Shown one piece after another: positions 1 through 37,681 of a stretch of 37,681 bases of DNA (positions are counted from its first letter, which is position 1; each line of letters opens with the position of its first letter). The notes under the pieces are model-generated. The model worked only from the letters and a program-made list of their open reading frames with translations, was not told the origin of the DNA and searched no databases. The stretch comes from a virus: IMG/VR virus record IMGVR_UViG_3300043411_000346, positions 1 through 37,681 of that record; one strand, given 5' to 3'. A program made the position numbers and the translations under genes.

Positions 1-67
1 GCAGCACATCGGATGTGCCACAGGGTGTGCGGCTGCGAAAGTGACCGGCGATAGGGGTGGACAGTGA
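1..67 (+). CDS. 3' end of the small Cys-rich protein that starts at 37430
   Basis: The first complete codon begins at base 2 and the frame runs to the TGA at 65-67. This is the same coding sequence as the end of the 63-residue gene at 37430-37621, seen a second time because of the terminal overlap. It carries two of that protein's cysteines (in a C-x3-C arrangement) and ends in DRGGQ. The TGA overlaps the GTG start of the next gene (GTGA), so the two are probably translationally coupled. Confidence 0.7.
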   Translation, partial: QHIGCATGCAAAKVTGDRGGQ

Positions 68-127
68 CGCCGGAACTGACGCCTGAATGGATCGCCGCTG
101 AAATCAAGCGCGCTGACCACTTGTGCG
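1..127. repeat. Left copy of 127-bp terminal direct repeat (circular overlap)
   Basis: These 127 bases are identical to positions 37555-37681. The repeat cuts through a gene rather than bounding one, and the reading frames continue correctly across the joint. That is what a circular or circularly permuted genome gives when assembled as a linear contig. The length of 127 matches a common assembler k-mer size, so it is probably an assembly overlap and not a packaged terminal repeat. Confidence 0.95.
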
Positions 128-399
128 AGATGGACGAAGCCATCAACGTCGAAGGCAACGGCGAGCGGTTGCGGCCGTGGTTGATGGGTATTGAAGCGTT
201 GAACCCGCAGCAGTACCGCGCCCTCCTCGCCATCGCCCAACGGGCGGGGGAGACGTGCGAGTGGGTGCGCGAGGACTGGGCCAACTTCAAAGGCGCACAG
301 TTTCAAACGAACTGCGGCAAGAAGATCCACGCGGAGCACGACAAGTCCCGCCCCTGCTGGTGTGGCCGCACGGTCGCCGTGCGCGACGGGAGGACGTAG
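64..399 (+). CDS. Small CWCG zinc-ribbon-like protein, paralogue A
   Basis: This is a 111-residue protein of unknown function with a GTG start, preceded by AGGGG. The C-terminal half has a likely metal-binding pattern: CEW near residue 65, then NCG, then PCWCG near residue 100. The protein at 33898-34188 has the same plan throughout: an MTPE start, a helical middle ending AGETCEW here and AGKSCQW there, and a final PCWCG. The two are therefore diverged paralogues. The last residues, RDGRT, are encoded by a junction cassette that recurs in the next genes. Zinc binding is inferred from the cysteines alone. Confidence 0.7.
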   Translation: MTPELTPEWIAAEIKRADHLCEMDEAINVEGNGERLRPWLMGIEALNPQQYRALLAIAQRAGETCEWVREDWANFKGAQFQTNCGKKIHAEHDKSRPCWCGRTVAVRDGRT

Positions 400-402
400 A
401 TG
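381..402 (+). repeat. Gene-junction cassette copy 1 (C-terminus plus ribosome site)
   Basis: This 22-base unit begins GCGCGACGGGAGGACG. It encodes the last residues RDGRT of the upstream protein, supplies the GGGAGG ribosome-binding site, and runs into the stop and the next ATG at 400. The unit at 863-884 is identical, and close variants lie at 681-704 and 1094-1114. Confidence 0.85.
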
Positions 403-702
403 AAATTCAGAAAGATTGCGCTTGTGGAAGCTGTTCAGTGGCGCGGTGACAATTTACGCGAGGTGATTGATTTCACAGGATGGCACAAGTCGGCGTCAGA
501 TCAATGGACATGGGATCAGTACGTCGATGTTGTGGCGCGTGATGGCTTAAAGGTTTTCACACTAGAAGGGCCACTGTCTACAGCGGTTGGCGATTGGATT
601 CTGCGCGGTGCTACGCATGGAGAATGCTGGCCCGTGCGTGAAGATATTTTCGCCACTACATATGAAGCTGTGACGGATGAGCGCGACGGGAGGACGACGT
701 GA
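400..702 (+). CDS. Conserved phage protein, VEAVQW/GDWI type
   Basis: This is a 100-residue protein. It has the pattern of a small protein common in phages: an opening like KFRKIALVEAVQW, a central TLEGPLSTAVGDWILRG (compare PGDWI in relatives), and a late DIFATTYE. The molecular role of that family is not known to me, and the fold is probably a small beta-rich domain. Translation should start at the ATG in junction copy 1. The gene ends in another copy of the cassette, giving the C-terminus RDGRTT. Confidence 0.75.
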   Translation: MKFRKIALVEAVQWRGDNLREVIDFTGWHKSASDQWTWDQYVDVVARDGLKVFTLEGPLSTAVGDWILRGATHGECWPVREDIFATTYEAVTDERDGRTT

Positions 703-704
703 TG
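681..704 (+). repeat. Gene-junction cassette copy 2
   Basis: This copy begins GCGCGACGGGAGGACG like the other copies, then has ACGTGATG at the stop-start overlap. It codes for RDGRTT at the end of the upstream protein and gives the ribosome site for the 702 start. Confidence 0.8.
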
Positions 705-881
705 CGCTGGCTTTGGTGGCTTACAGGTGGAAGGCCGATGCGCTACGTGCGACCGGCGTTCTGGGACTCGGTGGGTAAGGTGCAGGTCAATGTCTATGTT
801 GACCGAATGGGCCGTAAATGGTTAGCCGTCCATTTGTGGGCGTTGTTTCGGGTGGACCAGGTGCGCGACGGGAGGACGTAG
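702..881 (+). CDS. Small hypothetical protein
   Basis: This is a 59-residue protein if the ATG at 702 is used. A GTG at 699 in the same frame would add one residue. It is rich in Trp and Val, with a hydrophobic stretch near the end (WLAVHLWALFRV), but has no clear membrane segment or motif. The start overlaps the TGA of the upstream gene. It again ends in VRDGRT from the repeated junction sequence. Function is unknown. Confidence 0.55.
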   Translation: MRWLWWLTGGRPMRYVRPAFWDSVGKVQVNVYVDRMGRKWLAVHLWALFRVDQVRDGRT

Positions 882-884
882 ATG
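863..884 (+). repeat. Gene-junction cassette copy 3
   Basis: This copy is identical over all 22 bases to 381-402. It encodes RDGRT, the stop codon and the GGGAGG ribosome site for the ATG at 882. Confidence 0.85.
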
Positions 885-1115
885 CCATGCAAGCATCGGT
901 CGTCGTGGTTGATCGCTGGCGGCTACATCGAGTGGTGCCACGGCTGCGGAGCGTTTAGGAATCTATCTTGGATGGGCGGCGAAAACGCGGCGTTCATGGT
1001 AGTCAGTCCGTGGTGTCGCACTGGTGAATCGCACGAGCAATTCCAGCGCCGTAAAGAGGCATACATCAAGGCGAAGCACACACGCGCTAAGAAGCGCGAC
1101 GGGAGGCAGGCATGA
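882..1115 (+). CDS. Small Cys-rich protein, probable zinc ribbon
   Basis: This is a 77-residue protein. The N-terminal half has MPCKH followed by WCHGCG (Cys at about 19 and 22) and a later WCRTG, a plausible metal site. The C-terminal third is strongly basic (AYIKAKHTRAKKRDGRQA). The combination suggests nucleic-acid or protein binding, but no family was recognised. It overlaps the next gene by ATGA and its C-terminus RDGRQA comes from the fourth junction cassette. Confidence 0.6.
   Translation: MPCKHRSSWLIAGGYIEWCHGCGAFRNLSWMGGENAAFMVVSPWCRTGESHEQFQRRKEAYIKAKHTRAKKRDGRQA
1094..1114 (+). repeat. Gene-junction cassette copy 4 (variant)
   Basis: This copy begins GCGCGACGGGAGG like the others and then diverges to CAGGCATG. 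It encodes RDGRQA and provides the ribosome site for the ATG at 1112. Confidence 0.75.
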
Positions 1116-1828
1116 GCGAGACGGAAATGGGCTGGACGTGCGGCTGCGGCTGGAACAACGGGATCAATCTTGCGGTATGCGCGACATGCGGACGAACGCC
1201 GTCAGAGGGATTCGGCGTAGGATTCGACCGCCGCGCCGAACTCGCCACCGAGACGACGGAGCGAAAGGGATTGACCGCTAAGGGATTGGACGCCGTGTGG
1301 TCCATGATCGTCCACTCGTGGAGCATTGAGACGCGCGAGTTCTTCGAGCGTGAAGGCCCGATTGAGTTTGCAGGGCCGCGTGATGCCACGCCGCTGATGA
1401 AGGCGATTCATCACATGTGGAAGCGTGACCCCAAGGTGGCACCGCTCGTGGCCGAACTCGCCACCCTCACCGCGCAGGTGGCCGAGCAGGCGCAGGAGAT
1501 CGCAGCAAAGGAAACCATGATTGCGGCTACCGACGCCGAGGCTGCGAAGGCGCTGTTACTCCTAACTGATGCCGAGGCCAAACTCCGCGAGCAGGCGCAG
1601 GAGATCGAGCGGCTGCGTCGCGAATGGGAGGACGCCGTAGAGCGTGAGCGGAGACTGGCCCCATCATTGGCCGACACGCAAATGATGGCCCGTGATGCTC
1701 AGGCCAAGCTCAGCGCCGTCGAGGCGCTGAGAGATAACCTAAGCATCACCTATCAGGCCACGCTTAACATCTGGCCGAAGGAAATCTCTGAACGTCTGAC
1801 CGCCATCCTCACACCGGAGGCCCAGTGA
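1112..1828 (+). CDS. RanBP2-like zinc finger plus coiled-coil protein
   Basis: This is a 238-residue protein. Residues 8-26 read W-x-C-x-C-x3-N-x6-C-x2-C (Trp8, Cys10, Cys12, Asn16, Cys23, Cys26), close to the RanBP2-type zinc finger. From about residue 110 to 215 the sequence is rich in Ala, Glu, Gln and Leu with heptad character (for example EQAQEIERLRREWE), so a long coiled coil is likely. The phrase EQAQEI occurs twice. Function is unknown; a scaffold or inhibitor role would be a guess. It overlaps both neighbours by stop-start fusion. Confidence 0.65.
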   Translation: MSETEMGWTCGCGWNNGINLAVCATCGRTPSEGFGVGFDRRAELATETTERKGLTAKGLDAVWSMIVHSWSIETREFFEREGPIEFAGPRDATPLMKAIHHMWKRDPKVAPLVAELATLTAQVAEQAQEIAAKETMIAATDAEAAKALLLLTDAEAKLREQAQEIERLRREWEDAVERERRLAPSLADTQMMARDAQAKLSAVEALRDNLSITYQATLNIWPKEISERLTAILTPEAQ

Positions 1829-2028
1829 CCAAAGCGAAGTACTACGTCGATACGAAGTGGCTGCACTGGGCGTGGTGGCCAAAGCGCGGCATTCACGACA
1901 CGAGGAAGCAGGCAGAAGCTTATGCCTCTAGTCTTGCGCGTGGGATGTACAAAGAAAACGGCGTCCGCGTCCGTCACAAGGGCCGCACCATCGACCGATG
2001 GCAGGACGGACGGAGGGTGACGAAGTGA
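1825..2028 (+). CDS. Small basic hypothetical protein
   Basis: This is a 67-residue basic protein. It opens MTKAKYYVDTKWLHWAW and has the segment RKQAEAYASSLARG in the middle. The GTG start at 1825 overlaps the upstream TGA. The C-terminus QDGRRVTK, over GGACGGAGG, is a degenerate relative of the RDGRT junction cassette seen upstream. No family was recognised. Confidence 0.55.
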   Translation: MTKAKYYVDTKWLHWAWWPKRGIHDTRKQAEAYASSLARGMYKENGVRVRHKGRTIDRWQDGRRVTK

Positions 2029-2195
2029 AGCTCGTGAAGATTGTGGACATCAAGACGTCGTATTACTTCCCAAACTGCGTCGTGCTGATCACGACGTGCG
2101 GCAAAGATCACCCAAACATCCGTCCAGCCAGCATGGGGCACAAGGTTGGAGACGTCTTTACCTGCCCATACGATCACAAGGAGCGCAAGCCGTGA
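2025..2195 (+). CDS. Small hypothetical protein
   Basis: This is a 56-residue protein. I chose the GTG at 2025 because it overlaps the upstream stop (GTGA) and has GGAGG eight bases before it. An in-frame ATG at 1998 would add nine residues that overlap the upstream gene. It contains a short beta-like run (NCVVLITTCGKD) and two further residues of interest, TCPYDHKE, near the end. Three cysteines could bind metal. Function is unknown. Confidence 0.5.
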   Translation: MKLVKIVDIKTSYYFPNCVVLITTCGKDHPNIRPASMGHKVGDVFTCPYDHKERKP

Positions 2196-2422
2196 CCATC
2201 TGGCTCTGCTTCGACCACCACGCCCACGACGGCAAGGTGTGGGCCATCCGCGAAGGCAACACCTGGCACCGCGCCAAGGCCATCGACTGCCGCATTCAAC
2301 TCGAGACCGTCTATCGTGGCCCCAAGGCCCAACAGCCCCGCGCCTACCTCAAAGGCGCTGGCCTGGTGACGCTCCGAAAGGGTATAGCCGTCATCACGTC
2401 ATCCCGAGTTGTGGCAGAATAG
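2192..2422 (+). CDS. Small conserved-looking hypothetical protein
   Basis: This is a 76-residue protein with a GTG start overlapping the previous stop. It reads as a compact beta-rich domain (KVWAIREGNTWHRAKAI, then LETVYRGPKAQQPRAYLKG). The pattern resembles small phage proteins that sit before terminase genes, but I cannot name the family. The lack of hydrophobic segments points to a soluble protein. Confidence 0.55.
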   Translation: MTIWLCFDHHAHDGKVWAIREGNTWHRAKAIDCRIQLETVYRGPKAQQPRAYLKGAGLVTLRKGIAVITSSRVVAE

Positions 2423-2439
2423 GCGCGAGAGCAGAAATT

Positions 2440-2706
2440 ATGGCCAATTCTGGAGCGTTCAAGAAAGGCGACGGGAGAGCGAGAAAGCCCAAGGGTGTGC
2501 CGAATAAGCTCACGATGGCCCTTAAGGACATGATCCTGACGTCGCTGTCACAGGCCGGCGGGATTGATTACCTTGTGGAGCAGTCTCAAGCTAACCCAAC
2601 AGCCTACATGTCGCTGGTAGGCAAGGTCCTCCCGCTCCAGATAAAGGACGGGGGCGCAGACCCAAAAGTCCCGGCCCCGGTGATCCACGAACATGTCGAC
2701 GGCTGA
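2440..2706 (+). CDS. Probable terminase small subunit (DUF5681-like)
   Basis: This is an 88-residue protein. The N-terminus has the basic GRARKPKGVPNKLT pattern of GRPKGxxNK-type DNA-binding proteins. It is followed by ALKDMILTSL, a YL-x-Q helix, and the phrase LVGKVLPLQIKDG seen in phage proteins that precede large terminases. It overlaps the terL gene by 14 bases. The inferred role is recognition of viral DNA for packaging. It is short for a full small terminase, so the assignment rests mainly on the motif and the location. Confidence 0.65.
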   Translation: MANSGAFKKGDGRARKPKGVPNKLTMALKDMILTSLSQAGGIDYLVEQSQANPTAYMSLVGKVLPLQIKDGGADPKVPAPVIHEHVDG

Positions 2707-4135
2707 GCACGTCATCCAGCCCATCCCTGTACGCATGCGCTGGAAGGGCGTCCAGTCCAAGATCATGCTGGCGACCGAGCGCGAGATTGACGTCGAGGGA
2801 GCCATCCGCGCCGGCAAGACCACGGTCTGCATGTGGAAGGAGCACAGCTTCGCCCGCCAGTATCCAGGCATCGGCATCATCCTCGCCCGATGGTCTGAGG
2901 GCAACGCGGACGGCCTACTAGCCCCCCTGTGGCGGGCCATCTGTGATGAGGCGGGAGATAACCAGCACTGGAACCCCAACGAACGCTGCTTTGAGTGGCC
3001 GAACGGTAGCCGGATTTACTGCATCGGCCTCAAATCTCAGGACGCCAGCCAGAGGTATTCCAAGTTCCGAGGCAAGACGGTCGCCCGCGTCTACGTCGAT
3101 CAGGCAGAGGAAGTGCCGGAGGACGTGTATCTCGAGCTTGCTGGACGTCTCAGCCAGCCGGGATTCCCGCATCAAATCACCATCAGCCCGCAGGCGGTCC
3201 ATGAGGACCACTGGATTGCTCGGCAGTTCCCCGCCGAAGTGAGCATGCAGACTGAACATCGGCGCTACTTCTCGCTGGCGATCCACGACAACGCGCACAA
3301 CCTGGACCCATCGGTCATCCCGGCGAATGAGCGCATCTACCCGCCATCGCATCCCAAGCACAACACCCTGATTCTTGGTCGGCGGGGCATGAACGTCATG
3401 GGTGAGCCGGTCTATAAGGGCGCATTCATGCGCGGCGTCCATGAGGCGCCAGCGGTCTATGATCCCGGCTTGCCGTTAGAACTCTCGCTAGACTTCGGCA
3501 AGAATCATCCGTGCATGGTGGCCCGCCAGGTGTCACCGCTCGGTCAGGTGCGATTCATTGGCGGGATTCTCGGCCAGCAGCTATTCCTTGATGACTTCCT
3601 GACCATCGTGCAGCGCCACGTGGCGACGTGGTGGCCGAACCCCATCGAAACCAAGTGGTGCTGCGATCCTGCCGGCGCGTCAGACACGTCCCACGGCACA
3701 GCGGGCGCTGTATCCATCCTGCGGGCCAAAAAGATCAACCCCGTCTACAAGCCCGACGCGAACAGCCCAGCGGTACGGTTGGCCTGTATCGAGCGCATGG
3801 CTGGCCGGATGCGCCATCGGGCCGCAGACCGATCGGAGTCGTTCGTGATCTCCAATGGGGAACAATGGCTACGTATTTCGTCCAGTAACACCGTGATTGA
3901 CCGCTTCTTGGCTGATGGATTTGAGGCCGGCTACGTCTGGGATGAGCATATGGTCAGCGTAGCCAACAAGCAGGTGAAGAAGCCCAAGAAGGACGGATGG
4001 TACGAGCACGGCCAGAACTGCGCGGAGTATCTGGAGTTGAACTTTGGCGGCACGTTCGTTCCTAAGAAGGCCCCACGAGAGGCAAAACAGTCGTCCTCCT
4101 TTGTGGCGCGTGGCGCGGATGGGTGGATGAGTTGA
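2693..4135 (+). CDS. terL: Terminase large subunit (ATPase/nuclease)
   Basis: This 480-residue protein is the DNA-packaging motor. The ATPase half shows a Walker A variant, EGAIRAGKT at residues 35-43. It also shows a Walker B-like strand, RVYVDQAEE at 132-140, followed by PEDVYLELAGRL. The nuclease half begins near LELSLDFGK with Asp267, and another acidic site is CCDPAG at Asp325. Length is close to that of P22 gp2 (about 500). It cuts concatemers and pumps DNA through the portal encoded by 4589-6901. With a P22-type portal and a circular map, headful packaging is the likely mode. Confidence 0.93.
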   Translation: MSTAEHVIQPIPVRMRWKGVQSKIMLATEREIDVEGAIRAGKTTVCMWKEHSFARQYPGIGIILARWSEGNADGLLAPLWRAICDEAGDNQHWNPNERCFEWPNGSRIYCIGLKSQDASQRYSKFRGKTVARVYVDQAEEVPEDVYLELAGRLSQPGFPHQITISPQAVHEDHWIARQFPAEVSMQTEHRRYFSLAIHDNAHNLDPSVIPANERIYPPSHPKHNTLILGRRGMNVMGEPVYKGAFMRGVHEAPAVYDPGLPLELSLDFGKNHPCMVARQVSPLGQVRFIGGILGQQLFLDDFLTIVQRHVATWWPNPIETKWCCDPAGASDTSHGTAGAVSILRAKKINPVYKPDANSPAVRLACIERMAGRMRHRAADRSESFVISNGEQWLRISSSNTVIDRFLADGFEAGYVWDEHMVSVANKQVKKPKKDGWYEHGQNCAEYLELNFGGTFVPKKAPREAKQSSSFVARGADGWMS

Positions 4136-4155
4136 CAAGGTGTGTTACCGTTGAT

Positions 4156-4182
4156 GGGGATAACGTGCGCCACGTCATCCCC
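4156..4182 (+). other. Hairpin between terL and the next gene
   Basis: GGGGATAACGTG pairs with CACGTCATCCCC across a CGC loop, 11 of 12 pairs. No U-tract follows, so it is not a standard terminator. A TTGACA lies just upstream at 4132-4137, overlapping the terL stop, but no good -10 box follows at normal spacing. It could be a regulatory or processing hairpin. Confidence 0.5.
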
Positions 4183-4194
4183 GAGGGCACCTAA

Positions 4195-4401
4195 ATGCGC
4201 TGTCCACAGTGTGAGACTGAGATTGCCGACGACCATCCCGAGGTTGCCGGATTGTGCATTTGCCCGAACGGACTGTGCGCCCGAACGCTGGTGATGTTAG
4301 AGCATGACACCGCCCGACTGGCAAACGCCAACGATACGACGACACTCACAGACGGCCAGTTATCCTCGCTCCGAGCGCAGCGAAAGAAGGTGCGCGCATG
4401 A
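4195..4401 (+). CDS. Small zinc-ribbon protein
   Basis: This is a 68-residue protein. It has CPQC at residues 3-6 and a later CICPNGLC, a plausible four-cysteine zinc ribbon. The C-terminal part, LTDGQLSSLRAQRKKVR, is a basic helix of a kind found in small phage proteins near the portal gene. GAGGG precedes the ATG by seven bases. The role is unknown; it lies between packaging genes and overlaps the following gene by ATGA. Confidence 0.65.
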   Translation: MRCPQCETEIADDHPEVAGLCICPNGLCARTLVMLEHDTARLANANDTTTLTDGQLSSLRAQRKKVRA

Positions 4402-4589
4402 AATGGTTTTGGATGGATACGAGTTACGACGTGACGGCTGACGCGTGGGTGGATACCTATGAGTTTCAGGGCGACGGCAAGCGCAATCGCGTGACGATTC
4501 GTCGGCCTCTCCAGTCTAGTCGCGGGCGACGTAATCAGCGATTCCGCACGGACGCCCAGATCGACACATGCGTAGAGGCCACCGCCTAA
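4398..4589 (+). CDS. Small basic hypothetical protein
   Basis: This is a 63-residue protein. It is aromatic at the N-terminus (MKWFWMDTSYDV) and arginine-rich in the second half (SRGRRNQRFR). No membrane segment or motif was recognised. It overlaps the upstream gene by ATGA and the portal start by TAATG, so it is likely part of one coupled transcript. Confidence 0.5.
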   Translation: MKWFWMDTSYDVTADAWVDTYEFQGDGKRNRVTIRRPLQSSRGRRNQRFRTDAQIDTCVEATA

Positions 4590-6901
4590 TGGCTCTCTAC
4601 CGCGACGACTCCGAGTTCTTGACCACCGCCCGTGATCGGTTCAAACTGGCCGACACTGCCGACTCCAAGCAGTCAGCCCGTGAGCGTGAGGCTATCGCGT
4701 TTGAGGATGGCGACCAGTGGCCGGCAGATGTGAAGACGGCGCGGAAGGGCTTGCAGCCCACAGGCGGGCAGGCGTCTATTCCCGCCCGTCCGACGCTGGT
4801 GATCAACAAGGTCAAAGAGCCGGTCCGTCAGATTCTCAATCAAGAGCGGTCCTCAGACATTGGCGTGGAGCTGGTCCCGGCTGACGACTTCGGTGATTTG
4901 GGCGTCACGCCAGACGATACCGAGGTGCTGCTGCGCGAGGGCATGGTCCGACGCATCCAGCGGGACAGCAACGCCGCCGACGCGCGGACATGGGCGTTTA
5001 AGCGGGCGGTGATCGCGGGCCGTGGCTACTACATGGTGATGACCCGGTATCTGCCGGGGCAGACGTGGGACCAAGAGGTCTACATCCACCGCATTTTCAA
5101 TCAGGATTCGGTGCGGATTGACCCGGCCCATGTGCAGCCGGATGGGTCGGACGCCGATTGGGGCTTCGTCTCCACTTGGATGCAGTGGGACAAGTTCAAA
5201 GCGACGAATCCGAATACGGCTGACGGTGATCCGAACCCCCTCCTGGATTGCACGGACTCGGACTTCGTGGGCATGTCGGAAGCCTACCCTGAGTGGTATG
5301 CGAACGACGGCAACGGCCACCAAGCCGTACGAATCACCGATTACGTGTACGCCAAGCACACCACGCGCACGCTCTGCCTATTGCCGGATGGCTCGTCGGT
5401 CTGGGAGGATGAAGTTCCAGAAGGCGTGAAGCCGCAGGACACGCGCACTGTGGTCGATAAGCAGTTCAAGTTCTCCAAGATTGCCGGCGGCGTGGTGGAG
5501 CTCGAGCGCACCGACTGGCCCGGTCCTGACTTTCCCATCATCAAGGTGATTGGTGATGAAGTCCTCCCGTATGACGACCAGCGCCGATACAACGGCGTGG
5601 TGTCCCCAGCGATGGACGCTGGGCGCGGCGAGAATTACATGATTTCCAAGATGGTGGAGACGATTGGCCTCTCGCCCATACCGCCGCTAATGGTGGACCC
5701 AGACGCCATCGACGGCTACGAGTCCGAATACGAGATGATGAACGTCCGCGCCATGCCGTATCTGAAGTATCGGACGCGGGACGATCAAGGGCAGGAACTC
5801 CGGCCACCTACGCGGCCACCTGTGACCACGGATATTCAGGCGATTTCGCAGGCCATCGGCATGTTTGATGCCTTCGTGAAGTCCACGACGGCGGTGCCGG
5901 ATTCGACAATGGGCAACGTAGACCCGTCGCTCAAGTCAGGCCGCGCCATTCGTGAAGTCGTGGCGAACGCGCAGATGTCCACGTCGAACTTTCTGGACAA
6001 TCTGGCCCGGTCCATGCGCTATGAGGCGCAAGTCATCAACAACCTACTGTGGCCGGTCTATGCGTCACGTCCAGGTCGATTGGTGCGTATCCTGACGGGT
6101 GAGGGCGAATCGCAGACCATCCAGATTTACCAGCCCGAGGACGGCGGACAGCCCGGCGGTCAGATGGCCTTGCAGCAGAAGGCGCAGAAGGTAGCGAAGC
6201 TCACCAAGGACGCCAAGTTCAACATTGCTGTGAAGATTGCGAAGAACACCGAGAGCCGGCGTAACCAGTTCGTGCAGATGTTCGGGGACATTCTCGGCGC
6301 GGACCCGCAGCAGATGGCCATTGCGGGCGATCTGTTCTATCGAAACATGGACATTCCTGAAGCGCGGCAGTTGGCCAAGCGGATGAGAACCATGTTGGCC
6401 CCGCCCGTGCAGGCGATGCTGGCGAAGGAAGAACAGGGCGTCGAATCGAGTCCTGAAGCTGACGCGCAGATTGCCCAGTTGACCGAGCAGCTACAGGCGG
6501 CAGAGGCGGCGATGGCCGAACTGTCAAAGAAGGCCGAAGGCAAACAAATCGACGCACAAGCCAAGCTGCAAGTGGAGCAGATGGCGACCGAGAAAGACGT
6601 GCGGATCGCGCAGCTACAGGCTGACATTGAGCTTGAAAAGGCCCGCATGGACAACGCGACCAAGATCCACGTCGCGGAGATTGCGGCCCGAACTAAGGGC
6701 ATTGTGATGGCCCACGAATCCGAGCATGAAGCCGTAGCGATGGCGCATGAGGCGGTGCAGGGTGATCTAGACCGTCAGCATGAGCGCGAGATGGCTGATC
6801 AGCAGATGGCGCATCAGGCCGACATGACCACGGGCGATCAAGCCTTCCAAGCGGAACAGGCCGAGGTTGCAGCCGAACAGTCCGAGGGGATGAGTGAATA
6901 A
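4589..6901 (+). CDS. Portal protein, P22 type
   Basis: This is a 770-residue protein. I chose the ATG at 4589, which overlaps the upstream TAA; an in-frame ATG at 4568 would lie inside the previous gene. Length and order match the P22 gp1 portal family (about 725 residues): a start RDDSEFLTTARDRFKLA, then REREAIAFEDGDQW, and a core with MDAGRGENYMISKMVET. It forms the dodecameric ring through which DNA enters and leaves. The last 170 residues are a long Ala/Glu/Gln coiled coil ending in His- and Met-rich repeats (MAHEAVQ, MAHQAD), probably an extended barrel. Confidence 0.9.
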   Translation: MALYRDDSEFLTTARDRFKLADTADSKQSAREREAIAFEDGDQWPADVKTARKGLQPTGGQASIPARPTLVINKVKEPVRQILNQERSSDIGVELVPADDFGDLGVTPDDTEVLLREGMVRRIQRDSNAADARTWAFKRAVIAGRGYYMVMTRYLPGQTWDQEVYIHRIFNQDSVRIDPAHVQPDGSDADWGFVSTWMQWDKFKATNPNTADGDPNPLLDCTDSDFVGMSEAYPEWYANDGNGHQAVRITDYVYAKHTTRTLCLLPDGSSVWEDEVPEGVKPQDTRTVVDKQFKFSKIAGGVVELERTDWPGPDFPIIKVIGDEVLPYDDQRRYNGVVSPAMDAGRGENYMISKMVETIGLSPIPPLMVDPDAIDGYESEYEMMNVRAMPYLKYRTRDDQGQELRPPTRPPVTTDIQAISQAIGMFDAFVKSTTAVPDSTMGNVDPSLKSGRAIREVVANAQMSTSNFLDNLARSMRYEAQVINNLLWPVYASRPGRLVRILTGEGESQTIQIYQPEDGGQPGGQMALQQKAQKVAKLTKDAKFNIAVKIAKNTESRRNQFVQMFGDILGADPQQMAIAGDLFYRNMDIPEARQLAKRMRTMLAPPVQAMLAKEEQGVESSPEADAQIAQLTEQLQAAEAAMAELSKKAEGKQIDAQAKLQVEQMATEKDVRIAQLQADIELEKARMDNATKIHVAEIAARTKGIVMAHESEHEAVAMAHEAVQGDLDRQHEREMADQQMAHQADMTTGDQAFQAEQAEVAAEQSEGMSE

Positions 6902-7139
6902 CTTCCACACGTCTTTTTGGGCCTCGGAAGTCGTCACCGCCTACGCCGGACGACGTATTCGTGTCCTGATTCCTCCATCCCGTCCATCCACTACGTCATG
7001 GCTGGGAGACGGCACTATTTACCCCGAAGTGCTGGTCGGCGTGAGCTTTGGTGAGTTCACTTCAATGATGACTGACGCGGAAGCGACCGCCGCCGTCCAT
7101 CGTGCGGTGGATACTGCGAGGTCTACATGGGCGAATTGA
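6894..7139 (+). CDS. Small hypothetical protein between portal and scaffold
   Basis: This is an 81-residue soluble protein. The GTG at 6894 sits inside the last codons of the portal gene, suggesting coupling. The sequence is a beta-rich first part (RRIRVLIPPSRP, YPEVLVGVSFGEF) and a helical end (TDAEATAAVHRAVDTARS). No family was recognised. The position in the head cluster suggests a minor or assembly role, but this is only inferred. Confidence 0.5.
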   Translation: MNNFHTSFWASEVVTAYAGRRIRVLIPPSRPSTTSWLGDGTIYPEVLVGVSFGEFTSMMTDAEATAAVHRAVDTARSTWAN

Positions 7140-7336
7140 CCCATCACAAGGTGCTGACTGACGACGGCAAGCGGGCAGCCGCGAGAATGTTCATGGGCGG
7201 CGTAGAGATGTCCGACGTGGCCTCACGGTTCGGTGTCTCCCGCCGCCATATTGAACAGTTAGCCCGTGAAGCGATTCAATCTCTCTCCGAGCGTGTCGTG
7301 AACACTAAATCGGCCAAGGAGCCGCAGACCCCATGA
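7127..7336 (+). CDS. Small helix-turn-helix protein
   Basis: This is a 69-residue protein. The segment KRAAARMFMGGVEMSDVASRFGVSRRHIEQLAREAI has helix-turn-helix spacing, with VASRFGVS as the turn. It resembles the N-terminal DNA-binding part of resolvase- or small-terminase-like proteins. It lies between portal and scaffold, so a packaging or regulatory role is possible. It overlaps both neighbours. Confidence 0.55.
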   Translation: MGELTHHKVLTDDGKRAAARMFMGGVEMSDVASRFGVSRRHIEQLAREAIQSLSERVVNTKSAKEPQTP

Positions 7337-8376
7337 GTGAAGCCGCCATCGAATCCGTCGCCGCTGAGCCTGTCGAGCAAGCCGTAGAACCCGTGCTGTC
7401 GGTGTCGGAACATGCGGCACAGTTCAACCCCGCCGCGCCGAAAGTCGCGCCCGTGGCCGACGAGAGCGAAGAAGCGCCGGAAGGAGAGACCGACGCCGAG
7501 CGCGAAGAACGGATTCACCATTCAGCGGCACAGAAGCGCGAAGCTGATACCGGCAAGTGGAAGGACGGCAAGCAGCGGAAGTCCAAGGACCTGGTGGAGC
7601 GCGTCAATGCGCTCACGGGTCGCGCCAAGGGCGCTGAGGAACGCGCCGCCGCTGCTGAGCGTAACTTAGCCGCCGCGCAAGATGAACTGAACCGTCTCAG
7701 AGCGGCATCAGCGCCGCGCGCCGAGATTGCCAAGGCTGAAGCCCGGGTGGACGCGAAGACAGAAGCGGTTGACGCGGCAGACCCAGAACCGCAGGAATCC
7801 GAGATTGATGAGAAGTTTGGCGGCGACTACGCGAAGTTCCTGAAAGCGCAAGCGCGATGGGAAGCCCGCCAGGAAATGCGTGAACAGCGCGAACGAGAAG
7901 AACGGGAAGTCATCAATCGTCAAGTGGCTGAAATATCAAAGGCGCAAGTGCAGAAGTTCAACACGCGCGTCGACGCGGCCCGGCAGAAATACAGCGATTT
8001 CGATGCCGCCGCGAATGAGGTCATTCAGCGCGTGCCGCAAGGTTCCATCATCGAATCGTGGATGTTTGAGCATCCCAAAGCCGAAGATGTGGTATATATG
8101 TTCCATTCGCATCCGCAAGAGCTTGACGCGATCTTGCAGATGCCGACCGCCATCGAACAAATCGAAGCGGTCACGCTGCTCGCGCAGCGGTTTGCGTCAC
8201 CACAGAACGGCTCAGCCGGTACCACCGGATCGGCGACCGTTCGCAAAATGGTTAGCACGCCTCCCAAGCCGCCTAATCCGGTGCGGACCGAGGCTCAGCG
8301 CAGCAGCGATGGACCCCCGTTAGACGGGTCGCTGTCAGTTTCTGAGCATGCTCGGCGATTTAAGCTCCGACACTGA
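7333..8376 (+). CDS. Capsid scaffolding protein
   Basis: This 347-residue protein lies directly before the coat gene. It is hydrophilic and mostly helical, with an Ala/Glu/Arg coiled coil from about 105 to 210. These are the usual traits of scaffolds (P22 gp8 is 303 residues). The C-terminal end is basic (RRFKLRH), as in P22, where the C-terminus binds coat. The motif LSVSEHAxxF occurs at residues 22-31 and again at 334-343, encoded with different codons, so both ends may bind coat. It should direct procapsid assembly and then leave. Confidence 0.8.
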   Translation: MSEAAIESVAAEPVEQAVEPVLSVSEHAAQFNPAAPKVAPVADESEEAPEGETDAEREERIHHSAAQKREADTGKWKDGKQRKSKDLVERVNALTGRAKGAEERAAAAERNLAAAQDELNRLRAASAPRAEIAKAEARVDAKTEAVDAADPEPQESEIDEKFGGDYAKFLKAQARWEARQEMREQREREEREVINRQVAEISKAQVQKFNTRVDAARQKYSDFDAAANEVIQRVPQGSIIESWMFEHPKAEDVVYMFHSHPQELDAILQMPTAIEQIEAVTLLAQRFASPQNGSAGTTGSATVRKMVSTPPKPPNPVRTEAQRSSDGPPLDGSLSVSEHARRFKLRH

Positions 8377-8419
8377 CCGCATTTCTCCATTGTTGTCGCG
8401 CCTTTGAGCGAGGTTTGAC

Positions 8420-9655
8420 ATGAATACTCTAGCCACGCCGAACTGGGTCACGACTGACACAGCCACGGGCTTTCTCGACAGCACCAAGCTGATCGGTCGA
8501 TTCGACCGTCAGTGGGATGACCAGTGGTCCAGCAAGCCCGGTGGTGCCAAGCTCGGCTATACCGTCAACGCTCGCATCGAACAGCGATGGATCGTGACGG
8601 AAGGTCAGGCATTCCAACAGCAGGCGATTCTGGACCAGACGGTTCCGATCACGATCAACCATCAGTTCAACGTCGGCTCGGGCTACTCGACCGCGCAGTC
8701 CACGATGGAGATTCAGGAAATCCAGTCGCGCTACTCGCGTCCTGCCGGCAAGTCGATGGCGGCGAAGTGGGATCGCGTGGCCGGCCTTGAGGTCTACAAG
8801 TCGGTGTCGTTCGCGATCGGCACTCCCGGCGTGAACATCAGCACCAATGACCAGTGGGGTGATGCGGTGGCGCTGTTGCAGGAACAGGGCGTCCCCGACG
8901 ACTTCATTGCGGTGATTTCTCCGAGCCAGCAGAACACGACGGCGACGAGCAATCAGGTGCTGTTCAACCCGGCGCAATACGTTGGTGAGTTGTTCGAGTC
9001 GGGCAAGATGTCTGGTCCGGCGCTCGGCATGAAGGGCTGGTATACCGATCCGCTCCTGCCGATGCACACCACGGGCAGCTTCACGGCCTCGACGCCCGCC
9101 GTGAACGGCTCAGGGCTCACCGGCTCCACGTTGGCCACGGACGGCTGGGGCACGTATGCGCTGAAGGCCGGCGATGTGTTCACGCTGGATGGCGTCTACG
9201 CGACCAACCCGCTGGTGCAGGACTTGGACATGGGCCGGCTGATGCAGTTCTCGCTGACGGCTGACCTGTCGGGTTCAACCACGGCCACGCTGGCGTTCAC
9301 GCCTGCAATCGTCACGTCGGGTCCGCTCCAGAACGTCACAAATGCGCCGGCTAACAACGCGGCCATTTCGTTCAAGGGTGCCACGGGCACTGTTGGCGCG
9401 ACGATGACGGCCACGCGGTCGCGGCAGAACCTGATCTTCCATCCGAGCGCGTTCGCGTTCGTCATGGCCGATCTGGACCGCGATCTGGACGGCGCGAAAA
9501 CCGGCTACGTCTCGGACAAGGAAACCCGCGTCAAGATGCGCTGGGCTTCGCAGTGGAACGGTCAGACCGATCAGAAGCTCTCGCGGTTTGACACCCTCGG
9601 CGGCATCGCTCCGGTGCTTCCGTACTTCGCCGTTCGCGGCTTCGGAGGTTCGTAG
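8420..9655 (+). CDS. Major capsid protein, P22 gp5-like
   Basis: This is a 411-residue protein. The N-terminus has the coat signature of the P22 gp5 family: NTLATPNWVT, then GAKLGYTVNARIEQR, then VPITINHQFNVG and a segment ending in STMEIQEIQSRY. P22 gp5 is 430 residues. It should adopt the HK97 fold and form the shell with the scaffold encoded just upstream. A GCGAGG ribosome site precedes the ATG. The 43 bases upstream of the start hold no gene. Confidence 0.92.
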   Translation: MNTLATPNWVTTDTATGFLDSTKLIGRFDRQWDDQWSSKPGGAKLGYTVNARIEQRWIVTEGQAFQQQAILDQTVPITINHQFNVGSGYSTAQSTMEIQEIQSRYSRPAGKSMAAKWDRVAGLEVYKSVSFAIGTPGVNISTNDQWGDAVALLQEQGVPDDFIAVISPSQQNTTATSNQVLFNPAQYVGELFESGKMSGPALGMKGWYTDPLLPMHTTGSFTASTPAVNGSGLTGSTLATDGWGTYALKAGDVFTLDGVYATNPLVQDLDMGRLMQFSLTADLSGSTTATLAFTPAIVTSGPLQNVTNAPANNAAISFKGATGTVGATMTATRSRQNLIFHPSAFAFVMADLDRDLDGAKTGYVSDKETRVKMRWASQWNGQTDQKLSRFDTLGGIAPVLPYFAVRGFGGS

Positions 9656-9657
9656 TC

Positions 9658-10308
9658 ATGGCACTCACAAACGCAACACTCGCGAGCGCGTGCATCGCCT
9701 CGGATTCTGTGTTGGTCCTCTCGGCGTCCACGGGCGTCTCGGCGGGCTACAAGATCGAAGTCGACGGAGAAATCTTTCAGGTCGCCTCGAACTACACCAC
9801 CTCGGGCAACGGCGTGAACGTGCCGGTGCTGCGCGGTCAGAACGGCACGTATGCGTTCGCGCATCCGTCCGGGGCGAAGGTCCGCATCGGGCCGGCGTCA
9901 GACACGCAGTGGGGCAGCCAGGTCGCCCAGACCGTCACGCAGTATCCGAATGTGCGGGCGCGTCAGGTCGCCAGCTACTCGGCATCGGGCGCGATTGCGC
10001 TCCCGAATCCGGGTGCGGACTTGCTCGTGTTCCTGAATGGCACGTCAGTCTGTGCCATGACGGTTGCGGACCCCCAGACGGCGCTGGACGGCTCGTTCCT
10101 CTACATCGCGTCGAACGGTGCGGCAGCGCACACGGTGACGTTCGCGTCCGGATTGTCCGGCGCGGGCAGCTCCTACGACGTGATCACAGTGAACGCGACG
10201 GCCCCGGTCCTGTTGGGACCGTTCTGCGCGGTCAACGGCTATTGGCAGGCGGCGGTGGCCGTGCCGATGGCTGGCACGGTGACGAACGTTACGGCCACGT
10301 TGGCCTGA
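9658..10308 (+). CDS. Probable virion decoration or accessory protein
   Basis: This is a 216-residue protein rich in Ala, Gly, Ser, Thr and Val, with almost no charge. The N-terminal 75 residues resemble short phage structural repeats (VLVLSASTGVSAGYKIEVDGEIFQV, then VLRGQNGTYAFAH). It has a strong GGAGG ribosome site and directly follows the coat gene, the usual place for a head decoration protein. The function is inferred from position and composition. Confidence 0.6.
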   Translation: MALTNATLASACIASDSVLVLSASTGVSAGYKIEVDGEIFQVASNYTTSGNGVNVPVLRGQNGTYAFAHPSGAKVRIGPASDTQWGSQVAQTVTQYPNVRARQVASYSASGAIALPNPGADLLVFLNGTSVCAMTVADPQTALDGSFLYIASNGAAAHTVTFASGLSGAGSSYDVITVNATAPVLLGPFCAVNGYWQAAVAVPMAGTVTNVTATLA

Positions 10309-10329
10309 CGCTAACGAAGGAGTAAACGC

Positions 10330-10767
10330 ATGAGCGTGTTGCAGTCGTCGGACGGCGTGTACGGGAAAGAAGCGTGGAAGTGGGAACACCATCAGGGGGA
10401 AACGCACCCGAGTGACCCAACGATTCGAGGTATGCGCCCGCGTGAGTTTCAGGCGTATCCCGCCATGCTCTACCGCGCCACGCAGAAAAACCCGTGGCGG
10501 TTCGATCAGCACTTGGCGACTGATGCCAATGACCAGGCGACCCAGGAGGCACAGGGCTTCGTGGCTGGCGGTCAGCAGGCTGCAGCGGATCGGTACGACG
10601 CGATGCAGCAGGAGATTGCTGTGCTCGCGGCGAACCGCAACTGGAACGACCGCAACATAAGCGACAAGGCGAAGGCCGAAGTGAACGAAGCCGAGCAGGC
10701 GAGTTCGCGGCACCTCGCGGAAATCCCCGAGAAACCACGGCGCGGCAGGCCGCGCAAGGTCGATTAG
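10330..10767 (+). CDS. Conserved-looking head-region protein with basic tail
   Basis: This is a 145-residue protein. The segment REFQAYPAMLYRATQKNPWRF is like phage proteins coded between coat and tail-neck genes. The second half is a helix rich in Ala, Gln and Asn, and the C-terminus KPRRGRPRKVD contains an AT-hook-like GRP core. It is preceded by AAGGAG. A DNA-contacting role inside the head is possible but unproven. Confidence 0.55.
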   Translation: MSVLQSSDGVYGKEAWKWEHHQGETHPSDPTIRGMRPREFQAYPAMLYRATQKNPWRFDQHLATDANDQATQEAQGFVAGGQQAAADRYDAMQQEIAVLAANRNWNDRNISDKAKAEVNEAEQASSRHLAEIPEKPRRGRPRKVD

Positions 10768-10783
10768 CACGACAGCACACCAT

Positions 10784-10811
10784 GCACGGAGGGCCTGACG
10801 GCTCTCCGTGC
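10784..10811 (+). terminator. Strong hairpin after the coat gene cluster
   Basis: Twelve bases (GCACGGAGGGCC) pair with GGCTCTCCGTGC across a TGAC loop, with one G-U pair. A second small hairpin (CTCGC with GCGAG) follows at once. No T-run follows, so termination may be weak, or the hairpin may set RNA stability for the abundant coat transcript. Confidence 0.55.
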
Positions 10812-10832
10812 CTCTCGCACTTCCGCGAGGGC

Positions 10833-10961
10833 ATGGAAAGGCAGGATTGCAATGCTTACCTCAATTACCGGCGGGGGCGTGTTCACGAAAGCGGTCAGAT
10901 TTACGTGGATGGCGGCACGGTGACGGCGGCGACGTCCGGTATCGCGGTGAACCCGACGTAA
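10833..10961 (+). CDS. Possible tiny virion gene, perhaps frameshifted
   Basis: An open frame of 42 residues ends GGTVTAATSGIAVNPT, eight bases before the next gene. The better ribosome site (AAGGCAGGA) precedes a different ATG at 10852, whose frame reads MLTSITGGGVFTKAV but stops at 10923. A one-base shift near 10890 would join that start to the end QIYVDGGTVTAATSG and make a plausible 36-residue protein. It may be a frameshifted gene, a sequencing error, or just the 42-residue frame. Confidence 0.35.
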   Translation: MERQDCNAYLNYRRGRVHESGQIYVDGGTVTAATSGIAVNPT

Positions 10962-10968
10962 GGGGCAT

Positions 10969-11730
10969 ATGGCCTCTACGACAGGCACGGCCATCGTTCA
11001 AGGCGCGTTCGCGCTGCTCAACGTCTTTACACCGGGGGAATCCGTCTCGGCCAACGACGGTGAGTATGCGCGGACGGTGCTGAATGACCTGCTCAGTTCG
11101 TGGGGCCAGCGGACGCTGTTTATTCCCGTCATTGCGCGGGAACGGTTCGATATGACCGTAGGGAAGGGTTCACCGACGAACCCCTACACCATCGGGTCCG
11201 GCGGTGATTTCGACACGGAGCGACCGGCGAACCAGAACGCCATCACGGCGGCGAATCTGATCCTCACGTCCACGTCGCCGGAAGTTCGTATCCCGCTGGG
11301 GATTTACACGGATCAAGCCTACGACGCGAACCAGATTCCCACGCAGACGAACACGTATCCCACGGGCCTCTACTACAGCCCCACGTATGCGTCTGGCCTT
11401 GGGAGCATCTTCCTGTGGCCTGTGCCGAACACGGCGACGAACGACCTCGAGCTGTTTCTACAAAAGAGCGTGGCCCCGTTCGCCAACCTCAGCACGACCT
11501 ATTACGTGCCGGATGGCGTTCCGCTGATGCTCAAGTACAACCTGGCAGACGCGCTGCAAGGGGCATACGGCAAGCAGATGAGCGAGTCCGACCGCCGCCT
11601 GGCCGTCAGCAGCATGGCGACGTTCAAGCGGTCCAACAGCAAGACGAGCGACTTGGCGAATGATGCCGCCGGCCTGTTCGGGTCACGACGCCACGGCGTC
11701 TACAACATCTATTCGGATACGGGAGGGTAG
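10969..11730 (+). CDS. gp4-like packaged-DNA stabilisation / head-completion protein
   Basis: This is a 253-residue protein. The N-terminus (GAFALLNVFTPGESVSANDG, then a NDLLSSWGQR helix) is the pattern of gp4-type head-completion proteins, which form the ring below the portal. It is longer than P22 gp4 (166). The C-terminal segment LADALQGAYGKQM and a late R-rich helix also fit. Its place between coat and the gp10-like gene is the P22 order. It should seal packaged DNA and start the tail. Confidence 0.75.
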   Translation: MASTTGTAIVQGAFALLNVFTPGESVSANDGEYARTVLNDLLSSWGQRTLFIPVIARERFDMTVGKGSPTNPYTIGSGGDFDTERPANQNAITAANLILTSTSPEVRIPLGIYTDQAYDANQIPTQTNTYPTGLYYSPTYASGLGSIFLWPVPNTATNDLELFLQKSVAPFANLSTTYYVPDGVPLMLKYNLADALQGAYGKQMSESDRRLAVSSMATFKRSNSKTSDLANDAAGLFGSRRHGVYNIYSDTGG

Positions 11731-11733
11731 GCC

Positions 11734-12111
11734 ATGTTCACGAGTCCAGGCGGTCCTAAGTTTGTGGTGTGCTTCACGGGTCAGAGCGATGATGAGACGC
11801 TCGGGCCGTGGATTGACGCACGCGGCTATGCGAACGTGACGTTCTACACGACGGGTATCGGCACCACGTCCTCGGGCGTCATCACGTTTGAAGAATGCGA
11901 CTCGCTGACGGCGACACAGCCGACGCAGCCGTATAACGCCGGCACGGGCAAGTTCTCCGTGGTGGCCACGCGGAACGCGGTTGACGTGGATACCGGGGTG
12001 CAGGTCGCGGACCACTTCCCGCCCAACGCGGCGTATGGCTTCGTGCGGTCGCGGATTTCAACTGCGGTCGGTGGCGGCGGAACCGTCACGGTCACAGCGG
12101 AGTTGAGCTAA
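11734..12111 (+). CDS. Small beta-rich virion-type protein
   Basis: This is a 125-residue protein. It is almost all beta-type sequence: NVTFYTTGIGTTSSGVITFEE and, at the end, AYGFVRSRISTAVGGGGTVTVTAEL. Such proteins are common in phage head and tail clusters and may be adaptor or fibre-base parts. GGAGGG precedes the ATG. The final stop overlaps the next ATG (TAATG). The function is not known. Confidence 0.5.
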   Translation: MFTSPGGPKFVVCFTGQSDDETLGPWIDARGYANVTFYTTGIGTTSSGVITFEECDSLTATQPTQPYNAGTGKFSVVATRNAVDVDTGVQVADHFPPNAAYGFVRSRISTAVGGGGTVTVTAELS

Positions 12112-12593
12112 TGGCGACCTCGCGGTTTATGGGGCGTGGTGATGTGGTCGGCCCCGCGTCGGCGACAGACGGCGCGTTGTGCGCGTTTGACGGGACGACG
12201 GGCAAGCTCATCAAGGTCGGGTCGGGCCTGAGCCCGACATTCGCCACCGTGACGGCGACGACTAGCGTCGTGATCGGCGCGGCTGTGATTACCAATCCGT
12301 CAGCCACCATCTTAGGCCTCAACGGGTCCATTGAGACTGGCGCTGGGTCGTATGTGTGGTCCAAGCTATACGTCTACGTTGGCCCCAACGCTGGCACGCA
12401 GGGCCGCATCGGCTGGCTGGCGGAGGGATCACTCGAACTGCGTACAGCGGCAGGAGCCGACACTGGCAAGTTCACGACCAATGTCGTCAACGCCACGGGC
12501 AAGTTTCAACTCAACGGCGTGGACGGCTTCACTGGCACGGGCGCATACACGAATTTCACGATTGTCGGCGGCATCATCACGGCGGCGAGCTAA
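12111..12593 (+). CDS. Fibre-like structural protein
   Basis: This is a 160-residue protein with low charge and many Gly, Ala, Thr and Val. The N-terminus GPASATDGALCAFDGTTGKLIK resembles collar or fibre proteins in which a short peptide leads into beta repeats. The last part, GKFQLNGVDGFTGTGAYTNFTIVGG, resembles tail-fibre tips. It is probably part of the virion; the exact role is inferred from composition and neighbours. Confidence 0.5.
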   Translation: MATSRFMGRGDVVGPASATDGALCAFDGTTGKLIKVGSGLSPTFATVTATTSVVIGAAVITNPSATILGLNGSIETGAGSYVWSKLYVYVGPNAGTQGRIGWLAEGSLELRTAAGADTGKFTTNVVNATGKFQLNGVDGFTGTGAYTNFTIVGGIITAAS

Positions 12594-13000
12594 TGCGGAC
12601 CTACGCCGACTACATGCGCAAGCAAGGGCAGAAGGCGGCTGAAGATCAGGCCAAAGAGGACGCGCAGAAAGCCAAGTCCCAGCAGGGCCAGCAGACGCAC
12701 AAGGACCCAATGCGCGCGGCACGGTGGGCGGCGTTGCTCGGTTCTGGCGTGGCTGACGCCGAATCGACACGGCAGGCATTGAAGCGGCCCGGTAACTACG
12801 AAGCGAATCCAGTGACGGCGAAGATTGTAGGGAATACGCCGCTCTCCTACGCCGTGAAGCTCGGCGTGAATAGCGGGCTGGCGACGATCCTCGACAAGAC
12901 ACACAAGACTAACCCGAAGCTGGCCAATGTGCTGGCGTTGCTGATGTCAGGGTTGCAGGCTGGTGTGGCCATCCGCAACACAAAGGTGGGGAAAAAGTAA
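12593..13000 (+). CDS. Hydrophobic-domain protein, unknown
   Basis: This is a 135-residue protein. I chose the ATG at 12593, which overlaps the upstream stop (TAATG). The first 40 residues are a basic Gln/Lys helix. Then come two or three moderately hydrophobic helices (AARWAALLGSGVADAEST, YAVKLGVNSGLATIL, LANVLALLMSGLQAGVAI), with the phrase NYEANPVTAKIVGNTPL between. That plan is like small membrane proteins of the DUF5658 type. In this location it may act in DNA ejection, but that is a guess. Confidence 0.5.
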   Translation: MRTYADYMRKQGQKAAEDQAKEDAQKAKSQQGQQTHKDPMRAARWAALLGSGVADAESTRQALKRPGNYEANPVTAKIVGNTPLSYAVKLGVNSGLATILDKTHKTNPKLANVLALLMSGLQAGVAIRNTKVGKK

Positions 13001-13161
13001 TGCTGACAAGAGAACAACTCGCCGCCGATCTCGCGCACGCGGAAGCCAAGCGCGACGAGCAGATTGCCGAAGTGAACGCGATCATCGGGCGCATTGCCTA
13101 CATCAAGCACTTGCTGACGCTGGAACCCGCAGCCCCGCCGAAAGCCCCGCGCAAGAAGTAA
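13000..13161 (+). CDS. Tiny coiled-coil protein
   Basis: This is a 53-residue protein. The start overlaps the upstream TAA (TAATG). It opens MLTREQLAADLAHAEAKRDEQ and continues as one amphipathic helix, then ends in a Pro/Lys tail, PPKAPRKK. Similar tiny helical proteins lie in many phage tail clusters. The function is unknown. Confidence 0.6.
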   Translation: MLTREQLAADLAHAEAKRDEQIAEVNAIIGRIAYIKHLLTLEPAAPPKAPRKK

Positions 13162-13164
13162 CCG

Positions 13165-14622
13165 ATGCCGGCCTTCTCTGCGTTTAACGGCGGGTTCTAC
13201 CAAGCACTGAGTCCGACGTTCGCAGCGGATACGGCGGTCAACGTGTATCTAGAGACGCGCTCGGTACCGGGGAGCGCGAAAACGTCGACGCTGATCGGCA
13301 CGCCGGGGCAGTTGCTTGAAGGCACCGTTCCATCGTCAGGGATGCGCGGCGAGTTCGCCCAAGATGGCCGCGCCTGGTTCGTGTGCGGGTCCACGCTCTA
13401 CGAGCGCGTGAGCGCTGGCAGCTACGCTGTGGTCGGTAACGTCGGGACGGACGGCTTGCCCGTGTCGTTCGCGTCCAACGGCAAGGGCGGCGATCAACTG
13501 GCGCTGTCATCGGCTGGCAACGTCTACGTGCTCAACCTCAACACGAACGCGCTGACGATGGCCGTGCTGCCGTTCACGGGCGCGGTGATGCTGGCGTTCA
13601 TTGACGGGTACGTGCTGGCGCTCCAAAAGGACAGCCCGATTGTGTGGTTCTCCGCGCTCGAGAACGCCTTGAGTTGGGACGCGCTGGATTTCTTCGCACG
13701 GTCGGGCACGTCGGATAACATCGTCGGCATTGCGGTCACGAAGGACCGCGTGTGGTGCTTGGGGTCCAAGACGGCCACGCTCTTTTATGACTCCGGTGAC
13801 ACTGATACGCCGTTCGTGCCTTATCCCGGCACGACGATGCAGATTGGCCTCGTCAGCCCGTGGCTGATGGGTGTCTACGCCGATCAAGTGTTCTGGGTGT
13901 CTGTGAGTTCTCGCGGCTCTCGGCGTGTGGTTATGGCGATGGATGCCGTGCCGCAGCCGATTTCGACGCCGCCTATTGATCTGTGGTTGCAGAACTGCCC
14001 GACGTTGGCCGGCGCGGAGATGCTCATCTACGAGCAGGACTCGCACGTATTTGTCAACATCACGGCACCAGACAGCCCAGACGACATCCAGACGTATAGC
14101 TTCGACGCCGCTGAAAACATGTGGGCGGCTCGGGCTGGGTGGGATGCCGTGCGCGGCGTTTACACGCGGTGGCCGGTGCGCGGCGTCATGGGCATCGACG
14201 GGGCCGTGATCGTCGGTGACTACCGCAACGGCAACATTTATGAACTGAGATTGACGACGTACACCGACAACGGCGGCATCATCCGGCGCGAGCGCGCGTG
14301 TCCGTACGTCTCCGACGAGAATCAGTGGCTCTTTATTGATTCGTTTGAGTTGGGCGCTCAGGTGGGTGTGGGCCTCTCGACGGGGCAAGGCGTGGCTCCA
14401 GTGGCGAACCTGGAACTCAGCCGAGACGCCGGTCAGACGTGGGTAAACACCGGTACGGCGACACTTGGCGCAATGGGCGGCTATCTGGCTCGAGCCATCT
14501 GGCGGCGTTTGGGCCGGTCCCGTGGTGACCGTCTCGTGTTCCGCGTGACGCAGACGGACCCGGTAAAGACGGCATGGACGGGCGCATGGATTCGGGCGCA
14601 AGCTGGGACGGGGCAGCTGTAA
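13165..14622 (+). CDS. gp10-like tail hub / packaged-DNA stabilisation protein
   Basis: This is a 485-residue protein, very close in length to P22 gp10 (472). The N-terminus FNGGFYQALSPTFAADTAVN, followed by TLIGTPGQLLEG, has the pattern of gp10-type hub proteins. These bind below gp4 and carry the tailspikes. The rest is beta-rich with many aromatic residues (DVRAG-type turns such as WAARAGWDAVRGVYTRW). Gene order gp4-like then gp10-like agrees. It overlaps the next gene by TAATG. Confidence 0.78.
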   Translation: MPAFSAFNGGFYQALSPTFAADTAVNVYLETRSVPGSAKTSTLIGTPGQLLEGTVPSSGMRGEFAQDGRAWFVCGSTLYERVSAGSYAVVGNVGTDGLPVSFASNGKGGDQLALSSAGNVYVLNLNTNALTMAVLPFTGAVMLAFIDGYVLALQKDSPIVWFSALENALSWDALDFFARSGTSDNIVGIAVTKDRVWCLGSKTATLFYDSGDTDTPFVPYPGTTMQIGLVSPWLMGVYADQVFWVSVSSRGSRRVVMAMDAVPQPISTPPIDLWLQNCPTLAGAEMLIYEQDSHVFVNITAPDSPDDIQTYSFDAAENMWAARAGWDAVRGVYTRWPVRGVMGIDGAVIVGDYRNGNIYELRLTTYTDNGGIIRRERACPYVSDENQWLFIDSFELGAQVGVGLSTGQGVAPVANLELSRDAGQTWVNTGTATLGAMGGYLARAIWRRLGRSRGDRLVFRVTQTDPVKTAWTGAWIRAQAGTGQL

Positions 14623-15485
14623 TGGCGACCGTCCTTCCGATTCCACCGTCAGGCACCCCGTATCTAGACGCGAGAACTGGCACGGTGTCTGAGCCGTGGC
14701 GTCGGTACCTGTTGTCATTGCAGGACCTTTCGCCGCAGATTCCACCGATTGACGCGCAGTACTGGGTGTCCACGGGCAACAGCGCACTCACTAACGAGCG
14801 CAACATCGGCGCGCTAGCGACTGGATACCTCAAGATCACGACGGCGCTCGGGATTGCCACGCCATCGTCAACGGCCAGTATCCCCGGCGCGGACGTCACA
14901 GGCGCGGCGTTGACGCGCACGAACGATACCAACGTCACGTTGACGCTCGGCGGTTCGCCGCTCACCGGCTTGTTGCGCGCGGTGTCTCTCTCGCTTGGAT
15001 GGTTAGGTCAGCTTGGGCTGTCTCGCGGCGGCACGAATGCCGACCTATCAGCCACTGGCGGCACGTCGCAAGTCTTGAAGCAGACGACGCTCGGCGGGGC
15101 GGTGACGGTGGGGCAGTTGGCAACGACGGACATCACAAATCTCGTCAGCGGCACGTACACGCCGACGCTGACCAACGTCACAAACATTGCGGCGTCTGTG
15201 GCGTTCCCGTTGCAATACACGCGGGTTGGCTCATTCGTCACAGTGGCCGGCAAGGTGGAAGTAGACCCCACGGCACTTGTGGCGTCTGAATTGGGCATTT
15301 CGCTGCCGATTGCGTCAAACTTCGCCAACGACTACGAGTGCGGCGGGTCAGCGAATGCTGGCGCGGTACAGCAAGGGGCGTCAATCACTGCCGATCCAGC
15401 AAACAATCGCGCAACAATGAACTTCATCGCCACCGACGTGGCTAACCGCACGATGGCGTTCATCTTTGGGTACCAGATCATATGA
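14622..15485 (+). CDS. Tail fibre or needle-type protein
   Basis: This is a 287-residue protein. I chose the ATG at 14622, which overlaps the upstream stop. The N-terminus has WRRYLLSLQDLSPQIPP, then AQYWVSTGNSALTNERNIGAL, a pattern found at the base of several podovirus fibres. The middle is a Gly/Thr/Ser-rich shaft, and the last 110 residues form a likely beta tip (SGTYTPTLTNVTNIA). In P22 this position holds the tail needle gp26. Whether it is a needle or a fibre is uncertain. Confidence 0.6.
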   Translation: MATVLPIPPSGTPYLDARTGTVSEPWRRYLLSLQDLSPQIPPIDAQYWVSTGNSALTNERNIGALATGYLKITTALGIATPSSTASIPGADVTGAALTRTNDTNVTLTLGGSPLTGLLRAVSLSLGWLGQLGLSRGGTNADLSATGGTSQVLKQTTLGGAVTVGQLATTDITNLVSGTYTPTLTNVTNIAASVAFPLQYTRVGSFVTVAGKVEVDPTALVASELGISLPIASNFANDYECGGSANAGAVQQGASITADPANNRATMNFIATDVANRTMAFIFGYQII

Positions 15486-15928
15486 GTCTGCACATTCGCG
15501 AAGCCGTGGCCGCTGACTTGCCGATGGTGGTGTCGATGGCAGATCGGTTCATCGAAGAATCGGAGTATGCCGACAAGATCGCGTCAAGCGCGCCTGACGT
15601 AGAAGCATTTGCGCTCCGTTTGATGGAAGGCGAAGACGCCGCGCTTTTTGTTGCGGAGCGCGACGGGGCGATTATTGGGATGATTGGCCTATGGGTGTTT
15701 CGGCATCCGTTTTCTGGTGAGCGCGTCGCGTCAGAGTTGGCGTGGTGGGTAGAGCCTGAACATCGCCAGTCATCGGCGGGGCGTCGTCTTTTGTCGGCAG
15801 CGGAAGCATGGGCGAGTGGCAGAGGCGCGGTATCATTGCACATGATCGCGCCGAACGCGCATGTGGAGCAGTTCTATCAGCGCGTCGGATACTCGAAGGT
15901 GGAAGTGACCTACGAGCGGAGGTTATAG
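15482..15928 (+). CDS. GNAT-family N-acetyltransferase
   Basis: This is a 148-residue protein with the GNAT plan. An N-terminal strand IREAVAADL leads to a helix, the central strand GAIIGMIGLWVF, and the acetyl-CoA loop HRQSSAGRRLL near residues 94-104. The late motif is FYQRVGY at 131-137. It would move an acetyl group from acetyl-CoA to an amine; the substrate cannot be told. It is fused by ATGA to the fibre gene upstream and lies before the ejection genes, so it may modify a virion protein. Confidence 0.85.
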   Translation: MSLHIREAVAADLPMVVSMADRFIEESEYADKIASSAPDVEAFALRLMEGEDAALFVAERDGAIIGMIGLWVFRHPFSGERVASELAWWVEPEHRQSSAGRRLLSAAEAWASGRGAVSLHMIAPNAHVEQFYQRVGYSKVEVTYERRL

Positions 15929-15930
15929 CT

Positions 15931-16374
15931 ATGGCAATCGCAACAGGAACAGCGATGTTGGTCGGCGCGGGTATCGCAGGTGCGACACAGCTTGCGTCTG
16001 GTCATTCGGCGTCAAATGCGGCACGAGACGCGGCCACGGTGGAATCGAAGTACACCGCTGAAGCCTTGGCTGACGCCAGAGCGGAGCGTGAGTATCAGCG
16101 CACGTTGGACGAGCGCAACCGCAACGACGCCATCGAGACACGCGACTACAACCGCGCGCAGTACGGTGACTACGTGGGCCGGTTGTCGCCCTACGCAAAC
16201 GCCGGCACGAAAGCCGTGACACGGCTCTCAAACAACCTCGGGGGTAACTTGGCGTCGGTTGTCCCATCGAACGGGAACGGCATGGTGAATCTGGCCGACA
16301 AACACGGGCGGGTGCGTCCGGTGCCAGCAGCGCAAGCGGAGAAATACATCGCTCTCGGCGCGAGAAAGGTCTAG
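15931..16374 (+). CDS. Small internal virion / ejection-type protein
   Basis: This is a 147-residue protein. I chose the ATG at 15931, after GGAGG at 15918-15922. The first 25 residues are small and hydrophobic (TAMLVGAGIAGATQLASG), followed by a charged helix (DARAEREYQRTLDERNRNDAI). The C-terminus GRVRPVPAAQAEKYIALGARKV is like a short module at the ends of phage ejection proteins (VP-x-AE-x-Y-x2-LGA). It lies first of four likely ejection genes, like P22 gp7. Confidence 0.6.
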   Translation: MAIATGTAMLVGAGIAGATQLASGHSASNAARDAATVESKYTAEALADARAEREYQRTLDERNRNDAIETRDYNRAQYGDYVGRLSPYANAGTKAVTRLSNNLGGNLASVVPSNGNGMVNLADKHGRVRPVPAAQAEKYIALGARKV

Positions 16375-16377
16375 ATC

Positions 16378-17262
16378 ATGATGGCGAAGGTGATTCACAC
16401 GCTCGACGGCGACTACAACGAAGACGGCACCAGCTTCACAGGCCGCGAACCGCGCACGATGGACGACACGGCGACTCAGGCCGACGTGACGACCACGGGC
16501 GAGCAGCCGATGGGCTTCGCTGACTTGATTCGACAGGCCATCATCAAGGCGTATCCGACGAAATCAAAGGATGCGAACTGGCTCAACAGTCAAGTGAGCT
16601 ACTACGTCGCTAAGCAGGGCACCGAAGGCAAAGACGACGCCTACTACATCAAGCGCGCCTCGGGCTGGCAGGCGGGTAAGGATGATTGGGCTGAGGCGGG
16701 CGAGTTCGCCAACGGCGCGGGATGGGACGGCGGCGACGGGGCTGACGGCTTTGATTGGGACACCGCAGAGTTGGCCCCACCAGAGCAGTACACGGCGCTG
16801 GATCGGCCCGACTACCTACAGGGCGAATACGTCCCCCCAACCTGGGGCGAGACGTTCCAAGCGCCATCCATGTCGGAACTCCAGAAGGACCCCGGCTATC
16901 AGGCGCGACTGGCGGCGGCACAGAAGGGCTTCGAGCGCAGCGCGGCGGCGCGCGGCTCCATACTCTCTGGCGGCTCTCAGGTGGCGCTCGGACGGCAGCA
17001 GCAGGAGCTTGCGGCGAACGAGTACTCCAACGCCTTCGGACGCGCCTACGACACGTACCAGCAGCGCTACGGGCAGTTCCAAGACAAGTTGACGGCATCG
17101 GCTGGGGCGCGCGGTATCAATGAGAACGCCTATCAGACGGACGTGACGAACAAGCTGAACCAGTACGGCAACCGCTACAACGTGTGGCGGGATGCGAAGG
17201 ATGACCAGTTCCGGCTGGCTGACTTGGGCCTGAACGCGACGACGGCGGGAGTGCCCCGATAG
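16378..17262 (+). CDS. DNA-ejection-region virion protein
   Basis: This is a 294-residue protein. Residues about 170-230 carry a pattern I know from phage ejection-region proteins: YQARLAAAQKGFERSAAARG, then SILSGGSQVALGRQ and NEYSNAFGRAYDTY. Earlier parts are acidic and Gly/Asp-rich (GWDGGDGADGFDWD). A second ATG follows the first. It probably rides inside the head and leaves with the DNA, as P22 gp20 does, but this is inferred. Confidence 0.65.
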   Translation: MMAKVIHTLDGDYNEDGTSFTGREPRTMDDTATQADVTTTGEQPMGFADLIRQAIIKAYPTKSKDANWLNSQVSYYVAKQGTEGKDDAYYIKRASGWQAGKDDWAEAGEFANGAGWDGGDGADGFDWDTAELAPPEQYTALDRPDYLQGEYVPPTWGETFQAPSMSELQKDPGYQARLAAAQKGFERSAAARGSILSGGSQVALGRQQQELAANEYSNAFGRAYDTYQQRYGQFQDKLTASAGARGINENAYQTDVTNKLNQYGNRYNVWRDAKDDQFRLADLGLNATTAGVPR

Positions 17263-18599
17263 TGGCCTCCGTCGCTGAACTCCTCTTGCAGCAGGGGCGG
17301 TCACAGGGTGACGCGATCCGCCAGCGCGGCGACATTCGCGCGCGGACGTATGCGAACCTTGGCGGCATCGCGCAGCAGGCCATTGGGGATTACCAGCAGA
17401 ACCGAGAGCAAGAGAACGCTGCGCGCGTGAAAGCGGAGCGCGAAGCCTTGCGGTCGAAGCCGTTTGAAGGTGGCGCGATCCCGCTGAAGGGCACCGACTT
17501 GCTGCAGTACGGCTACACGCCGGAAGAGGCTGGCCGCTACCAGACGATGTTGGAATCAGCCGACAAGATGGCGCGGGGCGAAGTAGCTGACGCCAAAGAC
17601 AAGGTGGGGTCGATCGCGCTAGGCATGAAAGTGCTTCCCGCGCCGATTCAGGCGAAGGCCTACACCATGCTTCGCCCATTGCTCGTGAAGGCCGGTGTGG
17701 CTGGCGAGAATGACCTACCGCAAGAGTTCACGCCGGAGTTGATCGACTACGCCCTGAATGCCACAGGTCACGCTCCAGCCGATCTGAAGCCAGAGAAAAT
17801 CGAAACGCGGGACGCTGACGGCTCTACAAAGATTCAGTTTGTGACGCCGAAGGCTGGGCAGGAGTTCACGAGCGCGCCAGTGCCGAAGGCAGACGAAGGC
17901 GCGTATGTGGTTGTGCCCGGTCCAAACGGAAAGCCTGTGCGGAAGTGGGTGCCTAAGGAGACGCTGGCGTCTACTGGCGTCGAAGAGTACCAAGAGCCGA
18001 AGACGTTCGCGCCGAAGGACGAGCGTATTGTGCAAGTCATGGGGCCGAACGGTTCGCCGGTCTGGGTGCGTGAGTCTGAAGCGGTCGGCAAGCCAGCCGC
18101 GCAAGCGCCACGCGCCGTGACGGGCGCGGAACGTCAGGCGTTGGCATTCTTCAACCGCGCCAATGACGCCATCCAAACCATCACGCCGCTGGAGGCCGAA
18201 GTGGCCAAGATGGGGCTGGCTGGGCAGACGAAGCTTCAATACGCGCCGAACTGGATGCAGAGCGACGTCGGCCAGCAGTACCGGCAATCACAGCGCGCCT
18301 TTACAGAGGCGAGACTCCGCAAGGAATCGGGAGCGGCGATTCCGGTTGATGAATACGAGAACGACGCCAAGACGTATTTCGCGCAGCCGGGTGACAGCCA
18401 GAAAACTATCCAGCAGAAAGCGGCAGCGCGCGCGAAGGTGCTTGAAGGCTTGGGCTATTCGGCCGGCAGAGCTTACGACGAGTTCTATGGCGAGCCGTTT
18501 AAGAAGATGGGCGGCAATGCGTTTGATACGGGCATGAATCTGAATGTGGCCCCGCCGACGCGCATCCGCTACGACATCAACGGGAACGTCATCAAGTAG
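17262..18599 (+). CDS. Ejection-type internal virion protein
   Basis: This is a 445-residue protein. The GTG start overlaps the TAG of the upstream gene. It begins with a helix AELLLQQGRSQGDAIRQRG, then RTYANLGGIAQQAIGDYQQN, and goes on as long amphipathic helices rich in Ala, Gln, Lys and Glu. No enzyme motif was seen. The size, helical character and position before the large gp16-like gene fit an ejection protein. Confidence 0.6.
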   Translation: MASVAELLLQQGRSQGDAIRQRGDIRARTYANLGGIAQQAIGDYQQNREQENAARVKAEREALRSKPFEGGAIPLKGTDLLQYGYTPEEAGRYQTMLESADKMARGEVADAKDKVGSIALGMKVLPAPIQAKAYTMLRPLLVKAGVAGENDLPQEFTPELIDYALNATGHAPADLKPEKIETRDADGSTKIQFVTPKAGQEFTSAPVPKADEGAYVVVPGPNGKPVRKWVPKETLASTGVEEYQEPKTFAPKDERIVQVMGPNGSPVWVRESEAVGKPAAQAPRAVTGAERQALAFFNRANDAIQTITPLEAEVAKMGLAGQTKLQYAPNWMQSDVGQQYRQSQRAFTEARLRKESGAAIPVDEYENDAKTYFAQPGDSQKTIQQKAAARAKVLEGLGYSAGRAYDEFYGEPFKKMGGNAFDTGMNLNVAPPTRIRYDINGNVIK

Positions 18600-18606
18600 G
18601 CCAACC

Positions 18607-20466
18607 ATGCAGACCAATCAGCAAGGCTTTGTCATCGTTGGTTCGGACGGGAAGACCGAGCACGAGTTCCCCGCTGGGATGGACCCGAAGAAAGCCGCAG
18701 AGATCGTGCGCCGTCAAGAAACAGGCGTCGGTCAGCAGCCACAGCAGCCGCCTCCGCAGCAGCCCGCGCAGTCGCCGTCTATTCCCGCGCAGATCGGTGA
18801 CGTGATGGGACGCTACGGGAAGCAGGTCGCGAAGAATGTGACCATGCCTCTGCGCCATCCGGTCGACACCGCGCAAGCCGTCGTAACTGCACCCTACCAG
18901 GTGCTCAAGTCGCACATGGACGAAGCGCAGCGCGCCTATGACTCGTGGCAGCGTGGCGACCGTGGCGAAGCTACGCTTGAGGCTCTGGCGTCTGTGGTGC
19001 CGGTGATCGGCCCCATGCTTGACCAGTTTGTTCGGCGCACGGCAAGCGGCGAAGGCCCAGAGGTGGCGGGTGACATCACGGCGATGATGGCCCCGGCAGC
19101 GGCGGCTAGATTGCCCGGTGCTATTCGTGCCGCCGGGAAAGTAGCGACGACACCAGAATCAGAAGCCTTGAGCTTCGTCCAGTCTCGCGGTGTGCCGGTT
19201 GATGTGGCCACGCAGAGCGGTAACGGCTTTCTTCGCAACGTCCAACAAGCCGCAGAGAAGGCGTCATTCCTTGGTGGGCGAGTGGGCACGAAAGCCGCTG
19301 AAGGCGTCAAGAGCGGACTGGCCACGCTGGGCGATGTGCTGGCGTCAAAGGCCGGCAGAGGCCAGCCACAGACGTTGCTGGGGGCTGGTGAGGAAGCCGC
19401 GACAACGGTACGCCAGCGCATCAAGGACCTCAGCAAAGAAGCCGACCAAGCGTATGAGGCCATCCGCCAGCGTGAGCAGCAAGGCACGGTCATTGGCATC
19501 AACGTCAAGACGGCCAAGACGAAACTCAAGCCGGTCTACGACCAGTTGGTGCGGGAGTCGCAGCTTGCACAGCCGCAAGGGGCGACACGCACGGCACTGA
19601 TTGCGCTGGATCGGCTCATGTCTGGTCCTGATGTGGCTCCAATGAGCGTGGTCGATGGCGCGCTGAGCGAGATGAAATCGGCCCTACGTTCGGCGGGAGA
19701 CTCGCAGCCGTGGTCCAAAGGCGTCGGTGTCATGCGCGGCACAATTCAGGCGCTCGACAAAGAAGTCATGGACGTCGCGCGCATTCACAAGCTGGATGAT
19801 GCGTTGACGGCGGGTCGCAAAGCCACTATCGACAAATACAACGCGATTGACGTCCTCGACCAGATCGGCGCGGAGCCGGTGGCAGCGGTCAACAAGGTAC
19901 TCGCCCAGAAGGATCGTGGCATTTCTCAGTTGCGCGCGTTGCGGCGAGAAGCGCCGGAAGCGGTCGGTGAAATGGGCCGCGCGAAGCTCGATGAACTGCT
20001 CGGCAAGGCGCGCGAAGGCAAGCACGACACCGTATTGACCGAGTGGCTCAACATGGGCGATGCGACAAAGAAAGAACTGTTTGCGGAGTCACTGGCAAAG
20101 AATCCCGACTATCTGGCCAACGTGACGCAGTTATTCCGCGCGTCCAAGGAACTTCAGAAGTCGATGAACCCGAGCGGCACGGCTGGACAGGCGTTGTCGG
20201 CGGTCCATGCGGCGAACCTTGGGTCAGCGTTGGCCACGGGCAATCTGCAGCAGGCCGTGCTGTCAGCGATCTACGAAGCGGGAGGCGGCATCACCGCGAA
20301 GGCGTTGCGTTCGCCGCGTATCGCCCGTGTCTTGGCGCAAGGGGTGCGCGTTCCGGTACGAACTCCAGCGGCACGAGCGGCTTATCTCTCCACTGTCGCC
20401 AAGGCGTTTCAAGCGGAAGGCTTACCGGTTCCCGCGTTTGCCAGCACAGAACGGCCAGAGCGGTGA
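18607..20466 (+). CDS. Large ejection protein, gp16-like by position
   Basis: This is a 619-residue protein. I chose the ATG at 18607, eight bases after the previous stop; an in-frame ATG at 18544 lies inside the upstream gene. The N-terminus has GSDGKTEHEFPAGMDPKKAA, a short module often at the start of phage ejection or lysozyme-like proteins. A Gln/Pro linker follows, then two weak hydrophobic stretches (ASVVPVIGPMLDQF and AMMAPAAAARLPGAI). The rest is helical. P22 gp16 (609 residues) has the same size and place. No catalytic motif was seen. Confidence 0.65.
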   Translation: MQTNQQGFVIVGSDGKTEHEFPAGMDPKKAAEIVRRQETGVGQQPQQPPPQQPAQSPSIPAQIGDVMGRYGKQVAKNVTMPLRHPVDTAQAVVTAPYQVLKSHMDEAQRAYDSWQRGDRGEATLEALASVVPVIGPMLDQFVRRTASGEGPEVAGDITAMMAPAAAARLPGAIRAAGKVATTPESEALSFVQSRGVPVDVATQSGNGFLRNVQQAAEKASFLGGRVGTKAAEGVKSGLATLGDVLASKAGRGQPQTLLGAGEEAATTVRQRIKDLSKEADQAYEAIRQREQQGTVIGINVKTAKTKLKPVYDQLVRESQLAQPQGATRTALIALDRLMSGPDVAPMSVVDGALSEMKSALRSAGDSQPWSKGVGVMRGTIQALDKEVMDVARIHKLDDALTAGRKATIDKYNAIDVLDQIGAEPVAAVNKVLAQKDRGISQLRALRREAPEAVGEMGRAKLDELLGKAREGKHDTVLTEWLNMGDATKKELFAESLAKNPDYLANVTQLFRASKELQKSMNPSGTAGQALSAVHAANLGSALATGNLQQAVLSAIYEAGGGITAKALRSPRIARVLAQGVRVPVRTPAARAAYLSTVAKAFQAEGLPVPAFASTERPER

Positions 20467-20533
20467 GTGCCGCCGTGACCAAACACCAGAACGCCGCGAC
20501 GGCTTGGCGGTATGACATGCAGAGGGGAATTAT

Positions 20534-22834
20534 ATGGCTGTAGGCGCTCTAATGCCGCTTGTGCGGTACGTGGTCATGAACAACGGCGCAATTGTGCCGG
20601 GAGCGAAGGCGTATTTCAGCCTCTCAGGGACGGACACGCCGCAGCCGGTCTACACCAATTCGGCGCTCACGGTGCCCCATGCGGACCCGGTGGTCGCTGA
20701 CGCAGAAGGCGTCCTCCCGCCGATCTACTTCTCGGCGGTGGCTTATCGGCTAACGATCACGGACGCCAACGGGGCGACGGTATTCCCGGCGACCGATGAC
20801 ATCTACGACTTCGGGGAGGTGCAGCTTGCCGCCTCGGGAGGGTCGGCGCTTGTCGGCTACATCCAGAGCGGATCGGGCGCGGTGGCGCAGACGGTGCAGG
20901 GGCGGCTGCGGCAGAAGGTGTCCGTGGTGGACTTCGGCGCGGTGGGTGATGGCGTCACCAATGACCTTGCGGCCTTCCAGCTGGCCGTCACGCGCGCCGG
21001 CAGCGGTGGGACGGTGTTTATCCCCGCCCTGACCAACGGCAAGTTCTACAACCTCGGGGACGGCTTGGTCATTACGTCCAAACCGAACATCGAAATCGTG
21101 GGCGAGTCGGCCAACGCGGTCATTGCCGCCACCAGCACGGGAGCCTATGCCCTGAGCTTCTATGGCTGCAACGGCTTCAAGGTGCGCGGGCTGACGGTGC
21201 AGGGCGTGGCGGGTGGCGGTGGCGCGATCGTTGTCGGTAAGGCTGACGGCACGGCTCCGTCGTTCTTCGGCACGATTCAGGATTTGACGATTCCGGTCAA
21301 CTTCGACGCTGACGCGATTCTCGGCAATCACTGCATGTCGCTCAAGATCGACGGCATCATTGCCACAGCAGACGCCACACGGCCTTCGACGGATTCGGCG
21401 CTCAATGGCGGCGTCTACGGGCCGAACGTCGCCACGATCACGGCGGCATGCGTAAACATCGTGCGCCAGGCGAGCGGCCAGAGCAACGCCATCACGCTCA
21501 ACGAAATCACGGCGAGCGGCTGGCGCGGGAATGGCATCATGGCCGAGGGTGTCGATTCCATGCTGATTCAGGGCAGAGACATCACGGGCAACTGCCGTAA
21601 CTACTCCTTGCTGACCAATCCGGGACAGATCAAGCTGACGGACTGTTCGCGCGTGACCATCGGCACGGTCTACACCGAGACGCTGGCGGCGGGAACGGCG
21701 AACAACATCTACCTCGATGGCGGCAAGGACGTCGAACTCAACAACGTCATCTATGGCGCAGATACGAGCGTGGCCGGCTTCATCCGACTGACGGATTGCC
21801 AGCGCGGCACGCTCAACAACTGTTTCGGTGAGGGCGTCGAGATTGATAGCACTTGTGTTGATATCCGTTGCGATGCGGTGAGCTACGGCGGCAACGGCGC
21901 TGGGTTTGTGGATAACGGCCTCCGGTCGCAGCGGTCGCGCATGACGAATATTTCGGCGTCTAACCACATGGCCGGTGGTCAGACTCAAGCCGCGCAGATG
22001 AACCTGCTGCGGAATCCCGGCTTGGAACAGTGGACGTCAACGGCAGCACCGGTCGATTTCACGCTGAGTAATTGCACGGCACTCCGCACCGGCACGGGCG
22101 AAGCGGATACGACGAAGTTCCGTGGCCGGTACGCCTGCAAGCTCTCAACGCGCACAAATGCCACGAACGGGCTGGTGTATAGCCTTTCCGACTACAACGA
22201 CGCGACGACGCGCGCGGCGATGGTCGGCAAGAAGGTGACGATTTCCGCATGGGTCTACGTCACGGCTGGGGCTGCGCTTGGACTCTCAGCCGTCTACAGC
22301 ACCGGCACGACCGACGACGCGGTGCCCAACTACACCGTGGGCACGGACACATGGAAGAAGATCAGTGAGACGTTCGTGGTCCGGTCTGGTGCCACCACGA
22401 TGGACGTGCGAATCGTCTTGCGGTCAGATACGACCGTGGCGTACATCGACGAAATGTCCGTGGTGTATGGCGAGGCGCAGACAGACGCGGTGTGCGACCG
22501 GACGACAGAGATTGGCCCGTACGGCTTCATGCAGCTCACCTCGAGCGCCACGCCCACGTTTGACCACGCCGTCGCTCCGTTTCAGTCGATGACGCTCACG
22601 GGCAACGTGACGGGCGTGACGATGAGCAACGGCATCGTGGGCAAGATGCTGACTATCAAGATCACGCAGGACGGCACGGGCGGCTACACGGTATCCGGCT
22701 GGCCGGCGTCGATGAAGTGGAACGCCAACACGGCCCCGGTGTTTTCGGCGGCAGCGAATGACGTGTCGTCAATCACGGTGCAATACGACGGTACGAACTG
22801 GTGGCAAATCGGCGGATTGACGGCGTATCAGTGA
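20534..22834 (+). CDS. Tailspike with pectate-lyase-type beta-helix
   Basis: This is a 766-residue protein. Residues 1-95 form a head-binding-type domain (VPGAKAYFSLSGTDTPQPVY, then VVADAEGVLPPIYF). The beta-helix starts at VVDFGAVGDGVTND (131-144), the usual entry to pectate-lyase-fold spikes. It runs to about 480 as a series of short strands. Near 490 a jelly-roll begins (LLRNPGLEQW). The last 80 residues (TLTGNVTG, YDGTNWWQ) resemble fibre C-termini. It should bind and may cut host polysaccharide; no catalytic residues could be assigned. AGAGGGG precedes the ATG. Confidence 0.85.
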   Translation: MAVGALMPLVRYVVMNNGAIVPGAKAYFSLSGTDTPQPVYTNSALTVPHADPVVADAEGVLPPIYFSAVAYRLTITDANGATVFPATDDIYDFGEVQLAASGGSALVGYIQSGSGAVAQTVQGRLRQKVSVVDFGAVGDGVTNDLAAFQLAVTRAGSGGTVFIPALTNGKFYNLGDGLVITSKPNIEIVGESANAVIAATSTGAYALSFYGCNGFKVRGLTVQGVAGGGGAIVVGKADGTAPSFFGTIQDLTIPVNFDADAILGNHCMSLKIDGIIATADATRPSTDSALNGGVYGPNVATITAACVNIVRQASGQSNAITLNEITASGWRGNGIMAEGVDSMLIQGRDITGNCRNYSLLTNPGQIKLTDCSRVTIGTVYTETLAAGTANNIYLDGGKDVELNNVIYGADTSVAGFIRLTDCQRGTLNNCFGEGVEIDSTCVDIRCDAVSYGGNGAGFVDNGLRSQRSRMTNISASNHMAGGQTQAAQMNLLRNPGLEQWTSTAAPVDFTLSNCTALRTGTGEADTTKFRGRYACKLSTRTNATNGLVYSLSDYNDATTRAAMVGKKVTISAWVYVTAGAALGLSAVYSTGTTDDAVPNYTVGTDTWKKISETFVVRSGATTMDVRIVLRSDTTVAYIDEMSVVYGEAQTDAVCDRTTEIGPYGFMQLTSSATPTFDHAVAPFQSMTLTGNVTGVTMSNGIVGKMLTIKITQDGTGGYTVSGWPASMKWNANTAPVFSAAANDVSSITVQYDGTNWWQIGGLTAYQ

Positions 22835-22844
22835 GGCGGCGGCG

Positions 22845-23243
22845 ATGATTCCTCCCTTTCTCGTGTTTCACCAAGGCGGCGCGGACGTGATTCGTGACGA
22901 GGCGCTGTTGCACCCGTCAATCCGTGCGCGGTTCGTCGAACGTCGGCGGCACCGTCCGCTCTGGCACACCTGCAACGGCATTATCTTGGGCGCATCAGGC
23001 GCGTATGTGGCGTCTCTTGGTGCACAAGGAGCGGTCGTGAATGAATGGACCCAACCCTCAACCGTCATTGCCATCATCGGCATGATCTTTGCGGCAGGAC
23101 AGGTATGGAACGCGCGCCAAGAGGACCGGCGACGGATCAGCAAGATTGAAGATTCCTACGTGACGCGCAGTGAGTTCCAAACGCTGACGCAGAGCGTGCA
23201 TGAAGTGTCGATGAAACTGGACCGGCTGATCGAGCGCCCATGA
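22845..23243 (+). CDS. Membrane protein, holin candidate 1
   Basis: This is a 132-residue protein. Two hydrophobic segments (about 43-62, NGIILGASGAYVASLG, and about 72-89, VIAIIGMIFAAGQVW) are followed by a charged helix that could be a coiled coil (SEFQTLTQSVHEVSMKLDRL). The position just before the endolysin fits a holin or a membrane-anchored lysis factor. It ends in an ATGA overlap with the next tiny gene. Confidence 0.6.
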   Translation: MIPPFLVFHQGGADVIRDEALLHPSIRARFVERRRHRPLWHTCNGIILGASGAYVASLGAQGAVVNEWTQPSTVIAIIGMIFAAGQVWNARQEDRRRISKIEDSYVTRSEFQTLTQSVHEVSMKLDRLIERP

Positions 23244-23419
23244 ACAGGGATAACGGGCGGCATGATATCCCTACGGGTGAGCGGCTGGCCGTACGCTGGC
23301 GTGTCCGCACCCGCCCTATGAGCGAAACGGGGGCGGCAGCGCACGGCGCAGCCGTCTCTCAGCTTATGCGGGACAACGTGCCGTCGTCTATCCCTTCTCG
23401 TGAGAGAATGACGCCGTGA
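23240..23419 (+). CDS. Tiny coupled gene in the lysis block
   Basis: This 59-residue frame starts at the ATGA overlap with the membrane gene and ends in the GTGA overlap with the endolysin, so it exactly fills the space between them. It is basic and hydrophilic (ERLAVRWRVRTRP, then AAVSQLMRDN), with no signal or membrane segment. No function could be assigned. Both precise overlaps make it likely to be real. Confidence 0.6.
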   Translation: MNRDNGRHDIPTGERLAVRWRVRTRPMSETGAAAHGAAVSQLMRDNVPSSIPSRERMTP

Positions 23420-23802
23420 TTCCAGTCTTGAGAGTTCGTGACGCCGCCGTGCGCTTTGATCGCATCTTGCCGTCAGGCTTCCGCATTCTGGCCGCGCTGG
23501 ATCGGCTGGCGACGACGCTTGGCCGCGACGTCGTGCTGACGTGTGGAACTGATTCGCACGTCATGCCTGACCCGCATGTGCGCGGCGAAGCCTATGACGT
23601 GTCCATCAAGGGATGGTCGGCCACTGACATTGACACGGCGCATAAGGAACTCAGGTCGCAGCTTGGCCCAGCGTTCACCGTGCTCTATGAGGTGCCTTCG
23701 CAGCCCTCTGATCCGACACTGCGCCCGATTGCCTACGTCAACTCAAAGGCGACGGGGCCGCATTTCCACATTCAAGTGAAAAAGGGAACGACGTACCCAT
23801 GA
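23416..23802 (+). CDS. Endolysin, M15-type peptidase
   Basis: This is a 128-residue protein with a GTG start. The metal-site pattern HVRGEAYDVS (His54 and Asp61) matches the HxxGxAxD motif of M15 D-Ala-D-Ala carboxypeptidase-type enzymes. The end GPHFHIQV (His116 or His118) gives the late histidine. It should cut peptide bridges in host peptidoglycan as the lysis enzyme. It has no signal peptide, so a holin is needed, and two candidates flank it. Confidence 0.82.
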   Translation: MIPVLRVRDAAVRFDRILPSGFRILAALDRLATTLGRDVVLTCGTDSHVMPDPHVRGEAYDVSIKGWSATDIDTAHKELRSQLGPAFTVLYEVPSQPSDPTLRPIAYVNSKATGPHFHIQVKKGTTYP

Positions 23803-23882
23803 CCAGTTGGATCGGCTTTGGAATCACGACCACAGACCGGGCCAAGCGGCTGGTCAAAGAGATGGAGACAGGGCAGCGATGA
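23799..23882 (+). CDS. Tiny coupled ORF after the endolysin
   Basis: This is a 27-residue frame that starts in an ATGA overlap with the endolysin stop and ends in an ATGA overlap with the next gene. It reads MTSWIGFGITTTDRAKRLVK. It is too short to assign and may mainly carry ribosomes to the next start. Confidence 0.45.
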   Translation: MTSWIGFGITTTDRAKRLVKEMETGQR

Positions 23883-24745
23883 CGTTCCCGACTTTCGAGC
23901 AGCTACAGTTCACACCCACCGCAAGCGCGGCCGGATGCGTCAAGACGCAGACCATCACGGATTGCAAGTACGAGCGCGACACGCTCACAACGGTGATGGA
24001 CCACCCACAGACGTGGCCGTGTGTGCTTGGCCCGTTTGATCCGGCCAACATGGTCTATGCGAATCAGTGGTTCATCGTGCAGCAGCCGGACGGCGTGTGG
24101 CTGGCCGGCATCAGCGAGTATCTGCGCGGCTCCGACAACCCGCCGTATCGTCAGGGCGAGAAGCTCGTCACGCAGCCAATCGCCGGTGATCCGCACTCGC
24201 CCGAAGGGACGCCGGAAGGTTCGCAGTTCTACGCTCGCGACCGATGGGGCGCGCTCTGCGACTGGCGACCGTACGACGGCCAGGTGATCGGCGTGTTCGT
24301 GACGACGCAGCTACGCGGCGGCGAACTCTCGCCCATCCGTGAGCGGTCGAACATGGTGTTTCTGCGGCTGAGTGTGGAGAACGGCACGATCATGTCGACC
24401 ACGGTGGCCGGCGTGGAAGGCGGCACGGTGACGCCGCCCGTTGATCCGCCTGTGCCTCCGGTTGATCCTCCCGTGCCGCCACAGCCGCCTGTGGGCGCGA
24501 CGGTCTACGTAGGCGCGTACGGAACGCCGCTCGAGCCAGCCATCATCAAGGCGTCAGGCGTGGCTGGCAAAATGAACCTCTGCTATGCGGCAGACGGGGC
24601 CGTTGTTTCTGTGGCTCCGAACGGTACCATTGACACGCGGCCAGCCGGCACGGATGGACCGTGGGAACAGGCCACGCTGCAAACGGGCTGCGCGGTCTAT
24701 CTCGTTGACGAAGGCGTACTAGCTGTCCAGGTGGTGCAGGCATGA
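23879..24745 (+). CDS. Two-domain protein with Pro-rich linker, lysis region
   Basis: This is a 288-residue protein. An N-terminal domain of about 185 residues, beta-rich and with four cysteines (for example SAAGCVKTQTITDCKYE), is joined by a linker of PPVDPPVP repeats (about 199-222). The C-terminal domain of about 65 residues (VYVGAYGTPLEPAIIKASG) follows. No signal peptide or known domain was seen. The linker suggests an extended extracellular or virion part. It sits between the endolysin and the second holin candidate. Confidence 0.55.
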   Translation: MTFPTFEQLQFTPTASAAGCVKTQTITDCKYERDTLTTVMDHPQTWPCVLGPFDPANMVYANQWFIVQQPDGVWLAGISEYLRGSDNPPYRQGEKLVTQPIAGDPHSPEGTPEGSQFYARDRWGALCDWRPYDGQVIGVFVTTQLRGGELSPIRERSNMVFLRLSVENGTIMSTTVAGVEGGTVTPPVDPPVPPVDPPVPPQPPVGATVYVGAYGTPLEPAIIKASGVAGKMNLCYAADGAVVSVAPNGTIDTRPAGTDGPWEQATLQTGCAVYLVDEGVLAVQVVQA

Positions 24746-24951
24746 TGAGTCGAGATTCCGGCATTCTGCGCGTCCTGCAACTGTTGGCGGTGCTTTTGGC
24801 CGTCGTGGTTATGACCATCACCAATCCCGCCGAGTACGGACTGAGTCCATTAGTCCTCAAGTGGATCGGGCTGGCGTCCACACTGATGGGCACGGCGGCG
24901 GGCTGGCTGAGCACGTCCCCATTGCCGGGGAAACCGAAGGGCGACCGATGA
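24742..24951 (+). CDS. Two-segment membrane protein, holin candidate 2
   Basis: This is a 69-residue protein. Two membrane segments (about 9-28, ILRVLQLLAVLLAVVVMTI, and about 38-57, LKWIGLASTLMGTAAGWL) are separated by NPAEYGLSP, and the tail is Pro/Lys-rich (LPGKPKGDR). Size and topology fit a class II holin. It overlaps both neighbours by ATGA. Confidence 0.65.
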   Translation: MMSRDSGILRVLQLLAVLLAVVVMTITNPAEYGLSPLVLKWIGLASTLMGTAAGWLSTSPLPGKPKGDR

Positions 24952-25103
24952 AGCTCAACCTCAAGGCGCTGATCGTCAAAGCGGCCAAGGCGCTCGTCAG
25001 CAAGTACGGGGAGCAGGCCATCGACAAGGGCGAAGCCATCGCCGAGGGTGCGATCAAGGCCGGGGCCGACAAGGCACGGAAGAAGCTTCCGAAGACGCAA
25101 TAG
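24948..25103 (+). CDS. Tiny amphipathic-helix protein
   Basis: This is a 51-residue protein, basic and helical throughout (KALIVKAAKALVSKYGEQA, then GADKARKKLPKTQ). It has no clear membrane segment but could lie on a membrane. It is last in the late operon; the next 300 bases hold no gene. It overlaps the holin candidate by ATGA. Confidence 0.55.
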   Translation: MKLNLKALIVKAAKALVSKYGEQAIDKGEAIAEGAIKAGADKARKKLPKTQ

Positions 25104-25112
25104 AATAACCGG

Positions 25113-25142
25113 TTGACACACAACCGCATATCGCGCTAGTCT
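25113..25142 (+). promoter_or_regulatory. Promoter P1, left edge of the accessory island
   Basis: TTGACA at 25113-25118 is followed after 18 bases by TAGTCT at 25137-25142. The -35 region CGGTTGACAC and -10 region GCGCTAGTCT are the same as in the promoter at 26835, and both contain GCATAT in the spacer. The -35 is perfect and the -10 is weak against TATAAT. Confidence 0.65.
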
Positions 25143-25355
25143 TGGGTAGTGCATCAGTTTCAATTCATCAAGCCACATAACTGGCATGAGGTTTGAAACG
25201 CTACACCGCATGGTTCAACGAAGGGCCAATAATGCCTTGTTCGTTAAGACTCAAACTTGTTGACCATCAACCGATTACTATGGTAGAAACCATATGGCGT
25301 TGACTGACGTCACAATGGTTGGGTAACATCCGCGCTCATTAGAGAGGGAGCTGCT
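25143..25355 (+). ncRNA. Folded untranslated leader
   Basis: The 213 bases after promoter P1 hold no gene larger than a few codons and form several hairpins. GTTTCAA at 25157 pairs with TTGAAAC at 25199, with inner pairs TCAT/ATGA and GCCA/TGGC. AACGAA at 25217 pairs with TTCGTT at 25245. TATGGT pairs with ACCATA across AGAA at 25279-25294. The palindrome TGACGTCA lies at 25305. This looks like a structured 5' leader or an RNA in its own right. Confidence 0.45.
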
Positions 25356-25400
25356 ATGACGACGTGCTACGGGGACGGTTCGGACTTGGGTAAAGGCTGA
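25356..25400 (+). CDS. 14-codon ORF with strong ribosome site (leader-peptide-like)
   Basis: The ATG is preceded by AGAGAGGGAG at an ideal distance, stronger than most sites in this genome. The peptide reads MTTCYGDGSDLGKG. It follows a folded leader and is itself followed by the long hairpin at 25427-25476, the layout of a translational leader peptide. No family can be judged at this length. Confidence 0.35.
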   Translation: MTTCYGDGSDLGKG

Positions 25401-25426
25401 AACGGGCCATTCTCTTCACATCTGCG

Positions 25427-25476
25427 ACGGGCGCATAGGAAGTCCTGATATTTCGCGACTTTCCTTATGCGCCCGT
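25427..25476. terminator. Long inverted repeat, probable two-way terminator
   Basis: ACGGGCGCATAGGAAGTC and GACTTTCCTTATGCGCCCGT pair almost fully, with two single-base bulges and a 12-base loop. It contains the stop codon of the minus-strand frame at 25465 and lies where + and - transcripts meet. Neither side has a T-run, so an attenuator or RNA-stability role is also possible. Confidence 0.6.
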
Positions 25477-25794
25477 TGATCTCTTGCGGCGATGATCCCG
25501 AATCTCGCCAGCGAGCCATTCAAAATTCTCAAATGCAGTCGGTTGTTTTCTGGACCGGCGATGTTCCTGCAACCACGGCTGGATATCATCGAACGTTGTA
25601 AGACAAGCTGACCCCATCAGGTCGCAAACAAAACCCACCGGCAGGCGCTCCTTCTTCACAGAGTAGCCGACGCTTTCCCAAAAATTCAGCACTGGTGCCA
25701 CTACAAGGGCATGCGCTGGCAGGTCAGCGAGTGAACGCGCTTGTCGTGCATCTTCACCGACGCCTCGCCCACGCCGTCCTTGACGATGGAACAA
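25465..25794 (-). pseudogene. Truncated minus-strand gene fragment
   Basis: The believable part begins near 25701 (GTG), giving about 78 residues with the core VLNFWESVGYSVKKERLPVG, then DDIQPWLQEHRR. This is like small uncharacterised bacterial proteins with LNFxE and PWL helices (DUF4760-like). The upstream 30 codons are antisense to the P63C-like frame and look non-native. It is the only part of the genome, with 26142-26285, that reads leftward. It is probably a relic; the identification is weak. Confidence 0.4.
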
Positions 25795-26333
25795 GGGTTA
25801 TAGCCCGCGCTCACTTCATGGAAGCAATCGGCCGAAAAGGCAAAGTCAAAGGCGGGGAGAAGTTTGAACGTCACTCAGAGGGGAAATTCCGGGTGCCCGT
25901 TTTTTTGGCCGCTGAGAACCTTAAACCCTTTGTAACCATGGAGTTAATCCAAAATTCTGCCCCAGTCCACTACCACACGCGGTTTGGGCCGAATTGGGGA
26001 CTTCGCGGCGAGGTATTGCCGGGTGTCTGTCAGGTGTATCTCGACGCACAACACCAAGGTGTCTTACAGGCGAACCAGCAGCACATCGCGGAGCAATGCC
26101 GGATTCTTAGTCGTGGCTTTGCCACGGTTGGTCTGTTCGCGCTAATTGACGAGGCCACTGGCGCTCAGGACTTCCGAGCGGCGAACGCGTTGGCCTTCAG
26201 ATATGCCCGCAATGCGCTCAACCAGCGCGTGGGCCATCTGGTTCGCATCAGGTTTCGTGGCTTTCTTGCTAGACCGCTTTGGCATGTTTCACAGTATGGC
26301 ACGGTCGCGGTACGATGGATCAGGCCGGGTTGA
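25695..26333 (+). pseudogene. P63C-type protein, N-terminal part only
   Basis: The frame of 212 residues carries the conserved first half of phage P63C-type proteins. The visible parts are AVLDDGTRVIARAHFMEAIG, LPVFLAAENLKPFV-like FRVPVFLAAENLKPF, then LPGVCQVYLDAQ, IAEQCRILSRG and LIDEATGAQDFRA. The C-terminal P63C domain (LRPW..FP..F) that should follow is absent. After about residue 160 the sequence turns into the antisense of the small gene at 26142-26285. The first 25 residues also look foreign. It is best read as a gene cut at both ends. Confidence 0.6.
26142..26285 (-). CDS. MPKRS-type small basic protein, N-terminal half
   Basis: This 47-residue minus-strand frame opens MPKRSSKKATKPDANQMAHALVERIAG. 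That is like the first half of a widespread small bacterial protein whose second half normally reads NPAAVALGR and GGxKGG. Here the second half is replaced by a run antisense to the P63C fragment. The gene at 26872 on the + strand carries just the missing NPAAVALGR type half. It is likely a truncated relic; expression is unknown. Confidence 0.45.
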   Translation of the reverse strand: MPKRSSKKATKPDANQMAHALVERIAGISEGQRVRRSEVLSASGLVN

Positions 26334-26376
26334 TGCCTTGGGTTTCAAACTGATGCACTACCGAATTGTCGCTGAA

Positions 26377-26453
26377 AGAAAAACGCCCCGCTGGTTTTGT
26401 GGACCAGCGAGGCAAGCTCTACCGGGACCAAGCCGGGAGAACGCAGTGAAGAC
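26377..26453 (-). ncRNA. Candidate 77-nt small RNA on the minus strand
   Basis: A minus promoter (TTGGAC, 17 bases, TATGCT; plus positions 26488 to 26460) is followed about 50 bases later by a standard intrinsic terminator ending in TTTTT at 26383-26379. No start codon lies between. A transcript from about 26453 to 26377 would be about 77 nt. Alternatively the unit is a leader for the minus gene that starts at 26285. Confidence 0.4.
26379..26412 (-). terminator. Intrinsic terminator on the minus strand
   Basis: On the minus strand CCTCGCTGGT pairs with ACCAGCGGGG (one G-U) across a seven-base loop and is followed by CGTTTTTCTTT. This is the clearest rho-independent terminator in the window. 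Confidence 0.75.
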
Positions 26454-26459
26454 GTCCAA

Positions 26460-26488
26460 AGCATACCACGACGTCTTCCCCCGTCCAA
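26460..26488 (-). promoter_or_regulatory. Minus-strand promoter for the small RNA
   Basis: On the minus strand TTGGAC and TATGCT are 17 bases apart. It overlaps the inverted repeat GAAGACGTC...GACGTCTTC (plus 26449-26479), which covers the -10 and could be an operator. Confidence 0.45.
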
Positions 26489-26579
26489 CCGCTTCCACCC
26501 CACAACCCACACACGCAGAGGACGTCGCACGTTGACCGCGCTCTGGTCTAGTACACGTTTCAGTGATGCTCACCAGCTA

Positions 26580-26786
26580 GCGGGCGCTGTCTCGGACGCC
26601 GACAACCCGCGCAGATGCAGATAGCCCTCCACGGGGCGAGCGGTATGGGGGCTTAGCACGGCGAATGACTAACCGTTGTGGGACCTGTGCAACACAGGAC
26701 ACGGCGGGGCGGGAGCGCCGTTGGGCTGAGACGCGGATCAGGAAGGGAGCCGTAGAGCCTTCCAAGCTCGCAGACGCAATACTGCG
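26580..26786 (+). ncRNA. Hairpin-dense region, candidate structured RNA
   Basis: No protein could be recognised in either strand from 26536 to 26834. Five stable hairpins follow each other. GCGGG/CCCGC lies at 26580-26610. CCGTTGTG/CACGGCGG at 26673-26707 encloses the perfect CCTGTG/CACAGG. GGCG/CGCC lies at 26708-26719, GGAAGG/CCTTCC at 26741-26763, and CGCAG/CTGCG at 26769-26786. The density suggests RNA structure rather than coding. The strand is not certain because most stems fold in either strand, and it matches no RNA class I know. Confidence 0.4.
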
Positions 26787-26834
26787 GGAGTAGGGCGTTC
26801 CTCTGTGCGGATGCATGAGAAATGCGATAAGCGG

Positions 26835-26864
26835 TTGACACGTAGCTAGCATATGCGCTAGTCT
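26835..26864 (+). promoter_or_regulatory. Promoter P2, right edge of the accessory island
   Basis: TTGACA at 26835-26840, 18 bases, then TAGTCT at 26859-26864. The same -35 and -10 flanks occur at P1. The spacer holds GCATATGC, a perfect palindrome, inside the larger dyad CTAGC/GCTAG, so an operator is likely here. The -10 ends seven bases before the next ATG, so the mRNA may be leaderless. Confidence 0.65.
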
Positions 26865-26871
26865 GTGGCGC

Positions 26872-27030
26872 ATGAACAAGTCGGTCAAGAAAAACCCCGC
26901 CGCTGTTGCCCTGGGGCGCAAGCGGTGGGCAAACAAGACGAAAGCGGAGCGCATCGCCTTCGGGGCCATGTTGCTCCAGTCACGACGGAACGCCAAACAG
27001 CAACGCGACAAGGAGAAACGCAATGCGTAA
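26872..27030 (+). CDS. Small basic NPAAVALGR-type protein
   Basis: This is a 52-residue protein, strongly basic. The segment KNPAAVALGRKRWANKTKAE is like the C-terminal half of a common small bacterial protein (NPAAVALGR followed by a basic helix). It follows promoter P2 directly and has no ribosome site in reach, so translation would start at or near the 5' end of the mRNA. A DNA- or RNA-binding role is plausible from charge only. Confidence 0.6.
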   Translation: MNKSVKKNPAAVALGRKRWANKTKAERIAFGAMLLQSRRNAKQQRDKEKRNA

Positions 27031-27292
27031 GAACCGATTCGGCAAAGCGCTTGTGGCGGTGTTCGCCTTCGCCATTGTGACCATCATGACGGCGCAGACC
27101 GTCATCAAGTGCCCGCAGTACTGCGATCCGGTGTGGCTGGAGCAGGAATACGGCGCGGGATGGCACACGTACTATTTCCTGTTCGGCTGCTTCCTCATTT
27201 CGCCACCGTGCGGGCAGATTGACAACAACCTGGCGGGCTTGCCGAAGGAAGCTCTGGCGAGGCCGGCGTTGGTCATGCGGGGCGGTCGGTGA
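27023..27292 (+). CDS. Secreted or membrane-anchored Cys-rich protein
   Basis: This is an 89-residue protein. I chose the ATG at 27023, with AAGGAG before it. An N-terminal hydrophobic helix (KALVAVFAFAIVTIMTAQT, after MRKNRFG) is a signal sequence or anchor. The rest has four cysteines (CPQYC, FGCF, PPCG), which could form disulfides outside the cell. A role in membrane defence or superinfection exclusion is possible, not shown. It overlaps its neighbours. Confidence 0.6.
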   Translation: MRKNRFGKALVAVFAFAIVTIMTAQTVIKCPQYCDPVWLEQEYGAGWHTYYFLFGCFLISPPCGQIDNNLAGLPKEALARPALVMRGGR

Positions 27293-27483
27293 TCCTCGGC
27301 GTCGTCGCATGGGCGGTGATCCTCGGGGCGCTCACCACGGCCCTGGTGTGGCCGAGCGACTGGGTGTGGCGCGTCGTATGTCTGGGGGTCTATTCGTGCC
27401 TCTGGGCGGTCGTGCTGGCGTTGTGGGTGGGTCGTAGGCGCGCGCGCCGGGATGGTTTCATCACGAGGAAGGGGCAGGAGTAA
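27289..27483 (+). CDS. Small two-segment membrane protein
   Basis: This is a 64-residue protein with a GTG start overlapping the upstream stop. Two membrane segments (ILGVVAWAVILGALTTALV and VVCLGVYSCLWAVVLALWV) are followed by a basic tail (GRRRARRDGFITRKGQE). It belongs to the small membrane cluster after promoter P2. The role is unknown. Confidence 0.6.
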   Translation: MILGVVAWAVILGALTTALVWPSDWVWRVVCLGVYSCLWAVVLALWVGRRRARRDGFITRKGQE

Positions 27484-27485
27484 TT

Positions 27486-27701
27486 ATGGGGATTCTTTTT
27501 CTACTTGTCGCCTCTGTCGCGCTGCTGGTGGGCCTCATCGCTGGAATGCTCATGGAGGCGCACATGAACGACGCGGTTCTTTTTCTACTTGTCGCATCTG
27601 TCGCTCTGCTGGTGGGCCTCATCGCTGGAATGATCATAGAGGCGCACATGAACGACGCCACGGTTGATCGCGTCTTACGTGCGCTCAAGATGCATCGGTA
27701 A
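27486..27701 (+). CDS. Membrane protein with internal duplication
   Basis: This is a 71-residue protein made of two near-identical 28-residue units, each a membrane segment (FLLVASVALLVGLIAGM) followed by EAHMNDA, then the tail TVDRVLRALKMHR. The two membrane helices would therefore be duplicates. AGGAG lies before the ATG. The role is unknown; the cluster suggests a membrane or exclusion function. Confidence 0.6.
   Translation: MGILFLLVASVALLVGLIAGMLMEAHMNDAVLFLLVASVALLVGLIAGMIIEAHMNDATVDRVLRALKMHR
27493..27660 (+). repeat. Tandem 84-bp duplication, two copies
   Basis: The units at 27493-27576 and 27577-27660 differ at only a few bases (CCTCT/CATCT, GCGCTG/GCTCTG, ATGCTCATG/ATGATCATA). The 84-base period is 28 codons, so the frame is kept. 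The duplication appears recent. Confidence 0.9.
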
Positions 27702-27989
27702 GCAGTTTTGGCCCGAACGCTGGTGTTCGCCTTCAATCGCTTCAGGGACTGGCGGTCTGGGAAAGCGGATGTCAGTTGCGCGGGTGTTCCGCGCTAGGGC
27801 CACCAAGATCCTCGAATAGTGTTGCGCTGCGTCTGTCCGTCCTAACGGGCCTGTTGAGCGGAGAGCAAAGAACCAGCGCGGCATGTGGTCGGGCGTTCCG
27901 ATCTAGGGGAAAGTTTTTTTAACAAACTTGTTGACATGCGGATATAAGCGGAAATAAGCTTCACGTCATCGGCTCGGGAGGGCCACAAC
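27702..27989 (+). other. Gene-free region with repeated motif before the replication operon
   Basis: No convincing gene lies here. The motif CGGGYGTTCCGMKCTAGGG occurs at 27781-27799 and 27890-27908 (16 of 19 bases equal, 109 bases apart). CGAAC/GTTCG forms a hairpin near 27714. AAGTTT and AAACTT form a dyad just before the -35 at 27931. The repeats could be operator sites for the promoter that follows. Confidence 0.5.
27931..27960 (+). promoter_or_regulatory. Promoter for recombination/replication operon
   Basis: TTGACA at 27931-27936 is followed after 18 bases by TAAGCT (or after 17 by ATAAGC). An AT-rich run, AAGTTTTTTTAACAAACTT, lies directly upstream and is like an UP element. The gene at 27990 has the ribosome site GGGAGGG. 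Confidence 0.65.
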
Positions 27990-28577
27990 ATGACACAGCA
28001 CACACGCACCACGGTTCACACGGCATCCAGCATCGGCGTTCACGGCTCCCCCGTGTCCTCCACTGCGCGCCGGGGCGCTGACTCACTCAGCGAGCAGGCC
28101 GACACCCCGGCACCTTTCATCACACTGAACGACACCGACAAACTGAACCAGGAATACGCGCTCTGGCTCAGCGCAGGGATTTCGCCGGAACTGTTGACGA
28201 AGCCGGAAGGGGCCAGCGTTGATCTGTTCGTGCGCGGCCAGCACGTCGTCAAGGCCGATCCGTCCGTCGTGGCGTTCTACCGCGCCCGTGACGTGCGCAA
28301 CTGGCGCAACTGCGAAGCCTTCGTGCGGCTCCACGGCTCCGCGTACGAAGTGGACGAGAGCGGCACGAGCGAGACGGACGGCTATCACTGCGTCGTCACG
28401 CGGCCCAGTGTGGACGGCTCACGCTCGGCGGCGGCGTGTCCTGAGTGCTCGGATGATGCCGGTTTCTTCGGCATGGGCGAACCGGACGGCAAGACCTATC
28501 TGCACTGCAATTCATGCATGGAGCGCGTGGGTGTGGTGCAGCGTGGCGTGCCGGCTGAATACGCGGAGGTGAAGTAA
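27990..28577 (+). CDS. Hypothetical protein with C-terminal zinc ribbon
   Basis: This is a 195-residue protein. The first 45 residues are Ser/Thr-rich and probably disordered. A middle part holds LNQEYALWLSAGISPELL and DPSVVAFYRARDVRNW. Near the end CPECSDDAGFF and HCNSCMERVGVV make a CxxC...CxxC zinc ribbon. First in the recombination operon; function not known. Confidence 0.6.
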   Translation: MTQHTRTTVHTASSIGVHGSPVSSTARRGADSLSEQADTPAPFITLNDTDKLNQEYALWLSAGISPELLTKPEGASVDLFVRGQHVVKADPSVVAFYRARDVRNWRNCEAFVRLHGSAYEVDESGTSETDGYHCVVTRPSVDGSRSAAACPECSDDAGFFGMGEPDGKTYLHCNSCMERVGVVQRGVPAEYAEVK

Positions 28578-29344
28578 TGGCAACTCCTGCACTCGTTCAG
28601 GACATGCGCATGGAGCCGGTGAAGACGGTGGACACCGAAACTCGCATGATCGAACTGGCGTCTAGTCCGAACTTCAACCCCGAGACGTTCAAGCTGCTCG
28701 TGGACATGATGAACCAGAACCGCGACCGATTCGCGGTGGAGCAGTTCAACGCGGCCATGTCGCTGGCTCAGGCTGAAATGCGGCCCATCGCTGCCGATGC
28801 GAACAACCCGCAGACGCGGAGTAAGTACGCGAGCTACGGCGCGATCGACAAGGCGCTGCGTCCGATCTACACGAAGCACGGCTTCGCGCTGTCGTTCAAC
28901 ACGGCAGACAGCCCCATCACGAACCACATCCGCGTCGTGTGCGAGGTCACGCATTCGGCAGGCGCATCCAAGACGCACCATGTCGACATGCCGGCAGACG
29001 GCAAGGGCGCGAAGGGTGGCGACGTGATGACGCTCACCCATGCGGCCGGAGCTGGCATGTCCTACGGGATGCGCTACCTCGTGAAGATGATTTTCAACGT
29101 GGCGGTTGGCGAAGATGACCGCGACGGCAACGAACCGAAGGCGCAGCCGAAAGCCCCGAAAAACTACGACGACCTGATGGCCGAGTTCGAGGCCACGGCA
29201 GACGACGGCTATGCGGCCTCTCGGCTGGCGTTTGAGAAGCTACCGCAGGATGTGCGGACCTACGCGCTCCGGTGCGACAAGCCGCTGCTGGAGCGCATCA
29301 AGGCTAAGGCGCAGAGCGTCGATAAGCAGAAGGCGGTGAAGTAG
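28577..29344 (+). CDS. erf: ERF-family ssDNA-annealing recombinase
   Basis: This is a 255-residue protein. The hallmark of the ERF family, YASYGAIDKALRPIYTKHGF, is at 84-103. It is followed by a conserved core with HAAGAGMSYGMRYLVKMIFN and the acidic end EDDRDGN. ERF, first known from P22, binds single-stranded ends and anneals them, which also circularises the packaged genome. It works with the exonuclease coded next. It overlaps its neighbours (TAATG upstream, TAGTG downstream). Confidence 0.9.
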   Translation: MATPALVQDMRMEPVKTVDTETRMIELASSPNFNPETFKLLVDMMNQNRDRFAVEQFNAAMSLAQAEMRPIAADANNPQTRSKYASYGAIDKALRPIYTKHGFALSFNTADSPITNHIRVVCEVTHSAGASKTHHVDMPADGKGAKGGDVMTLTHAAGAGMSYGMRYLVKMIFNVAVGEDDRDGNEPKAQPKAPKNYDDLMAEFEATADDGYAASRLAFEKLPQDVRTYALRCDKPLLERIKAKAQSVDKQKAVK

Positions 29345-30000
29345 TGATCGTCCACCGCGATCTGGCGCAGCACTTGGAAGATGGCACGGCTAACCCTGAG
29401 TGGTTGGCCGTGCGTATCGGTCGGCTCACGAGTTCCCGCGTATCTGACGTGTTCGCCACGCTCAAGAGCGGCGGGGAAGCGGCTGGCCGGCGTAATCTGC
29501 GGCTGGAACTGGCCCTTGAGCGCATCACGGGCGTCTCGCCCAAACGCGAGTTCGTGACGCAGGCCATGCGCGAGGGGAATGAGCGCGAGCCTGAAGCGGT
29601 GATGCTCTATCAGGCCGTGAGTGGGACGCTGGTTGATCCGATCGGATTCGTCCAGCACGACACGCTGCTTGCGGGCTATTCCCCTGACGGCATCGTGGGC
29701 GAGTTTGAAGGGCTGATCGAGGTGAAGTGCCCTGAACCAGCCGCCCATTGCGAATACCTGGCTGGCAAGATACCGGGGGACTACATGGCGCAGATTGTCC
29801 ATGCGCTCTGGATCACGGGTGCCGGCTATTGCGACTTCATCAGCTATCAGCCGTTCTTCCCCGATGGCAAGAAGCTCGTGGTGAAGCGCGTGGAGCGTGA
29901 CGACGCCGCCGTGGCCGCGCACGAGAAGGGCGTGGTTGCCTTCCTTGCCGAAGTCGACCGCGAGATTGAGCGCATCGGAAGCCTCAAGGGGGCCGCATGA
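29344..30000 (+). CDS. YqaJ/lambda-type exonuclease
   Basis: This is a 218-residue protein with a GTG start. The catalytic core is GYSPDGIVGE (Asp115), then LIEVKCP (Glu126, Lys128) and a downstream Gln150, as in YqaJ and lambda Exo. It is preceded by the helix REGNEREPEAV. It should degrade one strand to feed the ERF annealing protein. The pair is a classical two-part recombination system. Confidence 0.88.
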   Translation: MIVHRDLAQHLEDGTANPEWLAVRIGRLTSSRVSDVFATLKSGGEAAGRRNLRLELALERITGVSPKREFVTQAMREGNEREPEAVMLYQAVSGTLVDPIGFVQHDTLLAGYSPDGIVGEFEGLIEVKCPEPAAHCEYLAGKIPGDYMAQIVHALWITGAGYCDFISYQPFFPDGKKLVVKRVERDDAAVAAHEKGVVAFLAEVDREIERIGSLKGAA

Positions 30001-30440
30001 AGGGCGAGACGTTCCACTGTGTCGGCGTTGTCGGTGACAAGTTCCCCGAGATGGTGCGTCAGCAGATGGCGCAGTTCATTCGGTCGCTGGGCGCTGGCAT
30101 CCGCTACGAGATTGAAGTGCGCGAGTACCGCGACAAGCGGAGCATCGCCCAGAATCGCACCCACTGGGGCAAGCTCGTCACGCCGCTGGCCGAACATATA
30201 GGCTATGACAAGCACGAGATTGAGGACTTGCACGAGTCCTTGCTGTGCCTGTTCGCCGGGACGCACCCCGACAAGCTGACGGGCCGCGAAGTGCCCAACG
30301 AGCGTAGTTCTTCGATGAACACGGCGCGATTCTCTGAGTTCATGCAGTGGACCGTGCGCTTTGCGTCCATGGAGCACGACTGCATCTTGGAACTGCCGGA
30401 CGAATACCGTGATCGGATCGCCAAGACGGAGGCCGCGTAA
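29997..30440 (+). CDS. NinB-like recombination protein
   Basis: This is a 147-residue protein. KRSIAQNRTHWGKLVTPLAE (47-66) is the signature of NinB/Orf-type phage recombination mediators, and DLHESLLCLF follows. Position directly after the exonuclease supports this. It would help load or pair single strands. ATGA overlap with the exonuclease. Confidence 0.72.
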   Translation: MKGETFHCVGVVGDKFPEMVRQQMAQFIRSLGAGIRYEIEVREYRDKRSIAQNRTHWGKLVTPLAEHIGYDKHEIEDLHESLLCLFAGTHPDKLTGREVPNERSSSMNTARFSEFMQWTVRFASMEHDCILELPDEYRDRIAKTEAA

Positions 30441-30863
30441 ATGGCTTCGCTCAATTGGGGCTTCAACCCCCAGCCCAAGCCGTCAGCTGGCGCATTCAAG
30501 CGTGAGCGCCACGCCAGAGTCACGGCAGAGCAGACCGCCGAGAAGAACGCCAAGCGTGATGCGAAGGCGCGAGACGGCCATAAATGCCGCTGGCCGCACA
30601 AGTGCCACCCGGCAGACCGGCTAGAGTCGGCGCACCTGGTGGACAAGTCGCTCGGTGGCGAGAACACCACGGCCAACCTCATCACCGTGTGTCTCGCGGT
30701 GCATCAGGGACCGAACTCCATCCACGCCAAGACGCGGCTGATTGAACCACTCACTGAGCGCGGGGCCAATGGCCCGTGCGCGTTCTACGAAGCAAACGAA
30801 TCTGGCGAAATGATTCACGTCGCGTCTGAGAAGGCGGTTGGCGTGAGCGAGGTCCGACGATGA
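30441..30863 (+). CDS. HNH-type nuclease 1
   Basis: This is a 140-residue protein. Cys49, Cys55 and the core AHLVDKSLGGENTTANLITVC (His65, Cys84), followed by HQG, fit an HNH-like metal nuclease. The N-terminal part is basic. It could act in recombination or in packaging-site cutting. The two HNH genes in this module are unlike each other (see 34724). Confidence 0.75.
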   Translation: MASLNWGFNPQPKPSAGAFKRERHARVTAEQTAEKNAKRDAKARDGHKCRWPHKCHPADRLESAHLVDKSLGGENTTANLITVCLAVHQGPNSIHAKTRLIEPLTERGANGPCAFYEANESGEMIHVASEKAVGVSEVRR

Positions 30864-30967
30864 GTCCGTATAAGCGTGATCGTCTGTTGGCGAATGGGTT
30901 GCTGGTGGCGGTGCCGCTGGCGGGGTGGTGTTCCTTGGTGGCGATCATCGTCTGGGCGGTGCGCTGA
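30860..30967 (+). CDS. Tiny single-span membrane peptide
   Basis: This is a 35-residue frame that joins its neighbours by ATGA on both sides. One membrane segment, LLVAVPLAGWCSLVAIIVWAV, follows the basic MSPYKRDRLL. Its exact overlaps make it likely to be expressed. The role is unknown. Confidence 0.6.
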   Translation: MSPYKRDRLLANGLLVAVPLAGWCSLVAIIVWAVR

Positions 30968-31191
30968 TGGCGAAACTCACTGGTAAGGAACGTGTTGGCA
31001 CTGCGTTCTGGTGTGGTTGCGTGCTCAACATGGGCGCGAACTGGTGGTATCAGGATTACCTCGGGCTTGAACGCTACATCGAGCGCGTTCGCCAGAACTG
31101 GGTGGCTATGCACTGGTCTATTGGTGCCGCTGTGGCGATTGCCGCCTTTCTCATTTACCATTACCAGCGCGACAAGATCGGAGGCCGCTGA
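30967..31191 (+). CDS. Small membrane protein
   Basis: This is a 74-residue protein with one C-terminal membrane segment (IGAAVAIAAFLIYHYQ). The first half has an aromatic helix (GANWWYQDYLGLERYIERV) and two cysteines. It lies between the tiny membrane peptide and another small gene, all coupled. Confidence 0.55.
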   Translation: MAKLTGKERVGTAFWCGCVLNMGANWWYQDYLGLERYIERVRQNWVAMHWSIGAAVAIAAFLIYHYQRDKIGGR

Positions 31192-31376
31192 TGTGGCGTC
31201 ACCTCATGCAATGGTTCGCTGACCGTCCTATGGTCGTGTTCTCTGCCCGATGCGCGGTGATGACTGACGGTGAAGTCGTACTCCCCGACGAGTCCAAGGT
31301 GGTCCGTCATGCCATGCCTGCGGACTCTCCGAGTCACCATATGGATTGGGCGCGGACGGAAAGGCGGTCGGCATGA
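31191..31376 (+). CDS. Small hypothetical protein
   Basis: This is a 61-residue protein that overlaps its neighbours. The sequence has one hydrophobic strand (RPMVVFSARCAVMTDGEVVL) and a polar end (SHHMDWARTERRSA). No motif was recognised. Confidence 0.45.
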   Translation: MWRHLMQWFADRPMVVFSARCAVMTDGEVVLPDESKVVRHAMPADSPSHHMDWARTERRSA

Positions 31377-31684
31377 GCGCCCCAGCCTATTCCTCAGCGC
31401 GTCTCCAGAAGCTCTACAAGGCCGGCCTCTGCATCCGCTGCGCAGCTCCGCACTCACTCATCAACCCAAACACGAAGCGCCCACAGTGGCGGTGTGCGGA
31501 CTGCAATTCGCGCATGGTGTCGATGAAGCATCGCCGGCGCACGCTGAAAGCAATGATGGCGGACGCGCAGCCGCGCAAGCCGCTCAAGCGCCTGGTGCCG
31601 GTGAATCTGCCGAATGCGCTCTACACGCAGCACGATCCGATTGCGGCGCGGTATCGCTGGGGAATGGCGGTGGGTGTCCGATGA
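31373..31684 (+). CDS. Small zinc-ribbon protein
   Basis: This is a 103-residue protein. CIRCAAPH and WRCADCNSR form a CxxC...CxxC zinc ribbon in the first half, followed by the basic run KHRRRTLK. The plan is like small phage DNA-binding proteins of unknown role. It overlaps the gene upstream. Confidence 0.6.
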   Translation: MSAPAYSSARLQKLYKAGLCIRCAAPHSLINPNTKRPQWRCADCNSRMVSMKHRRRTLKAMMADAQPRKPLKRLVPVNLPNALYTQHDPIAARYRWGMAVGVR

Positions 31685-31857
31685 GCGATGAGATGACAGT
31701 CGCGCAGCGCGCCATCTTGGTCATTGCAAACCTAGAGCAGCAGTTAGAGATTATTGAATGCGAGGCCGATTCGGTTCGGGCCAAGTTAGTGCGCATCCGA
31801 CATGACATGAAGAAGGCCGTGCGCGTCCTGCATGAACAGCAGGCTGGTGAGCCATGA
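31681..31857 (+). CDS. Small coiled-coil protein
   Basis: This is a 58-residue protein. I chose the ATG at 31681, at the ATGA overlap. The segment AILVIANLEQQLEIIECEAD and the following RAKLVRIRHDM make one long helix, probably a coiled coil. No function could be assigned. Confidence 0.55.
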   Translation: MSDEMTVAQRAILVIANLEQQLEIIECEADSVRAKLVRIRHDMKKAVRVLHEQQAGEP

Positions 31858-32123
31858 CCCAACTCGACCTTCTCGGCGTGGCCCCGTCCCGCGTGAAGCT
31901 GACGCCCTTCCGCATGGAACAGGGACGGCGGGAAAACAACTACGACCGCGTGTTAGCGCGGCTGCGGCAAGGACCAGCGACCAATCACGAACTCGCGCAG
32001 ATTGCGGGGTATCGCTTCGGCGCACGGCTCCACGAAATCCGCGACAAGGGCGGCGACTTTGAGCGCGCTGGCGTGGACGGCGCAACGCACATCTACACAT
32101 TGAAACAGGAGCCTACGCGATGA
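31854..32123 (+). CDS. Winged-helix DNA-binding protein
   Basis: This is an 89-residue protein. YDRVLARLRQGPATNHELAQ and then GARLHEIRDKGGDFERAG fit the winged-helix plan of small phage regulators in which a first helix RVLxxL leads to the turn. It may be a regulator of the replication or early genes. The ATGA overlap places it in the operon. Confidence 0.65.
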   Translation: MTQLDLLGVAPSRVKLTPFRMEQGRRENNYDRVLARLRQGPATNHELAQIAGYRFGARLHEIRDKGGDFERAGVDGATHIYTLKQEPTR

Positions 32124-32311
32124 GTCTTTCAATTGAGATGCTAAGGCTTTCGCCGAAAACGTCTTGGTGGATTCAGCCGACCCGCGAAGCCTTTCGAGAA
32201 GCGATGGCGCAAGAGCGTGAGCGCATGGCTCTCGTGCCCAAAACGTCGCTGGTGATGCTGGAAGGACCCCGCAAGATGAGCAAGCCGACACGGGAGCGGG
32301 GCGCGGAATGA
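32120..32311 (+). CDS. Small hypothetical protein
   Basis: This is a 63-residue protein. It is helical and basic (TREAFREAMAQERERMAL, then PRKMSKPTRERGAE). The stop overlaps the next ATG. No motif was recognised. Confidence 0.5.
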   Translation: MSLSIEMLRLSPKTSWWIQPTREAFREAMAQERERMALVPKTSLVMLEGPRKMSKPTRERGAE

Positions 32312-32505
32312 AGATCATGACGTGCTTTTTGGGGCATAAGTGGGGGAAGTGGGTGATCGACTCGCACACAGAAGGACCTGTTGGCTACTTTAAAGACGGG
32401 AACCGCGTTGAAGCTGGGAGGTATGTGTTGCTGATGCAGCACCGACTATGCGAGCGATGCCTGCTTGCCGAGACTCGGCACGCAAAGAGCCAAGTTGTAC
32501 TGTGA
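32308..32505 (+). CDS. Small Cys-containing protein
   Basis: This is a 65-residue protein. It opens MTCFLGHKWGKWV-like (CFLGHKW) and later has CERC, giving C-x3-H...C-x2-C, a likely zinc site. The plan (CxxGHKW...RxCxxC) occurs in small phage proteins of unknown role. The stop overlaps the next ATG. Confidence 0.55.
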   Translation: MKIMTCFLGHKWGKWVIDSHTEGPVGYFKDGNRVEAGRYVLLMQHRLCERCLLAETRHAKSQVVL

Positions 32506-32666
32506 TGCCTGAATTCCAAGAGATTAACTACAACGCCGTACTGGACGACCTTGAAGCGAAGAAAACCAAGATCGAAGACGCCATTGCCGCAATCAAGAAG
32601 CTGCTTGAGCTTGAGCGCCCATATTTATCGCCACGCTGTCAACAAAACCTTGACGAAGTGTCATAG
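32505..32666 (+). CDS. Tiny helical protein
   Basis: This is a 53-residue protein. LDDLEAKKTKIEDAIAAIKK suggests a coiled coil. It ends the operon segment; a hairpin follows at 32686. No function could be assigned. Confidence 0.55.
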   Translation: MPEFQEINYNAVLDDLEAKKTKIEDAIAAIKKLLELERPYLSPRCQQNLDEVS

Positions 32667-32685
32667 AATATCAGGCAGACAAAAC

Positions 32686-32721
32686 GAAGCCGCCTCAAAC
32701 TCTTTCGAGTCGGGCGGCTTC
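32686..32721. terminator. Compound hairpin between two genes
   Basis: GAAGCCGCC pairs fully with GGCGGCTTC, with an inner ACTC/GAGT pair across TTTC. On the minus strand GTTTTGTC follows, so it ends minus transcripts better than plus. On the + strand a weak T-run is absent. Confidence 0.6.
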
Positions 32722-32756
32722 CCACCAACGGCGCACCTTTAGGGAGGTAACGCGCA

Positions 32757-32954
32757 ATGGCTTCACCGGATTCTAGCACGTCCCACAGCTGCCAAAACTG
32801 CATCGACTTTAAACGCCGCACGAAGCACAGCGGCGAGTGCTTCAACGCCTCAGCCGTCCGTCTCCACGACTTCGGCAACGCCGAGCGCATGGGCGTGGCC
32901 CACGATCACGGATGCCGCTACCACGCGCCCAAGGCGACGAAGGCGGTGCAGTGA
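32757..32954 (+). CDS. Small Cys/His-rich protein
   Basis: This is a 65-residue protein with SCQNCIDF and later GECFNAS and HDHGCRYH. These give four Cys and several His that could hold zinc. A strong GGGAGG ribosome site precedes the ATG. It lies just before the replication initiator gene and may belong to replication. No family was recognised. Confidence 0.6.
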   Translation: MASPDSSTSHSCQNCIDFKRRTKHSGECFNASAVRLHDFGNAERMGVAHDHGCRYHAPKATKAVQ

Positions 32955-33901
32955 TGGCCGTCTCGCCTCCAGCTTTCCAGTTCTACGCTCAAGACTTCTA
33001 CATGGGCACCTTGTCGATGAGTGCCGCGGCCCGCGGCTGCTACGCCTCCATGTTGGCGGCATCGTGGACAAATGGACCGATTGAGAACACGCCGAACGCG
33101 ATTGCTAAGGCTATGTCATGGGGGCCGTCTGATCCGCCCTACGCTGACCTGTGGCGCGAGGTGCAGCCCAAGTGGGTCCTCACGGATGCCGGATGGATCA
33201 ACGAGCGCCTAGAGCGCACACGGCGCGAACAGCAGGACTACCGCGACAAGCAAGCGGCTAAAGGTCGGGCGAGTGCGGCGTCACGGGCGAAGATTGAACC
33301 GGAATCCAACCACGGTTCAACCGCGGTTGCAACCACGGTTCAACCGCGGCACCAACCGGAGGGGCAACCAAACACCCAACCGGAAGCCAACCCTTCTTCT
33401 TCGCCTTTGATCTTCGATCTTCAGTCTTTGACTTCATCTTCGGCTTCTGAAGTTCAAGCCCTCTCGCGCACAGAACGCGCGGAGACGGTGACGGCGGTGC
33501 TCGTCACGGCGTTCGATGACTTCTGGGCCGCGTATCCGCGCAAGACGGGCAAGGGCGCGGCGAGTCGCAAGTGGGCACAGATCAAGCCGCCGCTGCCGGC
33601 CGTTTTGGAGGCGATTAAGTGGCAGCGCTTGACGCCCGAGTGGACGAAGGACGGGGGCCAATTCGTGCCGCATCCGGCGACGTGGATTCACCAGCGCCGA
33701 TGGGAGGACGAGCCGTTTAATCCGCCACAGACGACGACCTACAAGCCGAAGGATCAGAACTCCCCGATGGCCGTCCTCCAGCGCAATTGGCACGCGCCCA
33801 CGGTGAAGCTGCCGACCCACGCCGAGATGATGGCCGAAGCCTTGGCCGAGGAAGCCCAGAAGCAAGACGAGCGCAATCGGCAGAGGGAGTTGGCGCGATG
33901 A
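32954..33901 (+). CDS. Replication initiator, DUF1376-type
   Basis: This is a 315-residue protein. The N-terminal FQFYAQDFYMGTLSMSAAARG and YASMLAASW match DUF1376, a domain of phage replication proteins. The C-terminal part has the DFWAAYPRK, KWQRLTP and HPATWIHQRRWEDE pattern of lambda O/DnaD-like initiators. Between them lies a low-complexity linker (about 113-172) coded by repeats that are a candidate origin. It should bind the origin and load replication proteins. The start overlaps the upstream TGA. Confidence 0.8.
   Translation: MAVSPPAFQFYAQDFYMGTLSMSAAARGCYASMLAASWTNGPIENTPNAIAKAMSWGPSDPPYADLWREVQPKWVLTDAGWINERLERTRREQQDYRDKQAAKGRASAASRAKIEPESNHGSTAVATTVQPRHQPEGQPNTQPEANPSSSPLIFDLQSLTSSSASEVQALSRTERAETVTAVLVTAFDDFWAAYPRKTGKGAASRKWAQIKPPLPAVLEAIKWQRLTPEWTKDGGQFVPHPATWIHQRRWEDEPFNPPQTTTYKPKDQNSPMAVLQRNWHAPTVKLPTHAEMMAEALAEEAQKQDERNRQRELAR
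33307..33349 (+). repeat. Candidate replication origin: iteron-like repeats inside the initiator gene
   Basis: The 20-base unit CAACCACGGTTCAACCGCGG occurs twice, at 33307-33326 and 33330-33349, 23 bases apart. Between them GGTTGCAACC and CAACCGCGGTTG are perfect palindromes. Related CAACCGGA half-units flank it. A pyrimidine-rich stretch of CTTC repeats follows from 33389 to about 33450. The plan is like the lambda origin within gene O. Confidence 0.6.
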
Positions 33902-34188
33902 CGCCAGAGCGGATAAAGGAACTACTGAGCGACGTAGCCAGCTTCATCGTAGATGACGAAGATGCTCAGCGGATCGTCGCTGAGTTTGCGCATCAAACCT
34001 CGCTGACATGGGGCGAACTCCACACGCTACTGAACACTGCCGCGCAGGCAGGGAAGTCGTGCCAGTGGGAGTTGTGGGACAAAGGGCGCACGGCGGTGAC
34101 AGGCTGCGGCGTACATGTGGACTTGTGTGGCCAGCCTATTGGCAATCGTCCATGCTGGTGCGGCGGGAAAGTGGTGATTGGGAAATGA
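33898..34188 (+). CDS. CWCG zinc-ribbon-like protein, paralogue B
   Basis: This is a 96-residue protein. I chose the ATG at 33898, which overlaps the initiator stop. It is built like 64-399: MTPE start, AGKSCQW, GCG, and PCWCGGKVV at the end. The pair lies at opposite sides of the circular map. Zinc binding is inferred from the Cys pattern. Confidence 0.65.
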   Translation: MTPERIKELLSDVASFIVDDEDAQRIVAEFAHQTSLTWGELHTLLNTAAQAGKSCQWELWDKGRTAVTGCGVHVDLCGQPIGNRPCWCGGKVVIGK

Positions 34189-34733
34189 CCGACACCCAGA
34201 AGCGCCAAACCGCCCTAACCACGTTGGCCCTCAAGACCCAAGCCCACCGCTGGGATGATGCCGTGATGGCGGCGTACTTGGACGATCCGCAGATGCAGGC
34301 CGTGCCGCTACCGGACTTTCTGACAGCGTGTCTGCGGCTGGCGGGCGGCGAGTGGTTCCCCAAGCTGGGCGAACTCATGAAAGCCTGCCACGCGGCGACC
34401 GCAGCGCGCCTAGAAGCCGACCAGCAGAAGTTTCTCGCGCTCGGATCGGGCAACCGCAGCGAACCGAACGGGCCGCTGTGCTCCGACTGCCGCGACACGG
34501 GCATGATCGACTCCCGTTGGTGCGACGGCTCAGGCGAGGCCACGGACACATCCAAGCGCCGGCAGAGCATGGAAGTCGGCTGGTGTGGGGATAACAAGCC
34601 GCACCGTCCTCACAGTTGGACGCGGCCCTGTGCCTGCTGGGTATCCCGCACCCAAGCCGCCCGCGACGCCTACGCGGCACGTCAGGCCGTTGGGGGCGAC
34701 AGACAGCGGAAGGCCCGAAGCGCGTGGGCCTAA
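34185..34733 (+). CDS. Possible replication loader-type protein
   Basis: This is a 182-residue protein. The N-terminal half is helical with LRLAGGEWFPKLGELMKACH, as in small phage proteins that follow initiators (lambda P-like place). The second half has CSDCRDTG, then WCDGSG, WCG and CACW, a plausible zinc cluster. A loader role is inferred from position only. Confidence 0.5.
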   Translation: MTDTQKRQTALTTLALKTQAHRWDDAVMAAYLDDPQMQAVPLPDFLTACLRLAGGEWFPKLGELMKACHAATAARLEADQQKFLALGSGNRSEPNGPLCSDCRDTGMIDSRWCDGSGEATDTSKRRQSMEVGWCGDNKPHRPHSWTRPCACWVSRTQAARDAYAARQAVGGDRQRKARSAWA

Positions 34734-35074
34734 AGCCTCTCAAGCCCCGCGCTGGCGGAACCTGGACCGAGGCCCGGTACTGGCAGTTCGTGCGGTCGGG
34801 CTTGCGGCAACTCTCGAGACGCTGGCCCCCGAGGGCGGCGGCACTCAAGGCGTCACGCCGGAAGTACGTCGGGCCGAACAAGCGCCAGAAGTGGGAGCAC
34901 CAGTGCGCCGAGTGCGGCGGCTGGTTCATGGCCAAGCACGTCCAAGTCGATCACATCGAGCCGTGCGGGAACCTCCGCGATGACGTAGCCGGCTTCGTGG
35001 CGCGGCTGTTCTGCGAGGCCGACGGGCTGCGGGTGTTGTGCCATTCGTGCCATCAGGCGCGGAAGGCGGCGTAA
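34724..35074 (+). CDS. HNH-type nuclease 2
   Basis: This is a 116-residue protein. I chose the GTG at 34724, which overlaps the upstream gene and has GGAAGG before it. The HNH core is CAECGGWFMAKHVQVDHIEP (Cys61, Cys64, Asp76, His77), with CHSCHQ at 106-111. The N-terminus is basic. It is last in its operon, before the terminator at 35077. HNH proteins may cut DNA in packaging or as homing nucleases. Confidence 0.75.
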   Translation: MGLKPLKPRAGGTWTEARYWQFVRSGLRQLSRRWPPRAAALKASRRKYVGPNKRQKWEHQCAECGGWFMAKHVQVDHIEPCGNLRDDVAGFVARLFCEADGLRVLCHSCHQARKAA

Positions 35075-35076
35075 AG

Positions 35077-35102
35077 AAAAAGCGGGCGCGTGTCGCTTTT
35101 TT
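35077..35102 (+). terminator. Intrinsic terminator after the replication module
   Basis: AAAAAGCG pairs with CGCTTTTTT across GGCGCGTGT, and the T-run follows in the + direction. The A-run on the other side makes it work in both directions. It directly follows the HNH gene. Confidence 0.75.
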
Positions 35103-35103
35103 G

Positions 35104-35132
35104 TTGACGTGGCTCTAAAGTGTCTGTAATCT
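35104..35132 (+). promoter_or_regulatory. Promoter for the small-gene region across the circular joint
   Basis: TTGACG at 35104-35109, 17 bases, then TAATCT at 35127-35132: the best -10 in the window. It begins two bases after the terminator, so one unit ends and the next starts here. The first gene is at 35197. Confidence 0.75.
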
Positions 35133-35196
35133 GTCCATATTGGTTGCAACTGAGCAGCCGCCGCGCCTCGGGTTTCAGGGGCACAGGAGAAATATA

Positions 35197-35277
35197 ATGG
35201 TTATCACTTTCATGTGCATCGCTGCTGTAGTTCTTTATATCGCTGGGATCATTCACTCTTTGCTGGAGTCCAAATGA
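35197..35277 (+). CDS. Tiny membrane peptide
   Basis: This is a 26-residue frame with a strong AGGAG ribosome site. Nearly all of it is one membrane segment (MVITFMCIAAVVLYIAGIIH). It is first after the promoter at 35104 and overlaps the next gene by ATGA. Small phage membrane peptides can block or signal, but no function is shown. Confidence 0.65.
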   Translation: MVITFMCIAAVVLYIAGIIHSLLESK

Positions 35278-35537
35278 ACCGGACTAGCCGCAACATATGG
35301 CCCACGGTGGATGAGATTGAGGACTACGCGCAGTCGGCTGAGAGCGGCACAAACACTGGAGAGCTAGTCGCCATACTCCGCGCCTTCGCCGCCCAGACGC
35401 GACAGGTGGAGCAGATGCGGGCAAGACTTGCGAAACCGACGATGTTTAAGCCAGATACGGATTACGACGCTGGGATTAAAAATGAGCGCGAAAGCGTTGC
35501 CAGTTATTTCGCCATGCTTTTCCCAAAGGATGTCTAG
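35274..35537 (+). CDS. Small hypothetical protein, LFPKD paralogue 1
   Basis: This is an 87-residue protein. I chose the ATG at 35274, at the ATGA overlap. It has ARLAKPTMF in the middle, VEQMRARL, and ends SYFAMLFPKDV. The gene at 37194 shares VEQMR and the end LFPKD, so the two are diverged paralogues. It is mostly helical. The role is unknown. Confidence 0.55.
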   Translation: MNRTSRNIWPTVDEIEDYAQSAESGTNTGELVAILRAFAAQTRQVEQMRARLAKPTMFKPDTDYDAGIKNERESVASYFAMLFPKDV

Positions 35538-35755
35538 TGAACCACCCTAACCGCAGCAAGCACAGCACTGCTCCGAAGGCCCCCAAGCCTTCGGAGATTC
35601 GCGCCTCTCGTGACGCCGTGGGCCTCACACAGTCCGACGCCGCCCGTCTCGTCTACGTCACGCTGAGCGCGTGGCAGCGGTGGGAAGCTGGCGAACGCAC
35701 GATTCATCCGGCCATGTGGGAACTCTGGCAGATCAAGACGGAGGGGATGCGATGA
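35537..35755 (+). CDS. Helix-turn-helix regulator, XRE-like
   Basis: This is a 72-residue protein with a GTG start overlapping the upstream TAG. EIRASRDAVGLTQSDAARLV and the following TLSAWQRWEAGERTIHPAMW are the XRE-type helix-turn-helix with the usual W-x-x-WE-x-G-x-R pattern. It may regulate the promoters at 35104 or 25113, but no binding site was matched to it. Confidence 0.75.
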   Translation: MNHPNRSKHSTAPKAPKPSEIRASRDAVGLTQSDAARLVYVTLSAWQRWEAGERTIHPAMWELWQIKTEGMR

Positions 35756-36117
35756 CGCTGGACGAACTGACCGCCGTGATTGGCCGCGAGTTGACGGCGC
35801 GCACGATTGACGACGCGCTGGAGACGTTCGGAGATCCTGAGCAGGCGGCGGCATCGTTGCGCGACCGGATCGCGCAGGAAGTGCTGGAGGCGCTGGAAAC
35901 CAAGGCGTCAAGTTTGGGAGGGCACGGTGTTAAGAGTGTTCCAGCTCTCTCTACGCCATCCTTTGAATCACCATCGAAGGCCGGGTTAGTGGTGAGCCAT
36001 CCCGTGCGAGGCGAATCCCGCACGATGGTGGCAGGAAATGGCACCCTCCCAATTCGTCCGACCTACTACGTGAAGCACCCTGACGGCAGTTACTCGGAAT
36101 CGGAGTTGGACCGATGA
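35752..36117 (+). CDS. Hypothetical protein
   Basis: This is a 121-residue protein. I chose the ATG at 35752, in an ATGA overlap. The first half is helical (TLDELTAVIGRELTART, DDALETFGDPEQAAASL), the second half polar, ending YYVKHPDGSYSESELDR. No family was recognised. Confidence 0.5.
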   Translation: MTLDELTAVIGRELTARTIDDALETFGDPEQAAASLRDRIAQEVLEALETKASSLGGHGVKSVPALSTPSFESPSKAGLVVSHPVRGESRTMVAGNGTLPIRPTYYVKHPDGSYSESELDR

Positions 36118-36575
36118 GCGACCGACTGACCGATTCGCAGATCACCGAAGGGCTGCGGCTGGCGGGAGAGGCCACGCCTGGGCCGTGGAGTGTGAGCGAC
36201 TATGCCGCCTACATCTTCGGGCCACAGGACGCGATGGTGGCTGATGATTGCCCCCACTGCGCCGGTTTCCGTATTCGTGGCTACGGAGGGAAGCTGCCAC
36301 AAGAACAGAATGCAAAGTGGATCGCCCACGCTGGCACCCACTACGCCGCCGCCTTGGCTGAGGTGCAGGCGCTCAGGGGGCAGGTGGGCGCACTTAACAA
36401 AGCGATGACGCGCGTGCGGAATGCTGATATTCGCATGATGACCGGAGTGCAGCGACATTCGGTCGCATCGGCGCAAGCTGCTGATCCCAACGACGAAGCC
36501 TTCCATAGAGGCGTGACAGTTGGTGTTGATCGTTGCCGCGAGATTCTCGCAGAAGCGTTGGCGGTGTCCCGATGA
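36114..36575 (+). CDS. Ead/Ea22-like protein
   Basis: This is a 153-residue protein. EATPGPWSVSDYAAYIFG, then NAKWIAHAGTHYAAALAE and VQALRGQV, are the pattern of Ead/Ea22-like phage proteins (ATPGPW with a late IAxxxTxxPALxAE). These proteins are of unknown function in early regions. The C-terminal part diverges. It overlaps both neighbours by ATGA. Confidence 0.7.
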   Translation: MSDRLTDSQITEGLRLAGEATPGPWSVSDYAAYIFGPQDAMVADDCPHCAGFRIRGYGGKLPQEQNAKWIAHAGTHYAAALAEVQALRGQVGALNKAMTRVRNADIRMMTGVQRHSVASAQAADPNDEAFHRGVTVGVDRCREILAEALAVSR

Positions 36576-37003
36576 CACCCCTAGAGCAGCACGTGCGCGA
36601 GGCGCTGACGGATGGGGTGTTGAGCGCGGTAGCTGATTTGATCGACACTGAGTTCTACGCCAGCGCACAGGAACGCATCCTCACCGCCCTGCGTCCGCTA
36701 CTGGAGCAGCAGGCGGCAGCGGTCGCCACGCTGACGGCTGATCCCGAGCACGCAACGTGTCGGGCGGTTGAGCAACGACTGCGCCGAGCAAACCGCAGGT
36801 TGCAGGCGCAAGGTGACGAGCTTGAGCGTGACCCGTTGATTATGGAGTTGCGCCGAGTGGTCGCCACGCTGATGGCTGAGCGGGATGAGGCGAGGGAGAT
36901 CGCGGTTGATTTCTTAGGCAGGATGGAGTCGCAGTCGCGCTATGTAGACTCTGGCGACCCAGCGCGCCAAAAGATCGCCGCATGGTCAGGAGAGACGCGA
37001 TGA
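36572..37003 (+). CDS. Coiled-coil hypothetical protein
   Basis: This is a 143-residue protein. I chose the ATG at 36572, in the ATGA overlap. It is helical nearly throughout (QHVREALTDGVLSAVADLID, then EQRLRRANRRLQAQGDELE) and probably forms a coiled coil. No family was recognised. Confidence 0.5.
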   Translation: MTPLEQHVREALTDGVLSAVADLIDTEFYASAQERILTALRPLLEQQAAAVATLTADPEHATCRAVEQRLRRANRRLQAQGDELERDPLIMELRRVVATLMAERDEAREIAVDFLGRMESQSRYVDSGDPARQKIAAWSGETR

Positions 37004-37197
37004 GTGCATGGGGATACGGGTGGTGTTTCGCGTGGTCAGTGTGCGCGTGGCTGTTTGGCGGGTATCTCTACGTCAATCGCGTGAAGCAATGGAAAATCCC
37101 AGTGCTGATTGAGTGCGGGATGTGGATTGCTCTTGGGTATGCCGCTGGATGGGTGTCATACGCATTCGCGCGTGGTGTGCTGGCGGTGCAGCAATGA
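37000..37197 (+). CDS. Two-segment membrane protein
   Basis: This is a 65-residue protein. Two membrane segments (WCFAWSVCAWLFGGYLYV and LIECGMWIALGYAAGWVSYAF) are joined by NRVKQWKIP. I chose the ATG at 37000, in the ATGA overlap. Role unknown; a membrane-level effect such as exclusion is possible. Confidence 0.6.
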   Translation: MSAWGYGWCFAWSVCAWLFGGYLYVNRVKQWKIPVLIECGMWIALGYAAGWVSYAFARGVLAVQQ

Positions 37198-37433
37198 GCG
37201 CACAGCGGTTTACGGTGGAGGAGTTGCGCGATCTGGCGCAGCGGCCAGCCCTCTCATTAGCGCATCCCGCGCTGCTTTACGCCTCCGCCGTCACCGAGAA
37301 GGTGGAGCAGATGCGGGAGTGGCTGGCGGCTGGCGCTGCTGGTGATGATGCCGTTGTTGACGAGACACGAGAGCAAATCGACTTCTTACTGTTTCAGTTT
37401 AATCGCCTCTTCCCAAAGGACGGTGGACAGTGA
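37194..37433 (+). CDS. Small hypothetical protein, LFPKD paralogue 2
   Basis: This is a 79-residue protein. I chose the ATG at 37194, in the ATGA overlap. KVEQMREWLAAGAAG and the end FNRLFPKDGGQ match 35274-35537 (VEQMRARL, LFPKDV). The end GGACGGTGGACAGTG resembles the sequence at the next gene start near 64. Confidence 0.5.
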   Translation: MSAQRFTVEELRDLAQRPALSLAHPALLYASAVTEKVEQMREWLAAGAAGDDAVVDETREQIDFLLFQFNRLFPKDGGQ

Positions 37434-37621
37434 GCAAGATCAGTACACGAACATACCAGCGAAGGATTGCGGCATTGAAGCAATTGGTGGAGCAGATGCA
37501 GTGGTGTCAGCCGATGTACAACGGTTCGCCGTCATGCGCGAATTGTGGAAATCTGCAGCACATCGGATGTGCCACAGGGTGTGCGGCTGCGAAAGTGACC
37601 GGCGATAGGGGTGGACAGTGA
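37430..37621 (+). CDS. Small Cys-rich protein, zinc site likely
   Basis: This is a 63-residue protein with a GTG start in a GTGA overlap. CANCGNLQHIGCATGC holds four cysteines in a short run, a likely metal site. The frame continues into the repeat and ends at the TGA at 37619-37621, which is the same as 65-67. It overlaps the next gene by GTGA. Confidence 0.6.
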   Translation: MSKISTRTYQRRIAALKQLVEQMQWCQPMYNGSPSCANCGNLQHIGCATGCAAAKVTGDRGGQ

Positions 37622-37681
37622 CGCCGGAACTGACGCCTGAATGGATCGCCGCTGAAATCAAGCGCGCTGACCACTTGTGCG
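37555..37681. repeat. Right copy of the 127-bp terminal direct repeat
   Basis: Identical to 1-127. The map closes here into a circle. Confidence 0.95.
37618..37681 (+). CDS. 5' end of the CWCG protein at 64 (partial, from circular overlap)
   Basis: These bases code for MTPELTPEWIAAEIKRADHL, the same start as the gene at 64-399. The gene is cut by the end of the contig and is complete at the other end. Confidence 0.75.
   Translation, partial: MTPELTPEWIAAEIKRADHLC

Follow-up and report, generated by a model that had tools for sequence, protein, structure and literature searches.

A phage island very probably derived from an IS1-like cargo transposon, and its cargo-carrying relatives in bacteria and viral contigs

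The anomalous segment of the virus record IMGVR_UViG_3300043411_000346 is very probably what remains of an IS1-like cargo transposon after decay, rearrangement and loss of autonomy, and not a switch delimited by promoters. The window, that is the whole stretch of 37,681 nucleotides analysed here, has a direct terminal repeat of 127 bp, an indication that the phage genome of 37.7 kb is complete. A preliminary description had singled out an island of about 1.7 kb without any intact known gene, in which gene fragments run in both directions; this content was borne out, as were the strong hairpins and the leftward terminator-like hairpin reported for it. The features are as follows.

25110..25142, plus strand: promoter-like repeat, left copy (TTGACA ... 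TAGTCT, 18-nt spacer; pattern search)
25145..26362, no strand assigned: transposon remnant of 1218 bp, with IS1-like terminal inverted repeats and cargo fragments only
25145..25163, plus strand: left terminal inverted repeat, GGTAGTGCATCAGTTTCAA; ends of this class were found at 67 GTDB loci
25425..25478, no strand assigned: long hairpin where the DUF4760 fragment ends (z -5.8 on plus, -4.7 on minus)
25465..25752, minus strand: C-terminal half of a DUF4760 gene (PF15956, E 3.5e-13, profile positions 74-139 of 141); N-terminal half missing
25773..26196, plus strand: middle part of a P63C-type gene, corresponding approximately to residues 65-202 in a relative of 337 aa
26176..26289, minus strand: beginning of a small ORF, MPKRSSKKATKPDANQMAHALVERIAG..., interrupted where the P63C fragment joins (open frames)
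26344..26362, minus strand: right terminal inverted repeat, GGTAGTGCATCAGTTTGAA; the same sequence as the most frequent end matching the GTDB pattern
26374..26452, minus strand: two hairpins and a U-tract (z -4.1; terminator-like part 26384-26414), outside the transposon
26832..26864, plus strand: promoter-like repeat, right copy; ATG of the next gene 7 bases past TAGTCT
26872..27030, plus strand: small phage gene after the right copy (52 aa, MNKSVKKNPAAVALGRKRW...)

Borders and content of the element

A repeat search revealed an inverted repeat that the preliminary description had overlooked (22 nt, 91% identity, 25142-25163/26344-26365). Within it, GGTAGTGCATCAGTTTSAA occurs at 25145-25163 on the plus strand and at 26344-26362 on the minus strand, and the exact core of 16 nt exceeds the maximum of 13 nt seen in 200 dinucleotide shuffles. 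This inverted repeat is the true border for most of the segment. The suggestion of an inserted segment was thus well founded, in that IS1-like terminal inverted repeats bound 25145-26362 and that both the composition and the gene content of this interval are foreign. As the preliminary description had sensed, the island is unlike the rest of the genome: the GC content of the element is 54%, versus 61% for the genome, and both its GC and its 3-mer profile were matched or exceeded by just one of 365 genome windows, itself overlapping the element. The element is the most deviant stretch of the phage genome. The promoters, on the other hand, are not the borders, since the element begins 2 bp past the left promoter-like copy and stops about 470 bp short of the right one.

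Both ends of the element are of the type that defines the group described below, the right one being perfect over 19 nt and the left one carrying one change. No target-site duplication is present, the adjoining octamers (TAGTCTTG on the left versus GAATTGTC on the right) agreeing at 3 of 8 bases, so that transposition into this exact site is only putative. A tblastn search of the window for a transposase remnant gave a best E value of 2.8 and nothing inside the element. What the element does contain is broken cargo. The stop codon of the DUF4760 fragment sits in the stem of the 25425-25478 hairpin; no counterpart of this fragment was found in 289 genomes, plasmids, phages or IMG/VR, nor was DUF4760 found as cargo of the other elements sampled. 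The P63C-type fragment lacks both a start and the P63C domain itself, shows 46% identity to an annotated P63C protein and 31-43% to P63C genes beside IS1-like transposases, and has homologues adjoining such transposases at five loci (L024, L171, L210, L219 and L280). Since phages with no evident transposon can carry P63C genes too, a P63C fragment alone proves nothing. The small ORF beginning MPKRSSKKATKPDANQMAHALVERIAG gave no family match.

Intact passengers and a transposase, absent from the window copy, are present in relatives (L024, L171, L060, L145 and others). Cognate ends without a transposase define a non-autonomous derivative, and this is the condition of the window element, which shows no sign of mobility (no duplication, one copy). 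Because transposase and duplication were both looked for and neither was found, the element does not qualify as an intact IS1-type transposon, but is a derivative that has ends of this group as its borders.

Relatives in bacterial genomes

Scanning of the GTDB species genomes with GGTAGTGCATCAGTTTNAA yielded 67 loci, against about 7 expected, by our own estimate, when 257 Gb are searched on both strands with a pattern of 18 bases; a scan of IMG/VR with GGTAGTGCATCAGTTTSAA yielded two contigs. Many of the GTDB ends form inverted pairs bounded by perfect 8-bp direct duplications (for instance GACTTAAG in L024, ACTGGCGC in L027, and GGTTTGAT in L060), and among 42 elements sampled more widely the majority show a match at 7 or more of the 8 bases. 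A generalised form of the end, GGTAGTGNNTCAGTTTGAA, was detected in 37 of the 61 genomes of the genus to which the Mesorhizobium locus G001 belongs, with no hit for the reversed-pattern control.

Full-length pairs encode, as a single ORF, a transposase of about 275-310 aa in which D, D and E are invariant. It scores 33.0 bits against PF03400 (DDE_Tnp_IS1), above the cut-off of 24.1, and 66.5 bits against the NCBIfam IS1 model NF033558, below the cut-off of 100. Most elements measure 2.3-4.3 kb, a length due to their cargo. The latter includes P63C proteins, helix-turn-helix/M78 peptidase (RmrA-like) proteins, a HipA-like kinase with DUF3037, a HigB/HigA-like pair, DNA methylase-Mrr fusions, SocA/Panacea and AAA ATPases; P63C cargo was found in two elements whose duplications match at 8/8 bases, L024 and L171. 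A small ORF (MPKGPKGQKRPADVIG...) recurs beside the cargo at five loci (L055, L060, L072, L185 and L199), and by eye the second half of this MPKGPKGQKRPADVIG ORF (ALGRLGG...) resembles the phage gene at 26872 of the window. A search of the literature returned no paper with this end sequence, this IS1-like group or P63C/RmrA-type cargo, and the cargo-carrying group is apparently undescribed so far.

Relatives in phages and viral contigs

Among GenBank phages, one transposase of the group was found, unannotated and with one matching end nearby, in Brevundimonas phage vB_BpoS-Gurke; there, about 7 kb of unannotated sequence (locus L174, 170788-179666 of the record) holds the IS1-like transposase and the matching end. 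In IMG/VR, at least 193 stretches encode a transposase of the group. When the best 80 of these were analysed, 42 proved to be complete elements, with GGTAGTG-type ends and an 8-bp duplication around the transposase, as compared with none for three control cores. The IMG/VR counts refer to viral contigs as classed, the phage context having been inspected singly for two other loci, L160 and L145. In the former, a 675-bp element (L160:5461-6135) that lacks a transposase and is flanked by a perfect 8-bp duplication lies among terminase, portal and major head genes; in the latter, a full element of 4.3 kb with a perfect duplication is carried by a contig that also encodes an endolysin. The 70 cargo proteins of the viral-contig elements comprised 9 M78 and 6 P63C proteins, the others being methylases, ATPases, HipA and Abi-like proteins, and several match the PADLOC models for RmrA, PD-Lambda-2 and type II methyltransferases.

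A few isolated observations were made in the same collection. One IMG/VR contig (L207 and L093) carries an Erf-type gene related to that of the window phage together with a complete IS1-like cargo transposon of 3.8 kb. On an AT-rich phage contig, a lone matching end (L008:2588-2606) with no recognisable partner lies between terminase and portal genes; its 39-bp similarity to the right end and flank of the window element was set aside, being at least partly the end itself and for the remainder probably chance or target preference. A single end at L007 was likewise set aside, as it may be due to chance.

Alternative explanations

The segment could consist of the remains of at least two IS1-like insertions whose ends were fused by a deletion, a variant of the explanation given above that we take seriously while leaning against it. 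Such a fusion would explain both the missing 8-bp duplication and the scrambled fragments, whose orientation alternates, and it agrees with the fact that the two ends diverge immediately inward of the core (CAA versus GAA); duplication-free pairs are moreover known elsewhere (L011, L030, L041, L193 and L204). However, a search of the window for a third end or remnant, or for a displaced duplication partner, returned none, and L179 combines ends of mixed type with a perfect duplication, so unlike ends need not mean two elements.

It is unlikely that the segment is a mobile insertion cassette, non-autonomous yet still active and moved in trans by host transposases. Both of its ends are intact, and short pairs without a full transposase but with perfect duplications are common (L033, L048, L180, L186, L190 and L160). 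Against this, the window element has no duplication and its cargo is broken, and neither a second copy in the phage genome nor a similar element in the collections searched was found.

The original proposal, in which the segment is functionally bordered by the promoter-like repeats and is lost or regained through recombination between them, we consider very improbable: two 10-bp blocks do flank the segment in direct orientation at equal spacing, but they are just 10 bp long within copies that are 22/33 identical without gaps, the compositional and genetic break falls at the inverted repeats, and no single-promoter relative was found among IMG/VR relatives reached via the neighbouring proteins. 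The blocks themselves, CGGTTGACAC at 25110 and 26832 and GCGCTAGTCT at 25133 and 26855, were verified to be equally spaced, and each 10-mer is absent from the rest of the window on both strands. Direct repeats of 10 nt, the longest found, are singly within chance for 1.77 kb (shuffles gave up to 13); it is the pairing of two such blocks at equal spacing that is the unusual feature. The hexamer GCATAT said to be shared by the spacers is indeed present in both, but offset by one base, such that the strict pattern matches the left copy only. A crossover from promoter to promoter was not supported, as only the 10-bp blocks are common to the two sites and homology in the flanks beyond them does not exceed that of shuffles; a longer duplication behind the pair was also looked for and did not rise above shuffles. 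Neither copy was called in a sigma-70 consensus scan, the hexamer TAGTCT being a poor match for a -10 element. From their equal spacing and TTGACA, the two repeats are plausible but unproved promoters, and no more.

Relatives with the same neighbours and an empty or single-promoter site were sought, and none close was found in the searches. No close DNA relative was found in phage and plasmid records, the promoter pair was not found elsewhere in IMG/VR, and IMG/VR relatives retrieved via the Erf protein or a neighbouring protein of 312 aa did not keep the neighbours and were dismissed. Related phages all carrying an intact segment were not seen either, the intact relatives of the element residing at other loci.

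The 470 bp that separate the right inverted repeat from the right promoter copy have a GC content of 61% and are, by composition, non-coding DNA of the phage and not transposon. They include the leftward structure at 26374-26452, which runs against the rightward reading of the surrounding phage DNA and could represent a small RNA or a leftward terminator. An Rfam search with this structure gave a sub-threshold match only (plasmid ctRNA, ctRNA_pGA1, E 0.17), and a 12-mer common to this region and L141 was taken as chance, as it lies within an apparent open coding frame. Further to the right (27493-27658), two tandem 82-nt copies that are 95% identical lie inside small ORFs, which correspond to a membrane-protein-like gene with an internal duplication.

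Discussion

The derivation from an IS1-like cargo transposon would have proceeded as follows. A transposon carrying at least a P63C gene, and probably the DUF4760 gene and the small ORF as well, would have inserted into this phage, or into one of its recent ancestors, through standard DDE transposase chemistry acting at GGTAGTG...TTTSAA ends, its source being most likely a bacterial replicon. The transposase gene would then have been lost, and the cargo broken and partly inverted by rearrangement, whether through intramolecular transposition, an (adjacent) deletion, or recombination or fusion of two copies; the same rearrangement would also have taken away the target-site duplication. The remnant would thus have come to lie 2 bp past a promoter-like site, with no recognisable phage gene interrupted, and any transcript from the left promoter-like site would now enter the element. 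By itself the element is probably inert; as both ends are intact, a cognate transposase might still move it in trans. Several observations count against this history, namely that the element has neither a target-site duplication nor a transposase, that DUF4760 cargo was not found in the other elements sampled, that no empty site was found in a related phage, and that P63C genes are also seen in phages where no transposon is evident.

For this phage the result is a modest one: a dead insertion explains the odd island, and a promoter-flanked switch is not needed. The interest lies in the wider cargo-carrying group in bacteria and viral contigs, of which the island itself is a decayed member. Similar ends mark cargo-carrying IS1-like transposons across many bacterial phyla, and the short end signature enables annotators to locate the borders of such elements. 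The viral-contig loci (at least 193), many with perfect duplications and with defence-type and P63C cargo, provide a testable vehicle for the entry of defence and other accessory genes into phages. We tentatively propose, with a confidence somewhat short of even, that there is a widespread and unrecognised subgroup of long IS1-like transposons which carry one to three cargo genes, often of defence or toxin-antitoxin type (RmrA, PD-Lambda-2, methyltransferase-nuclease, HipA, Abi, P63C), and regularly insert into phages. If so, a simple transposase of the IS type would be one of the main ways in which phages gain accessory genes.

With regard to known systems, the relatives of the window element share with the IS1 family a PF03400 transposase, the DDE triad and 8-bp target duplications. 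They differ in that their transposase scores below the NCBIfam cut-off and is encoded by a single ORF, and in that they reach 2.3-4.3 kb with cargo, whereas IS1 itself measures 0.77 kb; the window copy differs further in having no transposase. IS copies with passenger genes are referred to as transporter IS, or tIS (PMC3129680; PMC7986276). The intact relatives resemble these in being single units with passengers between IS ends, unlike the window copy, which retains passenger fragments only. MITEs and mobile insertion cassettes are transposase-less derivatives (PMC3129680). Although the window copy departs from them in its missing target duplication, its broken cargo and its occurrence as a single copy, it is like them in possessing two cognate ends, no transposase, and a length of 1.2 kb.
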